A stretch of 64,000 nt of DNA, taken from positions 1,488,001 to 1,552,000 of the forward strand of contig NZ_CP006271.1 in NCBI RefSeq assembly GCF_000737595.1, read 5' to 3'. A program made the translations under genes and the position numbers. The notes under the pieces were generated by a model. The model was not told where the DNA came from. It saw only the letters and a list, made by a program, of their open reading frames with translations, and made no database searches. Numbering within the stretch: position 1 is the stretch's first letter; every line of letters starts with the position of its first letter. Source of the DNA: Synechococcus sp. KORDI-52 (GTDB taxonomy: Bacteria; Cyanobacteriota; Cyanobacteriia; PCC-6307; Cyanobiaceae). Below, piece after piece: positions 1 to 64,000 of this stretch.

Positions 1-2
1 CC

Positions 3-1232
3 AGCGGTCTGCGCAGCCTGGTGCTCGATGAAGCGGACGAAATGCTCCGCATGGGCTTCATCGACGATGTGGAGTGGATCCTCGATCAGCTTCCTGAGCA
101 GCGCCAGGTGGTTCTGTTCTCCGCGACGATGCCTCCTGAGATCCGTCGCCTGTCCAAGCGTTATCTCAAGGACCCGGCTGAGGTCACGATCCGCACCAAG
201 GATCAGGAAGGCAAACGGATCCGCCAGCGTTCGATCACGGTGCCGATGCCGCACAAGCTCGAGGCCCTGCAACGGGTCCTTGACGCCTGTGGTGGTGAGG
301 GCGTGATCATCTTTGCCCGCACCAAGGCAATCACCCTGACCGTGGCCGAAACCCTTGAGGCCGCTGGCCATCAGGTGGCGGTGCTCAATGGCGACGTTCC
401 CCAGAACCAACGGGAACGCACCGTGGAGCGTCTGCGCAGTGGATCGGTCGACATCCTCGTGGCCACCGACGTTGCAGCGCGGGGTCTCGATGTGGAGCGC
501 ATCGGCCTGGTGATCAACTACGACATGCCGTTCGACAGCGAGGCCTACGTGCACCGCATCGGCCGGACGGGTCGGGCTGGACGCACCGGCGAAGCGGTTC
601 TGTTCGTGACTCCACGGGAACGACGCTTCATTCGCAACCTCGAGCGGGCCACCGGTCAGCCGATCGAAGCGATGGAGGTGCCCGGCAACACAGCCATCAA
701 CCAGGGACGTCTGGACAGGCTGCGCAAGCGCTTGAGTGATGCGGCCCAGGCGCAACGACCTGATGCCGATGAAGCAGCCCTGCTGCAGGAGTTGATGCAG
801 CGGGTGGCCACGGAGCTCGAGCTCAGCCCCGAGCAGCTCGCCATGGCTGCACTCAACCTGGCCATCGGACCCGATGCTCTGCTGCGAAAGGGCGACGATG
901 ACTGGATTCAGAACACCCGTCGCAACGATCGCGACCGCGATCGCCATTCAGGAGACCGCCGTGAGCGGCGCGAGCGTCCTGCACGGGCCCCTGAGGAGAA
1001 CATGCAGCGCTACCGCGTTGAGGTGGGTCACCGCGATCGCGTCAAGCCGGGCAACCTGGTGGGCGCCATCGCCGGCGAGACCGGTCTGCAGGGCCGGATG
1101 ATCGGCCGCATCCAGATCTTCGACAATCACAGCCTTGTGGATTTGCCCAAGGGCATGCCCGAGGATGTGTTCAACAGCCTTCGACGACTGCGCGTGATGA
1201 ACCGCGAACTTCAAATCAGGCAGGCCTCCTGA
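3..1232 (+). CDS. deaD: DEAD-box RNA helicase, DeaD/CsdA type (5' partial)
   Basis: ATP-dependent RNA helicase that remodels structured RNA, probably in ribosome assembly and mRNA turnover. The reading frame is open at the window edge, so the Q motif and Walker A lie upstream. Visible in order: DEAD (motif II), FSATMP (III), IIFARTK (IV), ATDVAARGLDV (V) and HRIGRTGRAG (VI). A basic, Arg/Asp-rich linker (about residues 300-335) follows, then a C-terminal DbpA-type RNA-binding domain. That tail is typical of the DeaD/CsdA group and of cyanobacterial cold-induced helicases. The stop overlaps the next start by one base (TGATG), so the two are probably co-translated. The family is certain; the precise orthologue is inferred. 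Confidence 0.93.
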   Translation, partial: SGLRSLVLDEADEMLRMGFIDDVEWILDQLPEQRQVVLFSATMPPEIRRLSKRYLKDPAEVTIRTKDQEGKRIRQRSITVPMPHKLEALQRVLDACGGEGVIIFARTKAITLTVAETLEAAGHQVAVLNGDVPQNQRERTVERLRSGSVDILVATDVAARGLDVERIGLVINYDMPFDSEAYVHRIGRTGRAGRTGEAVLFVTPRERRFIRNLERATGQPIEAMEVPGNTAINQGRLDRLRKRLSDAAQAQRPDADEAALLQELMQRVATELELSPEQLAMAALNLAIGPDALLRKGDDDWIQNTRRNDRDRDRHSGDRRERRERPARAPEENMQRYRVEVGHRDRVKPGNLVGAIAGETGLQGRMIGRIQIFDNHSLVDLPKGMPEDVFNSLRRLRVMNRELQIRQAS

Positions 1233-1480
1233 TGCGCTTTCTTGTGGCTGTTGCTCTGGCTTCGGTTCCTGTTGCAGCCGCCGGCTCAGACAACAGCCTG
1301 ATCACCCAGTTCTGCAGAACGGCCGTTAACGCCGAGCTTCAGAGCGCGGGGAAAGTTCCCCCAGAGGGAATGGTTGAGGACACCTGCCGCTGTTTTCTGG
1401 CAGAGGTTCAGGACGGTGCCGGCATCCAGGCAGCACAGGCCACCTGCAAGGCCGAAGCGGCAAAGACCTACGGACTCTGA
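1232..1480 (+). CDS. Small secreted cysteine-containing protein, unknown
   Basis: An 82-residue protein whose start overlaps the helicase stop. Residues 1-17 form a plausible Sec signal peptide ending in AAA-G. The mature part is about 65 residues with four cysteines (FCRTA, DTCRCF, ATCKAE), which could form two disulfides in the periplasm. No family recognised. Overlap with the helicase suggests one transcript, but a secreted protein has no obvious link to RNA helicase function. Confidence 0.7.
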   Translation: MRFLVAVALASVPVAAAGSDNSLITQFCRTAVNAELQSAGKVPPEGMVEDTCRCFLAEVQDGAGIQAAQATCKAEAAKTYGL

Positions 1481-1498
1481 TCCACAGGACTGCTTGGG

Positions 1499-1693
1499 TT
1501 AGGGACCGCTCACCTGAACTGTGCCCTCAGACTGCGGCAGGGACAGCTGCTCCATCGTCTGAATCCACTCGAAGTGCTCGTTCGGTGTGGCCTGCCGAAT
1601 CAAGTCGCTAAGCAGTGCAAACTTGTCAACCGGGTCCAGTTCGCCGTCGGCGGTCCAGCACAGGGCTTGGAAGCAAAGGTCATTGAACGTCAT
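1499..1693 (-). CDS. Small hypothetical protein
   Basis: A 64-residue acidic protein starting MTFNDLCF. It is Trp- and Leu-rich with no signal peptide or membrane segment; family not recognised. The frame stays open upstream to 1897, but that extension is low-complexity and crosses a 12-bp inverted repeat at 1698-1725, so the internal ATG at 1693 is preferred. The hairpin leaves no room for a Shine-Dalgarno site, so the start is uncertain. Confidence 0.5.
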   Translation of the reverse strand: MTFNDLCFQALCWTADGELDPVDKFALLSDLIRQATPNEHFEWIQTMEQLSLPQSEGTVQVSGP

Positions 1694-1697
1694 TTTT

Positions 1698-1725
1698 TCC
1701 AGTGTCAGGGTTGCCTGACACTGGA
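1698..1725. repeat. Perfect 12-bp inverted repeat with 4-base loop
   Basis: Arms 1698-1709 and 1714-1725 are perfectly complementary around the loop GTTG. Read leftward, the hairpin lies four bases upstream of the ATG at 1693, with an A-run between. It has no U-tract on its 3' side in either direction, so it is not an ordinary intrinsic terminator. It could occlude ribosome binding for the small leftward gene or stabilise an RNA end. Confidence 0.7.
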
Positions 1726-1889
1726 GTAGATGGCTTGGTCGCGGGCCAGTCTCCGCGATTGCTTCCTGTTTTTGTGTTGTTTCGTGCGACAGCCCTGTAA
1801 CGTCATCGGGTTCACGCTTGAGCTCTGGCCCTTTCCGAGAATTCGGAGCCAGCTCAGGATGTCGAGCACGTTCAACGGTTCCACGGTCC

Positions 1890-2177
1890 ATGACCATCTA
1901 CATCGGCAATCTTTCGTTCCAGGCGGAGCAGGAGCACCTCTTCGATCTCTTCAGTGAGTACGGCGAGGTGAAGAACTGCAGCCTGCCCCTGGATCGTGAG
2001 ACCGGCCGCAAACGCGGTTTCGCTTTCGTCGAGATGGTCAACGACGCCGATGAACAAAAAGCCATCGACGATCTTCAGGACGTGGAGTGGATGGGCCGCA
2101 TGATTCGTGTCAGCAAGGCCACCCCCCGGGAGCGTTCCGGCGGCCCCCGTGGTGGTGGCGGCGGTTACCGCGGCTGA
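1890..2177 (+). CDS. rbp: RRM-type RNA-binding protein (Rbp family)
   Basis: A 95-residue protein with a single RNA recognition motif. RNP2 is IYIGNL (residues 3-8) and RNP1 is KRGFAFVEM (about 41-49). A short Gly/Arg tail (GGPRGGGGGYRG) follows. Cyanobacterial Rbp proteins of this size are often cold-induced and bind mRNA. The ATG at 1890 is chosen because it begins the RRM fold directly; the frame is open further upstream, but that stretch is not domain-like. It converges on the gene at 2181-2375 with three bases between stops. Confidence 0.93.
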   Translation: MTIYIGNLSFQAEQEHLFDLFSEYGEVKNCSLPLDRETGRKRGFAFVEMVNDADEQKAIDDLQDVEWMGRMIRVSKATPRERSGGPRGGGGGYRG

Positions 2178-2180
2178 GGC

Positions 2181-2375
2181 TCAGGCCTCGGCCTCCAACA
2201 GGTCCAACTCCACTTCACGCCGGCTCAGCCGACGCAGCGTTGAGGCGCAGCTGTCGGCTGAATTGTCCTGATGTTGATGGGAGTCCTGGAACTGTGGCAA
2301 CACAGCCCGCAGGCCGCGGCGCTTCTGGCGCGCCAGATAACGGTGAAAGCGGTTGAACGACCTTGATCGGCTCAT
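2181..2375 (-). CDS. Small basic hypothetical protein
   Basis: A 64-residue protein with an Arg/Ser-rich, strongly basic N-terminal half and an acidic C-terminus. The start is well supported: a full Shine-Dalgarno AAGGAGGTG lies just upstream of ATG 2375. It is divergent from the ABC transporter, so 2376-2419 must hold both promoters. No domain recognised; the basic half could contact nucleic acid, but that is a guess. Confidence 0.7.
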   Translation of the reverse strand: MSRSRSFNRFHRYLARQKRRGLRAVLPQFQDSHQHQDNSADSCASTLRRLSRREVELDLLEAEA

Positions 2376-2419
2376 GGCACCTCCTTCGGTTGTGATTCCG
2401 TTGTAGTGCGTCTTCAGGG

Positions 2420-4234
2420 GTGAAAACCGTGTTGGAACGAACCCTCAGAAAAGTTTCAGCAAACCGCTCCCCCTTGATGCGGCTGTTGCGCCATCTCGCT
2501 CCCCAGCGCCGTCTTGTGGTTGCAGCGGTGTGCTGCTCCCTGCTCAACAAGCTGTTCGATCTGACGCCGCCGGCCTTGATCGGTCTTGCTCTTGATGTGG
2601 TGTTGAGCGGTGAGCAGTCCGTCCTTTCCGGATTTGGTCTGAAGACGCCGGCCCAGCAGCTGTGGGGTCTGGCTCTGCTCACCTTCGTGGTTTGGGCGGC
2701 GGAATCGCTGTTCCAGTTCCTCTACGACCTGCTCTGGCGCAATCTGGCCCAGACCACACAACACAGCCTTCGACTTGAGGCCTACGAACACCTGCAGAAG
2801 CTCGAGCTGGCCTTTTTCGAGCACGACAGCACAGGACGTCTGCTGGCGGTGCTCAGCGACGACATCAACCAGCTGGAACGCTTTCTTGATCGGGGTGCCA
2901 ATCAGATTCTGCAGTTGATCACCACTGTTCTCGTGGTGGGCACCGGCATGGCCATGGTGGCACCGGAGGTGGCCCTGTTTGCCTACCTGCCGATGCCGGT
3001 GATCCTCTGGGGATCTCTGCATTACCAACGACAGCTGGCGCCGCGATACCGGGATGTGCGGGCCAGGGCGGGTGACCTTGCCTCACGGCTCGCCAACAAT
3101 CTGGGGGGGATGCTCACAATCAAGAGCTTCACAGCCGAGGCTCTGGAGCTGGAGCGTCTGCGCGCTGAAAGCCTCGCCTACCGCAAGAGCAACGCCGGGG
3201 CGATCCGCCTTTCGGCTGCCTTCATTCCCTTGATTCGCTTCGCGATTCTGTTCGCTTTCCTGACGATTCTGTTGGTCGGTGGCTTCAAGGCTTTGGCCGG
3301 TGAACTCCCTGTGGCGACTTACACCGTGCTGGTCTTCATCACCCAGCGTCTGCTCTGGCCCCTGACCGCGATTGGCCGAACCCTTGACGAGTATCAGCGC
3401 TCGATGGCCTCCACGCAGCGGGTGCTTGATCTCATCGACACGCCGGTGACAATTCAGGGTGGAATGTTGCCTTTGGAACCGCAGCGTTTGCGCGGTGAGA
3501 TCCGCTTTGAATCGGTCGATTTCGCCTATGCCGGCCGTTCTGCTTTGCTGCAGAGCTTCGATCTGACGGTGCCAGCCGGCTCGACCCTGGGCATCGTCGG
3601 TGCAACCGGCTCCGGTAAGAGCACGGTTGTGAAACTGCTTTTGAGGCTTTATGAGCGTGATGGCGGATGTATCCGCCTGGATGGGGTCCCCATCGACACC
3701 CTTCAGCTGCAGGACCTGCGCCGTTGCATTGCCCTGGTCAGTCAGGACGTCTACCTCTTCCACGGCACTGTGGCCGAGAACATCGGCTATGGCGTGGCTG
3801 ATCCCGATCCGGGGGCGATTGAACAGGCTGCGCGTTTGGCGGAAGCCGCTGGATTCATTGACGCCTTGCCCAACGGCTACGACACTTTGGTGGGTGAACG
3901 GGGGCAGCGCCTCTCGGGCGGGCAGCGCCAGCGCATCGCCTTGGCCCGCGCCATCCTCAAGGATGCCCCGGTGCTGGTGCTCGACGAAGCCACCGCTGCC
4001 GTCGACAACGACACCGAAGCCGCCATCCAGCGCTCGTTGGCGCAGATCACCCAGCACCGCACCACCCTGGTGATCGCCCACCGGTTGAGCACGGTCCGCC
4101 ATGCCGACTGGATTGTGGTGATGGACCAGGGCCGGATTGTGGAGCAGGGCTGCCATGACAGCCTGGTGGCTCAGGGCGGGATCTACACCAACCTCTGGCA
4201 GGTGCAGGCCGGGGAAGGGGTTATCTCTTCCTAA
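2420..4234 (+). CDS. ABC transporter, fused permease and ATPase (exporter type)
   Basis: A 604-residue half-transporter. The N-terminal transmembrane domain (about residues 20-330) has six predicted helices. The ATPase domain (about 355-600) carries Walker A GATGSGKST, signature LSGGQRQRIALARAI, Walker B VLVLDEATAAVD and the H-loop IAHRLST. This MsbA/multidrug layout works as a homodimer or heterodimer exporting lipid or hydrophobic substrates across the inner membrane; the substrate cannot be read from sequence. The GTG start at 2420 is tentative; ATG 2477 is an alternative that keeps the first helix. Confidence 0.93.
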   Translation: MKTVLERTLRKVSANRSPLMRLLRHLAPQRRLVVAAVCCSLLNKLFDLTPPALIGLALDVVLSGEQSVLSGFGLKTPAQQLWGLALLTFVVWAAESLFQFLYDLLWRNLAQTTQHSLRLEAYEHLQKLELAFFEHDSTGRLLAVLSDDINQLERFLDRGANQILQLITTVLVVGTGMAMVAPEVALFAYLPMPVILWGSLHYQRQLAPRYRDVRARAGDLASRLANNLGGMLTIKSFTAEALELERLRAESLAYRKSNAGAIRLSAAFIPLIRFAILFAFLTILLVGGFKALAGELPVATYTVLVFITQRLLWPLTAIGRTLDEYQRSMASTQRVLDLIDTPVTIQGGMLPLEPQRLRGEIRFESVDFAYAGRSALLQSFDLTVPAGSTLGIVGATGSGKSTVVKLLLRLYERDGGCIRLDGVPIDTLQLQDLRRCIALVSQDVYLFHGTVAENIGYGVADPDPGAIEQAARLAEAAGFIDALPNGYDTLVGERGQRLSGGQRQRIALARAILKDAPVLVLDEATAAVDNDTEAAIQRSLAQITQHRTTLVIAHRLSTVRHADWIVVMDQGRIVEQGCHDSLVAQGGIYTNLWQVQAGEGVISS

Positions 4235-4242
4235 AGCAGCTG

Positions 4243-6396
4243 TTGTTGGCTGCAGATTCGCTGACCATGCTGGGTCCGCAAGCGGGCGGTGCAGCCATGG
4301 CCATGCAGGCCTCGATCAGCCACGTCATGCATCACCCTCTCGGGGTGTTTTCGCTGTTGGTGGCGATCAGTGCGGCAGTGCCGCCGTTCATCCGGCGGCT
4401 GGGGCTGCCCGATCTGGTGGGGTTGCTGGCGGCTGGCGTGGTGGTGGGCCCCCATGCCTTGAACTGGGTCGACAGCAGCAGTGAAACGGTGCGGCTGCTC
4501 TCCGATCTCGGGGCGGTGTATCTGCTGTTCACGATGGGGCTGGAGATTGACCTGGAGGAGTTCAACCGGGTCAAGCGTCGCTCCTTCATCTATGGCCTGC
4601 TGATCCTGTTGATCGGTGTGGGAACGGGCGTGTCGATCGGCCTGATGGCTGGCTTCGCCTCGGTGTCGTGCCTGTTGCTCGGTGCCCTGATGGCCACCCA
4701 CACCCCCCTGGGTTACCCGATTGTGCGCAGTTACGGCGCCCAGAAGGACGAGTCGGTGGTGGTGAGCGTGGGCAGCACCATCTTCACCGACATCGTGGCC
4801 TTGCTGCTGCTGGCGGTGGGTCTGGGCCTGGGCCAGGGCAGCCTCAGTGGCCTGGGCTTGGGCCTGCTGCTGCTCAAGATCGGTGGCTTCGCTCTGGTGG
4901 TGGTGCTCGGCATCCGTTGGCTGGGCCGGCGCCTGGTGCTGCGGGGCATCAGCGATGAAAACCGGATGGTGCTCGCTGTTTTGGTGGCCCTGTTCCTGGC
5001 CTCCCTGGGGGCTGAGCTGGCCGGCGTCGAGAAGATCGTCGGCGCCTTCCTGGCTGGTTTGGCGGTGAATTCCGTACTGCCCGAGGGCCGGGTGAAGGAG
5101 CAGGTGATTTTTGTGGGTGGCGTGCTGTTCATCCCGATCTTCTTCATCGACCTTGGATTGCTGCTGGATCTGGGCAGCCTTGGCCAAAGCCTGGGCAACT
5201 TTCACTTCACCGCGCTGATGCTGGTGGGCGCCATCGGCGGCAAGGGATTGGCGTCGTGGTTGAGCGGACGGCTGTTCGGTTATCGCCGCGCTCAGATCCT
5301 GATGATGTGGTCGCTGACGATGCCCAAGGTGGCGGCGACCCTGGCCACGGCCTTCATCGGCTTCCAGGCGGGTCTGCTCAATCAGACTGTGCTGAACAGC
5401 GTGCTGGCGGTGATGGTGGTGACGGCCACCCTGGGACCGATCCTCACTGAGCAGTCGGTGACCCGGCTCAAGGATCCCAGCCCCGATGCGGTGCCGGTGA
5501 GCTTCGGTGAGGAGGCGGCGGTGCTGGATGGCGTCAATGAGGTGGTGCAGCGCCCCCTGCGCATCGTGGTGCCGGTGGCCAACCCCAGCACCGAGAAGGG
5601 GTTGTTGCGTATGGCGGCCCGCCTGGTGCAGGGCTCCTCCGGAGCGGAAGGGCTGTTGCTTCCCCTGGCGATGGTGAACCCCAGTCTTGAGGAGATGCGC
5701 GGTGGTTTGAACCGTGCTGTTGCTGCAGCACGCCGACGCCTCAGCACGGCGGAAAGTATCGGTGCCCAGTTGGCTGTGCCCACCCGCAGCCTGCTGCGGC
5801 TGGATGAAGACATCGCCGGCGGCATGAGCCGCACAGCCTTGGAACAGGCCGCGGATCTGTTGCTGATCGGTGCAGCCCGCAGCGACCAACTCCGGGCCTG
5901 GCTGATGGGCGACATCGTTGATGGGGTCTGCCGCACGGCCCACTGTCCGGTGGTGGTGGTGAACCTGGGCCGTGAGACCGATAGCGCACTGGGCCGGATT
6001 CTCGTTCCGATCAAAGACCTCTCCGCCAGCGCCCGCGAGCAGTTTGAACTGGCGCTGCGGGTGATCAACTCAGCCCCGGAGGATCAGCGCGTGCGGATCA
6101 CCCTGCTGCATGTGCATGACCCCCGCTTCAGTGGTCAGGACCGTCACTGGATGGAGCAACAGCTGATCCGCTGGCGACCCTCAGGTATTCCGGAGGAACG
6201 GTTTCACATTGTGATCGTGCGGGGGCCTGGCATCGACGGGGCGATCCATCGGCTCAGCCGTGAACATGATCTGGTGATCCTGCGTACCCAGCGCAGGAGG
6301 GTGGCCGGTCTGCCGATCCCCGGCAGTGATCGCACCAGCAAGTTGATCCGCCAGCTGCCCTGTGCGGCGATGGTGATCAGTGATCCCTTGGTCTAG
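4243..6396 (+). CDS. CPA2-family cation:proton antiporter with tandem UspA-like domains
   Basis: A 717-residue protein. Residues about 30-415 contain roughly twelve hydrophobic helices with the Na+/H+ exchanger pattern (LGLPDLVGLLAAG, GAFLAGLAVN). The cytoplasmic part (about 430-717) reads as two universal-stress-protein-like units, beginning RIVVPVANPS and RILVPIKDLS; the first ends in CPVVVVNLG. It probably exchanges Na+ or K+ for H+ and senses nucleotide or pH through the tail. The start is uncertain: ATG 4267 or ATG 4297 would also fit. It follows the ABC exporter by eight bases. Confidence 0.9.
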   Translation: MLAADSLTMLGPQAGGAAMAMQASISHVMHHPLGVFSLLVAISAAVPPFIRRLGLPDLVGLLAAGVVVGPHALNWVDSSSETVRLLSDLGAVYLLFTMGLEIDLEEFNRVKRRSFIYGLLILLIGVGTGVSIGLMAGFASVSCLLLGALMATHTPLGYPIVRSYGAQKDESVVVSVGSTIFTDIVALLLLAVGLGLGQGSLSGLGLGLLLLKIGGFALVVVLGIRWLGRRLVLRGISDENRMVLAVLVALFLASLGAELAGVEKIVGAFLAGLAVNSVLPEGRVKEQVIFVGGVLFIPIFFIDLGLLLDLGSLGQSLGNFHFTALMLVGAIGGKGLASWLSGRLFGYRRAQILMMWSLTMPKVAATLATAFIGFQAGLLNQTVLNSVLAVMVVTATLGPILTEQSVTRLKDPSPDAVPVSFGEEAAVLDGVNEVVQRPLRIVVPVANPSTEKGLLRMAARLVQGSSGAEGLLLPLAMVNPSLEEMRGGLNRAVAAARRRLSTAESIGAQLAVPTRSLLRLDEDIAGGMSRTALEQAADLLLIGAARSDQLRAWLMGDIVDGVCRTAHCPVVVVNLGRETDSALGRILVPIKDLSASAREQFELALRVINSAPEDQRVRITLLHVHDPRFSGQDRHWMEQQLIRWRPSGIPEERFHIVIVRGPGIDGAIHRLSREHDLVILRTQRRRVAGLPIPGSDRTSKLIRQLPCAAMVISDPLV

Positions 6397-6444
6397 GCGG
6401 GCGTTCTCAATCTCCCCTTCCGCAGACGGGATCGGCACGCGAAG

Positions 6445-7413
6445 ATGCAACTCAGCGTTGACCCCATGGCAGAAGATCCCTCCGCCAAATCGTCCTCAGA
6501 GGCCAACAAATGGCCGATCGCTTCTGCTGTGGTGGTGGGTCTCAGCGGTGGTTTGATGCTGTCTGTGCCCCTGAGTCGGTGGATCAACACGGAACTGCCC
6601 AGCACGGCAGATCAACCGCTGGTTTTGCCGCAGCCCACGCCACTGACCAATCCATTCGCCGGCTGGACTGGCTTCGGTGCCAGGGAAGTGGTGGTGCTGG
6701 GGCGGGATCGCACAGGTGATAACACCGATGTGATCTTTACGGTGCGGGTGAACGGCACCACCACAACGATCACCCAGATCCCCCGCGATAGCTACATCGA
6801 TGCCGAGGGTTTCGGAGGCATGAAACTCAACGCCCTGATGGCCTATGGCGGTGTGGAGGCGGTGGAGCGGGAGTTGTCGCGTCTGATGAACCGCCCGATC
6901 CACCATCACATTGTGGTGCGCCTGGATGCGATCGAAACCCTGGCCAATCTGGTGGGGGGCATCGAGGTGGATGTACCCAAGCGGCTTTACTACCACGACC
7001 GCAGTCAAAACCTGCTGATCGATCTGCAACCGGGGCCTCAGCTGTTGAAGGGCAAGGACCTGGAGGGCTTTCTGCGCTGGCGCAACGATGGCCGTGGCGA
7101 TTTCGGGCGCCTGGAACGGCAACAGTTGGCGCTGAAAGGCCTGTTCGAGCGCATGAAACAACCGCAGAATCTCATTCGCCTACCCGCCTTGATCAGTGCT
7201 GCAGGGCAGGCGTTGGAGACGGATCTTGGACCGATGGAACTCGGCGGTCTGATCACCGCAATGGGCACCACAGACCTTGACGCCTCCAGCCTGAGTGCGG
7301 TGCCGTTCTATGCGGATGGCATTAGTTATCTCGACACGGAGTGGCCCGCCAAATCGAGTAGTGGAGCTGAGGCCACTGAGGCCAGCAGCCAACGCTTCCG
7401 CTTCGTGTTCTGA
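6445..7413 (+). CDS. LytR-CpsA-Psr (LCP) family protein
   Basis: A 322-residue LCP protein with one N-terminal membrane anchor (about residues 24-42) and the LCP domain outside the membrane. Catalytic features are present: Asp95 after DNT, IPRDSY with Arg114 and Asp115, and the later DFGRLERQQ block. LCP enzymes move undecaprenyl-linked glycans onto peptidoglycan or other acceptors. The alternative start ATG 6466 removes seven residues. A second, degenerate LCP protein lies at 36296-37228. Confidence 0.88.
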   Translation: MQLSVDPMAEDPSAKSSSEANKWPIASAVVVGLSGGLMLSVPLSRWINTELPSTADQPLVLPQPTPLTNPFAGWTGFGAREVVVLGRDRTGDNTDVIFTVRVNGTTTTITQIPRDSYIDAEGFGGMKLNALMAYGGVEAVERELSRLMNRPIHHHIVVRLDAIETLANLVGGIEVDVPKRLYYHDRSQNLLIDLQPGPQLLKGKDLEGFLRWRNDGRGDFGRLERQQLALKGLFERMKQPQNLIRLPALISAAGQALETDLGPMELGGLITAMGTTDLDASSLSAVPFYADGISYLDTEWPAKSSSGAEATEASSQRFRFVF

Positions 7414-7968
7414 TCAGATCAGAAGGTTGAGTGAGCGAACCACCCGGCCGCAGAGATCACTCACTTTTGTCCAGCGGTCTTCGTTGACACTGGTGGCCAG
7501 GGTATAGAGCCTGCCGCGGTCAACCACCACTGTCGCCAGCTCGTGGCGGTCGCGGTCTTCCAGATGCACGACGTATTCGAGGTCATAGAAGGTGTGGCCG
7601 TTCACCTCGCGCTCCTGAGCTTCCACCAGCTCTGCAGTGCGGCCGCTACCGGCGGTGGCGATCACTTCACGGCGAAGGCGCTCTCCAACGGCGACGGCGC
7701 TGCCCAGTTCACTCAGCTCGTTGTCTTCGTTCACCTTGTTGACCATCAGGCTGACGGTCTCATCGCTATGGATGAGGTCGTGAAACACCACCCGCGGCCC
7801 GTTGCTCACCTGCACTTGGGTCCAACCGGTGGGATAAAGGAAGGCGAAGCGACCATCCGGGCTCTGGTACGACTGCAGTCCAGCTGTCGGACCCGCTGCA
7901 CAGGCTCCAAGCACCAGCACCAAGACGCCGCAAACGATCACGCGAGCCAGAGACTGGAGGAGCTGCAT
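7414..7968 (-). CDS. psbP: PsbP-like photosystem II lipoprotein
   Basis: A 184-residue photosystem II assembly/stability protein (CyanoP). The N-terminus is a lipoprotein signal with the lipobox LGAC (Cys about residue 23), which would anchor it to the thylakoid membrane on the lumen side. The conserved opening SPDGRFAFLYPTGW identifies the family. The frame is open to 8082 with other ATGs (for example 7983); 7968 gives the most normal lipoprotein signal. It ends immediately after the LCP gene, convergent with it, and diverges from recR. Confidence 0.92.
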   Translation of the reverse strand: MQLLQSLARVIVCGVLVLVLGACAAGPTAGLQSYQSPDGRFAFLYPTGWTQVQVSNGPRVVFHDLIHSDETVSLMVNKVNEDNELSELGSAVAVGERLRREVIATAGSGRTAELVEAQEREVNGHTFYDLEYVVHLEDRDRHELATVVVDRGRLYTLATSVNEDRWTKVSDLCGRVVRSLNLLI

Positions 7969-8081
7969 GAACCGAGCGATCATTCCACGGGCCATTCTGC
8001 CGTTGCGGCCTGATGGGCGTGACCCCCCCGGCGGCAAAGGATCTCCGCAACTCCTAAATTCCCCGAATTGGCGGCAGACCA

Positions 8082-8678
8082 CTGAGCGGCTTCACCCGAC
8101 CGTTAGCCCGACTGATTGATCAGTTCGAGCGTCTGCCCGGCATCGGCCCGCGCACGGCTCAGAGGCTCGCCCTGCATCTGTTGAATCAGCCGGAGGAGCA
8201 GATTCATCAGTTCGCTGATGCTCTGTTGGCGGCCCGCACCCAGGTGGGCCAGTGCCAGACCTGCTTCCACCTTTCCGCTGATCCCGAATGTGAGATCTGC
8301 CGCAACCATGAGCGGCGCAATGGCGTGATCTGCGTGGTGGCGGATTCCCGTGATCTTCTGGCCCTGGAGCGCACCCGTGAATTTCAGGGGCGCTACCACG
8401 TGCTCGGTGGTCTGATCTCACCCATGGATGGAATTGGTCCGGAGCTGCTGCATGTGACCCCATTGGTGCAGCGCATCACCAATGAGGAGATCAGTGAGGT
8501 GATCCTGGCCCTCACCCCCAGCGTGGAAGGGGACACCACCAGCTTGTATCTGGGGCGGTTGCTGAAGCCCTTCTGTTCGGTGAGCCGGATCGCCTACGGC
8601 CTGCCGATGGGCAGTGAACTGGAATACGCCGATGAGGTCACCCTGAGCAGGGCCCTTGAAGGGCGCCGGCCGGTATGA
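8082..8678 (+). CDS. recR: Recombination protein RecR, apparent CTG start
   Basis: A 198-residue RecFOR pathway protein helping load RecA on gapped DNA. It has an N-terminal helix-hairpin-helix ([13 protein letters not shown]), a C4 zinc finger (CQTC...CEIC) and a Toprim domain ([14 protein letters not shown]... [11 protein letters not shown]). No ATG, GTG or TTG exists upstream of the helix-hairpin-helix in this frame back to the stop at 8055; the first is TTG 8181, which would cut the motif away. I infer CTG 8082, which gives the opening [15 protein letters not shown]. The stop overlaps the lipA start (ATGA). Confidence 0.9.
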
Positions 8679-9574
8679 GCAAGTACAGCGCCATCCCTCC
8701 CGCCGAGCGACTGCCGGACTGGCTGCGGCGGCCTATCGGCAATGCCTCTGAGTTGGAGCGGGTGCAGGGGCTGGTGAAGCAGAACCGCCTCCACACCATC
8801 TGTGAGGAGGGGCGCTGCCCCAACCGCGGCGAGTGCTACGCCGCTGGTACGGCGACGTTTCTGTTGGGCGGCTCGATCTGCACCCGCAGTTGTGCCTTCT
8901 GTCAGGTGGACAAGGGCCAGGCCCCGATGCCGGTGGATGCCGCGGAAGCCGAGCGGGTGGCCGATGCGGTGGAAGCGATGCAGCTCCGTTATGTGGTGCT
9001 CACGGCGGTGGCCCGCGACGATCTCGCCGATCACGGCGCCAGTCTGTTCACCAGCACCATGGCGGCGATCCGCGCTCGCAATCCGCTGATCGCCCTTGAG
9101 GTGCTCACCCCCGATTTCTGGGGGGGCGTGGCGGATCAGGCGCGAGCGGTGACGGCTCAACGGGAGCGGCTGACTACGGTGCTGCAGGCTCAGCCGGTGT
9201 GCTTCAACCACAATCTGGAAACAGTGCAGCGGCTGCAGGGGGAGGTGCGCCGCGGTGCAACCTATGAACGATCCCTGGGTTTACTGGCGGCTGCCCGTGA
9301 GCTGGCGCCGGAGATCCCCACCAAAAGTGGCCTGATGCTTGGCCTGGGGGAGACCCGCGATGAAGTGATCGCCACCCTTCAAGATCTCCGCAGTGTGGAT
9401 TGCCAACGGATCACCCTGGGGCAGTATCTGCGCCCCTCGCTGGAGCACATTACGGTGGCCCGCTACTGGACGCCGCAGGAGTTCGATGAGCTGGCGGATG
9501 TGGCCCGAGAGCTGGGCTTTGCCCAGGTGCGCAGTGGCCCGCTGGTGCGCAGCAGCTATCACGCCGCCGACTGA
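8675..9574 (+). CDS. lipA: Lipoyl synthase
   Basis: A 299-residue radical-SAM enzyme that inserts two sulfurs into protein-bound octanoyl groups. Both iron-sulfur sites are visible: the auxiliary cluster cysteines Cys43, Cys48 and Cys54, and the radical-SAM CxxxCxxC at Cys69, Cys73 and Cys76. The family motif [10 protein letters not shown] is present near residue 211. Translational overlap with recR (ATGA) suggests one operon. Its 3' end overlaps the next, leftward gene by 16 bases. Marine cyanobacteria can carry more than one lipA; only this copy is visible. Confidence 0.95.
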
Positions 9575-10056
9575 CGCCAGCTCCGCAGACTGCGCTCCAG
9601 CACGGTGGAAAGATCACCACTCATCAGGGCCCCGGCGCCGCCCCAGACCATGCGCAGGGGCAGATCCCAGAGCGCTGCTTCCACATCGCGGGATTTGCTG
9701 AAGCCGCGTTGGCGGAAGTAGCGCACCAGCCGGCGGTGCTGTTGTTCGTCGTCGCGGATGGCCAGCAATCGGGCCCGTGAGCAGGGGGTAGCCTCCTGGG
9801 CCCAGGCCATGGTGGCGGCCCAGATCAGATCACCCACACCCGCAGGCGCTGTCGGCATCACCCGCATGGTGTCGAGCTGCAGGCCGGTGGCGGCGGGATA
9901 GGCCCATCCTTTCATTTCCCCCAGCAGCAGCAGGCTGCCGCTGGCGGCTTGCCGGGCCACCACCAGGCGCAGACTCCACAATCCCAGGGGGCGGCTCACC
10001 TTCAACCTCAGCAGCAGTTCCCGTTTGCGGGCTTCGGCTTCCAGTTGCTCAAGCAT
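9559..10056 (-). CDS. Conserved-looking hypothetical, possible GNAT-like fold
   Basis: A 165-residue basic protein. The centre resembles an acetyltransferase core: a strand-rich N-terminal half and the block [18 protein letters not shown] followed by YFRQRGF, like the acetyl-CoA loop and helix of some GNAT proteins. The match is weak and is only my reading. The start overlaps the stop of the GST-DUF952 gene by eight bases, so the two are probably translated together. No signal peptide or membrane segment. Confidence 0.75.
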
Positions 10057-11035
10057 TGATCGGGATCTGGCCGTTGTTCATGGTGCTTACCGAGCGCACC
10101 GCCTTCAGCGGTAGCTGCCCGTAGAGATGGGGGAACAGTTCGCCGCTGGGGATGGCATCGGCCCGCAGGGGGGCGTTCACAGTGGCGGGATCAATCTCCA
10201 GCAGCAGCACCTCGCCAGCGTCGGTGTAGAACCGCTCAAAGGTGGCCTTCACCTGCTCCTTCCAGGAGCAGTGGATGAAGCCCACCTGCTCCAAGCTCAT
10301 TCCCCGGGTGGAGATGCGGTAGCTGCCGCTGGCCTGGGCGGCCTGCCAGTCGGCCTTGAGGGCCAGGTGAAACAGGGGTTGATCCAGGGGCACCGCCACG
10401 GCATCGGCGGGGAAGTGGTGTTGTTGTCCCCCGGCACTCCAGGGGTCGGCCCGCTGCATCAGCCGCTCGAAGCGGGGATCCTCAAGGAAATGCTGGAGCC
10501 AGTGGCGCAGGGCCTCCAGGGTGTTGTCGTTGTCGAATCCCTCGGGATCGGCGATGCGCCACTGCCGCACGAACGGCCAGAGGGCGGCATCCGCCAGCGA
10601 GCAGTGCTCGCCCAGCAGCCAGCCCTGATCAGCGATCCTCTGGTTCCAGCAGTGCAGGATCGCCAGCCCGGCGGCGCGTTGCTCTTCTTTCTTGGTGCCG
10701 GGGTAGCGATCGTTGTATTTGAACCGGTCCAGATGATGTTTGAAAGTGCCGTCGTTCTGCTCGATCAGTGCTGAGGCATCGCCGGCGTTGCTCAGCTCGC
10801 GAGGGTCCGCCTGATCAAGGGCCCAGTGCATCACCGCCAGGCTTTCCTCGATCACATTGCCGTCCGGCAGCACCAACACGGGCACGGTGCCCTTGGGGGA
10901 GACCGTCAACATCTCAGCCGGTTTGGCCTTCAGTGCGATCTCTCGCCACTGAACCAACAGTCCTGCCTCCAGCAGGGCCCAGCGGGCGCGCATGGCGTAG
11001 GGGCAGCGGCGAAAGCTGTAGAGGATCGGCAGCAC
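10049..11035 (-). CDS. Glutathione S-transferase fused to a DUF952 domain
   Basis: A 328-residue fusion. Residues about 1-215 are a GST: a thioredoxin-like half (LYSFRRCPYAMRARWALL, GTVPVLVLPDG, ESLAVMHW), then an all-helical half. Residues about 232-320 match DUF952 (PLFHLA, GFIHCSWKEQV, FPHLYGQLPL). GST activity on small electrophiles is plausible; the DUF952 role is unknown. I start at GTG 11035, directly before the first GST strand; the open frame continues to 11158 but that part is not domain-like. It precedes the 9559-10056 gene with an eight-base overlap. Confidence 0.88.
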   Translation of the reverse strand: MLPILYSFRRCPYAMRARWALLEAGLLVQWREIALKAKPAEMLTVSPKGTVPVLVLPDGNVIEESLAVMHWALDQADPRELSNAGDASALIEQNDGTFKHHLDRFKYNDRYPGTKKEEQRAAGLAILHCWNQRIADQGWLLGEHCSLADAALWPFVRQWRIADPEGFDNDNTLEALRHWLQHFLEDPRFERLMQRADPWSAGGQQHHFPADAVAVPLDQPLFHLALKADWQAAQASGSYRISTRGMSLEQVGFIHCSWKEQVKATFERFYTDAGEVLLLEIDPATVNAPLRADAIPSGELFPHLYGQLPLKAVRSVSTMNNGQIPINA

Positions 11036-11084
11036 GGCATCGGGGTGGTCCCTGGCAGGGATTGTCCGATGCTGCCTGCACGCC

Positions 11085-12053
11085 TCAGGCCTGCTGCCGC
11101 TCGATGTTGTGTTGATCGATCTGGCGTTGCCGCATGGCGAAGCGTTCCCGGTCGGCATCGCTGAAGCGATCCACGCAGTGCACGCACTGCACCCCCTTGA
11201 TGTAGCTCGGCAGCTCGCGTTGTTCGGCTGAAACCGGCAGGCCGCAGGCGTGGCAAAGGCTGTGCTCTCCAGGTTCCAGCCGGTGGTTCAACGCCACCCG
11301 TTGATCAAAAACAAAGCACTCCCCTTGCCAGCGGCTCTCGGCTTCCGGAACCTGCTCGAGGTACTTGAGGATGCCGCCGCGCAGGTGGTGCACCTCCCCG
11401 AAACCCTGTTGCTGCAGGTAGCTGCTGGCTTTTTCGCAGCGGATCCCGCCCGTGCAGAACATGGCGATGCGCTTGCTGCCCTGCTGTTCGATCAGGGGAC
11501 GCAGCGTTGTCTCTGCCCATTGTGGAAAGTCGCGGAAGCTCTCGGTGCTGGGGTCGATGGCCCCCTCGAACGTGCCGATCGCCGTTTCGTAGCTGTTGCG
11601 GGTGTCAATCACCAGGGTGTCGGGATCATCCACCAGGGCATTCCAGTGTTGGGGTTCCACGTAGGTACCCACACTGCCCCGGGGGTCCACGCTGGCCATG
11701 CCGATGGTCACGATCTCCTTTTTGCGGCGAGCCTTGAAGCGGCGGAACACCGGTTTTTCGGCCCAGCTGCGCTTCACCTCGAGCCGGGCATAGTGGTTGT
11801 CGCCCAGATCCAACGAGGCGCGCAGGTGATCAAGCACCGCATCAACGCCCTTCTCTGGTCCGCTGATCGTGCCGTTCACCCCTTCATGGGCCACCAACAC
11901 TGATCCGAGCACGCTGCCTTCGTGAGCCAGGGTCGGCAAGCGGGTCAGCAACGCCTCCCGACGCTCGTTATCCAGGGGCGTGAAGGCATAAAACGCGGCC
12001 ACCAAGAGTCGGCTGTTCTTCGCCAGCACAGGCTCCGGGCTGCTCGGGTTCAC
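11085..12053 (-). CDS. trhO: tRNA uridine(34) hydroxylase, rhodanese family
   Basis: A 322-residue TrhO/YceA-type enzyme that hydroxylates U34 of tRNA anticodons. An N-terminal ferredoxin-like region (AHEGVNGTISG) is followed by a rhodanese domain with the active-site loop CTGGIRCEK. A C-terminal Cys-rich segment (CHACGLPVS, VQCVHCVDRF) may bind zinc. The neighbouring leftward genes are spaced, not overlapping, so operon membership is unclear. Confidence 0.92.
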   Translation of the reverse strand: MNPSSPEPVLAKNSRLLVAAFYAFTPLDNERREALLTRLPTLAHEGSVLGSVLVAHEGVNGTISGPEKGVDAVLDHLRASLDLGDNHYARLEVKRSWAEKPVFRRFKARRKKEIVTIGMASVDPRGSVGTYVEPQHWNALVDDPDTLVIDTRNSYETAIGTFEGAIDPSTESFRDFPQWAETTLRPLIEQQGSKRIAMFCTGGIRCEKASSYLQQQGFGEVHHLRGGILKYLEQVPEAESRWQGECFVFDQRVALNHRLEPGEHSLCHACGLPVSAEQRELPSYIKGVQCVHCVDRFSDADRERFAMRQRQIDQHNIERQQA

Positions 12054-12111
12054 GATGCACCAGCTTCAAGACCCCTCCAGCCTGCATCAGGACGGTAAAG
12101 GGCTCGTCTCT

Positions 12112-12237
12112 TCAGGCTTTTCGTTTGATGAGCACCGAAGCAGGTCGCAGTGGACACGCCAGGGCATGGAAGGGCTTGTGCCCCCCCTCAAAGATGAGGC
12201 TTCCCATGGGTTGAGCGTTGGAGCTGTCGATTTTCAT
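12112..12237 (-). CDS. Candidate 41-residue protein
   Basis: A short frame from ATG 12237, starting MKIDSSNAQPMG and ending VLIKRKA. A weak Shine-Dalgarno (AGAGG) lies about nine bases upstream. The composition looks protein-like, with an acidic start and a basic end, but no family or membrane segment can be named. Included because the 750-base stretch 12054-12803 otherwise has no gene. Confidence 0.35.
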   Translation of the reverse strand: MKIDSSNAQPMGSLIFEGGHKPFHALACPLRPASVLIKRKA

Positions 12238-12378
12238 GGCTGAGCCTCTGACCCATCCGGTGTAGCTCAACAGAGACGGCACCCACAATGAGTCTTCTTG
12301 CAGTGGTCTGGTCGGCCTTGGAGTTGAGTGGATTCAAGAACCTGCTCGAGCTTGGTGGCCCTTGAGCCCGGTCAGTTC

Positions 12379-12486
12379 TCACAGACGGCGATGGTGATGA
12401 CGCTCCCGGTCGTCTTTGATGACCTCAAGGATCACCGACAGAACAAACAGGCCAAACAGTGATGGAAGGATGATGGGATCAATCAC
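12379..12486 (-). CDS. Candidate 35-residue single-span membrane protein
   Basis: A short frame from GTG 12486. Residues about 3-22 form one hydrophobic helix (IILPSLFGLFVLSVILEVI) followed by a charged tail with DDRERHHHRRL. A single helix with a positive tail fits a small membrane peptide such as a photosynthetic or transporter subunit. The ribosome-binding site is weak and the gene is short, so confidence is moderate. Confidence 0.45.
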   Translation of the reverse strand: MIDPIILPSLFGLFVLSVILEVIKDDRERHHHRRL

Positions 12487-12803
12487 GGCTTCTCATCGGA
12501 GGTCTGTTTCCGGTCTAGCCCTGCGCCGGGCCTCCTCATGTGACAGTGGAAGGATTGTTACAAGGGTCTGCTGGTCAGCCTTTGCCTCTCGTCGTTCAAG
12601 CCATCTCGATTCAGCGTTCACCCACGTGATGGAGATGGTTTGACGTCGATCCGATTCGAACGTTCTGAGATCCGATCAAGGCCTGGTTGGTTGCTGTCTA
12701 AGCATTCATCCTGAGTGGCCTAGTGGTCGATGCCATCCGGACCCAGCACCTCGTAGAGGGCTGGGGCTGGCTGTTCACCCTTCGCCCCAACCAGCACAGC
12801 TGG
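12487..12803. other. Intergenic stretch with nothing recognised
   Basis: About 317 bases between the candidate micro-ORF and the bioB stop. I saw no clear gene, hairpin terminator, tRNA or repeat. A TTCGAA at about 12655 resembles a tRNA T-loop but has no matching cloverleaf. Confidence 0.5.
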
Positions 12804-13799
12804 TTAGGGGGGAGAGCAACTGGCGGCAGAGGCTTCCTCGTTCTGCCAGTTGGCCGTGACTCCGGCATCGGCGAGAAGTTGGCGGTCGGCTTCCACATCC
12901 GGATTGCCCGTCGTGAGCAGAACATCGCCATAGAAAATCGAATCGGCACCGGCTTGGAGGCAGAGGATCTGGGCTTCCCGGCTCATCGATGCACGTCCAG
13001 CGCTCAAACGCACCCGCGCACGGGGCATCAGGATTCTGGCGGTCGCCACCATCCGCACCAGCTCAAGTGGTTCGAATGGAGCTTGGTCCTCCAATTTGGT
13101 GCCCTCCACTGCCACCAGTCCGTTCACCGGCACGCTTTCGGGGTGGGGGGTCATGCTGGCCAGCACCTGCAGCATCGAGGCCCGATCCCGCAGGGTTTCG
13201 CCCATGCCGATGATGCCGCCGCAGCAGAGCGTGACACCTGCATTTCGAACCCGTTGCAGGGTCTCCAGGCGTTCCTGATACGTGCGAGTGGAGATGATCC
13301 GGTCGTAGTGCTCGGGGCTGGTGTCCAGGTTGTGGTTGTAGGCCGTCAGCCCGGCATCGGCCAACCGTTTCGCCTGTTGATCAGTGAGCATCCCGGCGGT
13401 CACGCAGGCTTCCATTCCCATGCCGCGAACGCCCCGCACCATTTCGAGCATCGCTTCAAAGGGGGCGCCGTCGCGGATCTCCCGCCAGGCCCAGCCCATG
13501 CAGAAGCGGTCAGCGCCGGCCTCCTTGGCGGCATGGGCGCGCTGCAGCACCGGTTCCACCTGCATCTGTGCTTCGAATGCCGTGATGTCACTGCTGTTGT
13601 GGATCGATTGGGAGCAATAGGCGCAATCCTCTTCGCAGCCACCGGTTTTCACGCTCAGCAGTGAGGCCAGCTGAACGTGATAGCCCGGATTGGCTTCCCG
13701 ATGCACGGTCTGTGCACGCCAGAGCAGCTCCATCAAAGGGAGCTCCAGCAGCGTCTGGATCTCCTCCGTGGTCCAGTCGTGGCGAATGCAGAGCGTCAT
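12804..13799 (-). CDS. bioB: Biotin synthase
   Basis: A 331-residue radical-SAM enzyme converting dethiobiotin to biotin. The CxxxCxxC motif is Cys55, Cys59 and Cys62, preceded by SVKTGGC; YNHNLDT and [10 protein letters not shown] are further family blocks. ATG 13799 overlaps the uppS stop by four bases (ATGA), which fixes the start; upstream open sequence is not BioB-like. It is the last gene of a leftward run with uppS and cdaA. No other biotin gene lies nearby. Confidence 0.96.
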
Positions 13800-14578
13800 G
13801 GGCTGATCGGATCGAGGCCACCGAAGCGGCGGTTGCGGCGTTGGAAATCGAGCAGGGCCTCTTTCAACGCCATGGCATTGAAGTCGGGCCACAGCACATC
13901 GGTGACGTGGATCTCCGCGTAAGCCAGCTGCCAGAGCAGAAAATTGCTGATGCGGTGTTCACCACTGGTGCGGATCAACAGATCGGGATCCTGCTCCCCA
14001 GCGGTGAACAATTCGGCTCCGATGCTGTTCTCGTCGATGTCGTCGGGATCGAGTTCCCCTGCCGCAGCGCGTCGGGCCAGGCGCTGAGCGGCCAGCACCA
14101 GTTCCCGTCGTCCGCCGTAGTTGGTGCACACGTTGAAGTGAATGCCTGTGTTGGATGCAGTGCTGGTCGTGGCCTCGGCGATCAACTGCTGCAATTTCTG
14201 GGGCAGGGCTTCCAGATCACCAAGAAACCGGATACGCACCTGCTCCGCTTCCAGGGCCTTGAGTTCGGCCTGCAGGACCCGTTCGAACAGGGTCATCAGG
14301 AAATTCACTTCCTCCCCCGGGCGTGACCAGTTCTCCGTGGAGAAGGCGTAGGCCGTCAAGGCCTGGATGCCCCAGTCGCTGCAGAGCCGCAGGGTGGATT
14401 TCAGAGCTTCGACGCCAGCACGGTGCCCCATCATCCGGGGCAAACCACGTGATTCGGCCCAGCGACCGTTGCCATCCATGATCAAGGCAACGTGCTGCGG
14501 CAGCCGGTCAGGATCGAGGTTCGCTGGAGGTAGCGAACGATCGGTCCTGTCAGTGCCGGTGGCCGGAGGGCGGCTCAA
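13796..14578 (-). CDS. uppS: Isoprenyl transferase (undecaprenyl diphosphate synthase)
   Basis: A 260-residue cis-prenyltransferase that makes the C55 lipid carrier for peptidoglycan and surface glycans. Key signatures: [10 protein letters not shown] with the catalytic Asp, STENWSRP, and the C-terminal [15 protein letters not shown]. It overlaps cdaA upstream and bioB downstream by four bases each, so the three are probably translationally coupled. Cell-wall precursor supply next to a c-di-AMP enzyme is a suggestive pairing. Confidence 0.96.
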
Positions 14579-15405
14579 GACAGCGATTCGGACGAAGCAT
14601 TACCCACCGTACGTCGTGCCGGCGGCATCGATTCAGCAGTACTGAAAAGCTCCTGCAGCAATTCCTTGAGGCGTGAACTGGTGATCGGTCGTTCCAGCTT
14701 GCCCTGGTTCGCTAGCGACAGCGTCCCGGTTTCTTCCGACACCACGATGCAGATGCAGCGATCGAAACGTTCGGTGATGCCGAGGGCCGCTAGATGACGG
14801 GTGCCGAAACGGCTCACGCTGTGCCTCGACAGAGGAAGAATCACCCCTGCCGACTCGATTCGATTGCCCCGCACCAGCACCGCACCGTCGTGGAGGGGCG
14901 TGTCGGCGGCAAACAGGTTGAGCATCAGCTCGCGACTCAGCACAGCACCAATGGGAATGCCGGGATTGAGAAAGTCCTCAGGCCTCAGGTCGCTTCCCAG
15001 GTCCACCACGATCAAGGCCCCACGTCGCAGCTGCGACAGGCGGCCTGCGGCCTCGGTGATCTGGTTGACGGTGCCCGCCGAAGCGCGGAACTCTTTCTGG
15101 GGATTGCCCAATAACACGGCCAGACGACCGGTCCCCAGGAGCTCCATCAACCGACGCAGCTCCCCTTGCCAAAGGATGGCCAGAGACAGCGAACAGGCCA
15201 TGACGAGCGCGTCGACCAGCTTTGTGGTGAGAGGCAGGTTTGCGAAGCGCTGGACAAACCAGGCCATCGCCACCAGAAACAACCAGCCACGAAGCAGCCA
15301 GAGGGTGCGCTGTTCGTTGACACGCGAGAACAGAAGAAAGCCGATGGAGGAGGCAAAGAGGATGTCGAGCACCAGGCGCGGATCCACCACCGCCATCACG
15401 TTCAC
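14575..15405 (-). CDS. cdaA: Diadenylate cyclase (CdaA/DacA type)
   Basis: A 276-residue membrane enzyme joining two ATP into cyclic di-AMP, a messenger for osmotic, potassium and cell-wall control. Three hydrophobic helices fill residues about 10-80. The DisA_N catalytic domain follows, with the DGA motif at residues 173-175 (LHDGAVL) and GTRH at 201-204. It overlaps uppS by four bases. The start codon sits just before the first helix. Its product could also act on the antiporter near 4-6 kb, but this is not shown. Confidence 0.93.
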
Positions 15406-15427
15406 TCAGCCCTTTGCACCGCTGATC

Positions 15428-16807
15428 TCAACGTACCGCGTTGAATCGTTCCGGCAAAACGTCGTAGCGCAGCAGGTCATCCGGCTGCTCCCGTTTCTGC
15501 ACCAGCTCCGCTGACCCTTCGTGCACCAGAACTGCAGCGGGCCTTGGGATCCGGTTGTAGTTCGAACTCATCGAGGCGTTGTAGGCACCGGTGGCAAACA
15601 CAGCGACAACGTCTCCGCTCTCAGTGGTGGGCAGGGGAAGGTCCTTGAGCAGTACATCGCCCGACTCACAGTGTTTGCCCACCAGGTTCACGCTTTCGTC
15701 TGTGTTGGCCAGGGGTCGATCGGCCAGGCAGCAGGTGTAGAGCGATTGGTAGGTGATGGGGCGGGGGTTGTCGCTCATGCCACCGTCGATGGCCACGTAA
15801 GTACGCACGTTGGGGATCGTTTTGCGCGAACCAACCGTGTAGAGGGTCACCCCAGCGGTCGCCACCAGGGAGCGCCCCGGTTCACACATCAACCGTGGCA
15901 ATTCGAGCCCACGCTCACGGCAGGCCTCAGTGACGGCTTCGGACACCACCTGGATCCACTGCTCAATGCTCGGCGGATCATCGGATTCCACGTAGCGAAT
16001 GCCAAGACCGCCCCCGATGTTGAGGTCGGTCACGGGATGGCCGAGATCGCGGGCCAGCTTCATTTTATCGGCCATGACTGCGGCCAGATCCCGGTGGGGT
16101 TCGAGTTCAAAGATCTGGGATCCGATGTGGGCGTGCAGGCCGGTGAGTCGAGCCCAGGGTTGTCCGACCAGGCTGCGCAGCACCGGCTCCACCTGTTCGG
16201 GATCAAAGCCGAACTTGCTGTCCAGGTGTCCCGTGCGGATGTATTCGTGCGTATGGCACTCGATGCCGGGGGTAAAGCGCAGCATCAGGCGTGCCGGTGG
16301 CTTCTCTGTGGGCACCAGCTGGGCCAGGCGATCGAGATCGTGTTGGTTATCCACCACGATCGTGACGTTGTTGGCGTAGGCGAGCAGCAGTTCATCGTCG
16401 GATTTGTTGTTGCCGTGCAGCACCATTCGCTCCCCGGGCATCCCTCCCCGCAGCGCCGTCAGCAGTTCACCGGCGGAAACAGCATCCAGGCCCAAGCCCT
16501 CGGAGGCCACCAGGCTGCTCATCACCAGGGAGCTGTTGGCCTTGGAGGCATAGATCGGCAGCGACGGACCTGAGTAGTGCTTGTCAAGGGCCTGGCGGTA
16601 GGCCCTGCAGGTCGCCCGTACGGTCGCCTCGTCCAAGACGTACAACGGTGTGCCGTAACGCTTCGCCAGATCGCTGAGATGGCACCCCCCTACCACCAGG
16701 CGGTCGGAACCGTCGAGTTCGGTGGTGATCGGTGTCAGGTTGCGGTTGGGGCTCGCCGTGTCCCGGTTGACCTCAAAGGGCCGTTGACTGGTGATGGTTG
16801 GGGTCAC
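15428..16807 (-). CDS. lysA: Diaminopimelate decarboxylase
   Basis: A 459-residue PLP enzyme of the alanine-racemase-fold family producing lysine from meso-diaminopimelate. The PLP lysine lies in YASKANSS; the glycine loop GGGLGIRY, HAHIGSQI and CEPGRSLVA are conserved, and the C-terminal CESGD block supplies the cross-subunit active-site cysteine. The GTG start at 16807 leaves about 40 residues ahead of the first domain strand. It precedes cdaA by 22 bases and may begin the leftward operon. Confidence 0.95.
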   Translation of the reverse strand: MTPTITSQRPFEVNRDTASPNRNLTPITTELDGSDRLVVGGCHLSDLAKRYGTPLYVLDEATVRATCRAYRQALDKHYSGPSLPIYASKANSSLVMSSLVASEGLGLDAVSAGELLTALRGGMPGERMVLHGNNKSDDELLLAYANNVTIVVDNQHDLDRLAQLVPTEKPPARLMLRFTPGIECHTHEYIRTGHLDSKFGFDPEQVEPVLRSLVGQPWARLTGLHAHIGSQIFELEPHRDLAAVMADKMKLARDLGHPVTDLNIGGGLGIRYVESDDPPSIEQWIQVVSEAVTEACRERGLELPRLMCEPGRSLVATAGVTLYTVGSRKTIPNVRTYVAIDGGMSDNPRPITYQSLYTCCLADRPLANTDESVNLVGKHCESGDVLLKDLPLPTTESGDVVAVFATGAYNASMSSNYNRIPRPAAVLVHEGSAELVQKREQPDDLLRYDVLPERFNAVR

Positions 16808-16810
16808 GGA

Positions 16811-17329
16811 GTGGCGGCGTCGGAGGGCAATCTAGGAATCGACCCTGCTGAGGGTGCCTCGACGCCGCGCATCCTGCGTCTGGACCCTTCGTGGCAGCAG
16901 GCCTGTCTGGCTCTGGATCAGCGCGCGCTCAATGGACTGTGGACGGCTGAGCAATGGCACCGTGAGCTGGACGATCCGCGGCGCCTCTGCATGGGTCTTG
17001 TGCACCCCAACACCACCCTGTTGGCGGTGGCCTGCGGGTGGATGGTGGCCGATGAACTGCACATCACTGCTGTGGCCGTGGATCCCGACAGACGTCGCTG
17101 CGGCCATGGAGGTCTGCTTTTGCAAGCACTGTTGCAACGGGCACGACAGCAGGGCGCTGTGCACGCGACTCTCGAGGTGGCAAGCGACAACGTTGCCGCT
17201 TTGGCCCTCTACGCCAGGACCGGTTTCCGCACTGCAGGCACCCGGCCCGGGTACTACTCCGATGGTCGCGATGCCTTTATTCAGTGGTGTCGCATCCCGT
17301 CTCCGCCCTCGTCAACGTCAGTGGGCTGA
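16811..17329 (+). CDS. rimI: GNAT acetyltransferase, RimI-like
   Basis: A 172-residue GNAT protein. Acetyl-CoA binding motif A is visible as VAVDPDRRRCGHGGLLLQ (about residues 88-105), followed by NVAALALYARTGF and the tail GYYSDGRDAFI. RimI acetylates the N-terminus of ribosomal protein S18; in cyanobacteria the specificity is usually unproven. GTG 16811 is chosen because upstream open sequence is antisense to lysA. Only three bases separate it from the lysA start, so the divergent promoters must lie inside coding sequence. Confidence 0.85.
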   Translation: MAASEGNLGIDPAEGASTPRILRLDPSWQQACLALDQRALNGLWTAEQWHRELDDPRRLCMGLVHPNTTLLAVACGWMVADELHITAVAVDPDRRRCGHGGLLLQALLQRARQQGAVHATLEVASDNVAALALYARTGFRTAGTRPGYYSDGRDAFIQWCRIPSPPSSTSVG

Positions 17330-17505
17330 TGTTGTTCGGTTTTCCGTCCGTGGAAGACACAAAAATCAGTGAATCTTGCGGGGTTCATTGTTATTTTTCA
17401 TGCGCTTCAAACCAGTCTCAGACTGGCAAGTGACCGTACAAACCGAACCATCGCAGTGATGCCTTAACCCTGATAGCTTGGTCCCATCACTGCATTGGCC
17501 CAGCG
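17330..17505. promoter_or_regulatory. Leader region of clpC
   Basis: About 176 bases between rimI and clpC. No terminator hairpin or recognised operator is apparent. A GATAGC sequence about 30 bases before the clpC ATG could be a -10 element, but without a good -35 partner this is only a guess. Confidence 0.3.
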
Positions 17506-20046
17506 ATGTTCGAACGCTTCACCGAGAAGGCCATCAAGGTGATCATGCTTGCCCAAGAAGAGGCTCGCAGACTTGGTCACAACTTCGTCGGTACCGAACA
17601 AATACTCCTTGGCCTGATCGGCGAAGGGACAGGTGTGGCTGCCAAGGTTCTCAAATCCATGGGCGTCAATCTCAAGGATGCCCGTGTGGAGGTTGAAAAA
17701 ATCATCGGACGCGGGTCAGGTTTTGTCGCCGTCGAGATTCCCTTCACTCCCCGAGCCAAAAGGGTTCTCGAGCTGTCTCTGGAAGAAGCCAGGCAGCTCG
17801 GTCACAACTACATCGGCACTGAACATCTTTTGCTCGGCCTGATTCGAGAAGGTGAAGGAGTAGCAGCCCGGGTTCTGGAGAACCTCGGCGTCGATCTGGC
17901 CAAGGTGCGCACTCAGGTGATCCGCATGCTGGGTGAAACCGCTGAGGTGTCTGCCGGTGGCGGTGGTGGTGGTGCCAAGGGTTCCACCAAGACTCCAACT
18001 CTCGACGAGTTCGGCAATAACCTCACGCAGCTGGCCACCGAGGCGAAGCTTGATCCCGTTGTCGGTCGTCACAACGAGATCGATCGCGTCATCCAGATCC
18101 TGGGTCGCCGCACCAAGAACAATCCCGTGTTGATCGGCGAACCGGGCGTTGGCAAGACCGCTATCGCTGAGGGTCTGGCACAACGCATTCAGCAGGGCGA
18201 CATTCCGGACATTCTCGAAGACAAGCGCGTCCTCACGCTTGATATCGGCCTGTTGGTGGCCGGCACCAAGTACCGCGGTGAGTTCGAAGAGCGTCTTAAG
18301 AAAATCATGGAGGAGATCAAGGCGGCCGGGAACGTGATCCTCGTGATCGACGAGGTGCATACCTTGATTGGTGCCGGCGCGGCTGAGGGGGCGATCGACG
18401 CCGCCAACATCCTCAAGCCGGCTCTTGCTCGTGGCGAGCTCCAGTGCATCGGCGCCACCACCCTCGACGAGTACCGCAAGCACATCGAACGGGATGCCGC
18501 ACTGGAGCGCCGCTTCCAGCCGGTGAATGTGGGTGAGCCATCCATTGACGACACCATCGAAATTCTTCGCGGCCTTCGCGAGCGTTACGAGCAGCACCAC
18601 CGCCTCAAGATCACCGACGATGCCCTTGTTGCTGCAGCAACCCTGGGTGATCGCTACATCTCGGACCGCTTCCTGCCCGACAAGGCCATCGACTTGATCG
18701 ATGAAGCCGGTTCCAGGGTGCGTCTGCTCAATTCGAAGCTGCCCCCCGCAGCGAAGGAAGTCGACAAGGAGCTTCGTTCTGTTCAGAAGGAAAAGGAGGA
18801 TGCCGTCCGCGATCAGGACTTCACCAAGGCCGGTGAACTGCGCGAGAAGGAAGTGGAACTGCGTGAGCAGATCCGTTCTCTGCTTCAGGCGAATAAAGAC
18901 GAGGCCAAAGCCGACGCCATTCCTGAATCCGGTGAAACGGCGTCCACCGAGACGGCGGCCTCAGACAGCTCACCGATGGTGAATGAGGAAGACATTGCCC
19001 AGATCGTTGCCTCCTGGACCGGTGTTCCGGTGCAGAAGCTCACCGAGAGCGAGTCGGTCAAGCTGTTGAACATGGAGGAAACCCTCCATAAGCGTCTGAT
19101 CGGCCAGGATGAAGCCGTCAAGGCGGTGTCCAAGGCCATCCGCCGTGCCCGAGTTGGCTTGAAGAACCCGAACCGCCCGATCGCCAGCTTCATCTTCTCC
19201 GGCCCCACCGGTGTCGGTAAAACCGAGCTCACCAAAGCTCTGGCCACCTACTTCTTCGGCAGCGAGGAGGCGATGATCCGCCTCGACATGTCGGAATTTA
19301 TGGAGCGCCACACGGTCAGCAAGCTGATCGGGTCGCCTCCGGGTTATGTGGGCTTCAACGAAGGCGGTCAGCTCACCGAGGCGGTGCGTCGTCGGCCTTA
19401 CACCGTCGTGCTTTTCGATGAGATCGAAAAAGCGCACCCTGATGTGTTCAACCTGCTCCTGCAGCTTCTTGAGGACGGTCGTCTGACCGATTCAAAGGGA
19501 CGAACGGTCGACTTCAAGAACACTTTGATCATCATGACCTCGAACATCGGTTCGAAGGTGATCGAGAAGGGAGGCGGCGGCCTTGGCTTCGAGTTCTCCG
19601 GTGAAAGCGCAGAAGAGTCGCAGTACACCCGGATCCGTTCCCTGGTGAATGAGGAGCTCAAGCAGTATTTCCGACCTGAATTCCTCAACCGTCTCGACGA
19701 AATCATCGTCTTCCGTCAACTCAACCGCGAGGAGGTCAAGCAGATTGCCGAGATCATGCTCAAGGAGGTCTTTGGTCGCATGGGCGATAAGGGGATCACC
19801 CTTACGGTGTCCGATGCGTTCAAGGAGCGCCTGGTGGAAGAGGGTTACAACCCCGCCTACGGAGCACGTCCGCTGCGTCGTGCCGTTATGCGTCTTCTCG
19901 AGGATTCACTCGCTGAAGAGGTGCTGTCGGGTCGCATCAAGGACGGTGACCATGCCGAAGTTGATGTCGATGAGAACAAGAAGGTGGTGGTCCGCCACAA
20001 AGGTCAGGTGGACACAGCACCGCAACTCGCCGGTGCCAGCGTCTGA
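17506..20046 (+). CDS. clpC: ATP-dependent Clp protease ATPase subunit ClpC
   Basis: An 846-residue HSP100 unfoldase that feeds proteins into the ClpP chamber. Two N-terminal Clp_N repeats (about 1-145) bind adaptors. The first AAA domain has Walker A GEPGVGKT and Walker [10 protein letters not shown], a UVR segment follows (about 425-460), and the second AAA domain has GPTGVGKT. The C-terminal part contains [13 protein letters not shown]. Length and order are typical for cyanobacterial ClpC, which handles general protein quality control. The next gene begins at the stop (TGATG). Confidence 0.97.
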
Positions 20047-21146
20047 TGGTTCCATCCATCTCGTCCCATGCCATTGCCCCCGCCACTGTTGTGCGGGGGG
20101 ATGGGGCCTGGGATGAGGCCTTGCCTCAGATCAAATCTCTCTGTTCATCTCCGCTGGTGCTGGGCCGCAGTTCTTCCACTGCGGATCAGCGTCGGTGCTT
20201 GGTGTCGGATCTCAAGGCCCAGGGGCTCAACCCCCTTCAGGCTCAGCTCCAATTCGACTGCTGTGAGCAGGATCTCCAGAGGGTGGCTGCGGACGCCCAG
20301 GGCTGTGACGCCGTTCTGGCCGCTGGGGGCGGAAAAGTGCTGGACGCCGGCAAGTTGCTGGCCCACCGCCTTTCCCTTCCCTGCATCACCGTGCCGCTGA
20401 GCGCCTCCACCTGTGCAGGCTGGACGGCCTTGGCCAACATCTATTCCGCTCAAGGTGCTTTCGAAAGGGATGTGGCGCTCGATCGCTGCCCCGATCTTCT
20501 GGTCTTCGATCACGGCCTGGTGCGCCAGGCGCCACCGCGCACCTTGGCCAGTGGTGTCGCTGATGCCCTGGCCAAGTGGTACGAAGCCTCGGTGAGCAGT
20601 GGCGACAGCGTTGATGGTCTGGTGCAGCAGGCCGTGCAGATGGCTCGGGTGCTTAGGGATCAACTGCTGATCGACAGCCTCGCGGCGCTGCAGGATCCAG
20701 GCAGTGAAGCCTGGGTGCGCACCGCCGAAGCCTGTGCCCTCACCGCCGGGGTGATGGGGGGGCTCGGCGGCGCCCGTTGCCGCACGGTCGCGGCCCACGC
20801 CGTTCACAACGGCCTCACCCAGCTGGAGGCCTGTCACCACGTTCTGCATGGCGAGAAGGTGGGTTTCGGCATTCTTGTGCAGCTCCGCCTGGAGGAACGT
20901 TTGGGTGGCAACCGGCTTGCAGGCCAGGCGCACCGTCAGCTCTTGCCTCTGCTGCGGCAGCTGGGCTTGCCTGTCAGCCTGGATGATCTGGGTCTGGTCC
21001 AGGCCAGTCTCAGTGAGTTGCAGGAGGTGTGTCGCTTCGCCTGCCGCGAGGGTTCCGATCTGCATCATTTGCCCTTCGCTGTGACGCCTGGTGCTTTGCT
21101 GGAGGCCCTTGTGGGTGCTGCGGAACTCAGCCCCATCAACCTTTGA
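20046..21146 (+). CDS. Iron-containing alcohol dehydrogenase, glycerol dehydrogenase-like
   Basis: A 366-residue group III alcohol dehydrogenase fold. The nucleotide motif GGGKVLDAGK (about residues 94-103) and VPLSASTCAGWTA follow the GldA pattern. Metal ligands are likely the aspartate in SGVADALAKW, His in AAHAVHNGL and His in CHHVLHGEKVG. Substrate and cofactor cannot be assigned; related enzymes reduce glycerol, glycerol-1-phosphate or dehydroquinate-like ketones. The ATG shares one base with the clpC stop, and its own stop overlaps the next gene, forming a tight cluster. Confidence 0.85.
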   Translation: MVPSISSHAIAPATVVRGDGAWDEALPQIKSLCSSPLVLGRSSSTADQRRCLVSDLKAQGLNPLQAQLQFDCCEQDLQRVAADAQGCDAVLAAGGGKVLDAGKLLAHRLSLPCITVPLSASTCAGWTALANIYSAQGAFERDVALDRCPDLLVFDHGLVRQAPPRTLASGVADALAKWYEASVSSGDSVDGLVQQAVQMARVLRDQLLIDSLAALQDPGSEAWVRTAEACALTAGVMGGLGGARCRTVAAHAVHNGLTQLEACHHVLHGEKVGFGILVQLRLEERLGGNRLAGQAHRQLLPLLRQLGLPVSLDDLGLVQASLSELQEVCRFACREGSDLHHLPFAVTPGALLEALVGAAELSPINL

Positions 21147-22009
21147 AGACGCTTCTGGATCAATTGCGGCCGGCTCTGCTTGACCCGCAGGCCGAATGTC
21201 TTGCTGATCAGGTGCAGTGGTGGAATCTGCCTGGTCTGGGTGTGGATGATCCCTTCCCAGTGGCGGTGCTTGGCCAAGGCTCTCCGTTGTTGCTGCTGCA
21301 TGGTTTCGACAGCAGTTTTCTCGAATACCGGCGCCTGGCTCCCCTCCTGGCCGATCGCTTTCAGCTGTTCATCCCCGATCTGTTCGGTTTTGGTTTCTCG
21401 CCGCGTCCCCTGGGCCTGACCTACGGGCCAGAGCCTGTGTTGCGGCACCTCGATGCCCTGCTGAAGCGGCTTCCCACCGAGGCTCCTGTGGGATTGATTG
21501 GTGCTTCGATGGGTGGCTCCGTGGCCGTGGAATCGGCCCGGCGTCACCCCGAGCAGGTGGGTTCTCTTCTCCTTCTGGCTCCAGCCGGTCTCACGGGGCG
21601 TCCGATGCCTGTGCCCCCCTTGCTGGATCGTTTTGGGGCCTGGTTTCTGGGTCGCCCTGGTGTGCGGCGGGGGCTGTGTCGCCAGGCTTTTGCCGATCCC
21701 GATGCCGATGTGGGCGCTCCGGAAGAGCAAATTGCGTCACTGCACCTTCAATGCCCTGGCTGGGCTGAGGCGTTGGCGGCCTTTGCCCGCAGTGGTGGTT
21801 TCGCTGGATGTGGCGACCCCCTGCCCTCCCAATCACTGCATGTGATCTGGGGGGAGAATGATCGGATTCTGCGTGCTCCGCAGAAACAGGCGCTTCAGGC
21901 CTTGCTGGATCATCCTGTGGAGACCTTCCCCTCCTGCGGCCACCTCCCCCATATCGATCAGCCCAGCAAGGTGGCTGAGCGTTGTCATGCGCTGTTGCCC
22001 CATGGCTGA
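21143..22009 (+). CDS. Alpha/beta hydrolase
   Basis: A 288-residue alpha/beta hydrolase with oxyanion start LLLLHGFDSS, nucleophile elbow GASMGG (Ser), and the late motif GCGHLPHI-like block FPSCGHLPHIDQP with catalytic His. The Asp is probably in IWGENDRIL. The TTG at 21143 overlaps the dehydrogenase stop (TTGA), which decides the start. Substrate unknown: ester, lactone or acyl lipid are all possible. It overlaps the following gene by eight bases. Confidence 0.88.
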   Translation: MKTLLDQLRPALLDPQAECLADQVQWWNLPGLGVDDPFPVAVLGQGSPLLLLHGFDSSFLEYRRLAPLLADRFQLFIPDLFGFGFSPRPLGLTYGPEPVLRHLDALLKRLPTEAPVGLIGASMGGSVAVESARRHPEQVGSLLLLAPAGLTGRPMPVPPLLDRFGAWFLGRPGVRRGLCRQAFADPDADVGAPEEQIASLHLQCPGWAEALAAFARSGGFAGCGDPLPSQSLHVIWGENDRILRAPQKQALQALLDHPVETFPSCGHLPHIDQPSKVAERCHALLPHG

Positions 22010-22622
22010 TCCGGTTCTCAATGTGCTGGCAGGGGCCCTGCGCCGTTGGATTCGCAGCCAATGCGACAGCCTCGGCAGCCTCGAACTGGCCCTGAACGGC
22101 TCCACCTGGTCCCTGCTACGGGGGCGTCTGGATGGCGTGACCCTGAAGGCGAGGGATGTCTGTTTCCAGGGGTTGCCCTTGCAGAGCGTGGAGTTGTGCA
22201 GTGGTCCGATCGCGGTGGACATGAAGTTGCTGAGTCCGGGTCAGATGCTGGCCTTGCAGCAGCCGTTCCAGGTGGAGGGCGAGGTGAGCTTCAACGGTCG
22301 TCAGCTCAACACAGCTTTGCTGAAGGAACCCTGGCGTTGGTTGGGCGATTGGATGGCCGAGCAACTGATGGGTCTCAGTCCGTTGGGGGCACTGCGCATC
22401 AACGCGGATCTGCTCGAGTTGCAGGTGCCTGTCACGGCCCTTCAGGACCCTGTTTGCCGTCGCTTCCGCCTCCAGGCTGAGCAGGGCACCTTGTGTTTCC
22501 GGCCGGAGACCGCCGATGAACCCTTCTCCTTGCTGCCCATGGATCCCGCCATCCAAATCGAGTCTGCGCAGCTGGGGGGGGGGCAGTTGGCCCTGAAAGG
22601 CAAGGCCAGTGTCACGCCTTAG
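22002..22622 (+). CDS. DUF2993 (LmeA-like) protein
   Basis: A 206-residue protein with alternating beta-strand and loop segments, resembling the cyanobacterial DUF2993 family (LmeA-like lipid-binding fold). No signal peptide is obvious. Its ATG lies inside the end of the hydrolase gene, so the two are probably co-expressed. Function in cyanobacteria is not established; the family suggests lipid or membrane handling, which suits the nearby cdsA only by proximity. Confidence 0.7.
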   Translation: MADPVLNVLAGALRRWIRSQCDSLGSLELALNGSTWSLLRGRLDGVTLKARDVCFQGLPLQSVELCSGPIAVDMKLLSPGQMLALQQPFQVEGEVSFNGRQLNTALLKEPWRWLGDWMAEQLMGLSPLGALRINADLLELQVPVTALQDPVCRRFRLQAEQGTLCFRPETADEPFSLLPMDPAIQIESAQLGGGQLALKGKASVTP

Positions 22623-22627
22623 CCGGG

Positions 22628-23515
22628 TCATGGAGACAGCAGCGGTCGGCACAGGGCGATCGCGTAGTAGACCACGGCCGGGGTGAACAGATAGCTGTCG
22701 ATCCGGTCCAGGATTCCGCCATGGCCGGGAAGCACATCACCGGAATCCTTCACGCCTGCATCACGTTTCATCATCGATTCCGTCAGGTCTCCCACCAAGG
22801 CGAACAGAGCGATCAGTGCTCCCAGCAGTAGGCCCGGCAGGCCATACAACACCCAGCCCATCAGCTGGCCGCAGATCAGGCCCATCAGCATCGCCGAGAG
22901 GAATCCACCGATGGCCCCTTCGATGGTTTTGCCGGGGGAGATTGGCGACAGGGGCCTACGGCCGTATCGGCGCCCCACGGCCCATGAGCCGATGTCGGTG
23001 GCCACGATCATCAGGCAGGCCGAGAGGGTGATCGCCCACCCGTCGTTCAGACCCCGAAGGCTCAGCCAATGACTGGGCAGAAAGCCGAGGTAGAACAAGC
23101 CGAAAATCGATGCTGCGATGTCAGCGATCGACCCTGTCACCGGTTGCAACAGCAGCCAACCACAAATGGCTGCTCCAGACAGGGGCAGGACGGCATGGGA
23201 CACGTCAGGCGGTAGCCCGCCCTGAATGGCCCATTGGGTGGTGAACAGCAGCAGTTGACAGGCCACCAGGGTGGTTTTGGTGGCGGGGCGAATTCCCTTG
23301 AATTGCGCCATCCGGAAGAACTCGAGCAGGCCGAGATGCACCATTCCCCCCAGCGCGGCGGTGAACCACCACCCCCCCAGGCTCACCACCAGCAGTCCAA
23401 AACCGCCCACACCCAGGCCACTGATCAGCCGTTTGCGCAGGGCTGCACCGGCCGCTGGCGCCTGGCTCTGATCGAAGGCAACCTCACGGATCACGCTGAT
23501 GGGAGGCTTCCTCAA
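22628..23515 (-). CDS. cdsA: Phosphatidate cytidylyltransferase
   Basis: A 295-residue membrane enzyme that makes CDP-diacylglycerol, the branch point to phosphatidylglycerol. About seven to eight hydrophobic helices; the signature region includes TDIGSWAVGRRYGRRPLSP, SPGKTIEGAIGG and the end KDSGDVLPGHGGILDRIDS. It converges on the DUF2993 gene with five bases between stops. A clean assignment by motifs. Confidence 0.95.
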   Translation of the reverse strand: MRKPPISVIREVAFDQSQAPAAGAALRKRLISGLGVGGFGLLVVSLGGWWFTAALGGMVHLGLLEFFRMAQFKGIRPATKTTLVACQLLLFTTQWAIQGGLPPDVSHAVLPLSGAAICGWLLLQPVTGSIADIAASIFGLFYLGFLPSHWLSLRGLNDGWAITLSACLMIVATDIGSWAVGRRYGRRPLSPISPGKTIEGAIGGFLSAMLMGLICGQLMGWVLYGLPGLLLGALIALFALVGDLTESMMKRDAGVKDSGDVLPGHGGILDRIDSYLFTPAVVYYAIALCRPLLSP

Positions 23516-23524
23516 ATCAGGCTA

Positions 23525-24028
23525 TCAATCGTCCTTAGCGAGGATTTCGAGCTTCACCGGCACTTCCCCCGCCTGCATCATTCTGAGTTGGGATGCGGCG
23601 CCATGGGCGAGATCGATCACCCGGTGGTAGCGAAACGGTCCACGGTCGTTGATCCGCACCACCACACTTCGACCATTGCTCAGGTTGGTGACACGCACCT
23701 TGGTTCCGAAGGGGAGCGTGCGATGAGCTGCCGTCAGAGTCCCCTTGCGGAAGCGCTCGCCATTGGCAGTTTTGCGACCGTAAAACCCCGGCCCGTACCA
23801 GCTTGCGGCGCCCTGAACCACCTGGATCAGCTTGCTGGGTACGGGGTTGTGTTCGGCAGTCGTTCTGGGGGGAGAGGCTGGCAAGGGCTTGATCGAGGCA
23901 GCTTTCTGGAGCCCTGTGATCTCTTCGCTGTCCTGAATGGGCTCGATCACGAATTCTTCGGCATTGGGGCTGGCCCCTACGGAGGGGACAAGCAGCAGCG
24001 CCAACACCAGCCAGGCCTGAGCTTTCAT
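23525..24028 (-). CDS. rlpA: RlpA-like double-psi beta-barrel protein
   Basis: A 167-residue secreted protein. Residues 1-19 are a signal peptide ending VGA-S. The C-terminal half is an RlpA-like domain: GAASWYGPGFYGRKTANGERF, AAHRTLPFGTKVRV and VVRINDRGPF. Such proteins bind or cleave naked peptidoglycan glycans and often act in septation. No SPOR domain is present. It is followed by cdsA at nine bases, on the same strand. Confidence 0.9.
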   Translation of the reverse strand: MKAQAWLVLALLLVPSVGASPNAEEFVIEPIQDSEEITGLQKAASIKPLPASPPRTTAEHNPVPSKLIQVVQGAASWYGPGFYGRKTANGERFRKGTLTAAHRTLPFGTKVRVTNLSNGRSVVVRINDRGPFRYHRVIDLAHGAASQLRMMQAGEVPVKLEILAKDD

Positions 24029-24074
24029 CCACGACAGCCGAATGCCTGGATTGAAGCGGCTCTGGTGCTGGATT

Positions 24075-25478
24075 TCACCCCTTGTTGATCACAGACAAGG
24101 TGTCTGGAATCTGGTCTCCCCACAACAGCTGCTGGCGTTTAAGCCACCCCTGCCTGGCTCGATCAAGACGTTCACCGGGAATCAGCAGCGGGATGCCAGG
24201 GGGGTAAGGACAGAGCAATTCAGCCGCCACGCATCCCTCCGCCTCCTTCAACGCCACCCGGTGACGCTCGGCATGCCAGGCTTGGCTGGGTGACTCGTCT
24301 GTGGTGGTCACCAGCGGAAGCGGAGGCGCTTCAAGGGGCGGCAGGGGCTTGCGATCGGGGCAGGCGCGCAGCAGTCCATGCCAGTGGCGTCTGATCTTGC
24401 GATCCAGTCCCCGGTGCCGTGCCAGCCCGAGGCAGAAGGTGAGGGTCGCTGGTTCGGGCAATTCGCCCACCAGCCCTCTGGGTAGAAACCAATCGTCGGC
24501 AGCCAGACCGGTGATCCCGGCCTTGCCCGTGTGCAGGACCAGCCGAAGCGGATCCTGGTTGTTCAGCAGGGGAACTCCGCTGTTGCGCAGGCCATCGGCG
24601 AGCTCTTCAGCCTCCTCGAGACGCTGCAGCAGTTGTCGTCGTCCCTTGCGGCGCCGCCAGTGTTGAAGCGCTTCTTCGCAGGAGGCCAGCAGCAGCGCAC
24701 TGGGACTGGTGGTCTGCAGCAAGCCCAGACTGCGTTGCACGCGCAAGGGATCCAGACGCTCCCCCTGCAGCCAGAGCACTGCGGTTTGGGCGAGGGCTGC
24801 CGCTGATTTCTGCAGGGAATGCACCACGAGATCGGCGCCGCAGTGCAGGGCGCTGGGGGGCAGTGGATGATCCACGCCTGCGGCGAAATGACAGCCGTGG
24901 GCTTCATCCACAAGCACGCAACAGCCCCTTTGCTGCAGCCGCTGGATCACGGCTGTTGGGTCATTGGCGTAGCCCTGGTACGTGGGGTGCACAAGAACCG
25001 CTGCACGGATGGGGGCTTGATCGCAGGGCAAGGCCTCCAGCACCCGTTCGATCCAGGTAGCGTCCACCGGAGCAGGCTGGCCTCGGTCGCTCTGAAAGGG
25101 GAGATCGAATAGCACCGGCCGCAGATCCCCAAGAACGCAGGCCTGGATCAGGCTGCGATGCACATTCCGGGGGAGCAGCACCCGTTCCCCGGGGCGGACC
25201 ATGGCCAGCAGGGCGGCCTGCAGCAACCCCGTGGCCCCGTTCACCCCGTACCAGCAGCGCGCCACACCCATCCGTGCGGCGGAGGACCGTTGGCTGGCGG
25301 CGACGGCACCGTCCGGTTCCAGCGGACCACCGAGGGAGGGCAGTTCGGGCAGGTCCCAAAGACCAGCCCGTCGGCGTAACAGCTGACGGAGTCCATCCGG
25401 AAGCGCAGCCCCCCGTCCATGGGCTGGCAGAAACAGAGGCTGACCGAGGCGACGGGTGAGCTGGGGCAGCAGCGCCAT
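24075..25478 (-). CDS. Orn/Lys/Arg decarboxylase family PLP enzyme
   Basis: A 467-residue fold-type I PLP protein. The PLP lysine is in VVHSLQKSAAAL (compare SxHK of the family), and the aspartate pairing with the pyridine nitrogen is in VLVDEAHGCHF. The short length and small C-terminal domain match the cyanobacterial group often annotated as lysine or arginine decarboxylase. Substrate is unresolved; polyamine precursor formation is a reasonable guess. It diverges from the UbiB-like gene. Confidence 0.87.
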   Translation of the reverse strand: MALLPQLTRRLGQPLFLPAHGRGAALPDGLRQLLRRRAGLWDLPELPSLGGPLEPDGAVAASQRSSAARMGVARCWYGVNGATGLLQAALLAMVRPGERVLLPRNVHRSLIQACVLGDLRPVLFDLPFQSDRGQPAPVDATWIERVLEALPCDQAPIRAAVLVHPTYQGYANDPTAVIQRLQQRGCCVLVDEAHGCHFAAGVDHPLPPSALHCGADLVVHSLQKSAAALAQTAVLWLQGERLDPLRVQRSLGLLQTTSPSALLLASCEEALQHWRRRKGRRQLLQRLEEAEELADGLRNSGVPLLNNQDPLRLVLHTGKAGITGLAADDWFLPRGLVGELPEPATLTFCLGLARHRGLDRKIRRHWHGLLRACPDRKPLPPLEAPPLPLVTTTDESPSQAWHAERHRVALKEAEGCVAAELLCPYPPGIPLLIPGERLDRARQGWLKRQQLLWGDQIPDTLSVINKG

Positions 25479-25527
25479 CGAATTCGCCTGATCTCCTTAA
25501 AGTCTCCCTCTGTACTCAGGCGATGCG

Positions 25528-27177
25528 ATGCGATACGACCCGGGGCGGGATCTGGGCTGGTTGTTGCTACGTCCCTGGGTCGCCATCCCGCGCCTGGTTC
25601 AGGTGCTGTGGTCCCTGGCGGGGCTGGTGCTGGTGCTGCTCCTGCGTGGAGGCAGCAGCGACGCTGATGTTCAGCGGGGTTTGGCGCGCCGGATTCTCAA
25701 CACCCTCACGGGTCTTGGGCCTTGTTTCATCAAATTGGGGCAGGCCCTCTCCACCCGACCCGATCTGGTGCGTCGGGATTGGCTGGAGGAGCTGACCCGC
25801 CTTCAGGATGATCTGCCGGCCTTTCCCCATGCCACCGCCCTGGCCTGCATCCGCGAAGAGCTCGGTGCTCCCGCCGAGGAGTTGTTTGAGGAGTTCCCCG
25901 ACACGCCGATCGCCGCTGCCAGTCTCGGGCAGGTCTACAAGGCCCGTTTGCAGGGCAACCACTGGGTCGCGGTGAAGGTGCAGCGCCCTAACCTCACGTT
26001 CATCCTGCGGCGGGATCTGGTGCTGATCCGGACCCTGGGCGTGCTGACGGCACCGCTGCTGCCGCTCAACCTTGGCTTCGGGCTGGGCGGAATCATCGAC
26101 GAGTTTGGCCGCAGCTTGTTTGAGGAGATCGACTATGGGATGGAGGCGGCCAACGCCGAGAGGTTTGCCGCTCTTTTCGCTGACAACGATGCGGTTTACA
26201 TCCCGAGGGTGGAGCGGATGCTCAGCTCCACCCGGGTGCTCACCACCACCTGGATCGACGGCGCCAAGATGCGTGACAGTGACGAGCTGCGCTCTAAGCG
26301 GCTCGATCCGACAGCCCTGATCCGCACTGGTGTGATCTGCGGACTTCAGCAACTGCTGGAATTCGGGTATTTCCACGCCGATCCGCACCCCGGCAACCTG
26401 TTTGCCCTGCCGGGGCGAACAGGGGACCTCGGTCATGTGGGCTATGTCGACTTCGGCATGATGGATTCCATCAGTGACAGCGACCGCCTCACCCTGACCG
26501 GCGCTGTGGTGCATCTGATCAACCGTGATTTCTCCGGGCTGGCTCGGGACTTCCAATCCCTTGGCTTTCTCAGCCCCACCGCTGATCTCACGCCGATCAT
26601 CCCAGCCCTTGAGGAGGTTCTGGGCGGAAGCCTTGGCGACTCGGTTGGATCGTTCAACTTCAAGGCGATCACGGATCGTTTCTCGGAGCTGATGTTTGAT
26701 TACCCCTTCCGGGTTCCGGCGCGCTTCGCCTTGATCATCCGCGCGGTCGTCAGTCAGGAAGGACTGGCCCTGCGTCTTGACCCCAACTTCCGGATCATCG
26801 CCGTGGCCTATCCCTACGTGGCCCGTCGACTGCTGGCGGGAGACACCAGCGAAATGCGCGAGAAGCTGCTGGAGGTGATCTTTGATGAATCAGGCCGCCT
26901 GCGCCTGGATCGACTTGAAAGTCTCCTGGATGTGGTGGGTCAGGACGCTCCCGCTCCAGGCAAGGAACTGATCCCTGTGGCCGGCGCGGGTCTGCGTCTG
27001 CTGCTCAGCCGCGATGGTGCTGACCTGCGTCGGCGCTTGTTGATGACGCTGATCCGTGATGATCGGTTGCACACGGATGACGTGCGAGCCCTGGTTGGTC
27101 TGCTCGGCCGCACCTTTGGCCCCGGCAGGTTGGCCGGTGGGTTGCTTCAGCGTCTCAACCCCCTGGCGGCAGCGTGA
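25528..27177 (+). CDS. ABC1/AarF (UbiB) atypical kinase family protein
   Basis: A 549-residue protein. The family marks are IKLGQALSTRPDL (KxGQ), the alanine-rich loop AAASLGQVYKA, the lysine in VAVKVQRP, and HADPHPGN with YVDFGM. UbiB proteins are atypical kinases or ATPases needed for quinone synthesis; cyanobacterial and plastid members affect plastoquinone and tocopherol. A C-terminal hydrophobic part is present. Its 3' end overlaps the convergent channel-like gene by 23 bases. Confidence 0.92.
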   Translation: MRYDPGRDLGWLLLRPWVAIPRLVQVLWSLAGLVLVLLLRGGSSDADVQRGLARRILNTLTGLGPCFIKLGQALSTRPDLVRRDWLEELTRLQDDLPAFPHATALACIREELGAPAEELFEEFPDTPIAAASLGQVYKARLQGNHWVAVKVQRPNLTFILRRDLVLIRTLGVLTAPLLPLNLGFGLGGIIDEFGRSLFEEIDYGMEAANAERFAALFADNDAVYIPRVERMLSSTRVLTTTWIDGAKMRDSDELRSKRLDPTALIRTGVICGLQQLLEFGYFHADPHPGNLFALPGRTGDLGHVGYVDFGMMDSISDSDRLTLTGAVVHLINRDFSGLARDFQSLGFLSPTADLTPIIPALEEVLGGSLGDSVGSFNFKAITDRFSELMFDYPFRVPARFALIIRAVVSQEGLALRLDPNFRIIAVAYPYVARRLLAGDTSEMREKLLEVIFDESGRLRLDRLESLLDVVGQDAPAPGKELIPVAGAGLRLLLSRDGADLRRRLLMTLIRDDRLHTDDVRALVGLLGRTFGPGRLAGGLLQRLNPLAAA

Positions 27178-28384
27178 TCCAGCAGCCAAAAACGCTGATG
27201 GAACTGAAGATCACAACAGTGATGGGCCAGAGCTCATCCAGCTGCTCCAAGCGCTGCTGTTTCCGATCCCTGGCCTCGCCTTCCGGCATGGCCTCCAGTT
27301 CCCCATAGCGTCGTCCGATGAAGATCACAAGGATGAACGCCAGCAATGTGACCACGTAGGCGATCACATACACCTGATCAAGAAACGTGAGGTAAGGCAG
27401 ATCAGGAAGTTCGTCCCGGTAGGTCTGCTGCAGGAACACCAGGGTCAACAGAACGGTGACCGGGATTCCTGCGCGTGCGTCCTGTTCATCTGCTCGGACT
27501 TTGAACACCAGCAGAACCATCGCCATCACCACCAGCAGAGGCAGGATCAATCGCCAGAACGCCGACCATGAGGAGGTGCCGAAGGAGATGTCGAAAATGA
27601 CCAGGCTGTAGTCATCGGCGCTTCCCCCCAGCCCGAAGTTCGTGGCGTAGTTGTGGCGGTATTCAGCAATGGACCAGCCTCGGTTCAGCCAGCCGATGAT
27701 TCCTGCGAACAACCCCATCCCACTGTTCTGGATGTCGGGTTCGAAGCGGAAATTGGGATAGTCCAGTGCGCCATTCACGTCTTCCATTTCGAGGACAAGG
27801 GGCAGGCTCACCGTCACGAAGGGGAAGTGCCTGAAGCTGGCCTTGTCGATGTAAAAGCGACCGATGTAGCTGAACAGCTGGTAATACGAACCGTCCTCGT
27901 TGTGCACAGGGGCCGAGGACATCGGCGTCAGGACCGGATCGGCATCGGAGAGCAAGCCATTCACCAGGGTGACCCCCTGTTCAATCGTTTGATCCCTTTC
28001 GCTCAGGTAACGCTGAAGGTCCTCCCCCCATCGCATCCAGACATACCCGTTGGAGGAGTAACTGGGGATGCTCAGATCCAGGTCATAGGTGCTGGTGGCG
28101 TAGATCCCCACCTGCACGTGATGCGCGGCTTCGTTCAGGCCCTGTTGATCCAGGACCGCCTCCTGGTCGGACAGCTTTTCACCCCGCAGGGGACTCCAAC
28201 CGCTACTGGCCATTCGTCGACTGTCCGTCGTGAGCGCCCGCGATGCTGAGGACAACCGCAGTGCATCACGGCTGGGGACACGACCCACATCAAGCTGGTT
28301 AATGCCGGAGAAGGCCAGAAGACCGGCGAGCAGAATTGAAACAACGGCAAGGATGTTCCAGTGCTTCTGTTTCTTGGAGGCCAT
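27155..28384 (-). CDS. Pentameric ligand-gated ion channel homologue (Cys-loop superfamily)
   Basis: A 409-residue membrane protein with the exact bacterial pLGIC layout. Residues 10-28 form an N-terminal signal or anchor helix. A beta-rich extracellular domain follows (about 85-275), with VQVGIYATSTYDLD, FRHFPF at 184-189 (compare FRRYPF of GLIC) and GWSIAEY. Four helices come next: M1 275-297, M2 305-325, M3 334-357 and M4 385-404. LPDLPY at 326-331 between M2 and M3 matches the LPKTPY loop of GLIC. There is no Cys pair in the loop, as in other bacterial members. Family assigned by my alignment from memory; ion selectivity and ligand unknown. Confidence 0.82.
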   Translation of the reverse strand: MASKKQKHWNILAVVSILLAGLLAFSGINQLDVGRVPSRDALRLSSASRALTTDSRRMASSGWSPLRGEKLSDQEAVLDQQGLNEAAHHVQVGIYATSTYDLDLSIPSYSSNGYVWMRWGEDLQRYLSERDQTIEQGVTLVNGLLSDADPVLTPMSSAPVHNEDGSYYQLFSYIGRFYIDKASFRHFPFVTVSLPLVLEMEDVNGALDYPNFRFEPDIQNSGMGLFAGIIGWLNRGWSIAEYRHNYATNFGLGGSADDYSLVIFDISFGTSSWSAFWRLILPLLVVMAMVLLVFKVRADEQDARAGIPVTVLLTLVFLQQTYRDELPDLPYLTFLDQVYVIAYVVTLLAFILVIFIGRRYGELEAMPEGEARDRKQQRLEQLDELWPITVVIFSSISVFGCWITLPPGG

Positions 28385-29554
28385 CTGCGGCGCCGTTCTG
28401 GTGTCACTCTGACGTGCTGGGCGCTACTCAGCAGTGGCCTGGTGATGCTCTTGTCACCACGCCCTGTCGACGCTCGGCCACCTGACAGCGGGCAATCATC
28501 CAAGGTTTTGGTGCTTGGGCAGTCGTTACCGCTTTCCGGACCGTCGGCGCAACTCGGTCAGGAGTATCGACGCGGGGCCTTGGCCTGGTTTGAAGCCGTG
28601 AACCGTGCGGGAGGGATTCACGGACGCAAGATCAAGTTGATCAGTCTCGATGACAAATACGAGCCGTCTCAGACGCTGATCAACACGCGCCAGCTGTTGA
28701 GACGCCGTGATCTGTTGGCCTTGTTCGGTTACGTGGGAACGCCCACCACAAAAGTGGCTTTGCCGTTGCTCGAAGCTGCCGAGGTGCCGTTGGTGGCTCC
28801 GCTGACGGGGGCCAGTCTGCTGCGACGACCTGACCTGCGCATGGTGTTCAACATGCGCAGCAGTTACCGCCGGGAGATTGCAGCGATCGTCGACGAGCTT
28901 GTGCGCGATGCCCACCACCGCATTGCAATCGTCTACCAGGACGATGCCTTTGGTCAGGATGGTCTCGATGGTGCCCTTGCCGCTCTCAGCAGCCATGGGC
29001 TTCAACCCGTGGTGGTCACCACTGTGAAGCGCAACTCAGCTCAGGTGGGGAAAGCGCTTGGTGATCTGATGGCGGTCAATCCCAATGGAATCGTTCTCGT
29101 TTCTGCCTATGTGAGTTCGGCGGCCCTGTCCACCGCGCTACGGGCTGAGGGAAGCAGCGCTCAGATCATGAATGTGTCCTTCGTCGGGACCCAGGCCCTG
29201 CACAAGGCGATGCCGGTGGGTGAAACCAATGGCATCGGTGTGGCTCAGGTGGTGCCATTCCCCTGGAATCGATGGATCCCCGTCGTGGCTGACTACCAGC
29301 GGTGTCTGCGGCTGCGTGATCCGGCAACGGGGTTTGGCTTCACCAGTTTTGAGGGGTATCTCGCGGCGCGGATGATCACTGAAGCGCTGGAGCGCACCGG
29401 AAAGAACCCGACGCGTCAGTCCCTCGTCGAGGCTCTCGAGTCGATCCGTGACCTCGATCTGGGGGGCTTCCAACTGCAGATGGGGCCCAATGATCACAAT
29501 GCGAGCGAATTTGTCGAACTTACCTTTCTCGGCTCACAAAGCTGGGAACCTTGA
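28361..29554 (+). CDS. Type I periplasmic solute-binding protein (LivJ/ANF-receptor fold)
   Basis: A 397-residue binding protein of the branched-chain amino acid/amide class. The N-terminal region is a signal segment (about 15-38). The mature protein opens GQSLPLSGPSAQLGQEYRRG and continues NRAGGIHGRKIKLI, family hallmarks. No ABC permease or ATPase lies nearby. It begins head to head with the pLGIC homologue, with starts overlapping by 24 bases, so the two are likely co-regulated. GTG 28361 has a fair AAGGA site upstream; in-frame CTG 28385 with a GGAGG is an alternative. Confidence 0.85.
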   Translation: MLLFLGGHLRRRSGVTLTCWALLSSGLVMLLSPRPVDARPPDSGQSSKVLVLGQSLPLSGPSAQLGQEYRRGALAWFEAVNRAGGIHGRKIKLISLDDKYEPSQTLINTRQLLRRRDLLALFGYVGTPTTKVALPLLEAAEVPLVAPLTGASLLRRPDLRMVFNMRSSYRREIAAIVDELVRDAHHRIAIVYQDDAFGQDGLDGALAALSSHGLQPVVVTTVKRNSAQVGKALGDLMAVNPNGIVLVSAYVSSAALSTALRAEGSSAQIMNVSFVGTQALHKAMPVGETNGIGVAQVVPFPWNRWIPVVADYQRCLRLRDPATGFGFTSFEGYLAARMITEALERTGKNPTRQSLVEALESIRDLDLGGFQLQMGPNDHNASEFVELTFLGSQSWEP

Positions 29555-29596
29555 GCTGGGGATCGCTAAGGTCGCAGTCCTTCATGAACGGCGTCG

Positions 29597-30016
29597 ATGC
29601 CTGAGGAGATCAGCGCCCAGGAGCTTGAACAGCTGCTCCAGATGATGACCTTGCCCCAGCCCCCTTACCTGCTGGCTGGCATTGGTTTGTTGATGGGTGT
29701 GCTCTGCGGCCTGACCTTCGGCCGTCAGGTGCAGAACAAACTGGACGGCTGGAAACAGGACCGGCTCCCCCTGCTGCCTCTGGGCACAGCCGAGATCAAC
29801 CTCAGCTACGCCGGCACCCTGATTGGTGTGACCCTTTTCATCGGCTGCTGCCTTCAGATCTTCGGGTTTGCCTCCGGCGCTGCCCTGCTGGTGGCTCTGC
29901 TGCTCTCGCTGCTGACCGGCGGTGCCTTGTTCTCTCAGCTCGAGCGCCTGATGCAGCAGGTGGAAGCTGGCAACTTCAAAGCGGTTGATTTCGACAACTT
30001 CGACGAATTTTTCTGA
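29597..30016 (+). CDS. Conserved-looking membrane protein, unknown
   Basis: A 139-residue protein with an acidic N-terminus, then about three hydrophobic helices (about 25-45, 70-90 and 92-112) and an acidic amphipathic tail ending FDNFDEFF. No family recognised. It follows the binding-protein gene by 42 bases on the same strand, so it could be part of the same transcript; whether it belongs to the channel system is open. Confidence 0.7.
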   Translation: MPEEISAQELEQLLQMMTLPQPPYLLAGIGLLMGVLCGLTFGRQVQNKLDGWKQDRLPLLPLGTAEINLSYAGTLIGVTLFIGCCLQIFGFASGAALLVALLLSLLTGGALFSQLERLMQQVEAGNFKAVDFDNFDEFF

Positions 30017-30129
30017 GCCTTGTTTCGCTGGGCCTTTTCATTTGTGATCTGAGCCCTTAAGCGAAGCCGCTGTTCTGCTCACAAGGCATTGGCGGCCAGG
30101 CAAGATGGAGCTTATCCATTCTTTTGGAC

Positions 30130-30852
30130 GTGACGACCCTGTCTGCGGCTGTCTCCACCCGTCGACTCCTCGTGGTGGAAGACGACGACAGCATCCGGGA
30201 AACAGTCGGAGAGGCCCTGCGCGCAGAAGGTTTCGAGGTGCAAACTTGCGCCGATGGCGCCTCAGCCCTCAATCTGATCACCGCTGAAACTTCAGATCCG
30301 GTGGATCTGATCGTGCTCGATCTGATGCTTCCGGGTTTGGGGGGGCTTGATCTGTGCCGCGAGCTCCGTCGCATCAACAACACCACCCCGATCTTGGTGA
30401 TCAGCGCCCGTGACAGTGAGACTGATCGGGTTCTTGGTCTCGAAGTCGGCGCCGACGATTACCTGGTCAAACCCTTTGGGCTGCGCGAGCTGGTGGCACG
30501 CTGCAGGGCCTTGCTGCGGCGGTCCAGTCAATCGGAGACGTCGACTTCTCAACCGCATTCCTTCGCTTACGCCAACCTTTGTCTGTTTCCCAGTGAATGC
30601 AGGGTCACCCGGGATGACACGGATCTGACCCTCTCTCCCAAGGAATACAAGATCCTTGAGCTGTTCATTCAGAACCCCAAGCGCGTCTGGAGTCGCGATC
30701 AGCTGCTGGAGAACATCTGGGGTGTCGACTTCATCGGTGACACCAAAACCGTGGATGTTCACATCCGCTGGCTGCGAGAAAAGGTTGAGAACGAGCCCTC
30801 ATCCCCCAAGTTGATCCGTACGGTTCGCGGCTTCGGGTATCGCTTCGGCTGA
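30130..30852 (+). CDS. phoB: PhoB/SphR-like OmpR-family response regulator
   Basis: A 240-residue regulator. The receiver domain has acidic pocket residues in VEDDDS, phospho-acceptor Asp64 in VLDLMLPG and Lys in LVKPFGLRE. The C-terminal winged helix is DNA-binding (TLSPKEYKILELF, VDVHIRWLREKVE, IRTVRGFGYRFG). Paired directly with a histidine kinase, it resembles the phosphate-starvation pair of marine cyanobacteria; other OmpR regulators could look similar. GTG 30130 is chosen; an in-frame TTG at 30124 is possible. No clear Pho box is visible upstream. Confidence 0.75.
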   Translation: MTTLSAAVSTRRLLVVEDDDSIRETVGEALRAEGFEVQTCADGASALNLITAETSDPVDLIVLDLMLPGLGGLDLCRELRRINNTTPILVISARDSETDRVLGLEVGADDYLVKPFGLRELVARCRALLRRSSQSETSTSQPHSFAYANLCLFPSECRVTRDDTDLTLSPKEYKILELFIQNPKRVWSRDQLLENIWGVDFIGDTKTVDVHIRWLREKVENEPSSPKLIRTVRGFGYRFG

Positions 30853-30853
30853 G

Positions 30854-31990
30854 GTGGCTGTGGTGATTTCTGCCGCACTCGGCTTTGCCGCTGGCATCGG
30901 GATCACGCTTCTGTTGCAGCGTCGACGCCGTGCGGTGCTGTCCAAGCGAACGCCGAAGGAGAGCTCCATCGTCTTGAACGCTCCCCAGCTGCTGGCATGG
31001 ATTGATGCGGCCACCCAGGGTTGGATGATCCTGGCCCCGGATCACTCCATCGCCTACATCAACGACCGGGCCGAACGGCTGCTGCACATCCCCTCCAATC
31101 GCCTGGTTCGTGGCATGAAGCTCCGGGATGTCCTCGACATTCCTGCCTTGGAGGAGTTGCTCTTCACCAGCCGCTATCAGCTGCGTTCCCAGCGTTGTGA
31201 ATGGGACCAACAGGGGACCCCACTGGAGGCGGTTGTCCTACCGGGCAGTGACGAATGCTGGTTGGTGTTGATCCAGAGCCGTCAGTCCCTCGAAGCCCAG
31301 CAACAGCAGCAGGAACGCTGGGTGAGTGATGTGGCCCATGAGCTCAAGACTCCCCTCACTGCCCTGATGCTGGTGAGCGATCGGCTGGAACTGGCCGTCA
31401 AGGAGGAAGACACGGCTCTGGTGGAACGGCTGCAGAAGGAACTCCGGCGTCTTCAGCTGCTGGTGGAGGATCTGCTGGAGCTTTCGCGGTTGGAGAACAG
31501 CCTGCCTCAGGACGACAGTGAGCATGTGCCCCTCACCCTGGAGGATCTGGTGGAGAGCGCCTGGGGTTCCATTGGCCCTATCGCGGAGGAACGGCGGGTG
31601 ACGCTGCAGCTGGATCGCAGTGAATCCGGGCCCCTGCGTGCTGATCAGCGCCGGTTACACCGTGCGCTGCTCAACCTGCTCGACAATGCACTGCGCTACT
31701 CCCCTGATGGGAGCAGCATCAACGTCTCCGTGCGCCAAAGCGGTGGCTGGTGGTTGCTCAGCATTCGTGACCATGGCCCTGGCTTGAGTGAGACCGATCT
31801 CATGCGCATGTTTCAACGCTTCTATCGGGGGGATCCCTCCCGCACCCGCTCCAACCGCAGCGGCAGTGGCCTTGGACTGGCCATCGTGCAGCAGATCGCC
31901 GTCAACCATGGCGGCCGCATTGAAGCCCGCAACCATCCCGCCGGTGGAGCCTGCATGGATCTGCTCCTCCCCCGGGAGCCCCTGGGATGA
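30854..31990 (+). CDS. phoR: PhoR/SphS-like sensor histidine kinase
   Basis: A 378-residue kinase. One short N-terminal membrane helix (about 3-23), a PAS-like segment (GWMILAPDHSIAYINDRAERLL), then the His box VAHELKTPLTAL, the N box NLLDNALRYSPDG, the DHGPGL and GSGLGLAI ATP motifs. It begins one base after the regulator gene and its stop overlaps the next gene (ATGA). A single anchor and no large periplasmic domain match SphS-type phosphate kinases; the signal is inferred from pairing. Confidence 0.78.
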   Translation: MAVVISAALGFAAGIGITLLLQRRRRAVLSKRTPKESSIVLNAPQLLAWIDAATQGWMILAPDHSIAYINDRAERLLHIPSNRLVRGMKLRDVLDIPALEELLFTSRYQLRSQRCEWDQQGTPLEAVVLPGSDECWLVLIQSRQSLEAQQQQQERWVSDVAHELKTPLTALMLVSDRLELAVKEEDTALVERLQKELRRLQLLVEDLLELSRLENSLPQDDSEHVPLTLEDLVESAWGSIGPIAEERRVTLQLDRSESGPLRADQRRLHRALLNLLDNALRYSPDGSSINVSVRQSGGWWLLSIRDHGPGLSETDLMRMFQRFYRGDPSRTRSNRSGSGLGLAIVQQIAVNHGGRIEARNHPAGGACMDLLLPREPLG

Positions 31991-32739
31991 CGCGCCAGCG
32001 TCTGCAGAAACTGATCGCTGCTGCCGGTCTCTGCTCCAGGCGCCGGGCTGAGGAATGGCTGCACGCCGGCCGCGTGACGGTGGATGGTGAGGTCGCCCGG
32101 GTTGGCGATCAGGCCGATCCGCAGCAGCAGACGATTCGGGTGGATGGCCAGCTGCTGCCATCCCGGGGTGCGGCGCGGGTGCTGCTGCTGAACAAGCCGA
32201 AAGGCGTGATCTGCAGCTGCGATGACCCGCAGGGGCGGCGCACGGTGCTTGATCTGCTGCCCCCGGAGCATCGGGCCGGACTCCACCCCATTGGCCGTCT
32301 GGATGCGGACAGTCGTGGTGCCCTGCTGCTCACCGATCTCGGTGAGCTCACCTTGAAACTCACCCACCCGCGCTACAGCCATATCAAGACCTACCGGGTG
32401 TGGGTGGAGGGTGTGCCATCTGAGCCGGTTCTGGACCGCTGGCGTCGGGGTCTGCCATTGGATGGGCGCCTGACCCGCCCCGCCAGCGTGCGCCGGTTGC
32501 GGGCCCGGGGCGACCGTTCGCTTCTTGAGATTGAGCTGCGGGAAGGTCGCAACCGACAGATCCGCCGGATGGCGGACGCCCTTGGCCATCCGGTGATCGA
32601 CCTTCAGCGCACGGCGATTGCCGGGCTGCCGCTTGGTGATCTGGCTGAGGGGTGCTGGATCTGGGTGAGCGAGGGAGAATGGAAGGCCATGCTCAACCGG
32701 GCTTCTCCTTTGGATCTGCCCCACAGCCCATGCGACTGA
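31987..32739 (+). CDS. RsuA/RluB-family pseudouridine synthase
   Basis: A 250-residue rRNA pseudouridine synthase. An N-terminal S4 domain (RLQKLIAAAGLCSRRRAEE) binds RNA, and the catalytic core has the motif GRLDADSRGALLLT with the active-site Asp, plus REGRNRQIRRM. It probably acts on 23S or 16S rRNA. It overlaps the kinase by four bases and the next gene by ten, so it is likely in the same transcript as the two-component pair, although function is unrelated. Confidence 0.92.
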   Translation: MTRQRLQKLIAAAGLCSRRRAEEWLHAGRVTVDGEVARVGDQADPQQQTIRVDGQLLPSRGAARVLLLNKPKGVICSCDDPQGRRTVLDLLPPEHRAGLHPIGRLDADSRGALLLTDLGELTLKLTHPRYSHIKTYRVWVEGVPSEPVLDRWRRGLPLDGRLTRPASVRRLRARGDRSLLEIELREGRNRQIRRMADALGHPVIDLQRTAIAGLPLGDLAEGCWIWVSEGEWKAMLNRASPLDLPHSPCD

Positions 32740-33653
32740 AGCGTCCAGGACTCTGGTGGCGACGCCCCCGCCGTCGCTCCAGCTCCGATGTTGTGGTGGC
32801 TGGCACCCAGGAGCAGCTCCGTCAGGACCTGGAACGGATGCTGCGTCAGCGAAGGGAGGAACTTGGCCTCTCGCTTCGGGATCTGGCCAATGAGACCCGG
32901 ATCACAACCCCCGTGATTGAAGCCTTGGAGCGGGGCTGGCGTGATCGCCTGCCCGAGCGGGCCTATCTCGCCTCCATGCTTCCCCAGATCGAGCGTCGTC
33001 TGGCGCTTCCCATTGGATGCCTCGATCCCTTGCTTCCCCAGCAGCAGGTGTTGCCCCACCGTGGACCTGCCAAGGCGGGTCCGCGTCGCTTCACTCTCGG
33101 TCATATCGATGTGTTCACCACCTGGCAGGGCACGGTGGCTTACGGGGTGGTGATTGCGCTCAGCCTGTTGGGCATCAACCGCCAACAGCATGACCTGGCC
33201 TTGCGCAACAGCCTCAGCCTCGAGCCTGTGCGGGCTGATGTGGAGGCGATTAACCGTCGTCCGAACCCGGCTGGCTCCGATGACCGCATTGCCGCTCTTC
33301 GCCCGCTGGAACAGGTTCAGCAACGCACACCTCAGCAGTGGCTTGAGCTGGTGCGTGGTGCCCTGACCGAGTCCCAGGGGGTTCTTGAGGTTGTTGTGGC
33401 TGAGCCCAGAGCCCTGCAGCTCTCCAGCAGTGGGGGAGACAGGGTTCAATTCAAAGCGAGTGCCGGTACATTGACGCTTCGGTTGCAGGCCCCGATCGAG
33501 GTCCGCCTGGATCCTCCCGCTGGTGCTGGTGATCAAGTGCTCTGGAATGGAGAACCGTTGCCTGTGGATCAGCAACGGCCGGGGATCTACCGGGTCAACA
33601 AGTCGCCTGCTCCGGAGAGCGATCGTCCCCAGACGGCTCCCCTAGACCCATAG
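32730..33653 (+). CDS. RodZ-like helix-turn-helix membrane protein
   Basis: A 307-residue protein. The N-terminal helix-turn-helix (about residues 35-95: LRQRREELGLSLRDLANET) is of the RodZ/XRE type, followed by a single membrane helix (about 125-145), a linker and a C-terminal domain of about 110 residues like the RodZ periplasmic part (LEVVVAEPRALQL, LTLRLQAPIEV). RodZ links MreB to the wall; here the assignment is only by architecture. Its end overlaps malQ by 67 bases on the opposite strand, an unusually long convergent overlap. Confidence 0.72.
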   Translation: MRLKRPGLWWRRPRRRSSSDVVVAGTQEQLRQDLERMLRQRREELGLSLRDLANETRITTPVIEALERGWRDRLPERAYLASMLPQIERRLALPIGCLDPLLPQQQVLPHRGPAKAGPRRFTLGHIDVFTTWQGTVAYGVVIALSLLGINRQQHDLALRNSLSLEPVRADVEAINRRPNPAGSDDRIAALRPLEQVQQRTPQQWLELVRGALTESQGVLEVVVAEPRALQLSSSGGDRVQFKASAGTLTLRLQAPIEVRLDPPAGAGDQVLWNGEPLPVDQQRPGIYRVNKSPAPESDRPQTAPLDP

Positions 33654-35155
33654 CCGCAAAGAGCATTCTCCAGATCTGCATCAAAGCGGCGAAGCCGCCA
33701 GCACCAGTTGCCTTCACAGGTCCCGGGTGTGTTGAATCTGGCCCGGTCGTCCAGGTGCATGAGGTCCTGCAGTGGGGCGATCACCAGTCCTGCGGTCGTG
33801 GCAAAGGCCATATCGAGCAGATGCCAGGCTGGAGCCGTGATCTCACCATTCACCCGCGTGGCGATGCGGGCCCGGCCGTCGGCATCCAGTGTGTTCCACC
33901 AGCCCAGGGTTGTGGGGTTGTCGTGGGTGCCGGTGTAAACGACCCAGCGATGTCCATCCGTGTTTTCCGGGAGATAGGGGTTGTCGCGTTGGCCATCGAA
34001 CGCAAATTGCAGCACCTTCATGCCCGGCAGCCGGAAGGCATCGCGGAGTTCTTCCACATCCGGTGTGATCACACCGAGATCCTCGGCAATCAAGGGGAGA
34101 GAACCACCGGCATCACGGCGCAGTTGGCGCAACAGGGCGTGACCTGGAGAGGGCTGCCATTGCCCGTTTTCAGCGGTGTTGTCGGCACCGGGCACGGCCC
34201 AGAAAGCGGCAAGAGCCCGGAAGTGATCAAGACGGATCAGATTCATCAACTCCCGCTGGCGCGCGATGCGTCGGCGCCACCAGTGGAACCGCGTGATCCG
34301 ATGCTGTCCCCAGCGGTACACCGGTGAGCCCCACAGTTGACCGGTCTCCGAGAAGTAATCGGGCGGCACACCGCTCTGGGTGGTGAGTTCTCCGTTTTCT
34401 TTGACGGTGAACAACGAACGGTTGCTCCAGACATCGGCGCTGTCACTGCTCACATAGAAGGGCAGATCGCCAAACAGCTGGATGCCCAGCTCATCGGCCT
34501 GTCGGCGAATGGCCTGCCACTGCCGGTGGAGATGCCACTGGATCAGCCGCTCCCGCAGCAGGGCCTCAGCGTTTTGATCTGCCCAGGCCCGCAGCGCGTT
34601 GCGGTCATGCCGGGCCAGGGGGAGGGGCCAGTCCCACCAGGCCGTGCCGTGCTGGTCATGCAGAACACGGAATAAGGCATGGTCGTCGAGCCAGGGGCGT
34701 TGCTGCTGGGTCCAGGTGATGAAGTCGGCATGTCGCGCCTGATCCTGATCACGCCAAGCCTCAAGCAGCGCATCCCCGAGGGCATCGGCCCGCTGTTGAG
34801 CGCGTTTGAAATCCACCCGCTCGTCTCCCTCCAGCGGCGCTTCCGCACCCGGCGCGGCCCTGAGGGCTCCATCGCGGATGAACCCCTCATTGGCCAGGTC
34901 CTGGCCGTCGAGGAACCAGGGGTTCAGGGCATTGCAGGATGGAGAGCTGTAAGGAGAGCCAGTGGGATCCGGCGGGGCCAGGGGCAACATCTGCCAGACC
35001 CCGATGTCATGGGCGGCCAGCCGGTTGAGCCAACGCCGACAGGGTTCGCCGAAGCTGCCGCAGATGGGGCTGCCCGGCAGGGCGGTGGGATGCAGCAGCA
35101 CCCCTGTGCTGCGCCCCATCCCGGCCTTGGCCGGGTCAACGGTGGACTGATCCAT
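33587..35155 (-). CDS. malQ: 4-alpha-glucanotransferase
   Basis: A 522-residue GH77 enzyme that disproportionates maltooligosaccharides in glycogen metabolism. Family blocks are GVLLHPTALPG, QMLPLAPPDPTGSPYSSPS, FGDLPFYVSSDSADVW, RLDHFRALAAFWAVPG and the catalytic region LIAEDLGVITPDV. The ATG at 35155 is preferred over an upstream TTG at 35176, which would add only seven residues. The 3' end reads through the RodZ-like gene's last 67 bases on the other strand. The family is certain. Confidence 0.94.
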   Translation of the reverse strand: MDQSTVDPAKAGMGRSTGVLLHPTALPGSPICGSFGEPCRRWLNRLAAHDIGVWQMLPLAPPDPTGSPYSSPSCNALNPWFLDGQDLANEGFIRDGALRAAPGAEAPLEGDERVDFKRAQQRADALGDALLEAWRDQDQARHADFITWTQQQRPWLDDHALFRVLHDQHGTAWWDWPLPLARHDRNALRAWADQNAEALLRERLIQWHLHRQWQAIRRQADELGIQLFGDLPFYVSSDSADVWSNRSLFTVKENGELTTQSGVPPDYFSETGQLWGSPVYRWGQHRITRFHWWRRRIARQRELMNLIRLDHFRALAAFWAVPGADNTAENGQWQPSPGHALLRQLRRDAGGSLPLIAEDLGVITPDVEELRDAFRLPGMKVLQFAFDGQRDNPYLPENTDGHRWVVYTGTHDNPTTLGWWNTLDADGRARIATRVNGEITAPAWHLLDMAFATTAGLVIAPLQDLMHLDDRARFNTPGTCEGNWCWRLRRFDADLENALCGYGSRGAVWGRSLSGAGDLLTR

Positions 35156-35187
35156 GGGGGGGCCTTGGTCACCCAAGGATGGCGGCT

Positions 35188-36216
35188 TCAGAACAGCGCC
35201 GCATCCCCCAGGTCCTGCCCGGCCATGCCCTCCAGGGCCACGCGCTCAAAGAACTGCTCCAGCGTGTCGGTTCCATAGGACGGTGTGGCATCGGCGTCGT
35301 AGCGCTGGTTCTCCTCATCCCAGACGAGCATCGACTCGCTGGCGTAGTAGCGGCCGATGCGCCCAAATTCCGCCGTGTCGTTGATGCCTGGGAACAGCCG
35401 CGCCAGACCATCCAGAACGGCGATGGGAGCATCCATCAGGGCAAGGGGGACGGAGAGCATCCGCTGGGGTTTGTTCAGGGCGCGGAAGAGCATTTCCCCC
35501 TGCTCCCGAGCGCTCAGCGCAGGACCCGGTCCCCCGATGGGCAGCACCTGGTTGCGTTTGGATTCGTCATGGATGCAGTCCGCCATGAACCGGGCCAGAT
35601 CGGCTTCGCTGATCGGCTTGCAGCTGGCCAGGGTGCCGCCGCCGAACATCACGTAGGGGCCACCCTTGCGGCAGCTTTCCACTTGGCCCCCGAGGCTTTT
35701 GAAAAAGGCGGTGGGGCGAACGATGGAGTGGGTCATCTCCTCATCCGCCTGCAGCACGGCTTCGAAGGCCAGCTTCGCCTTCTGAAATTCCAGCAGTGGC
35801 TTCTGCACGCAGATGGCCGAGAGCAGAACGTAGTGGGCGACCCCGGCTGCCTTTCCCTGCTGGTAGGTGTTGAGGGTCGCTGCATGGTCAATGGCCCAGG
35901 AATCCCTGCGGCCGCCGGTGCGGGAGGCCAGGCAGCTGACCACCACGTCCGTCGGTTGATCGAAAGCCTCGGCCGCGATCGAGGCTGGATTGGTGACATC
36001 CCCGAAGCGCACCTCCGCTCCAGGGAAATCGGCGATGACCTCGTCCCTGCTCTGACGGCCGCCGATGCCACTGCGTTCCCGTGCAAAGGCAACAACCTGG
36101 TACCCCCGTTCGACGAGTTCCTTCACCACAAAGCGGCCGATATATCCCGTGGCTCCGAAGACCACCACGCGCACCTTTTCGGCTGGTCTGTTGCGGTAGT
36201 CGTGGCGGAGGGACAT
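35188..36216 (-). CDS. bciA: Divinyl chlorophyllide a 8-vinyl-reductase (BciA/DVR type)
   Basis: A 342-residue NADPH-dependent reductase giving monovinyl chlorophyllide in chlorophyll synthesis. It has a Rossmann opening [15 protein letters not shown] and matches plant DVR through blocks [46 protein letters not shown] and [11 protein letters not shown]. Many freshwater cyanobacteria use the unrelated BciB; the BciA type is characteristic of marine Synechococcus. The start 36216 (MSLRH) is preferred; 36231 is an alternative. Confidence 0.9.
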
Positions 36217-36295
36217 CGAAGACGGCTTCACGGGACCCAGGCTAGGAACTGGAGATCTGGGCGAAACTAAGCGTCACTGCGGTTGGTCCAGCGCA

Positions 36296-37228
36296 ATGAA
36301 CTGGTTGTCGCCCCCCCGAGTTCGCAGCGCGTTGCGGATCGCCTCTGCGTTGCTTGGGCTTGGTGTCACCGGGTTGTTGCTGGCGACGCTCTGGCCGGAA
36401 CCCGATCGCGTTGCCCAGGGAGCTCCGCTGAGTGCGGATCAACCCGAAACCCTGGCTCCCCTTCCTGAGGCCCCAGTCACGGTGCTGGTGATCGGTCTCG
36501 ATGCCGATCGTCTGGGTGCCGCTTCCAATCAAGCCGCGCCCGAGGGGCCCGCCAATGCTGATGCTCTTCTGATGCTGCGCATCGCCTCAAAGGAGCCGCT
36601 TCAGGTGCTCCAGATCCCCACGGAGCTCGGCGTCCGGCTTCCTGGTGAGAAGGATCCAGGCAGCCTGGCTCAGCTTTGGCGACGGGGCGGCGTCAGTCTT
36701 GTCAGCGATGCGATCCGCGACATCGTCGGACTCGACGCAGGTGACCCCAAGCGCTACGTGGTGATGCCCCGTGCAGCGCTGCGCCGCCTCGTGGATGGAC
36801 TGGGCGACGTCGATGTGGTGCTTGGGCAGTCGTATCAGCGCGAGGACAAAACGCAGGGCTTCAATGTCAACCTTCAAGCCGGTCGACAGAGGCTGAACGG
36901 AGTCCAGGCAGAACAACTGGTGCGACACCTGCCCGACCCCAAACACTTGTCCCAACGCCGTCAACGCCAGACCATTTTTGTTGAGGCTGTGATTCAACAG
37001 GTCAAGGCCCCCAGTGGCATCGGGACCATCGCCGATCTTGTCGACCAACTGGATGGTGAGGTGGAGACCAACCTCAGCCGTTCGGAACAGCTGAGCCTGG
37101 CCGCGGCGATCATTGCCAGCCCTGAACCCGTGGCAGTCAGCCGGTTGCCCCTGGCCGAACGGGCCGGTGAGCAGGTCTTGCGTCAGATCAGACCTGGCTC
37201 GAGCCTCCCGCTCTGGCCTCAGCCTTGA
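36296..37228 (+). CDS. LCP family protein with altered active site
   Basis: A 310-residue protein with one membrane anchor (about 15-32) and an LCP domain. The usual IPRD-type motif is changed to IPTE at residues 107-110, so the conserved arginine and aspartate are replaced by Thr and Glu. The distal RQRQ block survives. Compare the intact copy at 6445-7413. It may be inactive as a glycan ligase, or act as a binding or partner subunit. Alignment is my own reading. Confidence 0.78.
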   Translation: MNWLSPPRVRSALRIASALLGLGVTGLLLATLWPEPDRVAQGAPLSADQPETLAPLPEAPVTVLVIGLDADRLGAASNQAAPEGPANADALLMLRIASKEPLQVLQIPTELGVRLPGEKDPGSLAQLWRRGGVSLVSDAIRDIVGLDAGDPKRYVVMPRAALRRLVDGLGDVDVVLGQSYQREDKTQGFNVNLQAGRQRLNGVQAEQLVRHLPDPKHLSQRRQRQTIFVEAVIQQVKAPSGIGTIADLVDQLDGEVETNLSRSEQLSLAAAIIASPEPVAVSRLPLAERAGEQVLRQIRPGSSLPLWPQP

Positions 37229-37725
37229 CGTGGGTTGCGGTATTGCAGTCTCCGGGCTAGGGCGTTGAGGCATTCAGCCTGATCCGGATGGTGTAGGTCG
37301 GGAATCCATCCCAACCAACTGAGGCCATCCCGGCGTCGCGCTGGGCCGTTCCAGGGGCCCTGAAGCTGCACAAGGCCGAGCAAGGGCACGCTGAGTTCCC
37401 GGCAGAGGGCGGCGTAGGCCGGGGCTGTGCCGGGGATCGTGCCATCGCTGTCGGCCATCGTCAGCAACAGTACCGGCTGACGCCAGTCGGCCAGGGCCTG
37501 CAGCCAGCTGGCATCACCATCAGGTGTTGGTCGGGCCGCATCACCGCTCAGCCGCACAAGGCCCGTTCTTGCGGGTTTGTTCTGCAGCACAGCTGCGGGC
37601 GAGTCCCCGATGGCCACAGTGGTCAAATGGCACTGACAGGCCTTGGCCAGGGCTTCGCAGGCCTCGCGCATTTTGAGTTCAGGCAGGGGGCCAGCACCCA
37701 CCAACAGTGGGAAACCTGTGGACAT
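37219..37725 (-). CDS. Hypothetical protein
   Basis: A 168-residue soluble protein with alternating strand and helix and GAGPLP near the N-terminus, resembling a partial P-loop or dethiobiotin-synthase-like fold but without a clear Walker A. Function unknown. ATG 37725 is chosen since AAGGTGAG lies at good spacing upstream; ATG 37749 is also open. It overlaps the LCP gene's end by ten bases and is divergent from prs. Confidence 0.6.
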   Translation of the reverse strand: MSTGFPLLVGAGPLPELKMREACEALAKACQCHLTTVAIGDSPAAVLQNKPARTGLVRLSGDAARPTPDGDASWLQALADWRQPVLLLTMADSDGTIPGTAPAYAALCRELSVPLLGLVQLQGPWNGPARRRDGLSWLGWIPDLHHPDQAECLNALARRLQYRNPRQG

Positions 37726-37781
37726 GAGGGCACTGCTCACCTTTACCATCGGATTACAGCAGAATTCGTTCCGCGGGCGCC

Positions 37782-38777
37782 GTGACCAGTTTCCTGACAG
37801 CTGCCCGTGCCGAACAGGAGCAGATGACCCCTGACAGCAGGCGCTTGCGTCTGTTCAGCGGCACCTCCAACCCTGCTCTGGCCAAGGAGATCTCCAGCTA
37901 TCTGGGGGTGCCTGACGGTCCTCGCGTCTGCAAGCGTTTTGCTGACGGTGAGCTCTACGTGCAGATCCAGGAGTCGATCCGGGGCTGTGATGTGTTCCTG
38001 ATCCAGCCCACCTGCGCGCCGGTGAACGACCACCTGATGGAACTGCTGATCATGGTGGATGCCTGCAGACGGGCCTCCGCACGGCAGATCACGGCTGTTG
38101 TGCCCTACTACGGCTACGCCCGAGCGGATCGCAAGACTGCCGGTCGTGAATCGATCACGGCCAAGCTCACGGCCAACCTGCTGGTGACCTCGGGTGTTGA
38201 CCGCGTCCTGGCGATGGACCTGCACTCCGCCCAGATCCAGGGCTACTTCGATATCCCCTGCGATCACATCTACGGATCCCCGGTCTTGGTGGACTACCTC
38301 TCCACGCAGGATCTCGGAGATGTGGTGGTGGTGTCTCCGGATGTGGGGGGCGTGGCGCGGGCCCGGGCGTTTGCCAAGCAGATGAACGATGCTCCGCTGG
38401 CGATCATCGACAAGCGCCGCACCGGTCACAACATGGCCGAAAGCCTCACGGTGATTGGTGATGTGGCCGGGCGAACGGCGATCCTGATCGACGACATGAT
38501 CGACACCGGCGGCACGATCTGCGCGGGGGCACGGTTGCTGCGGGAAGAAGGGGCCAAGCGGGTGTTGGCCTGCGCCACCCACGCCGTGTTCTCTCCCCCC
38601 GCCAGCGAACGCCTGTCCGTTGAGGGCCTGTTTGAGCAGGTGGTGGTGACCAACAGCATTCCGATCCCACAGGACCGGGTCTTCCCTCAGCTGAAGGTGC
38701 TCTCCGTGGCCAACATGCTGGGGGAAGCGATCTGGCGCATCCATGAAGAGAGTTCCGTCAGCTCCATGTTCCGCTGA
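37782..38777 (+). CDS. prs: Ribose-phosphate pyrophosphokinase
   Basis: A 331-residue PRPP synthase using ATP and ribose-5-phosphate. Characteristic blocks: RFADGELYVQI, VPYYGYARADRK, MDLHSAQIQGYFD and the PRPP loop LIDDMIDTGGTI. PRPP feeds purines, pyrimidines, His, Trp and NAD. GTG 37782 is the start. No operon partner is visible; a stretch of about 116 bases follows to the next gene, with nothing clear in it. Confidence 0.97.
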   Translation: MTSFLTAARAEQEQMTPDSRRLRLFSGTSNPALAKEISSYLGVPDGPRVCKRFADGELYVQIQESIRGCDVFLIQPTCAPVNDHLMELLIMVDACRRASARQITAVVPYYGYARADRKTAGRESITAKLTANLLVTSGVDRVLAMDLHSAQIQGYFDIPCDHIYGSPVLVDYLSTQDLGDVVVVSPDVGGVARARAFAKQMNDAPLAIIDKRRTGHNMAESLTVIGDVAGRTAILIDDMIDTGGTICAGARLLREEGAKRVLACATHAVFSPPASERLSVEGLFEQVVVTNSIPIPQDRVFPQLKVLSVANMLGEAIWRIHEESSVSSMFR

Positions 38778-38893
38778 ACGTCGATCCCCAGAACGTCGTC
38801 TGCTGTGTGGGATGGACTGTTGAACGAGCGGGCTTGCTGCGGCTGGTTTGCGGTTGGTTCGAGCGACCCTAGGGATGCGGTGTTTCAACGGCG

Positions 38894-40045
38894 TTGGCTC
38901 AGCGGTGGAGGCCACTGATTGGTGTTGCTCTGGCCAGCCTGATAGCGGGGGTTCCGACCCCTCTGATGGCCGAGTCTCGGCTGGACCGGTTGCTGCGAAA
39001 CCGCAGCACGATGGGGGTTTGGCTGACCAACAGCCCCAGCAAGCTCTATTACGACCGGAAGCGCATCAACGCGGCGATGCAACAGCTACAAGATGCAGGA
39101 TTCAATCGCGTGGTGCCCAACGTCTGGAGCCGCGGCACCACGTTTCATCGCAGTGGGTTCGCTCCAGTGGAGCCGCCGCTGCAGAAGGCTGGGGTCGGTC
39201 TTGATCCCATCTGCACTCTCGCCGCTGAGGGGCGGCGCCGGGGCATCAAGGTGATGCCCTGGTTTGAGTACGGCTTGATGGAGCCGGCCGATGCATCCGT
39301 TGTGCGCGACAACCCCAGCTGGGTGTTGGCCAAAGCGAATGGCCAGCGTTGGATGACCATGCACGGAAACCATCGGATGGCCTGGCTCAACCCAGCCCAT
39401 CCGGAGGTTCGTGCCCGCTTCATCGGGTTGGTGGTGGAGACCTTGAAGCGTTGCCCGATGGATGGTCTGCAATTGGACGATCACTTCGCCTGGCCGGTCC
39501 AGTTCGGCTATGACCCCACCACCGTTGCGCTGTACACCCAGGACACGGGAATGGCGCCACCGCGGGATCACAGCGATCGACAGTGGATGAAATGGCGCCG
39601 AAATCAACTCACCTCTCTGCTGCGTGAGTTGCGTCAACGGCTCAAGCAGGAACGACTCTCCACACGGATCAGCCTGTCCCCTGGCCCCTTCCGTCAGGCG
39701 TACAACCTCTGGCTTCAGGACTGGGAGCTCTGGGCTTTAGGGGGTCTGATTGAAGAGTTGGTGGTGCAGAACTACGCCTACTCCGTTCAAGGGTTCGCCA
39801 AGGACCTGGATCAACCTGCCCTGCGCAAGGCCCGCAGCTGGGGCATTCCTTCTCAGATCGGAGTGTTGGCGGGATTCGGCAAACGCACAACATCCATGGC
39901 CGTTCTCGAACAAAAAGTCCGCCTGGCCCGCCAGCGTGGTCATGGCGTGATTTTCTTCTACTGGGAAGGGCTATGGGGCCGGCATGTGGCGGAGCGGTAT
40001 CGAGATTCTCGTCGCGCAGCATTCACCAGACTTGGATCTGATTGA
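38894..40045 (+). CDS. GHL10-type glycoside hydrolase-like secreted protein
   Basis: A 383-residue protein with a signal peptide (residues about 8-26, ending LMA-E). The remainder fits the family 10-like glycosyl hydrolase (DUF187/GHL10) TIM barrel: LTNSPSKLYYDRKRINAAM, GFNRVVPNVWSRG, GIKVMPWFEYGLM, LDDHFAWPV and IFFYWEGLWG. Probably acts on cell-surface or peptidoglycan-associated sugar in the periplasm; substrate unknown. It stands alone. Confidence 0.85.
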   Translation: MAQRWRPLIGVALASLIAGVPTPLMAESRLDRLLRNRSTMGVWLTNSPSKLYYDRKRINAAMQQLQDAGFNRVVPNVWSRGTTFHRSGFAPVEPPLQKAGVGLDPICTLAAEGRRRGIKVMPWFEYGLMEPADASVVRDNPSWVLAKANGQRWMTMHGNHRMAWLNPAHPEVRARFIGLVVETLKRCPMDGLQLDDHFAWPVQFGYDPTTVALYTQDTGMAPPRDHSDRQWMKWRRNQLTSLLRELRQRLKQERLSTRISLSPGPFRQAYNLWLQDWELWALGGLIEELVVQNYAYSVQGFAKDLDQPALRKARSWGIPSQIGVLAGFGKRTTSMAVLEQKVRLARQRGHGVIFFYWEGLWGRHVAERYRDSRRAAFTRLGSD

Positions 40046-40081
40046 CCAGCAGACCTTGATTGACACTACTTTTAGGGCTGC

Positions 40082-40273
40082 ATGAAACAGTTCACCGAAA
40101 CCAGTTCCGAACCCTATGACCGTCACCACTACCGTGTCTGGTTGCGTGATGGGTCGTTTAAGGATGTCGAGAGCTATGACGAAGCTCAACGCGTTTGGTA
40201 TTCCAGTAAGACACGGCCAAAAACGATTGAGGTGATGCAACCGAAGCGACGAAGCAGTGCCAAAGGCTTTTAG
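40082..40273 (+). CDS. Small hypothetical protein
   Basis: A 63-residue protein with a basic tail (RRSSAKGF). Sequence FTETSSEPYDRHHYRVWLRDG and YDEAQRVWYS suggest a compact beta-hairpin domain. Neither a signal peptide nor a membrane helix is visible. It sits 36 bases after the GHL10 gene. Family not recognised. Confidence 0.6.
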   Translation: MKQFTETSSEPYDRHHYRVWLRDGSFKDVESYDEAQRVWYSSKTRPKTIEVMQPKRRSSAKGF

Positions 40274-40493
40274 GGATTTTGATGAACCTGCTGGTGATCA
40301 ATCGTTTGGGTCGCTTGAGGCGACAGCGGTTAGCTTGCGGCCACGGAAGGGCCACGACGAGACTTCGGTATCGCTAAGATAGTGAAATTAAGTTTCTCGG
40401 TCGGCTCTGTTAAAAGATGGTTGGAGTTTTCAGCATTGATTAACGCGCAGTGGGAATTCAATAATCATGACTGCAAAGTTGTGAGGTTTTTGA
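40274..40493. other. Intergenic stretch, nothing recognised
   Basis: About 220 bases with no clear terminator hairpin, RNA gene or conserved motif that I can name. It becomes more AT-rich toward 40493. Confidence 0.4.
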
Positions 40494-40730
40494 ATGATGA
40501 ATCAGTTTGAACTCAACCAGATCCGTTCCAAGCTGCGTCGGCTCGATCTCGATGATCAGTTCATCGAGCGGTATCTCGAGAAGTTGATCCGGAACAAAGA
40601 ACCGTTTGCGACGGCATCGAAGGCTATTGATCGTTGGGACAAAAAAGATTCAGGTCAATTTCTACTTCAAGCGCTCGCCTGTGGGCTGATCGCAGCCCTT
40701 GCTGGTGGTTGGTTGGCCGTTGTTCAGTAG
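40494..40730 (+). CDS. Small membrane protein, unknown
   Basis: A 78-residue protein: a charged N-terminal helical part (LNQIRSKLRRLDLDDQFIE) and one C-terminal hydrophobic helix (LACGLIAALAGGWLAVV). Probably a tail-anchored small membrane protein. No family recognised. It is followed by a similar-sized membrane protein after 16 bases. Confidence 0.6.
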   Translation: MMNQFELNQIRSKLRRLDLDDQFIERYLEKLIRNKEPFATASKAIDRWDKKDSGQFLLQALACGLIAALAGGWLAVVQ

Positions 40731-40746
40731 TGGGTTGAATGGACCA

Positions 40747-40911
40747 ATGAGCGATGCAGGTTTGATTGCCCTCTTCAGTGTTGGGATGGCCTCAACGCTG
40801 ACTGTTTTGTTCCTGGCCTTTCGGCGCACTTTCCGCCAGGAGCAAGAACGCACTTTGATGCGGAGTGTGAGGCGACGTCTTGATTGGATGTTTTTGAAGC
40901 AAAAGCCATAA
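40747..40911 (+). CDS. Small membrane protein, unknown
   Basis: A 54-residue protein: one N-terminal hydrophobic helix (about 4-24) then a basic tail with FRRTFRQEQERTL and DWMFLKQ. Topology would place the tail in the cytoplasm. With the previous gene it may form a pair of small membrane peptides. Family not recognised; ATG 40747 is the only good start. Confidence 0.55.
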   Translation: MSDAGLIALFSVGMASTLTVLFLAFRRTFRQEQERTLMRSVRRRLDWMFLKQKP

Positions 40912-40926
40912 AAATGGCCTCCCCCA

Positions 40927-41721
40927 TCACTCTCGCTCTGCGGTGTTGGCCTTGTAGGTGAAAAGAAGCGCCAAGCACAGTGTTCCGATCAGTGGGCCCG
41001 GTGGCAGATCAACAGCAACCGCCAGCATCATTCCGCCGCCACACAGAAGCAGTCCCGTGCTCGCGCTGCGCAGCATGAGTTCCTTCAGGCTCCGACTGCG
41101 TTCCACGTTCATCAGCACCGGTGCACAGAGCAGTCCAATCACCAGAATCACGCCCACGGCGGTGATGGCGCTGATCACAACCAAGGCCGTAATCAGGCTG
41201 CTGATCAGCCGAATCAACATCACGGGGCGTTGGGCGACAGCGGCGCCCTCGGGATCGATGCCGATGAACACCAGGTCGCGGTAGCCCCAGGCCACCATGG
41301 CGACAAGGGCGCCGGCCGCGATCGATGTACGGATCAGGTCTGCTGAATTGGCCGCCAGCAGATCACCGAACAGAACCGTCTCCAGATCAACGCGTGCTTC
41401 CAGCAGGGGCACCAGCAGCACCCCCAGTGCAGTGAAGCCGGCCAGAACGGTGTTCATGGCACCTTCTTCTCTGCCTTTGAAGCGACGGTTCAAGCGCTCG
41501 GCCACCAGGGCACCCAGCAGTCCGCTGATCAGTCCACCGATGCTCGGGTCGATGCCGATGGCGAGGGCGATCACCAAGCCGGGAAGAACGGAATGGGCCA
41601 TGAGATTGGCCAGCAACACCCGGCGCTGGGTGATCAGCAGTGCTCCGGTGGCAGGACAAATCGCTCCGATCAACAAGGAGATCGTCAGCGGCAGAAGCCA
41701 CCAGATGTCGAGCTCAGCCAC
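40927..41721 (-). CDS. znuB: Metal ABC transporter permease (ZnuB family)
   Basis: A 264-residue ABC-3 family permease with about eight hydrophobic helices. The start overlaps the znuC stop by eight bases. Zinc, manganese and iron members of this family look alike, so the metal is inferred from the neighbouring binding protein and the metal-box sequence at 42483-42497, not from the permease. Confidence 0.87.
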   Translation of the reverse strand: MAELDIWWLLPLTISLLIGAICPATGALLITQRRVLLANLMAHSVLPGLVIALAIGIDPSIGGLISGLLGALVAERLNRRFKGREEGAMNTVLAGFTALGVLLVPLLEARVDLETVLFGDLLAANSADLIRTSIAAGALVAMVAWGYRDLVFIGIDPEGAAVAQRPVMLIRLISSLITALVVISAITAVGVILVIGLLCAPVLMNVERSRSLKELMLRSASTGLLLCGGGMMLAVAVDLPPGPLIGTLCLALLFTYKANTAERE

Positions 41722-42403
41722 AGCAGGTGCTCCCCATCATGCAGGTCAGGTCGCTGAGTTTTTCGCGAACGGTTTTGGGTGAACCGTTGGCAAGGATCTG
41801 GCCATCCATCACCACAACATGGTCGTAGCTGTCCAGGGCGCTGCCCCAGTCGTGGCTGCTCACCAGGAGCGTCTGGCCTGCGTCAGCCTGATCCCGCATG
41901 ACCTTGAGCAGGTGCTCCCGCGTTGGTGGATCGATGGCGCTGCAGGGTTCATCCAGCAGCAGGATGTCGGTCTGCTGCATCAGTGCTCTCGCCAACAGGA
42001 TTCTTTGCTGCTGGCCGCCGGACAACTGACTCAGGCGCCGGGATCCCATGGCGCCCATGCCGACGCGTTCCAGCAGCTGATTGCAGTCGTTTTCAGATGT
42101 TGTGTTGCCCTTGCCCGGCATTCCCAGCCGCACCATGTCCTGGGCGGTGATCGGAAACGACCAGTCAATCGCTGCTCGCTGGGGCATCAGGCCGATCGGC
42201 TTGTTGGAGTTGATCGATCCATCGCTGGGCTTCAGTCGCCCTTCAAGCAGGTGCAACAGCGTCGACTTGCCGGCTCCATTCGGCCCCACCAGCGCTGTGA
42301 GCGTTCCCCCATGGAGCTCCAAGTTGACATCCTCAACGATCCTGCGACCCCCATAACTGAAGCAAAGCCCTGTGGTGCTCAGGACGCACGACGATCCGCT
42401 CAT
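41714..42403 (-). CDS. znuC: Metal ABC transporter ATPase (ZnuC family)
   Basis: A 229-residue ATPase with Walker A GPNGAGKST, signature QLSGGQQQRILLARAL, Walker B ILLLDEPC and H-loop SSHDWG. It pairs with the ZnuB-like permease. The C-terminus ends in CMMGSTCCG, a Cys-rich tail that could bind metal and is uncommon for this subunit. The first gene of a leftward pair, divergent from znuA across a metal-regulator box. Confidence 0.9.
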   Translation of the reverse strand: MSGSSCVLSTTGLCFSYGGRRIVEDVNLELHGGTLTALVGPNGAGKSTLLHLLEGRLKPSDGSINSNKPIGLMPQRAAIDWSFPITAQDMVRLGMPGKGNTTSENDCNQLLERVGMGAMGSRRLSQLSGGQQQRILLARALMQQTDILLLDEPCSAIDPPTREHLLKVMRDQADAGQTLLVSSHDWGSALDSYDHVVVMDGQILANGSPKTVREKLSDLTCMMGSTCCG

Positions 42404-42482
42404 GACCCTTCAACGCCCGAAGTTGGGCCACCTTTTTGTTTTGCACAACCCATGCTGGCCGCGAATCACGTAATTGGCTAAA

Positions 42483-42497
42483 CGATAATCATTCTCA
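42483..42497. promoter_or_regulatory. Zur/Fur-type operator between znuC and znuA
   Basis: CGATAATCATTCTCA is a 7-1-7 inverted repeat with imperfect arms (five of seven pairs). The other strand reads TGAGAATGATTATCG, the shape of a Zur or Fur box. It sits 11 bases before the znuA start and 80 bases from the znuC start, so it can control both directions. Zur is favoured by the zinc-type genes around it; the sequence alone does not separate Zur from Fur. Confidence 0.65.
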
Positions 42498-42507
42498 CTT
42501 TTTGTTC

Positions 42508-43425
42508 ATGCCTCCTGTTCTGGCTCGATCGGCTGGGGTCAGTGTTGCTCTGGCTCTTGGTGCCGCCCTTGTTCCGGCCCATGCGGCTCAACCTGTCGTG
42601 GTGGCCGTCGACGGCACGCTGTGTGATCTCACCAAGACCCTGGCAGCCGGTGCCGCTTCGGTGACGTGCCTGATCCCTCCGGGCGGTGATCCCCATTCCT
42701 ATCGGTTGAAGCCCAGTGATCGCAGCCAGTTGGCCAAGAGTGACCTGGTTTTGCACATCGGTTTCGGATTGACGCCCTCCGCTCAAAAACTGAAGACTCC
42801 GGGAACGGTTGTCGCCGTTGGGGAAGTTGCTCTGCCGTCCTATCGCGGCAGCGACCCGCACGTTTGGCACGACCCAGCCAATTCTGCTGCGATGGTGCGG
42901 GTGATTTCCCGTGCTCTTTCACCTGTTCTGCCATCCAGTGATCGCGCAGGCTTGCAGCAGCGCACGGCTCGTGCAGTCGCTGTTTTTGATGCACTTCAGA
43001 GGTGGGAAGCCAAGCAATTCAAGGCTTTGCCGGCTCAGCAACGGGTCTTGGTCACCGATCACAAGACCTACAGCCATCTCGCCGATCGCTTCGGATTGGT
43101 TGAGATTTCGATGTTGGACAGCCACACCACCGGGGGTGTTCTGCGGCCATCCAGTCTTCAAACAATCACTCAGGAGGTGAAATCTTCTGGCGCCAAAACC
43201 ATTTTTTCTCCTTCAGCAACCCCGAACAAAACCCTGAAGCGCATCAGCAAAAACACAGGCTTGCCGATTGCCACAACTCCCCTCTACGGGGAAGGAATCG
43301 CTGCTGGTCGCAATGCCGTTTCCACGGCGACGCTCAATGTCTGCACGATTGTCAACGGTCAGGGTGGATCCTGCGATAAGGCCGGAGCCAGCGCCTTGAA
43401 CTCCCAGTGGTCATCGATCCGCTGA
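42508..43425 (+). CDS. znuA: Periplasmic metal-binding protein, ZnuA type
   Basis: A 305-residue cluster A-I binding protein. Signal peptide about residues 1-25 (ending AHA-A). Probable zinc ligands are the His in GGDPHSYRL, DPHVWHD and TDHKTYSHLADRFGL, and a C-terminal cysteine pair (VCTIVN and GSCDK). No His-rich loop, so it resembles the shorter cyanobacterial ZnuA. ATG 42508 lies 11 bases after the metal box. The following His-rich beta-barrel gene is probably co-transcribed (44-base gap). Confidence 0.88.
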   Translation: MPPVLARSAGVSVALALGAALVPAHAAQPVVVAVDGTLCDLTKTLAAGAASVTCLIPPGGDPHSYRLKPSDRSQLAKSDLVLHIGFGLTPSAQKLKTPGTVVAVGEVALPSYRGSDPHVWHDPANSAAMVRVISRALSPVLPSSDRAGLQQRTARAVAVFDALQRWEAKQFKALPAQQRVLVTDHKTYSHLADRFGLVEISMLDSHTTGGVLRPSSLQTITQEVKSSGAKTIFSPSATPNKTLKRISKNTGLPIATTPLYGEGIAAGRNAVSTATLNVCTIVNGQGGSCDKAGASALNSQWSSIR

Positions 43426-43468
43426 CATCACTCATACATCTTCTTCCGATTCTCTTTTCCCTCGTCTC

Positions 43469-44554
43469 ATGTTCCGTTCTCGTCTTCTGCTTCTGGCTCT
43501 TCTGCTGAGCCCTTTCGCCTCCATCTCGCCTGCCCTGGCCCATGGCTCCCACGGTGGTGGAGGAGAAGCTGTTGAAGCAGGTGAATTCGACTTCACGCCC
43601 ATCATCACCATCGAAGGGCACGGTGGATTTGAACCCAACCTTGAAGGGGATCCCAAGCATTACGCCATTGATGGCATGTTTGGTGGTGTTTTTGAGTGGG
43701 GCCTCGGCAATGGCGGGTCGTTCACGATTGAGGCCGCTGTGGGTCCAGCCCTTGTGTGGGGTGAGGCTGAACACTTCTATGGCAAGGTTCACGTCGATGA
43801 TCACGACGATGACCACAAAAAGGGTCATAAAAAAGGTCATAAAAAAGACCATGAAGATCATGACGATCACGACGACCACGATGATCACGGCGGCCATGAC
43901 GACCACGATGATCACGACGAGCATGATGATCATGGCGGGCATGACGACCACGATGACCACGGCGGTCATGGCGGCCACGGTCATGATCATGGTCATGACA
44001 CCGACTTCAAACGTACGGATATCAAGGGCTTTCTTCAGGCCCGTTATGCACCGAATGACCGTTTGAGTTTCGAACTCTCCTGGAACCCTTATTACGTCAC
44101 CAAAGATCAAGGGGAAGACATTCAGGGTCTCAAGAATGAGCTGGGCGGCAATGTGACCTGGGCCCTTGGAGATGGAGATGTGAATTTCGGCCTTGGGGAC
44201 GGCATTGAAGATCTTGTGGATGGTGTCTATTTGTCACTGGACCACCGTCAGGGTTGGGAGTCGGATGGGATGTATGTAGGCAACTACACCGATCCTCGTG
44301 TCGGCCTGGGATTCAAATTTGGCCGTGATGAAATCTCTCTGATGATTGAGGCTGGTCCACGTTTTTACGTTCCAGGGAGTTACGCAGGATTAGATCAGCG
44401 CACAGATTTTGCTGGCGAACTTGAGCTGTCTGTTCCCGTCGGCGATGCCACGTTGTTCGTGCACTGGAAGCCCACCTACAGCTGGGAAAATGCTCCGGGC
44501 TGGGGTGAAGGTTGGCAGCACCATGTCGGCACGGGTGTCACCTTTGCCTTCTAG
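43469..44554 (+). CDS. His/Asp-rich outer-membrane beta-barrel protein, putative zinc binding
   Basis: A 361-residue protein with a signal peptide (ending ALA-H) and a mature start HGSHGGGG. Residues about 108-176 are low-complexity, with 23 His in 69 residues in a largely three-residue spacing (HDDHDDH) mixed with GG. Flanking parts carry alternating hydrophobic strands and end in VTFAF, a beta-barrel finish. It follows znuA on the same strand. The loop could capture zinc at the cell surface or buffer it in the periplasm; that role is inferred. Confidence 0.75.
   Translation: MFRSRLLLLALLLSPFASISPALAHGSHGGGGEAVEAGEFDFTPIITIEGHGGFEPNLEGDPKHYAIDGMFGGVFEWGLGNGGSFTIEAAVGPALVWGEAEHFYGKVHVDDHDDDHKKGHKKGHKKDHEDHDDHDDHDDHGGHDDHDDHDEHDDHGGHDDHDDHGGHGGHGHDHGHDTDFKRTDIKGFLQARYAPNDRLSFELSWNPYYVTKDQGEDIQGLKNELGGNVTWALGDGDVNFGLGDGIEDLVDGVYLSLDHRQGWESDGMYVGNYTDPRVGLGFKFGRDEISLMIEAGPRFYVPGSYAGLDQRTDFAGELELSVPVGDATLFVHWKPTYSWENAPGWGEGWQHHVGTGVTFAF
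43790..43996 (+). repeat. Low-complexity His/Asp codon repeat
   Basis: In-frame tandem near-repeats of CAC/CAT and GAC/GAT codons encoding the His/Asp-rich loop. Synonymous codons vary between units, so it is not a perfect microsatellite, but length variation between strains is likely. It also creates a long spurious open frame on the other strand. Confidence 0.85.
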
Positions 44555-44586
44555 GTTTCCTTGATCGATTCACTGGTGAATGGTCT

Positions 44587-44614
44587 GGAGGGCAGAGATG
44601 CCCTCCTTTTTCTT
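44587..44614 (+). terminator. Intrinsic terminator after the His-rich gene
   Basis: A hairpin with arms GGAGGGC and GCCCTCC around the loop AGAGAT, then TTTTTCTT. It would end the znuA-barrel transcript and lies 33 bases past the barrel stop. Confidence 0.85.
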
Positions 44615-44659
44615 GAGCCATCACGGCTTGCTTGTTGTGTTGAGTGGTGAATGTGTGAC

Positions 44660-45982
44660 TCAGCCAGCAGGCAGCCATTGGGCCTCGCCGATGGGGGCAC
44701 TGAGAACCTTGATGATCTGCAGGCTGTCGGCATCGAACAGACCAGCCCGCGCATCGGCTTGCTCGGGTTGCGTCAATGTCATCAGCAGCTGGTTCGTCAC
44801 CGGGTTCCATTGAACGGGGCCGCCCGCTTTGAGTGTCCATGGCGCGAGGGCTTTGCGTTGTGTCAGCTCCCCCTCTGCGCTGATCAGCACCAGTTCGTGC
44901 TGTCCGCTGTGCTGCTCCCAGCGGCCCAGCACGGCCCAGATTCGCTCACCGCGGTTGTCGCAAGCCACCCCCAGGACGGCTTGATCGCCAAGGTGCAGTT
45001 GTTTCGGCGCTTGCCCCGGAACCACCAGCTCGATGGATCGTCGGTAATCCGGCCAGTGCCGGATCAGCACGGCTCGTCCGGAGGCGCCGCAGAAGGCTCC
45101 AAGCTCTCTGCTCCCTGGAAGGATCTGCGGCTGTTGTTCGCTCGTCTCCAAGGCGCGGAGGGTTAGGCCATTGCTGGTGGGCATCACAACGCCACCCCCA
45201 GCCGGCAGCAGCTGCATCGGCCCAGATGGTTTCAGGTCCAAGGTGCGTCGTTGGCCATCGGCTTGCACCAGCAGGACCTGATGGCTTCCAGGGCGGAACC
45301 CACCGCTTTGCACCAGCAGGTCGCCGTTGAGATTGCTGCTGAGATGGGCGAAGAGCACCTCCCTCTTCAGCAGGGGCTCGGTGTTCCGCCGTGTAGGCGC
45401 CCCTAACGTCGCTTGGCTGGAGGCGATGCTGCGGGGCCTGAGTTGCTCCCACCACACCTGTTCGGTGCCGTTCTGGTTCTGCACCACCATGGCGATGCCC
45501 TCACCGTTGCCCAGGGGAACGACGCTGAGAATGGCGGGCCAGACCCGACTGATCGGAATCCAGCCTTCTGAGCGGGTCTGCAGTTGAAGCTGCTCGCCTC
45601 CCTCCACCGGCTTCGTCGCCATCAGCCACGGTCGCGGATCCCACCACCATTGCTGCCGAGCCAGTGGGAGTTCGCGTTGGTCTTCGCCAGCAAGGAACAG
45701 CTCGATCGGGCCTTCCAGCACAGCATCCGCATCGAGCACCATCCTCAGGGGTGTGGCCTCTCCAAGCCACTGATGGGGGATGGCCGGCTTCAGCCGGGTG
45801 GCTTCGCTCACACTGAGCCGATCCATCGGTCGACTGAACTGCAGATCCAGAGCCGCGCTACCGCTTTGCACCTGTTGCGGCACCAGGTTGATCAGCCGGG
45901 GTCGTTGGCGCAGCAGCAGCTGTTGCTGCGCCAGAACCGCAGTGCAGGCCATGCCCATCAGCATCAACAACCGGCGCGTCAT
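44660..45982 (-). CDS. Hypothetical protein with signal anchor and beta-propeller-like repeats
   Basis: A 440-residue protein. Residues about 1-18 (MTRRLLMLMGMACTAVLA) form an anchor or signal. The rest is rich in short strands with Trp and Gly turns, like a periplasmic WD-type or lipoprotein-like propeller, but no repeat is clear enough to name. It overlaps the upstream TIGR03943-like gene by four bases (ATGA), so the two with the permease may form one leftward module of three genes. Confidence 0.65.
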   Translation of the reverse strand: MTRRLLMLMGMACTAVLAQQQLLLRQRPRLINLVPQQVQSGSAALDLQFSRPMDRLSVSEATRLKPAIPHQWLGEATPLRMVLDADAVLEGPIELFLAGEDQRELPLARQQWWWDPRPWLMATKPVEGGEQLQLQTRSEGWIPISRVWPAILSVVPLGNGEGIAMVVQNQNGTEQVWWEQLRPRSIASSQATLGAPTRRNTEPLLKREVLFAHLSSNLNGDLLVQSGGFRPGSHQVLLVQADGQRRTLDLKPSGPMQLLPAGGGVVMPTSNGLTLRALETSEQQPQILPGSRELGAFCGASGRAVLIRHWPDYRRSIELVVPGQAPKQLHLGDQAVLGVACDNRGERIWAVLGRWEQHSGQHELVLISAEGELTQRKALAPWTLKAGGPVQWNPVTNQLLMTLTQPEQADARAGLFDADSLQIIKVLSAPIGEAQWLPAG

Positions 45983-46638
45983 GGCTCCAGGGGCCGCTCC
46001 GGCCTCGCAATCGGTGTGATGCTCGAGGGAACGACGACGGGGATGCGCCGTCCATCTTGACGTTGCACGGACATCGTTCCCTTCAGGGCCAACCATTGGT
46101 TGGTCTTCGGCGTGAACCCATCCGGCCACGCCACCGCCAGACCAGCCGGCGTGGCATCGGCCAGGCAACAGCGAACGGTGAGCCTGGCGATCAGGGGTGA
46201 GCCCTGCGGCTGCCTCCACACAAATCCGCTGATGCTTACGGGGTTGCCGTCCACAAGATCCGGGTCGGGCTGGCTGCGCAGGTAACGAACCCATTCCGTC
46301 AGGCTGCGTTGATCCGGCGGCAGCACAAAGGCCAACTCCGGTGGGTCCGGCAGGCCCTGGGGGCGGTTGCTGGCCAGGTCACTGAAGGAGGGATTCGGCG
46401 GAACGATCAACACCAGTGCAGCCATCAACCCGCTGAGCAGCCAGGGCCAGCGCCATCGCTCCTGTGGCTGACTCCGCTTCAGCAGAAGGGCCACACCAAA
46501 CATCACCAACATCAGGCCCGTGAACCCCACCAGCCCGTGAAACACCCCCCGCAGCAGCAGATCAAGGCGACCGCTGTGGAAACTCCACAGCAGCGTCAGG
46601 CCCCAGAGCAGCAGCAGGGTCCCGCGCATCAGCACCAC
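45979..46638 (-). CDS. TIGR03943-like membrane protein (YcgQ type)
   Basis: A 219-residue protein with about three N-terminal hydrophobic helices and a C-terminal domain ending SSITPIARP. It resembles the TIGR03943 family, which is usually found beside a DUF318 permease, as here. The GTG at 46638 starts seven bases after the permease stop; ATG 46629 is an alternative. Function of the family is not established; partner permeases are proposed to move metals or other small cations. Confidence 0.7.
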   Translation of the reverse strand: MVLMRGTLLLLWGLTLLWSFHSGRLDLLLRGVFHGLVGFTGLMLVMFGVALLLKRSQPQERWRWPWLLSGLMAALVLIVPPNPSFSDLASNRPQGLPDPPELAFVLPPDQRSLTEWVRYLRSQPDPDLVDGNPVSISGFVWRQPQGSPLIARLTVRCCLADATPAGLAVAWPDGFTPKTNQWLALKGTMSVQRQDGRRIPVVVPSSITPIARPERPLEP

Positions 46639-46645
46639 AGGACCC

Positions 46646-47602
46646 TCACAGCTGCCACAGGTTGATCCACTGACCGATCAACAGCACGCCAAGACTGGCA
46701 CTGATTGCCGTAACCAGGATGGCCCGTGGGCGCATCAGGACGGTGAACAGTCCCGCCAGTTTCAGGTCCACAACAGGGCCCAGCAATAGAAAAGCCAGCA
46801 GGGCTCCAGGCGTGATCTGAGCTGCAAACCCCAGGGCAAGAAAAGCATCCACACTGGAGCAGACCGACACCACGACGGCCAGCAGCATCAAGGCCAGGAT
46901 CGACGCCGTCGGTGCCCCTCCCACGGCCAACAACCAACTGCGCGGCAGCCAGGTCTGCACCAGGGCTGCGATCACACACCCCAGCACCAGCAGGGCCAGC
47001 AGATCGAGAAATTCGCGGCAGCTTTGATCCAGCACCTGCCACCCCTTCAGCCGCCTGCCGGTGCCGGGTCGTGTTGGAGTCGGTGATGCGCCGATCACAC
47101 CACTGCTGCGCTGCAGCAACCCCAGATTGTTGAGGGGCTGGTTCATGCGGCGTTCCTCCAGAAGCGCTGTTGCCAGCAGCTGCGTTTCCGGCAGTTGCAC
47201 CAGCAACAGACTCAGGAGGATCGCCAGCACAAAGGCTCCCAACGGCCGGGCCACCAGAAGCCAGGGCTGATCTGGAAAGGCAGCCCAGGTGCTGGCCAGG
47301 ACAATGGGATTCAGCACAGGGGCCGCAAACAGAAAGCCAAAGGCGGTGCCCATCGGTCCCCCGCTGGCCAGCAGACGGCGGGCTACCGGGACATTGCCGC
47401 ATTCGCAGGCCGGCAGGGCGAACCCCATCAAGGCGCCAATGATCGTCGCCAGCACGGGGTTCCTGGGGAGCCGGTCCATCCATGCGCCCGGAGGAACAGA
47501 CCAACGGGCCAGTCCCGCGATGGCGACGCCGAGCAGCAGGAAGGGAATGGCTTCCAGCAGCAACCCCTGGAAGATCGCCCAGGCCGTGGCGAGCTTGTCC
47601 AA
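46646..47602 (-). CDS. DUF318/ArsP-like permease
   Basis: A 318-residue integral membrane protein with about eight helices. It carries the family sites GFALPACECGNVPVARRL and SVCSSVDAFLALGFA, with conserved Cys residues that may bind metal or metalloid. It belongs to the PF03773 permease family (YraQ/ArsP). Together with the TIGR03943-like gene it makes a conserved two-gene unit. The substrate is unknown. Nearness to the zinc genes is suggestive only. Confidence 0.82.
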   Translation of the reverse strand: MDKLATAWAIFQGLLLEAIPFLLLGVAIAGLARWSVPPGAWMDRLPRNPVLATIIGALMGFALPACECGNVPVARRLLASGGPMGTAFGFLFAAPVLNPIVLASTWAAFPDQPWLLVARPLGAFVLAILLSLLLVQLPETQLLATALLEERRMNQPLNNLGLLQRSSGVIGASPTPTRPGTGRRLKGWQVLDQSCREFLDLLALLVLGCVIAALVQTWLPRSWLLAVGGAPTASILALMLLAVVVSVCSSVDAFLALGFAAQITPGALLAFLLLGPVVDLKLAGLFTVLMRPRAILVTAISASLGVLLIGQWINLWQL

Positions 47603-47722
47603 GCGTTCGGGTGGCAGATGCCTTTCAACGTTCCCAGCTCAGGCCGCCGATCGGGGGGCACCGATGCGGTTTGTTGATCGGCCTCCACGGCAGGCTGGAA
47701 CAACGTTGGCCAGGGCCTTGCG

Positions 47723-50700
47723 ATGGGTTGGTGCTTCTGGGTGGATCGTGGGGGCACCTTCACCGATCTGATCGGGCGCGATCCAGAGGGACGGCTGCAC
47801 GTGCGCAAGGTGCTCTCGGAGCAGGCCGGGGAAGGAGATCCTGCGGTGTGGGCCATGACTGCGATGTTGGCGTCGGCTTCACCGCCCGTGGATCTGGTGG
47901 ACGTCGAGGAGGTGCGCCTCGGCACCACCGTGGCCACCAATGCGCTGCTGGAGGGCCAGGGGGCGCCGCTGCTGTTGCTCACCAATGCGGGCCTGAGGGA
48001 TCAGCTGTGGATCGGCGATCAACATCGCGACGATCTGTTCGCGCTTGGTCAGCCCCAGCGGCCCTTTCTGGCGCAAACGGTGCTGGAGCTGGCCGGTCGG
48101 CTCGATGCCCGGGGTGAGGAGGTGGAGCCCCTGGTGCTGGATCAGCCGCTGCGGCATCGACTCGAGGAGCTGCGCCGTTCCGGCCTGGACGTCGCCGTGG
48201 TGGCGTTACTGCATGCCCAACGCAACCCAGCCCATGAGCTGCGCTGCGCCGCACTGCTGCGGGAATTTGGCTTTCGCACCGTGGTCTGCTCCCATCAGGT
48301 GAGCGTGATGCCCCGACTGGTGCCGCGGGGGCAGACGGTGTTGGTGGAGGGTGCCGTCCATCCGGTGCTGGATGGCTACCTGCAGCAGGTGCAAGGAGCG
48401 CTGGGCGCCGCCACTCCCCTGCGGGTGATGACTTCCAGCGGAGCGTTGCAGGCTCCAGACAGGCTGCAGGCCAAAGACACCATCCTTTCGGGGCCCGCGG
48501 CGGGGATGGTCGGGGCGATCGCTGCGGCGCGGATGGCCGGCTTTGAGGGGGTGCCGGTGCTCGGCTTCGACATGGGGGGCACGTCGACGGATGTGTTCTG
48601 CGTGGCTTCCGCCGATGCGCAGGCTTTGCGGCACGTGAAGGAGCAGACCGAGATCGCCGGTTTGCAGTTGCTGGCCCCCCGCCTGCCGATTGAAACCGTG
48701 GCGGCTGGAGGCGGATCGGTGCTGGAGCTGGAGGGGAAGCGGCTGCGGGTGGGGCCCCGCTCCGCCGGAGCGCAACCGGGCCCGGCCTGTTATCGCGCCG
48801 GCGGACCGCTCACCATCACCGACGCCAACCTGCTGCTGGGCCGGCTTCAGGTGGATCGCTTCCCGGCGGTGTTCGGCCCATCCGGGGATCTGCCACCGGA
48901 TGTGGAGGTGGTGCGGCAGGGCTTCGCCAAGCTGGCTGCTGCGCTGGGGCAGACCCCGGAGCGGGTGGCATCCGGGGCGTTGCAGTTGGCGGTGGAAACC
49001 ATGGCCGCTGCGATTCGCCGGGTTTCCCTGCATCGCGGTGAGGACATTCGCGGCGGGGTGTTGGTGGCCTACGGTGGGGCTGGTGGTCAACACGCCTGTC
49101 GCCTGGCGGATGAACTGGGACTGACCACGGTGCTGTTGCATCCCATGGCCGGCGTTCTCTCCGCCTTTGGCATGGGCCAGGCCCGCCAGCGCTGCCGGCG
49201 GCAGCGGCATCTCGGCGCTGCCCTCTCACTAGATCTGCTGGCGTCTTTGCCGGATCAGGTTGAGCGGCTGATGGCTGAAGCACAGGAGATCTTGCGTCGC
49301 CAGGGGGATCGCGCTGATGGCGATGCGGGGGAGTCGGAGGTCTGGGTCAGCCTGGCCCTGCGTTATCCCTCTGCCGAGCAGACCCTGGTGCTCGCCTGGT
49401 CCGCCGAGCAAGGCGTTGATGCTGTGATCTCGGCCTTCCAGGCGAGCCATCAGCATCGCTACGGCTACTGCATTGATGCCGATCAGGCCTTGATCGTCGA
49501 ACAGCTCAATGTTGAGGTCACCGCACCCCAACAGTTCGATGCCACAGCAACGGCAACAGTTGCAGCTGAGATGGCCGAACCAACGCCAGAGGTGGAGACA
49601 TCCCCGCCGGTGTCGATGCACCTGGAGTCGAGCGGATGGACGCAGGTTCCGTTGCTGAACCGCAATTCCCTGCTGTTGAACCAGCGGATTGCAGGCCCGG
49701 CCCTGATTGCTGAAGCCACCGGTTGCACGGTGCTGGAGCCAGGCTGGCAGGCCCAGGTGACGGAAGGGGGAACGTTGTTGCTGGAGCGCCGGCAACCCGT
49801 GCTCGGATCACCCGCGCTGGCACAGGGTGATGCCCATGACCCGTTGCAGGCGGAACTGTTTCGCCACCGCTTCATGGCGATTGCTGAACAGATGGGGGAA
49901 CAGCTGCGGCAGAGCAGTCGCTCCGTGAACATCCGTGAGCGTCTGGATTTCTCTTGTGCGTTGTTCGATGCCACGGGTGCCCTGGTGGCCAACGCCCCCC
50001 ACATCCCGGTGCACCTGGGATCGATGGGCGACAGCGTGCGCGACCTGCTGGCCCAGGTGGCGACCGGTGATGTCGCACCGCTGCAGCCCGGCGACACGCT
50101 GCTCAGCAACGACCCTTTCCATGGCGGTACTCACCTGCCCGACATCACCGCCATCTCGCCGGTGTTCTGCAACGGGGATCAGCCCAGCTTCTTTGTGGCC
50201 AGCCGTGGCCACCATGCCGATGTGGGTGGCATTGCTCCTGGGTCGATGCCGTCCTTCAGCCGCACCATTGCCGATGAGGGCCTGCTGCTGCGCAACCAGC
50301 TGTTCGTGCGCCAGGGTCGGGTTCTTGCCGCTGATCTGGACGCGGTATGGAGCGGCATGGCGACGCCCCCTCGCAACCCTCCGGAACTCTTGGCCGACCT
50401 GCAGGCGCAGGTGGCCGCCAACCAGGCGGGGATTGTGGCGCTGCAATCCCTCGTGGAGCGGGAGGGGCAGACGCTGGTGCAACGGCAGATGACCCTGCTG
50501 CAGCAGGACGCAGCCCGCAGTGTTGAACGGCTGCTGTTGCGCTTAACAGACGCCCGGCATCAGGTGGCCCTTGATGACGGCTCCTGCCTGGTGGTGCAGG
50601 TGAGCCTTAACCCGCAACGCCAACGCTTGCGCCTGGATTTCAGCGGTACATCCCCTCAACGACCCGGCAACTTCAATGCCCCCCTGGCGGTGACGCGGGC

Positions 50701-51370
50701 CGCCGTGTTGTACGTGATCCGTTGTCTCCTTGACAGCGACATCCCCTTGAACGAGGGCTGTTTTGCGCCGCTCGATCTGGTGGTGCCCGCGGGCTGCCTG
50801 TTGAATCCGCACTCCCCCGCTGCGGTGGTGGCCGGCAACGTGGAGGTGTCTCAGGCCCTCTGCAATCTGTTGCTGGCTGCCTTCGGTGCTCAGGCGGCCA
50901 GCCAGGGAACGATGAACAACGTCAGCTTCGGGAATGGCAGCTGCCAGTACTACGAAACGGTGGCCGGTGGTGGTGGTGCCGTTGAGGGCTTTGCCGGATC
51001 GGTGGGCCTGCAGTCGCACATGACCAACTCGAGGCTGACGGATCCCGAGGTGCTGGAGAGCCGTTTTCCGGTGCGGTTGGAATCCTTCGCGGTGCGCTCT
51101 GGCAGTGGCGGCCGAGGCCGTTGGCCCGGGGGCGATGGGTTGGAGCGCACGATCCGTTTTCTCGAGCCGATGCGTGTGTCGTTGATCAGTGGGTCACGGC
51201 GGGTCCCACCGTTCGGTCTCAACGGTGGGGGCAGCGGTGCCTGTGGCGTGAACCTGCGGCTGGACCGTGATGGAGGGGTCCATACCCTGCCGGGTTCCGT
51301 GCAGCTGGAGCTTCAGGCGGGTGAGGCCATTCGGATGCTTACCCCCGGGGGTGGCGGCATGGGAGGTTGA
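47723..51370 (+). CDS. 5-oxoprolinase, fused hydantoinase A and B domains
   Basis: A 1215-residue ATP-dependent enzyme that opens 5-oxoproline to glutamate in glutathione turnover. The N-terminal part (about 1-690) is the ATPase-like A subunit with FWVDRGGTFTDLIGRDPEG, GFDMGGTSTD and a conserved GGGSVLEL block; the C-terminal part (about 705-1210) is the B subunit with DPFHGGTHLPDITA and GNVEVSQAL. Fusion of A and B is eukaryote-like but also common in bacteria, and the length matches. It stands alone. Hydantoin or other imide substrates cannot be excluded. Confidence 0.93.
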   Translation: MGWCFWVDRGGTFTDLIGRDPEGRLHVRKVLSEQAGEGDPAVWAMTAMLASASPPVDLVDVEEVRLGTTVATNALLEGQGAPLLLLTNAGLRDQLWIGDQHRDDLFALGQPQRPFLAQTVLELAGRLDARGEEVEPLVLDQPLRHRLEELRRSGLDVAVVALLHAQRNPAHELRCAALLREFGFRTVVCSHQVSVMPRLVPRGQTVLVEGAVHPVLDGYLQQVQGALGAATPLRVMTSSGALQAPDRLQAKDTILSGPAAGMVGAIAAARMAGFEGVPVLGFDMGGTSTDVFCVASADAQALRHVKEQTEIAGLQLLAPRLPIETVAAGGGSVLELEGKRLRVGPRSAGAQPGPACYRAGGPLTITDANLLLGRLQVDRFPAVFGPSGDLPPDVEVVRQGFAKLAAALGQTPERVASGALQLAVETMAAAIRRVSLHRGEDIRGGVLVAYGGAGGQHACRLADELGLTTVLLHPMAGVLSAFGMGQARQRCRRQRHLGAALSLDLLASLPDQVERLMAEAQEILRRQGDRADGDAGESEVWVSLALRYPSAEQTLVLAWSAEQGVDAVISAFQASHQHRYGYCIDADQALIVEQLNVEVTAPQQFDATATATVAAEMAEPTPEVETSPPVSMHLESSGWTQVPLLNRNSLLLNQRIAGPALIAEATGCTVLEPGWQAQVTEGGTLLLERRQPVLGSPALAQGDAHDPLQAELFRHRFMAIAEQMGEQLRQSSRSVNIRERLDFSCALFDATGALVANAPHIPVHLGSMGDSVRDLLAQVATGDVAPLQPGDTLLSNDPFHGGTHLPDITAISPVFCNGDQPSFFVASRGHHADVGGIAPGSMPSFSRTIADEGLLLRNQLFVRQGRVLAADLDAVWSGMATPPRNPPELLADLQAQVAANQAGIVALQSLVEREGQTLVQRQMTLLQQDAARSVERLLLRLTDARHQVALDDGSCLVVQVSLNPQRQRLRLDFSGTSPQRPGNFNAPLAVTRAAVLYVIRCLLDSDIPLNEGCFAPLDLVVPAGCLLNPHSPAAVVAGNVEVSQALCNLLLAAFGAQAASQGTMNNVSFGNGSCQYYETVAGGGGAVEGFAGSVGLQSHMTNSRLTDPEVLESRFPVRLESFAVRSGSGGRGRWPGGDGLERTIRFLEPMRVSLISGSRRVPPFGLNGGGSGACGVNLRLDRDGGVHTLPGSVQLELQAGEAIRMLTPGGGGMGG

Positions 51371-51432
51371 GCGGGGATCTTTCCTGCCTGGGGATGCCGA
51401 TGTGAGCACTGGGTTGGTTGGTGGCCTTGCAG

Positions 51433-51549
51433 ATGGGCTGCAGCCTCACGGGCCCTGTTCAAGCCAAGATCCTGGATCAGCAGGTGTACCAGTTGCAGCT
51501 GGTGATGGATCAGATCCGTCGGTCTTGCAACAACAGCGTCCGGGCCTGA
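51433..51549 (+). CDS. Candidate 38-residue protein
   Basis: A short frame from ATG 51433, starting MGCSLTGPVQ and continuing as an amphipathic helix (AKILDQQVYQLQLVMDQ), with Cys near both ends. No ribosome-binding site is strong. It lies in the 266-base gap between 5-oxoprolinase and the DUF308 gene. Confidence 0.35.
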   Translation: MGCSLTGPVQAKILDQQVYQLQLVMDQIRRSCNNSVRA

Positions 51550-51636
51550 ATCACGCCGTCTTGCAGAAGCAATTCTGTTGGGATTTGACGGCTGCTGAAG
51601 CCGTTTTTCAGCGGTTGCGAAACAGGAATGTTGGAT

Positions 51637-52140
51637 TCAGACGACGTCTCCGCTGGGCTTTTGCAGAAGCTTCAGGGCTGAGGAGAACAGGGTGATCCCA
51701 AACAGTGTTCCCAGCGCCCAGACGCTGTCGCTGGGCCATTCCAGCACCAGCAGCAGGCCGATACCTGCGGAGAGCAAGCCATCGAGCAGCACCAGACCAG
51801 CCATCGGGGCTTTCGAGCTTGCTCCTGCGGCCAGTTCCATGATTCCCTCCACCAGCACCACCACGCCGGTGAACAGGGTCAGGCTGATTTCTCCTTCGAT
51901 CGGATCAATCAAAATGAACAGCGCTCCACCGATGTAGAGCAGGGCCGTAAGCAGCCGGAACAGTTGTCCGCCGGCCTGGTCTTGGCCGAGTCGGAGCAGC
52001 TGACTCACCCCTACTGAGAAGGCGATCCCACCGAGGGCAAGGGTCAGCAACGTTGCAGAGATGAAGGGGAGCAGGATTGCTGCCACCGCCCCCAGAATCA
52101 ACAGTGCTGCTGCAAGTTGCCGCTGGCGTTCGGAGGACAT
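51637..52140 (-). CDS. HdeD/DUF308-family membrane protein
   Basis: A 167-residue protein with six hydrophobic helices in DUF308 style (LGGIAFSVGVSQLL, LTLFTGVVVLVEGIMEL, LVLLDGLLSAGIGLLLVLEWP). HdeD members are linked to acid or stress resistance in enteric bacteria, while in cyanobacteria function is unproven. ATG 52140 is favoured; the open frame continues to 52179 without better sites. Confidence 0.82.
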   Translation of the reverse strand: MSSERQRQLAAALLILGAVAAILLPFISATLLTLALGGIAFSVGVSQLLRLGQDQAGGQLFRLLTALLYIGGALFILIDPIEGEISLTLFTGVVVLVEGIMELAAGASSKAPMAGLVLLDGLLSAGIGLLLVLEWPSDSVWALGTLFGITLFSSALKLLQKPSGDVV

Positions 52141-52251
52141 GGTCAGCAAGGCGTCTCGATCGACCCTAGAGCTGATCACTGAAAATCAGCATGACGACCC
52201 ATTGTCGATGGGCAAGGGTGGATTCATCCTGAATGCAGTCAAGCTGTCGGC

Positions 52252-52557
52252 ATGGGTCTGCTCCAGACACTCCAGGGACGTTTGCTTCAGTACGACTCCC
52301 CGTCGCGCCAGGTGCAGCAGGCTCATTTTGATGCGGCCCGACGCCTGGCTCAAGCCCAATTTCAGCTCGCTGATGCTCAATTAAGCCAACGCCTCTGGCA
52401 GAACGTGGCGGATCGTGATCTTGATGTGGATCGGATCATCAACCTCCTTTACAGCTGTTGGTTCCAGGAGGATTCAGCGGCACTACGCGCTGCGGATGCT
52501 GAGTTTCAGGCGCGTCGTCAGCAGGAGTCGATCCCCGGCGTGTTTGAACACTGCTGA
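52252..52557 (+). CDS. Hypothetical protein, all-helical
   Basis: A 101-residue protein with Gln/Ala-rich helices (HFDAARRLAQAQFQLADAQLSQRLW) and a Trp-containing centre. No signal or membrane helix. No family recognised. It is 18 bases from the convergent neighbour at 52576. Confidence 0.6.
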   Translation: MGLLQTLQGRLLQYDSPSRQVQQAHFDAARRLAQAQFQLADAQLSQRLWQNVADRDLDVDRIINLLYSCWFQEDSAALRAADAEFQARRQQESIPGVFEHC

Positions 52558-52575
52558 CGGTGCGGAGCCTCTGAT

Positions 52576-52863
52576 TCAGGCCGCGAGCGTGGTGTTGAGG
52601 TAGTCCTCAAGACGTTCTTGGGGCACGATCTGGTTGGTGATCCCTGTGCCGATGGGCAGCAACATCGGCGTTGTTTCAGGATCTTCGTTGCTAAGCGCGA
52701 GCAGAGGTTGCCGGTCCACTCGCATGACCTTGCCAATTTTCTGCACGCAGAGCAGTTCCACCATGCCGTCGTTGTTGTGACGTTCGTACAACTTGGCGTT
52801 CGCGATCGATCCCAGTTCGGAGGGGCGGAAGCCATGCCCCGCCACCACATCACTGAGTTTCAT
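52576..52863 (-). CDS. Small hypothetical protein, beta-rich
   Basis: A 95-residue protein starting MKLSDVVAGHGFRPSELG. The ATG overlaps the upstream stop (ATGA), tying it to the 52860-53066 gene. No family recognised. Content of Val, Leu and Gly with short strands suggests a small globular domain. Confidence 0.6.
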   Translation of the reverse strand: MKLSDVVAGHGFRPSELGSIANAKLYERHNNDGMVELLCVQKIGKVMRVDRQPLLALSNEDPETTPMLLPIGTGITNQIVPQERLEDYLNTTLAA

Positions 52864-53066
52864 CGGCCAGCCTCCGCTGCCGCGGCATCGAATGCCAGGG
52901 CTCGCCGGATCTCATCAGTGAGCTGACGGATGTGCTGCTCCATGGATAACGCCCGATGAAAGGCTCCCTCCTGTTGTGCAGCATCTTGTTGATCCCAAAG
53001 ATCCAGTCTCTGGCTCAGGAGTTCGGTGAGGTTGTTGTTATTGAAGGTTGAGGTTTGTTGTTGCAT
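52860..53066 (-). CDS. Small hypothetical protein, coiled-coil-like
   Basis: A 68-residue protein starting MQQQTSTFNNNN, Gln/Asn-rich at first and then helical (LLSQRLDLWDQQDAA...HIRQLTDEIRRALAFD). It is the first gene of a two-gene overlap with 52576-52863. Starts further upstream (53153) are open but not protein-like. No family recognised. Confidence 0.55.
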   Translation of the reverse strand: MQQQTSTFNNNNLTELLSQRLDLWDQQDAAQQEGAFHRALSMEQHIRQLTDEIRRALAFDAAAAEAGR

Positions 53067-53206
53067 ACCAACAGTGTTATGCAGCACGTCATTGATTCCA
53101 ACTCTCGCTTTGGAGTAAACACCGTCAGGATGAGTTCGGTTGACCCGCTGCAAGGGCTGGCGTCCTAAAGAAGAGCTGGATGTGATCAGTCAAACGTGCC
53201 TCTGCC

Positions 53207-53911
53207 ATGAACATCGTTGTTTTGAACCGTTCGGATTGGCGGGATGGACACCTTGTTCGTCTCGTTGATCGTCGGGCTGATCACATTCGGTCGGTGCTTC
53301 GGGCTGCGGTGGGCGACAGCATCCGGGTTGGTGAGCTCAATGGCGATCTGGGGCTGGGTCGCATCTGCGCGATCGATGAGCGTGCCGTGATGCTGGCCGT
53401 TGAACTGAGTCAGCCACCGCCGCCCCGCCATCGCTTTGACATCGTGCTGGCGCTGCCGAGGCCCAAGGTTTTGCGCCGGCTCTTGCGCACCGTGGCGGAA
53501 TACGGGGTGGCCAATCTGCATCTGATCCACTGCGCCCGCGTGGACAAGAGCTATTGGCAGTCGCCTTTACTGGCGCCCGAGAAGGTCCACGATGCGCTGC
53601 TTTCGGGGATGGAGCGGGCCCGTGACACGGTCGCTCCCCGGGTGCATCAGCACCGGCGCTTTCGACCTTTCGTCGAAGACGGGCTGAAGCTCATCTGTGC
53701 TGGGCGGCCCTGCTGGATCGCACAGATGGGGGCCACCCTTGCGTTGCGCCATGCCCCTCCGGGGGATGCCGTGGTGATGGTGGGGCCGGAGGGTGGTTTT
53801 GTTCCTTTTGAACTGGACTTGGCCCAGGCGGTGATCGCGCAGCCCGTGCACCTCGGATCACGCACATTGAGTGTGGATACGGCCCTCACCACCGTTCTGG
53901 CCCAGGGATGA
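53207..53911 (+). CDS. rsmE: 16S rRNA uridine-1498 N3-methyltransferase
   Basis: A 234-residue SPOUT-family methyltransferase modifying U1498 of 16S rRNA. It has an N-terminal PUA-like domain and a SAM-binding trefoil knot: LALPRPKVLRRLLRTVAEYG, VMVGPEGGFVPFEL and LGSRTLSVDTAL. The length is normal. The assignment is firm. It is followed after 34 bases by a small unknown gene. Confidence 0.94.
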   Translation: MNIVVLNRSDWRDGHLVRLVDRRADHIRSVLRAAVGDSIRVGELNGDLGLGRICAIDERAVMLAVELSQPPPPRHRFDIVLALPRPKVLRRLLRTVAEYGVANLHLIHCARVDKSYWQSPLLAPEKVHDALLSGMERARDTVAPRVHQHRRFRPFVEDGLKLICAGRPCWIAQMGATLALRHAPPGDAVVMVGPEGGFVPFELDLAQAVIAQPVHLGSRTLSVDTALTTVLAQG

Positions 53912-53945
53912 TGGGAGTGCATGTGGTGCTTCAACGGCGACGGCA

Positions 53946-54254
53946 ATGAACGATCTGGCTGGATTGCAAGCTCTTGTGGAGGACGTTGGGTCCGGCAACG
54001 TGATTGATGCCGAACTGCTCGAGGGGTGTCATGTGGAGGCCCATGAACTCGATGACATGGATGCGTCCCAGGCTGCACAGGTGGCCGCCCACTGTTTCGG
54101 GCTGCTCTTTGATCACAAGGTGCAGCAGCTCGAGGGCGGGGAGGCGGATCTCGATGCAGGCCTGTGGACGGGAACTGTTGATGGCTTCGGGTTCCAGATC
54201 AGCCGTGATGACGTCGGCGATCTGATGATCGATTTTTCGAGCCAGCAGGCGTGA
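53946..54254 (+). CDS. Small acidic hypothetical protein
   Basis: A 102-residue acidic protein: DLAGLQALVEDVGSGN, a Cys-His segment in LEGCHVEAHELDD, and a C-terminal beta strand set FQISRDDVGDLMID. It overlaps the next gene through GTGA. No family recognised; it may form a pair with the 54251 product. Confidence 0.6.
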   Translation: MNDLAGLQALVEDVGSGNVIDAELLEGCHVEAHELDDMDASQAAQVAAHCFGLLFDHKVQQLEGGEADLDAGLWTGTVDGFGFQISRDDVGDLMIDFSSQQA

Positions 54255-54481
54255 CAGTTGATGAGTTGCGCAGCGACCTGACGGCCCGGCTTGGTGAGCA
54301 GGTCGAGCAGGTGTTCACCCGGGATGGATCCCCTGTCGACGACCTCAGCGAGCTCTACCAGCCATCCCCGGCCGGCTTTGGCGGCCAGCTGCGGCTGAAA
54401 CGGGGGCGGTGCCTGGCCTGGGAGCTATGGCTGGAAGACGGCGACTCCTGGAACTTTCACGCAGTCGACCTGGTTGATTGA
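54251..54481 (+). CDS. Small hypothetical protein
   Basis: A 76-residue protein with a helical start (MTVDELRSDLTARLGEQVEQ) and a Trp-rich end (LAWELWLEDGDSWNFH). GTG 54251 overlaps the stop of the previous gene by four bases, so both are probably made together. No family recognised. Confidence 0.6.
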   Translation: MTVDELRSDLTARLGEQVEQVFTRDGSPVDDLSELYQPSPAGFGGQLRLKRGRCLAWELWLEDGDSWNFHAVDLVD

Positions 54482-54490
54482 GCAGGCTGA

Positions 54491-54964
54491 TCAAAGCGTC
54501 TGCGGATCGAGGCGACTGGGGCGATAGGAGAGCAGGAATTTCTGCTCGTCATTGCCTTTTCGTTTCACAGCGGTGATCAGGTCTTCGCCGGTGTTCCAGA
54601 CCCAGATCTGATCGTTGTGGTCAGTCTCTTCAATGCTTGTGCTCAGCGGCGCACCATGGCGGGCCCGCAATCCGGCCAGCACTTCCGTCATGTCATCCAT
54701 GGAGAACTCATAGGCGAGCCACTGCAAGCCCTTGTGCTGGCTCAATTCGAAGGTGACCCGGGAGACCGGCAGTCGATCCAGCAGCACATCATGCGCTTCG
54801 AATCTGACTTGCGGTTGCGCTCCGATCGGTTTGGCCTGGCCTAGATGAGCATGCACCTGCTCCAGCGGCATACCCCAGGCCAAACCTTCCACGCAGGCTG
54901 AGGCAGGGCTCCCCTGAAGGACCACGACGATCACCGCCATCAGGGCAATCAGGAGAAATCTCAC
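54491..54964 (-). CDS. Secreted hypothetical protein
   Basis: A 157-residue protein with a signal segment (about 1-24, ending ASA-C) followed by CVEGLAWGMPLEQVHAHLG, a type seen in small periplasmic proteins. No family recognised. GTG 54964 is a guess; the frame is open to 55087. It is convergent with the small pair upstream and divergent from petJ. Confidence 0.6.
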   Translation of the reverse strand: MRFLLIALMAVIVVVLQGSPASACVEGLAWGMPLEQVHAHLGQAKPIGAQPQVRFEAHDVLLDRLPVSRVTFELSQHKGLQWLAYEFSMDDMTEVLAGLRARHGAPLSTSIEETDHNDQIWVWNTGEDLITAVKRKGNDEQKFLLSYRPSRLDPQTL

Positions 54965-55105
54965 TGGTGTTTTGCCCCGTGACGCGTTGAACCCATTGTG
55001 CAGAGATTCCCAGGGCGCCTCACCAAAGAGAGTTGAAGAATCGTGTTCGACTGATGCCCTTGCTGATCCTTTCGAACGAAGCTGCATGAGTCAAATGACC
55101 TACCG

Positions 55106-55447
55106 ATGCGTCACTTTCTTTCCCTTGCTTTGGCCGCTTTGATCGCGTTGTTCTCGCCGTCCATGGTTTCAGCGGCAGATGTGGCGCATGGTGAGCAGGT
55201 GTTTTCGTCCAATTGCGCGGCATGCCACATCGGCGGCGGCAACGTTGTCAACGGTCAGCGCACGCTTCAGCAGGATGACCTCAAGGCCTACCTCGCCAAT
55301 TACAACGAGGGTCATGAAGAAGCCATTGCCTATCAGGTCACCAACGGAAAGAACGGCATGCCTGCATTTGGTCCAAACCTGAGTGAGGCCGACATTGCTG
55401 ATGTGGCTGCCTACGTCGAGTCCAAGTCGGTGAACGGCTGGGCCTGA
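55106..55447 (+). CDS. petJ: Cytochrome c6
   Basis: A 113-residue soluble c-type cytochrome carrying electrons from cytochrome b6f to photosystem I or oxidase. Residues 1-23 are a signal peptide (SMVSA-ADV). The heme site CAACH is about residues 37-41, and the axial Met is in KNGMPAFG. A terminator follows the stop. Standard length; assignment is firm. Confidence 0.96.
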   Translation: MRHFLSLALAALIALFSPSMVSAADVAHGEQVFSSNCAACHIGGGNVVNGQRTLQQDDLKAYLANYNEGHEEAIAYQVTNGKNGMPAFGPNLSEADIADVAAYVESKSVNGWA

Positions 55448-55492
55448 CCTTCAGCTCTTCAGAGCTAAATCTCTGAGAGATCATCAGTTTTG

Positions 55493-55530
55493 AAACCCCC
55501 TGATTGGATCATCGATCAGGGGGTTTTTTT
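55493..55530 (+). terminator. Intrinsic terminator after petJ
   Basis: A hairpin with arms CCCCCTGAT (55496-55504) and ATCAGGGGG (55515-55523), with a T-run to 55530. It separates petJ from the riboswitch. Confidence 0.85.
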
Positions 55531-55566
55531 AGTTATTAATTGGCGTCTTTTGCAGCGATCTGTAGT

Positions 55567-55697
55567 GTGGTTCTCTGGTTTCAGCGGGGATCAGCCGCTG
55601 AAGGAAACGGGGAAAGCGCGGTGAGAATCCGCCACTGTCCCGCAGCTGTGAACCATCGGCCTAACGCCGAGGTCAGTCAGAACGCCCGCCAGACCTC
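55567..55697 (+). promoter_or_regulatory. Cobalamin (B12) riboswitch upstream of hupE
   Basis: The conserved core is present: GGGAA-type loop (GGGGAAAGC), CGGTGAGAATCCGCCACTG, TCCCGCAGCTGTGA, and the B12-box-like GTCAGTCAGAACGCCCGCC. An outer stem is possible between TCTCTGG near the 5' end and CCAGA at the 3' end. It ends about 18 bases before the ATG, favouring control of translation, though transcription control is not excluded. It should lower hupE expression when cobalamin is plentiful. Confidence 0.9.
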
Positions 55698-55714
55698 CAA
55701 ACGACGCGGATCGT

Positions 55715-56350
55715 ATGAACGCACTTTCTAAAGCCAGCCCCGTGCTGAGGGCTGGTGTGATCTCCACTGCGGGATTGCTCGGGCTTTCCCTGTTCAACCC
55801 GGCTTATGCCCATCACCCTTTCGGGATGGGAGAGAGCACCGCTCTGACTCCATGGCAGGGCTTGCTGAGTGGAATCGGTCACCCTCTGCTTGGACCAGAC
55901 CATTTCTTGTTTCTGCTGGCCATCGCCTTCATCGGCTTGCAACGTCCCCGGGCCTGGGTGATTCCTCTGCTGGCAGCTGGTTTGGGCGGCAGCGTTTTGT
56001 CTCAGTTCATCCCCCTGCCTGAGGCTGTCGCTCCCTGGGCGGAAGCATTGGTGTCCCTCAGCCTGGTGGTGGAGGGTTTGATCGCTCTCACCGTGGCCTC
56101 CACCCGTTGGTTGCTGCCGCTGGTGGCTCTGCACGGTTTTCTGCTGGGCAGCACCATCGTTGGCGCGGAACCCACCCCGCTGCTCACCTATTTCCTGGGC
56201 CTGCTGATTGGCCAGGGCGCGCTGCTTCTGTTGGTGACCAGCTGGTCCAAGTCCCTGCTGGAGCGCCTCGGCTCCCAGGGGCAACGACTTGGTGCCGGAA
56301 TCTGGATCGGCATCGGCATGGCATTTGCCTGGGTGGCCCTGATCGACTGA
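55715..56350 (+). CDS. hupE: HupE/UreJ family cobalt permease
   Basis: A 211-residue membrane protein with a signal segment followed by a His-rich start (AHHPFGMG) and about six helices. The motif GIGHPLLGPDHFLFLLAIAF is the family signature. HupE/UreJ proteins transport nickel or cobalt; the cobalamin riboswitch directly upstream points to cobalt. A terminator follows. Confidence 0.9.
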   Translation: MNALSKASPVLRAGVISTAGLLGLSLFNPAYAHHPFGMGESTALTPWQGLLSGIGHPLLGPDHFLFLLAIAFIGLQRPRAWVIPLLAAGLGGSVLSQFIPLPEAVAPWAEALVSLSLVVEGLIALTVASTRWLLPLVALHGFLLGSTIVGAEPTPLLTYFLGLLIGQGALLLLVTSWSKSLLERLGSQGQRLGAGIWIGIGMAFAWVALID

Positions 56351-56379
56351 TCGCAGGCACGTCCGCTTACTACCGATCA

Positions 56380-56407
56380 CCCCAGAGATCACATCTGGGG
56401 TTTTTTT
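56380..56407 (+). terminator. Intrinsic terminator after hupE
   Basis: A hairpin formed by CCCCAGA and TCTGGGG with an eight-base loop, followed by TTTTTTT. It ends the hupE message and lies just ahead of the porin gene start. Confidence 0.85.
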
Positions 56408-56421
56408 GTCTCTTCCTATCC

Positions 56422-57966
56422 ATGAAGCATCTCCAGCACCTGCTAGTGGCTCCTGCCGCTCTTGGCCTTCTGGCTAGTGGCGCCAATGCCGCCGAGCTGA
56501 ACATCAACGGTGTTTCTGAGTACGCATCGGCTGACCAAGTCACCAGCGTCACCCAGTTCTCCGACGTCTACCCCACTGACTGGGCCTATCAAGCTCTGGC
56601 CAACCTGGTGGAGCAGTACGGCTGCGTTGCCGGCTCCAACGGCACCTTCCGTGGCAACCGGGCGATGACCCGCTACGAAGCGGCTGCCTTGCTGAACGCC
56701 TGCCTCGACCGGATCACTGAAGTGACCGACGAGCTGCGTCGCCTGCTCAAGGAATTTGAAACCGAGCTGGCCATCCTCAAGGGTCGCGTTGACGGCCTCG
56801 AGGCCCGTGTCGGCGAACTGGAAGCCACCCAGTTCTCCACCACCACCAAGCTCTCTGGTCTGGCGACTTTTGTTGTGGGAGCCAATCGCTTCTCTGGCTC
56901 AGCGTCGAGACTTCGTTCAGACAGCAATGCCGAGTTCGGCGGCACCGTCTTCAATTACGACCTGCAGCTGGCTCTGGAGACCTCCTTCAGTGGCAAGGAC
57001 CAGCTCACCACCGTGCTTCGTGCGGGCAACTTTGATGGTGATCGGAATGTGTTCGGCAGCGGTGGGCCGTCAGGGCTTGCCACGCTGGAAACGGCCTATC
57101 AGGAGGGTGATCAACCGAATCAGCTGGCGATCGACAAGCTGTTTTATTCCTTTCCCGTTGGGGAGTCCATCACCATCACAGCGGGTCCGTTGGTGGGGCA
57201 GGAAGACATGCTCCCGGTGTGGCCCAGCGCCTATCCCAGTGACCCGATTCTGGATGTGCTGACCCTCAACGGAGCACCTGCCGCCTACAACAAGAACCTG
57301 GGTGCCGGTGCAGGCATCTCCTGGGCTGTCTCCAGTGGATTGCGTGCCTCAGCCAACTACGTCTCGGCCAATGGAGCACTGAGCGATACCCGCAGCGGTG
57401 GTTTCGCCACTGATGAAGCGGCGGGCACTGGCACGGTCCAGTTGGGATGGGAGGCAGAGACTTGGAATGTGGCGGCGATCTATTCCCATATTCAGAACGG
57501 TCAGGATCTGATCGCATACGCCACACCGTTCACGCAGGACACGCTGGGTTCCCGTGGTGTCACCCATGCTTTTGGTCTTGGTGGTTCCTGGTCTCCGGAT
57601 GACAGCGGTTGGCTTCCCTCGGTGTCTCTGGGATGGGGCATCAATCAATCCGACACCCAGCGCAAGGGCCAGGTGAGCACGAGTCAGTCGTGGACGGTGG
57701 GGCTTGATTGGAACGACGTGTTCCTGGCGGGAAACAATGCCGGTATGGCTGTGGGTCAACCCGTTTTCGCGACGGATCTGCGTGGTGGTGACACCCCGGA
57801 CGATGGTCAGTTCATCTGGGAGTGGTGGTATCAGTTCCAGTTGACCGACAACATCAGCATCACCCCGGCGCTGTTTTATCTGTCGCGACCCATGGGTGAG
57901 CTCACACCCAAGGGCTCAACGTTCCAGCAACTGGGTGGTTTGATCAAGACCACATTTGTGTTCTGA
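56422..57966 (+). CDS. SomA-type porin with SLH domain (iron-uptake porin family)
   Basis: A 514-residue outer-membrane protein. Signal peptide residues 1-23 (ANA-AEL); SLH domain about 46-105; coiled coil about 105-135; beta-barrel to the C-terminal FVF. The SLH domain anchors to the cell wall, and such porins let inorganic nutrients through, with iron uptake proposed for relatives. In its SLH motif a codon is missing compared with the copy at 62121-63656 (GSNGTF instead of GYPNGTF). ATG 56422 begins the signal peptide. An inverted near-identical DNA arm matches the other porin. Confidence 0.88.
   Translation: MKHLQHLLVAPAALGLLASGANAAELNINGVSEYASADQVTSVTQFSDVYPTDWAYQALANLVEQYGCVAGSNGTFRGNRAMTRYEAAALLNACLDRITEVTDELRRLLKEFETELAILKGRVDGLEARVGELEATQFSTTTKLSGLATFVVGANRFSGSASRLRSDSNAEFGGTVFNYDLQLALETSFSGKDQLTTVLRAGNFDGDRNVFGSGGPSGLATLETAYQEGDQPNQLAIDKLFYSFPVGESITITAGPLVGQEDMLPVWPSAYPSDPILDVLTLNGAPAAYNKNLGAGAGISWAVSSGLRASANYVSANGALSDTRSGGFATDEAAGTGTVQLGWEAETWNVAAIYSHIQNGQDLIAYATPFTQDTLGSRGVTHAFGLGGSWSPDDSGWLPSVSLGWGINQSDTQRKGQVSTSQSWTVGLDWNDVFLAGNNAGMAVGQPVFATDLRGGDTPDDGQFIWEWWYQFQLTDNISITPALFYLSRPMGELTPKGSTFQQLGGLIKTTFVF
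56530..56853 (+). repeat. Inverted repeat arm 1 (porin SLH/coiled-coil coding region)
   Basis: This 324-base segment is nearly identical to the reverse complement of 63222-63548 (327 bases), with few silent differences and one codon deletion. The two arms are about 6.4 kb apart in inverted orientation, so homologous exchange could convert one copy or invert the iron region. Confidence 0.85.
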
Positions 57967-58162
57967 GCGATGGATCAATGATGACGTCTTTGCGTTGCAA
58001 CAGGTCAACCCTGATGGGACGACTCCGTTGAACCTGGCATTGCCCAGCGATTACGCCAATGCTTCGGATTCAGGGAGACGTCCATTTGCTCCGCACGCTG
58101 CTGCTGCATGCCAACGCTCAAGCGTTGGCTGCAGTTGAGAAAAGCCCCCATCCCAGGACTCT
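57967..58162. other. Leader of the regulator gene, left part
   Basis: About 196 bases after the first porin. I see no clear gene, and no terminator hairpin that I can support. The operator pair begins at 58164. Confidence 0.4.
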
Positions 58163-58163
58163 T

Positions 58164-58221
58164 ATTGAGAATGACTTGCAATATCGACAGGGACTCTGTA
58201 CTGTTGCGAGTAATTCTCAAT
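58164..58221. promoter_or_regulatory. Pair of inverted 18-bp operator-like motifs
   Basis: Site 1 (58164-58181) reads ATTGAGAATGACTTGCAA. Site 2 (58204-58221) is its near reverse complement (ATTGAGAATTACTCGCAA on the other strand). Centres are 40 bases apart, about four helical turns. The TGAGAAT half resembles a Fur half-site. The pair precedes the regulator start by 11 bases, suggesting Fur control or autoregulation. Confidence 0.6.
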
Positions 58222-58232
58222 CGCGATAGGTC

Positions 58233-58835
58233 GTGACGGCATCTGCTTACCGTTTTCTGTCGGACAACCCGACTGCTCCTCTGAGCATGCCTCGGTCGCA
58301 GACCGTGCTGATTGATCCCGCAGGCCGTGATCAGGCCACTGTTCTTGAGGTGATTGAAGGGGCGTGCCGAGTGTATTGCCCCTGTGAAGAAACGGAGGGA
58401 ATGACCCTGGCGTTTCTGCAGTCGGGAGATCGCCTGCGGACCGATCGTCTCTGCAGTGATGGCGTTTGCATTGAGGCGCTTACCGCCTTGAAATTTCGGC
58501 GTGATGCTGTCTCAGCCGACGAGCTGGGTCTTGACGCAGTGAATGAATGGACATTGCAGCTCCTGCGAGTCCGCCATCTCGGTCAGGCAGAGCAGCGTCT
58601 TCACGCTCTTTTGGCCCTTTTGGTGAACCGATTAGGTGTGCGCTGCAGCGATTGTTATCAGCTTCCTTTCCGTCTCACTCATGATCGCTTTGGTGAGCTG
58701 ATTGGTGCTACACGGGTAACCACAACGCGTCTTCTCTCGAAATGGCGACAAGCAGATCTTGTGGCCATGGCGTCTGGAGATGTCACCATGCGGATTTCAC
58801 CTGAGCTCATCAATTCTTCACCACTCCAATTCTGA
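58233..58835 (+). CDS. Crp/Fnr-family transcription regulator, cysteine-rich
   Basis: A 200-residue regulator. The N-terminal half keeps the Crp/Fnr beta-roll shape (GACRVYCPCEETEGMTLAFLQSGDRL), but the cyclic-nucleotide pocket is not obvious. The C-terminal part has a winged helix (HDRFGELIGATRVTTTRLLSKW). Seven cysteines (45, 49, 51, 74, 79, 138 and 141) could bind a metal or an Fe-S cluster. It lies among iron genes and under paired operator-like motifs, so iron-responsive control is a reasonable inference. GTG 58233 is the start. Confidence 0.8.
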   Translation: MTASAYRFLSDNPTAPLSMPRSQTVLIDPAGRDQATVLEVIEGACRVYCPCEETEGMTLAFLQSGDRLRTDRLCSDGVCIEALTALKFRRDAVSADELGLDAVNEWTLQLLRVRHLGQAEQRLHALLALLVNRLGVRCSDCYQLPFRLTHDRFGELIGATRVTTTRLLSKWRQADLVAMASGDVTMRISPELINSSPLQF

Positions 58836-59190
58836 ATGTCGTGAACTCTTGCGGTTTGCTTGGTGACCTTTGCAGAGAAGTTGAATGGATTTGGCGGCGT
58901 ATACAGTGCGCCAGCCGTTCCATCCAACGATGCCAGGATCAGCGATTAGAACAACGTCTCGTTGCAGAGATATCTATTCACCGTAATAGGTGTTTAACCA
59001 TAAAAGGTCTTTTGCCTGAAATAAATTACTATTTCAAATCTCATTCGATTCAAACGTTTTTGCTTGAAGAGTTGCTTCGGCGATGTCTGATTGCAACTCA
59101 AGTTGCTTGTTAGATGCACTGAATAAAGTTAGAGAAACACTTGGATTTGTTGGGATTCAATCGGGCTTGTTTTATTGGTTTCTACTATCC
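58836..59190. other. AT-rich intergenic stretch
   Basis: About 355 bases between the regulator and ferritin. A short open frame at 58841-59113 has no ribosome-binding site and an odd Cys-rich composition, so I do not call it. No RNA or terminator recognised. Confidence 0.45.
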
Positions 59191-59769
59191 TTAAAGAGAT
59201 GCAGGTTTATTGTTGCCTTGATCAAGCTCGTTGTCAATCAGCAGCAGGGCTGCTGATTGATTGTCTGCAAACTTTACTCGTCCCAGTAGGTGTGCAAATT
59301 CATGCTCTGATTGTGTCTGCATCTCCACCATTGAGTCAAGAAACACTGTTGTTCTTGTGTCGTTTGTACGCTCCGCCATGGAATACAGCTGTTGTAAAGA
59401 GGCTGTGACGTCAACTTCCATTTGGAATGCCGACGCCATTACATCAGCTGGAGATGACCAGCTTTGCAAGGGGGCATCCACTACTTTCAATTCAACGCTT
59501 TGTCCTCTCGCGATGATGTATTCGGCAAACTTTGCAGCGTGCTCATGTTCACTATGGGACTCGTCGCGGAAGAATCTTGAGAATCCCCGTAATTCACGTT
59601 CAGCAAACCAGATTGCTGCCGCGAAATAGGACGCGTGGGCTTGCCTCTCCATATTGAGATGAGCCTGGATAGCGTTCAGCAGATCAGTATCAATTGCTTC
59701 GGCAATCGCCCGGCCTGCTGGACCGCAAACAATCGAAGATACAGGGCTTGAATTAGATGTTGGAAGCAT
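59191..59769 (-). CDS. Ferritin (SynFtn-like)
   Basis: A 192-residue iron-storage protein. The four-helix ferritin pattern shows ferroxidase-site residues Glu41 with Tyr48, Glu57, and the ExxH pair around Glu74-His77 in HSEHEHAAKF, plus a later Glu in MQTQSEHEF. Similar to the ferritin described from marine Synechococcus. Two Fur-like boxes lie upstream (59849-59880). It is oriented toward the regulator. Confidence 0.9.
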   Translation of the reverse strand: MLPTSNSSPVSSIVCGPAGRAIAEAIDTDLLNAIQAHLNMERQAHASYFAAAIWFAERELRGFSRFFRDESHSEHEHAAKFAEYIIARGQSVELKVVDAPLQSWSSPADVMASAFQMEVDVTASLQQLYSMAERTNDTRTTVFLDSMVEMQTQSEHEFAHLLGRVKFADNQSAALLLIDNELDQGNNKPASL

Positions 59770-59848
59770 TTCTTACCCGTTAAAAATTGGATGATACACA
59801 CAAGCAAATTGAAATGCATGCTTGACGTGCCATATGCACCAAGTTAAA

Positions 59849-59880
59849 TGAGAGTCATTATCAATAGTTAATCACTCTCA
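59849..59880. promoter_or_regulatory. Two inverted Fur-like boxes upstream of ferritin
   Basis: Box 1 (59849-59863) reads TGAGAGTCATTATCA; box 2 (59866-59880) on the other strand reads TGAGAGTGATTAACT. Centres are 17 bases apart. Both fit the 7-1-7 Fur shape imperfectly. They lie about 80 bases upstream of the ferritin start and just past the futA stop. Confidence 0.6.
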
Positions 59881-59914
59881 GGGTTTGCTTCTGAAGCTGG
59901 CTTAAAATTGATCC

Positions 59915-60919
59915 TTAATGCCAGCCGGCCTGCGCCATGATGGCCACCGCTTTCTTCTGGTTGGCTCCGATGGCGCTTATCGCAACGTTGTCCGGAGTGA
60001 ATCCCCCGAACTCTTTCAAAACCGTTGATGAACCCTGACTCTTCAACGGGTATTCATAGGTGGGGCCTGCGAGGGCTTTGCTTCCTTGGGGAGATGAAAG
60101 AAATTCAATCAGCTTCAGCGCTTCGCTTTTGTTTTTGGCTGACTTGGCAATTCCAGCAGCACTGATGTTGACATGGGCTGGATTGGGCATGATGAGCTTG
60201 ACGTTTTGAGCCAGTTTTTGATCACCACTGCCATTGTCACCTGCCTTCATTCTCGCCAGGTAATAATGATTGACCACGCCAACCCCACATTTGCCTTGGC
60301 CAACAGCACGGATGAGAGACGTGTCTCCTGAGAAGAAGGGCTGCTTGACGTTACTCACCATCTTTTTGACCCAGCTGGATGCTCCAGCTTGCCCTTTTAA
60401 AACAATCTGGTCGGCAACAAGAGATTGGTTGTAGACATTCTTTCTTTTACGCAGGCAAAGTTTTCCTTTCAATTGCGGTTGGCCAAGGTCGTCGTAGGTG
60501 CGGATCTTGGAGGGATCGACGATGTTGGGGTTGACGATGATCGAGCGCACACGTCGTGTTAACCCAAACCAGCGGTTGGAAGGATCCCGATATCGCGCTG
60601 GGATGTTCGCTTGAAGGCTGCTGCTCTGAACAGACTGCAGCAATCCTGCCTTGGCCGCATCATTGATGCGTGCGGCATCCACCAACAGAATCAGATCCGC
60701 CTTTGAATTGCTTCCCTCACGTTTTAAACGTTCCACCAGCGAAATCCCGGTGGCCTCAATGAGCCGAACCTTGATACCGGTTTTTTCGCTAAAACGTTTA
60801 AAAACCTGTCGGTCAGTGTTGTAATGGCGGCCTGAGTAAACACGCACTTCCTGGGCACGAACAGCAGCGCATCCCATGATGGGAACGACAAGGCACAGGC
60901 CAGTGAAGACCTTCAACAT
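59915..60919 (-). CDS. futA: Iron(III) ABC transporter binding protein (FutA/IdiA)
   Basis: A 334-residue periplasmic protein. Signal segment about residues 1-22; mature start EVRVYSGRHYNTD, the FutA/IdiA opening with Tyr residues likely coordinating Fe. Further blocks are GISLVERLKREG, DLILLVDAARIN and a typical C-terminal GLTRRVRSIIVN region. ATG 60919 has GAGAG upstream; ATG 60934 is an alternative. The permease and ATPase are not in the window. An IMGC in the signal could be a lipobox, but the AxA-type cleavage fits better. Confidence 0.9.
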   Translation of the reverse strand: MLKVFTGLCLVVPIMGCAAVRAQEVRVYSGRHYNTDRQVFKRFSEKTGIKVRLIEATGISLVERLKREGSNSKADLILLVDAARINDAAKAGLLQSVQSSSLQANIPARYRDPSNRWFGLTRRVRSIIVNPNIVDPSKIRTYDDLGQPQLKGKLCLRKRKNVYNQSLVADQIVLKGQAGASSWVKKMVSNVKQPFFSGDTSLIRAVGQGKCGVGVVNHYYLARMKAGDNGSGDQKLAQNVKLIMPNPAHVNISAAGIAKSAKNKSEALKLIEFLSSPQGSKALAGPTYEYPLKSQGSSTVLKEFGGFTPDNVAISAIGANQKKAVAIMAQAGWH

Positions 60920-61016
60920 TGCTTCTCTCTTCATTTGACCATCATAGGTCTTGGAAGTGATCTCCCTGAGCCATTTTGTTTGTCGCTTTTGTATCATTTG
61001 GGCGACTGTCTAGGGT

Positions 61017-61709
61017 ATGGACAACGTTGTGCCCTTGTTACGGATGGATCATCTTGTGCGTCCATTGCTTTCACAGGCCAAGACTGACTCCATTTGTCAA
61101 CAACTGAGTGCCACCGACCTGCCTTGGCTGGACGGGAAACTGACGGCAGGGGAACAAGCAGCCTCGGTCAAAAAGAATCATCAACTCGATCCTGAATCCC
61201 CTCTAGCGAATCAGGTAGCCCATACGGTATCTGAGGCGTTAAAAGCGGATGCTTTGATCAGGAGCTTTGCCTTGATTCGTAAGGTCCACAGTGTCTTGAT
61301 CTCCTGTAGTGCCTTGGGTGATGGATATGGGTGGCATGTGGATAATCCGTTTTCTCGCTACGGCCGGCGAGACCTATCTTTTACTGTTTTTCTAAGTGAT
61401 AAGTCGTCTTATCAAGGGGGTATTTTGCAATTGCAGACTGGTCAGAATGGTGAGGAATTTCGTTGTTCAGCCGGTGAAGTGGTTGTTTATCCAAGCACCT
61501 GCTTGCATTGCGTTTCCCCGGTAACCGAAGGGACGCGGTACGCCTGTGTGGGTTGGATTGAAAGCTATGTCAAATCCGCTGAAGACCGTGCGTTGTTGTT
61601 CAGTCTTGATGCGGGAGCACGTGGACTCTTGGCCAAGCACGGACGATCCGATGAACTTGATCTTATGTTCCAGGCCTATTCCAATGCTGTGCGCCGTCTA
61701 TCCAATTGA
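61017..61709 (+). CDS. PKHD-type Fe(II)/2-oxoglutarate hydroxylase (PiuC/YbiX)
   Basis: A 230-residue dioxygenase with iron ligands His and Asp in GWHVDNPF and His in CLHCVSPV, and a 2-oxoglutarate-binding Arg in GTRYACVGW. PiuC proteins are linked to iron uptake regulons, often beside TonB receptors, though their substrates are unknown. Divergent from futA, about 97 bases apart. Family firm, role in iron metabolism inferred. Confidence 0.88.
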   Translation: MDNVVPLLRMDHLVRPLLSQAKTDSICQQLSATDLPWLDGKLTAGEQAASVKKNHQLDPESPLANQVAHTVSEALKADALIRSFALIRKVHSVLISCSALGDGYGWHVDNPFSRYGRRDLSFTVFLSDKSSYQGGILQLQTGQNGEEFRCSAGEVVVYPSTCLHCVSPVTEGTRYACVGWIESYVKSAEDRALLFSLDAGARGLLAKHGRSDELDLMFQAYSNAVRRLSN

Positions 61710-61796
61710 TGGTGTTGCAAATGATCATTGATTGTGACTCATCCGAGCCGCCACGGGTGCGAGTGTTGCATAGGATTGATTTTTGGATTGTGAGAC

Positions 61797-62027
61797 ATGC
61801 CCAAGCCCTCTGCGATCTCTGTGTTTCTGGCTGCGTCTTCTTTGCTGTTGGCGACAGCAGATCTACCGCTCGTCCAAGCCCAGGATGGCGGAGGCTTAAA
61901 GGAGTGGTCGACTGATCAGGACGTCGATGAGGACAGTGTGATGAATGATGAGGCGAAGGTTTTGGACCAAAAATCAAAACAAGAAAAGATTTGTGTTCCG
62001 ATCGGTGAAGGTGAGAACTGCTGGTGA
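61797..62027 (+). CDS. Small secreted protein with cysteine pair
   Basis: A 76-residue protein with a signal peptide (about 1-28, ending VQA-QDG) and an acidic mature part (KEWSTDQDVDEDSV) ending KICVPIGEGENCW with two cysteines nine residues apart. A terminator lies 49 bases downstream. No family recognised. Its place between PiuC-like and porin genes suggests an envelope role in iron handling, but nothing shows it. Confidence 0.6.
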   Translation: MPKPSAISVFLAASSLLLATADLPLVQAQDGGGLKEWSTDQDVDEDSVMNDEAKVLDQKSKQEKICVPIGEGENCW

Positions 62028-62075
62028 TTCTTATCCCTTGGTCCAGGTTGACAGGGATCGAAGCTTCTTTTGAGT

Positions 62076-62104
62076 AAAAAAAGCGCCCCGAGGGGCGCTT
62101 TTTG
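62076..62104. terminator. Bidirectional intrinsic terminator
   Basis: A hairpin AAGCGCCCC...GGGGCGCTT with A-run on its left and T-run on its right. It can end the small secreted gene and the convergent second porin. Confidence 0.88.
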
Positions 62105-62120
62105 TTTGATGAGACGATGA

Positions 62121-63656
62121 TCAGAATTTGAAGGTCGTCTTGACCAGACCACCGAATTTGTTGGCTCCTTTGATTTGATCTCTACCCCTGGCATCATCAA
62201 CCCAAAACACCGCGGGTGTGATGGTGATGTTGTCGGTTACGCGGAAGTCGTAGTAACCCTCGATGGCAAAGTTTTGATCGCCTGGGTCGTCATTGCCCTT
62301 GATGTTTGTGGCATAACTGGAGTAAGACCCTACGCCAAGTCCCAGCTTGTTGCCTTCGATAAAGGCGTCACTCCAATTCAGGCCAACCATCCAGCCAAAC
62401 ACCTCTTCGGCGTTCCCACGCTTGTCAGCATCAGCCCAGCCGAAGTCCACACCAGCACTGATGGTGGGGATGAAACCGCTCTCTTCAGGAGACCAGTAAC
62501 CGCGTAGGCCCACGGCATTCAGAGGATTGGCCAAATCCTTGGCCGTTGGCGTGGAAAAGCCCATTGCAGCATTGGCGGCATTTCCACCTTTCTGCCCTGC
62601 ATTCTTCCAGGAATACAACCCTGACAGATACCACTTCCGATTGCCGTACCCAATTTGGCTGAGCACGTATCCATCGGTTTTCTTGCCGAACAATCCCTTT
62701 TTGTTCGTGCTCTTCGCGCCGTCACCACCGTCAGCAACATAGTTCAGCGCGATGTTGAATGCTGGGTCACCAGGATCGACATCCTGACGCCATTGAACAC
62801 CAAAACCTTGACCTGTGCTGGCACCCAATACAGCACCATAACCACCCAGCTTGAATGCCTTCAGAATCGGCTTATACCGGGTGGGTGTTTCAACCATGTA
62901 GTAGTTCTCGATCAACGCACCCACGGTGACCTTGAACTCGTTGCCAAGAGGGAAGCTGTACCAAAGTTTGTCAACTTTTATGGTGTTATCGCCTTTCTTT
63001 GCATCGTTTAAGAACGAGTCTGATTGTGTAAAGACGTTATTCATGTTGCCCGTGCGAAGACGGGTGTATAAACGATCTTTACCGGTGAAGGAGGTGTCGA
63101 GATTCAGCGTGTATCGATAGGAAAAGCTGAATCCGTCATCCGTGCAGTTTCCACCCTTTTTGTTGCACAAGTCACTATCCGAATAAGCAACAGCACCGGT
63201 GAAGAAGTCAGCCTGGCCACGGAGTTTGGTGGTGGTGGAGAACTGGGTGGCTTCCAGTTCGCCGACGCGGGCCTCGAGACCGTCAACACGACCCTTGAGG
63301 ATGGCCAGCTCGGTTTCGAATTCCTTGAGCAGGCGACGCAGCTCGTCGGTCACTTCTGTGATCCGGTCGAGGCAGGCGTTCAGCAGGGCAGCCGCTTCGT
63401 AGCGGGTCATCGCCCGGTTGCCTCGGAAGGTGCCGTTGGGGTAGCCAGCCACGCAGCCGTACTGCTCCACTAGGTTGGCCAGAGCCTGATAGGCCCAGTC
63501 GGTGGGGTAGACGTCGGAGAACTGGGTGACGCTGGTGACTTGGTCAGCCGATGAGTACTCAGAAACACCGTTGATGTTGAGATCGGCGGCATTGGCGCCA
63601 CTGGCCATCAAGCCAAGGGCGGCAGGAGCCACCAGCAGTTGCTGGAAAAGCTTCAT
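62121..63656 (-). CDS. SomA-type porin with SLH domain, second copy
   Basis: A 511-residue outer-membrane porin. Signal peptide 1-23 (ANA-ADL), intact SLH motif GYPNGTFRGNRAMTRYEAA, coiled coil, then a beta-barrel ending TTFKF. Its barrel differs strongly from the 56422-57966 copy while the SLH/coiled-coil part is nearly identical in DNA. ATG 63656 is preferred with GAGGA upstream. The barrel contains a Cys-containing loop (DLCNKKGGNCTDD). Confidence 0.9.
   Translation of the reverse strand: MKLFQQLLVAPAALGLMASGANAADLNINGVSEYSSADQVTSVTQFSDVYPTDWAYQALANLVEQYGCVAGYPNGTFRGNRAMTRYEAAALLNACLDRITEVTDELRRLLKEFETELAILKGRVDGLEARVGELEATQFSTTTKLRGQADFFTGAVAYSDSDLCNKKGGNCTDDGFSFSYRYTLNLDTSFTGKDRLYTRLRTGNMNNVFTQSDSFLNDAKKGDNTIKVDKLWYSFPLGNEFKVTVGALIENYYMVETPTRYKPILKAFKLGGYGAVLGASTGQGFGVQWRQDVDPGDPAFNIALNYVADGGDGAKSTNKKGLFGKKTDGYVLSQIGYGNRKWYLSGLYSWKNAGQKGGNAANAAMGFSTPTAKDLANPLNAVGLRGYWSPEESGFIPTISAGVDFGWADADKRGNAEEVFGWMVGLNWSDAFIEGNKLGLGVGSYSSYATNIKGNDDPGDQNFAIEGYYDFRVTDNITITPAVFWVDDARGRDQIKGANKFGGLVKTTFKF
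63222..63548 (-). repeat. Inverted repeat arm 2 (porin SLH/coiled-coil coding region)
   Basis: Partner of 56530-56853. The two arms differ by a few silent changes and by one codon (YP in this copy, S in the other). Inverted orientation spanning the iron region. Confidence 0.85.
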
Positions 63657-64000
63657 TGGATTCCTCACACAGGAAAGCCCGAAACGGGCGACCCTATTCT
63701 GCTCTTTCGTTGTGTTGTCCGTTACTATTTCCCTTCATTTAAAAGTATCTTTCTATACATCTAGGAGTTCTTTTGATCCAACTCTTTGCTGATTCTCTCG
63801 ATGCAGGCCAGCACTCTATGCCGGCCGTTGGTCTGCGTTGACTCGCATTCGATGACTTGCGACCTTGTGTCTTTTGTTACGCTTTCAAGGTGGCCTCTGT
63901 CTTGCAAGGGCCTGTATTGTCTTGGGATAGATTTTCTGAGACCTTGGCTGAGCCTTCCGAAAAGCGTCTTTCAGTAAATAAGAAAAAGGGTTGTAAGAAA
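63657..64000. other. AT-rich region upstream of the second porin
   Basis: About 344 bases to the window edge. It must hold the promoter for the porin. I see no Fur-type box, RNA gene or convincing open frame. A direct terminator is not visible. Confidence 0.45.

What the first reader, a model, noticed from the sequence alone, without database searches (positions are those of the whole stretch)
27155..29554. Ligand-gated ion channel homologue divergent from a type I periplasmic binding protein
The leftward gene has the extracellular beta domain and four helices of bacterial pLGICs (FRHFPF, GWSIAEY, LPDLPY). Its start overlaps that of a LivJ/ANF-type binding protein that lacks any ABC permease or ATPase nearby. 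A binding protein that hands its ligand to a channel would be a sensing or ion-flux system. I recall that bacterial pLGICs fused to or next to periplasmic binding domains have been reported, but cannot verify a specific case here.
Basis: partly seen in the sequence, partly recalled or inferred. Interest (0 to 1): 0.85.

Follow-up and report, generated by a model that had tools for sequence, protein, structure and literature searches.

The report
Ion channel paired with receptor-type binding protein
A cyanobacterium carries a bacterial relative of nerve-cell receptor channels next to a periplasmic binding protein of a kind that elsewhere sits beside chemotaxis receptors, and the two genes have stayed together in many related bacteria, which suggests a two-part chemical sensor that opens an ion pore.

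Summary
[quoted passage not shown] 28361-29554 (+) is a type I periplasmic binding protein (PBP-I). The 24-bp overlap is real. In 330 sampled family genomes, 46 of 51 close pLGIC copies lie head-to-head with this PBP-I; 5 more pairs, of a diverged paralogue, are tail-to-tail. In the genus the pair is a same-site cassette: 8 filled, 22 empty sites. Duplicated pairs move as a unit. Cooperation of bacterial pLGICs with fused PBP-I or neighbouring PBP-II was proposed in 2004 (PMC549065), so this is a new variant of a known kind. Most likely the ligand-loaded PBP-I gates or modulates the channel. No ligand, interaction or current was shown, and 4 sampled genomes keep the channel without the partner.

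The parts
27155..28384 (-). pLGIC homologue, 409 aa: N-terminal hydrophobic helix, periplasmic beta domain, four transmembrane helices
28361..29554 (+). type I periplasmic binding protein (Peripla_BP_6), 397 aa, GTG start, N-terminal signal-like stretch
28361..28384 (.). 24-bp overlap of the two 5' ends; present in 8 of 8 pair-bearing genomes of the genus
28295..28378 (-). pLGIC residues 3-30, hydrophobic helix: signal peptide or uncleaved anchor, not decided
   Evidence: model
28223..28294 (-). pLGIC residues 31-54, N-terminal segment conserved at protein level ahead of the ligand-binding domain
   Evidence: 8 genus members; family; synonymous sites not specially constrained
27578..28123 (-). 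pLGIC residues 88-269, ligand-binding beta domain
27815..27835 (-). pLGIC residues 184-190 (FRHFPFV), the Pro-loop; Pro kept, the usual Asp of the [F/Y]PxD motif replaced by Val
27500..27571 (-). M1, residues 272-295
27416..27484 (-). M2, residues 301-323; DARAGIPVTVLLTLVFLQQTY
27290..27385 (-). M3, residues 334-365
27176..27277 (-). M4, residues 370-403
27178..29596 (.). extent of the same-site cassette: between the ABC1/UbiB-like kinase gene (25528-27177, +) and the 139-aa gene (29597-30016, +), which lie 45-74 bp apart in 22 genomes without the pair. The 3' end of the pLGIC gene overlaps the end of the kinase gene by 23 bp

Best explanation
The two genes encode a two-part sensor in the cell envelope. 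The soluble PBP-I captures a small solute (probably an amino-acid-like or other small organic molecule) in the periplasm and, in its loaded closed form, docks on the periplasmic domain of the pLGIC pentamer, or delivers the ligand to it, and so changes the opening of the pore. The output is an ion flux and a change of membrane potential, not uptake and not CheA signalling. Shown by computation here: the identity and fold of both proteins, their long-lasting linkage, loss, gain and duplication as a unit, the absence of CheW from the genus, the absence of an unpartnered permease in the genome. Inferred: physical contact, direction of the effect, ligand, ion selectivity.
For: pLGIC fold. PBP-I fold. 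Linkage: 46 of 51 close pLGIC copies head-to-head with the PBP-I; of the 5 others one is cut by a contig end; 21 of 23 close loci from named genomes (partly the same genomes). Five diverged paralogue pairs (all in genus g57) are linked tail-to-tail, so a shared promoter region is not what holds them together. Same-site cassette, 8 filled, 22 empty. Distances of the partners correlate, r 0.92 for 22 pairs, 0.84 for the 19 head-to-head ones, 0 of 5000 permutations as high in each (shared ancestry contributes); in L076 with two pairs, the second pair is nearest to the same other loci for both proteins. The PBP-I subfamily lies next to methyl-accepting chemotaxis proteins in 7 of 14 opened plasmid records and a hybrid kinase in one, and 9 of 9 examined PBP-I paralogues without a nearby pLGIC lie next to bestrophin-like genes. 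LivH/LivM-type permease only at the Urt locus with its own UrtA. CheW 0 of 34 genus genomes, control rings in 7 of 14. Binding of loaded solute-binding proteins to receptors is an established mode for chemoreceptors, kinases and cyclases (PMC9602780, PMC11113362, passages).
Against: No ligand, contact or current is shown. Four of 330 sampled genomes (G102, G206, G218, G304) keep the close pLGIC without the PBP-I beside it; three of them have no PBP-I match at all and G102 only a 28% one, so the partner is not obligatory. Diverged pLGICs in the family (rows under 53% identity) mostly have no such PBP-I nearby: 28 of 35 rows, and their nearest relative in another family, G045, has none. The pLGIC clade lacks the Asp and Arg of the canonical coupling salt bridge, so gating may differ or be lost. 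Correlated distances are expected for any two linked, vertically inherited genes.
Confidence: 0.58

Rival explanations
1. The two genes are only co-regulated: both answer to the same nutrient, the channel binds its own ligand or protons in its own pocket, and the PBP-I acts as a periplasmic buffer or partner of another protein, without touching the channel.
For: Head-to-head genes with nearly abutting or overlapping starts are natural co-regulation units. The channel keeps a dense, conserved set of aromatic residues in its own beta domain. Four genomes keep the channel alone.
Against: Five paralogous pairs are tail-to-tail and still adjacent; the subfamily's other neighbours are receptors.
Confidence: 0.22
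2. The PBP-I serves an ABC transporter encoded elsewhere; its place beside the channel is inherited without functional meaning.
For: Pfam and NCBIfam place it in the ABC-type substrate-binding families; the plasmid relatives are annotated as ABC substrate-binding proteins.
Against: The genome's only LivH/LivM-type permease pair has its own UrtA-like gene; linkage survives duplication, change of orientation and 22 clean losses. No ABC permease lies directly beside the gene in the 11 annotated plasmid records opened (in one, Ruegeria, a sugar ABC system lies two genes upstream).
Confidence: 0.07
3. The pLGIC homologue is no longer a ligand-gated channel but a membrane receptor or scaffold that passes a signal from the PBP-I by another route.
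For: Asp of the Pro-loop and Arg before M1 are missing in 22 of 22 close orthologues; Jaiteh et al. describe both as conserved and salt-bridged (PMC4795631, passages).
Against: The pore helix is the most conserved part: R0', T6', L9', T10', F13' and Q16' are the same in 30 of 30 rows, which fits a working pore. No cytoplasmic signalling domain is present.
Confidence: 0.1

Closest known systems
Bacterial pLGICs GLIC, ELIC, sTeLIC
   Same: Fold over residues 84-406 (Z 22.9 to GLIC), four transmembrane helices, conserved Pro of the Pro-loop
   Different: 17-19% identity; Asp of [F/Y]PxD and Arg before M1 replaced; conserved N-terminal segment; linked PBP-I gene
PBP-I fusions and PBP-II neighbours of bacterial pLGICs (Tasneem et al. 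2004, PMC549065)
   Same: pLGIC combined with a periplasmic binding module, proposed there to concentrate or sense the ligand
   Different: Here the PBP-I is a separate gene, head-to-head; the text describes cyanobacterial forms as having a simple architecture. The organisms here lack CheW, against that paper's chemotaxis reading
Solute-binding proteins that activate receptors (binding protein with chemoreceptor, kinase or cyclase; PMC9602780, PMC11113362)
   Same: Adjacent genes, loaded binding protein as the proposed activator; the same PBP-I subfamily sits beside chemotaxis receptors on plasmids
   Different: The receptor is an ion channel; the term 'ion channel' does not occur in either of these two papers
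UrtA-like PBP-I plus pLGIC gene pairs in L072, L086, L087, L088
   Same: Stand-alone PBP-I next to a pLGIC
   Different: Same-strand arrangement, lipoprotein-like UrtA-type PBP of another branch, pLGIC only 24-29% identical
DeCLIC (pLGIC with an N-terminal modulatory domain)
   Same: A periplasmic accessory module on a bacterial pLGIC (PMC9897478, PMC12664993, passages)
   Different: Fused jelly-roll lobes and calcium, not a separate binding protein

Membership tests
pentameric ligand-gated ion channels | beta-sandwich ligand-binding domain followed by four transmembrane helices | tested here: met
pentameric ligand-gated ion channels | sequence similarity over the whole length to known members | tested here: met
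   ELIC 4.6e-8 over residues 90-360; Pfam membrane-domain score 26 against a cut-off of 28.1
pentameric ligand-gated ion channels | Pro at the tip of the beta6-beta7 loop | tested here: met
   P188 in 30 of 30 rows; called the only absolutely conserved residue in PMC4795631
pentameric ligand-gated ion channels | Asp of [F/Y]PxD paired with Arg before M1 (highly conserved, not absolute) | tested here: not met
   V190 and T270 in the window; Asp absent in 22 of 22 close orthologues, Arg absent at that column in 30 of 30 rows. Since PMC4795631 names only the Pro as absolute, this lowers confidence in canonical gating, not in homology
pentameric ligand-gated ion channels | pentamer, gated ion conduction | not testable with these tools
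   needs reconstitution
type I periplasmic binding proteins (Peripla_BP_6) | two-lobed PBP-I fold and family profile | tested here: met
   173.9 bits against a cut-off of 31.7; Z 32.9/32.8
type I periplasmic binding proteins (Peripla_BP_6) | ligand binding and export to the periplasm | not testable with these tools
   ligand unknown; N-terminal hydrophobic stretch only
ABC importer substrate-binding protein | cognate permease and ATPase genes nearby or without another binding protein | tested here: not met
   only PF02653 pair of the genome lies about 0.96 Mb away with its own UrtA-like gene; other permease families not searched
receptor-activating solute-binding protein systems | binding-protein gene adjacent to its receptor gene | tested here: met
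   46 of 51 close copies
receptor-activating solute-binding protein systems | loaded binding protein binds the receptor | not testable with these tools
   needs binding assay
pLGIC with PBP as chemotaxis receptor (proposal of PMC549065) | coupling to chemotaxis or motility | tested here: not met
   CheW 0 of 34 genus genomes, control rings in 7 of 14; swm_rep_I repeats in 3 of 8 pair-bearing and 6 of 26 other genomes, not in the window's own. Motility of other kinds not excluded

The most novel reading that the evidence does not exclude
Pentameric ion channels are a further receptor class for solute-binding proteins. One PBP-I subfamily acts as an exchangeable front end, wired to chemotaxis receptors or kinases in motile bacteria and, in cyanobacteria without CheW, to pLGICs or to bestrophin-like channels; the pLGICs of this clade have changed their gating so that opening depends on the docked binding protein rather than on the Asp-Arg coupling of classical members.
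Probability: 0.35. Interest if true: 0.85.

Novelty: new variant of a known kind. Interest (0 to 1): 0.62.

Why it matters
The natural role and natural ligands of most bacterial relatives of neurotransmitter receptors are unknown. A conserved partner with a ligand pocket makes the question testable: find what the binding protein binds, then ask whether it opens the channel. If true, solute-binding proteins would signal through ion flux as well as through kinases, cyclases and chemoreceptors, in abundant marine and freshwater picocyanobacteria that lack CheW.

Tried and rejected
Motility: the swm_rep_I repeat model (TIGR02059) does not track the pair: 3 of 8 pair-bearing genomes and 6 of 26 others match; the window's own genome has none (none of the 14 control genomes rang, so only the genus hits show that the search works).

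Promoter explanation for the conserved N-terminal segment: synonymous sites in the 8 genus members are somewhat constrained in codons 1-30 (ratio 1.76 and 1.67, others mostly 1.0-1.5, but 1.74 at codons 91-105 and 1.63 at 391-405) and not specially in codons 31-60 (1.37 and 1.03). So the conservation of residues 31-54 is at protein level, and the overlap effect is modest.

Residues that separate pLGIC-linked from bestrophin-linked PBP-I: none passed my threshold.

A search for the pair in other phyla by whole genomes was not possible; plasmid records were used instead. pLGIC itself has no match among the plasmids. Papers: searches with pLGIC/PBP/operon/cyanobacteria terms listed no paper on this pair; 'bestrophin' with 'periplasmic binding protein' gave one paper, on palladium stress (listing only). 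The library lacks most subscription papers, so this is weak evidence of absence.

The 619-aa gene two genes upstream of diverged pLGICs (L099, L084) looked Cache-like by eye but has no Pfam or NCBIfam match, so I make no claim.
Full report
What is there. The window's minus-strand gene 27155-28384 codes for a 409-residue pLGIC homologue, and the plus-strand gene 28361-29554 for a 397-residue type I periplasmic binding protein; their 5' ends overlap by 24 bp. The channel matches ELIC over residues 90-360 (E=4.6e-8) and its AlphaFold model (mean pLDDT 73) matches GLIC (Foldseek 5.5e-20; Z 22.9, rmsd 3.1, 286 residues). The Pfam membrane-domain match is slightly below its cut-off. The binding protein is a Peripla_BP_6 protein, nearest in the PDB to 4kv7 and 3lop.

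Linkage. In the genus (34 genomes with the window's own) the channel is in 8 and the PBP-I in the same 8, plus a fragment at a contig end of G019. In 22 of 22 genomes without the pair whose two flanking genes (ABC1/UbiB-like kinase and a 139-aa protein) were both found on one contig, those genes are 45-74 bp apart; in the 8 with the pair they are 2394-3355 bp apart; 4 genomes could not be resolved. The pair therefore comes or goes as a unit at one site. Since freshwater relatives hold the gene at the same site (L079 and others), repeated loss is the simpler history (inference).

In a sample of 330 family genomes (joined by hand), 46 of 51 pLGIC rows with at least 53% identity have the PBP-I head-to-head within 2 kb. 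The five others: one is cut by a contig end (G270), four have no PBP-I beside them (G102, G206, G218, G304; three of these genomes have no PBP-I match anywhere, G102 only a 28% one). Of 14 rows at 40-52% identity, 2 are head-to-head, 5 tail-to-tail and 7 have none; of 21 rows listed below 40%, none has it. All five tail-to-tail pairs are in one genus (g57).

Co-evolution. For 22 pairs the distances of the two proteins correlate (r 0.92; 0.84 for the 19 head-to-head pairs; 0 of 5000 permutations as high in each). Linked genes share ancestry, so this alone proves little. More telling, L076 carries two pairs, and the second pair's two proteins are each closest to the same set of other loci (L069, L071, L075, L103), while the first pair's are closest to L080.

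What the binding protein is. Relatives at 31-42% identity occur on 74 plasmid records, 58 of them Phaeobacter. I opened 14. Seven have a methyl-accepting chemotaxis protein directly downstream: Thioclava, Terrarubrum, two Phaeobacter, Ruegeria, Deinococcus and Halomonas, where Pfam identified it. Burkholderia has a hybrid histidine kinase followed by an EAL-domain gene. Eleftheria has an HDOD protein; Comamonas, Piscinibacter and Variovorax show no receptor; two Cupriavidus records are unannotated and no receptor was seen in the ORF list. In the cyanobacterial family, 14 of 67 PBP-I rows have no listed pLGIC nearby. Nine of these were examined and all nine lie directly before a bestrophin-like gene: five by Pfam PF14023, four by 71-97% identity to those; the other five rows are fragments and were not examined. 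Six of the nine are followed by a PstS-like gene (one confirmed by profile). In a tree of 42 sequences the pLGIC-linked and bestrophin-linked proteins form one group (90/85) next to the chemotaxis-linked ones, the bestrophin-linked set is one side of a branch (92/84) and the tail-to-tail set too (100/100); the bootstrap had not settled and deep forks are open. So this looks like a receptor-type binding-protein subfamily with changing output partners.

The channel. M2 carries D-2', R0', G or S at 2', T6', L9', F13', Q16'; the residues at 0', 6', 9', 10', 13' and 16' are the same in 30 of 30 rows (position numbers are from my reading of the alignment to ELIC). The acidic residue at -2' recalls GLIC (recalled), but selectivity is not predicted. 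The Asp of the [F/Y]PxD motif is absent in 22 of 22 close orthologues and the pre-M1 Arg in 30 of 30 rows at the aligned column; four UrtA-linked or related rows keep the Asp. PMC4795631 (passages) describes both as conserved and salt-bridged. Gating in this clade should therefore differ.

Other partners of pLGICs seen. UrtA-like PBP-I genes lie directly upstream of more distant pLGICs in L086, L087, L088 and a second locus of L072 (profiles for L072, L086, L088 and for L072, L088). G023 has a second pLGIC next to a PBP-II-looking gene without a profile match, a bestrophin gene and a TMEM175-like gene.

Function. CheW is absent from 34 of 34 genus genomes, so the chemotaxis-receptor reading of PMC549065 does not hold here in its usual form. 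The genome's only LivH/LivM-type permeases have their own UrtA-like gene. I therefore favour a two-part sensor in which the loaded PBP-I acts on the channel. The papers seen on receptor activation by binding proteins list chemoreceptors, kinases and cyclases, and 'ion channel' does not occur in the two searched.

Novelty and limits. The general idea is from 2004; what is new to me is the stand-alone, head-to-head PBP-I with its quantified linkage, the receptor-type subfamily with bestrophin-like partners, and the changed coupling residues. Paper searches found nothing on the pair, in a library that lacks most subscription journals. Contact, ligand, current and selectivity are untested.

Noticed in passing
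L061 5692-9585 (genome G023): Cluster of channel-like genes: TMEM175-like, a PBP-II-looking gene without profile match, a second pLGIC, and a divergent bestrophin gene.
   Followed up: partly
L091, L092, L093, L094, L095, L098: Putative operon PBP-I, bestrophin-like PF14023, PstS-like binding protein; L096 and L097 lack the third gene.
   Followed up: partly
L056 3352-5382 (genome G014): PBP-I paralogue interrupted (two reading frames) before a bestrophin-like gene.
   Followed up: partly
L072 5040-8690; L086 4660-7226; L087 8451-11017; L088 7200-9664: UrtA-like PBP-I gene next to a distant pLGIC on the same strand, in Synechococcus, Myxococcales, Luminiphilus and Halioglobus assemblies.
   Followed up: partly
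L099 7800-12098, L084 2357-6663, L105 1770-5732: Membrane protein of unknown family, then a second reading frame (MFS transporter by profile in L084), then a diverged pLGIC on one strand.
   Followed up: partly
L054 5589-10113 (genome G045): A 32-34% pLGIC without PBP-I neighbour lies beside an MscS channel with a cNMP-binding domain and a CHASE2 nucleotide cyclase.
   Followed up: no
window 29597-30016: 139-aa protein with 79-100% identity in 31 of 34 genus genomes and no Pfam match above cut-off.
   Followed up: no
window 58000-64000: G+C falls to 0.49-0.52; by eye a ferritin-like, an iron-binding-protein-like and two porin-like genes (no search made).
   Followed up: no
L069, L083: Contigs filed under Bifidobacterium breve and Phycisphaerae carry Synechococcus-like pLGIC/PBP-I pairs; probably misbinned or mislabelled assemblies.
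   Followed up: no
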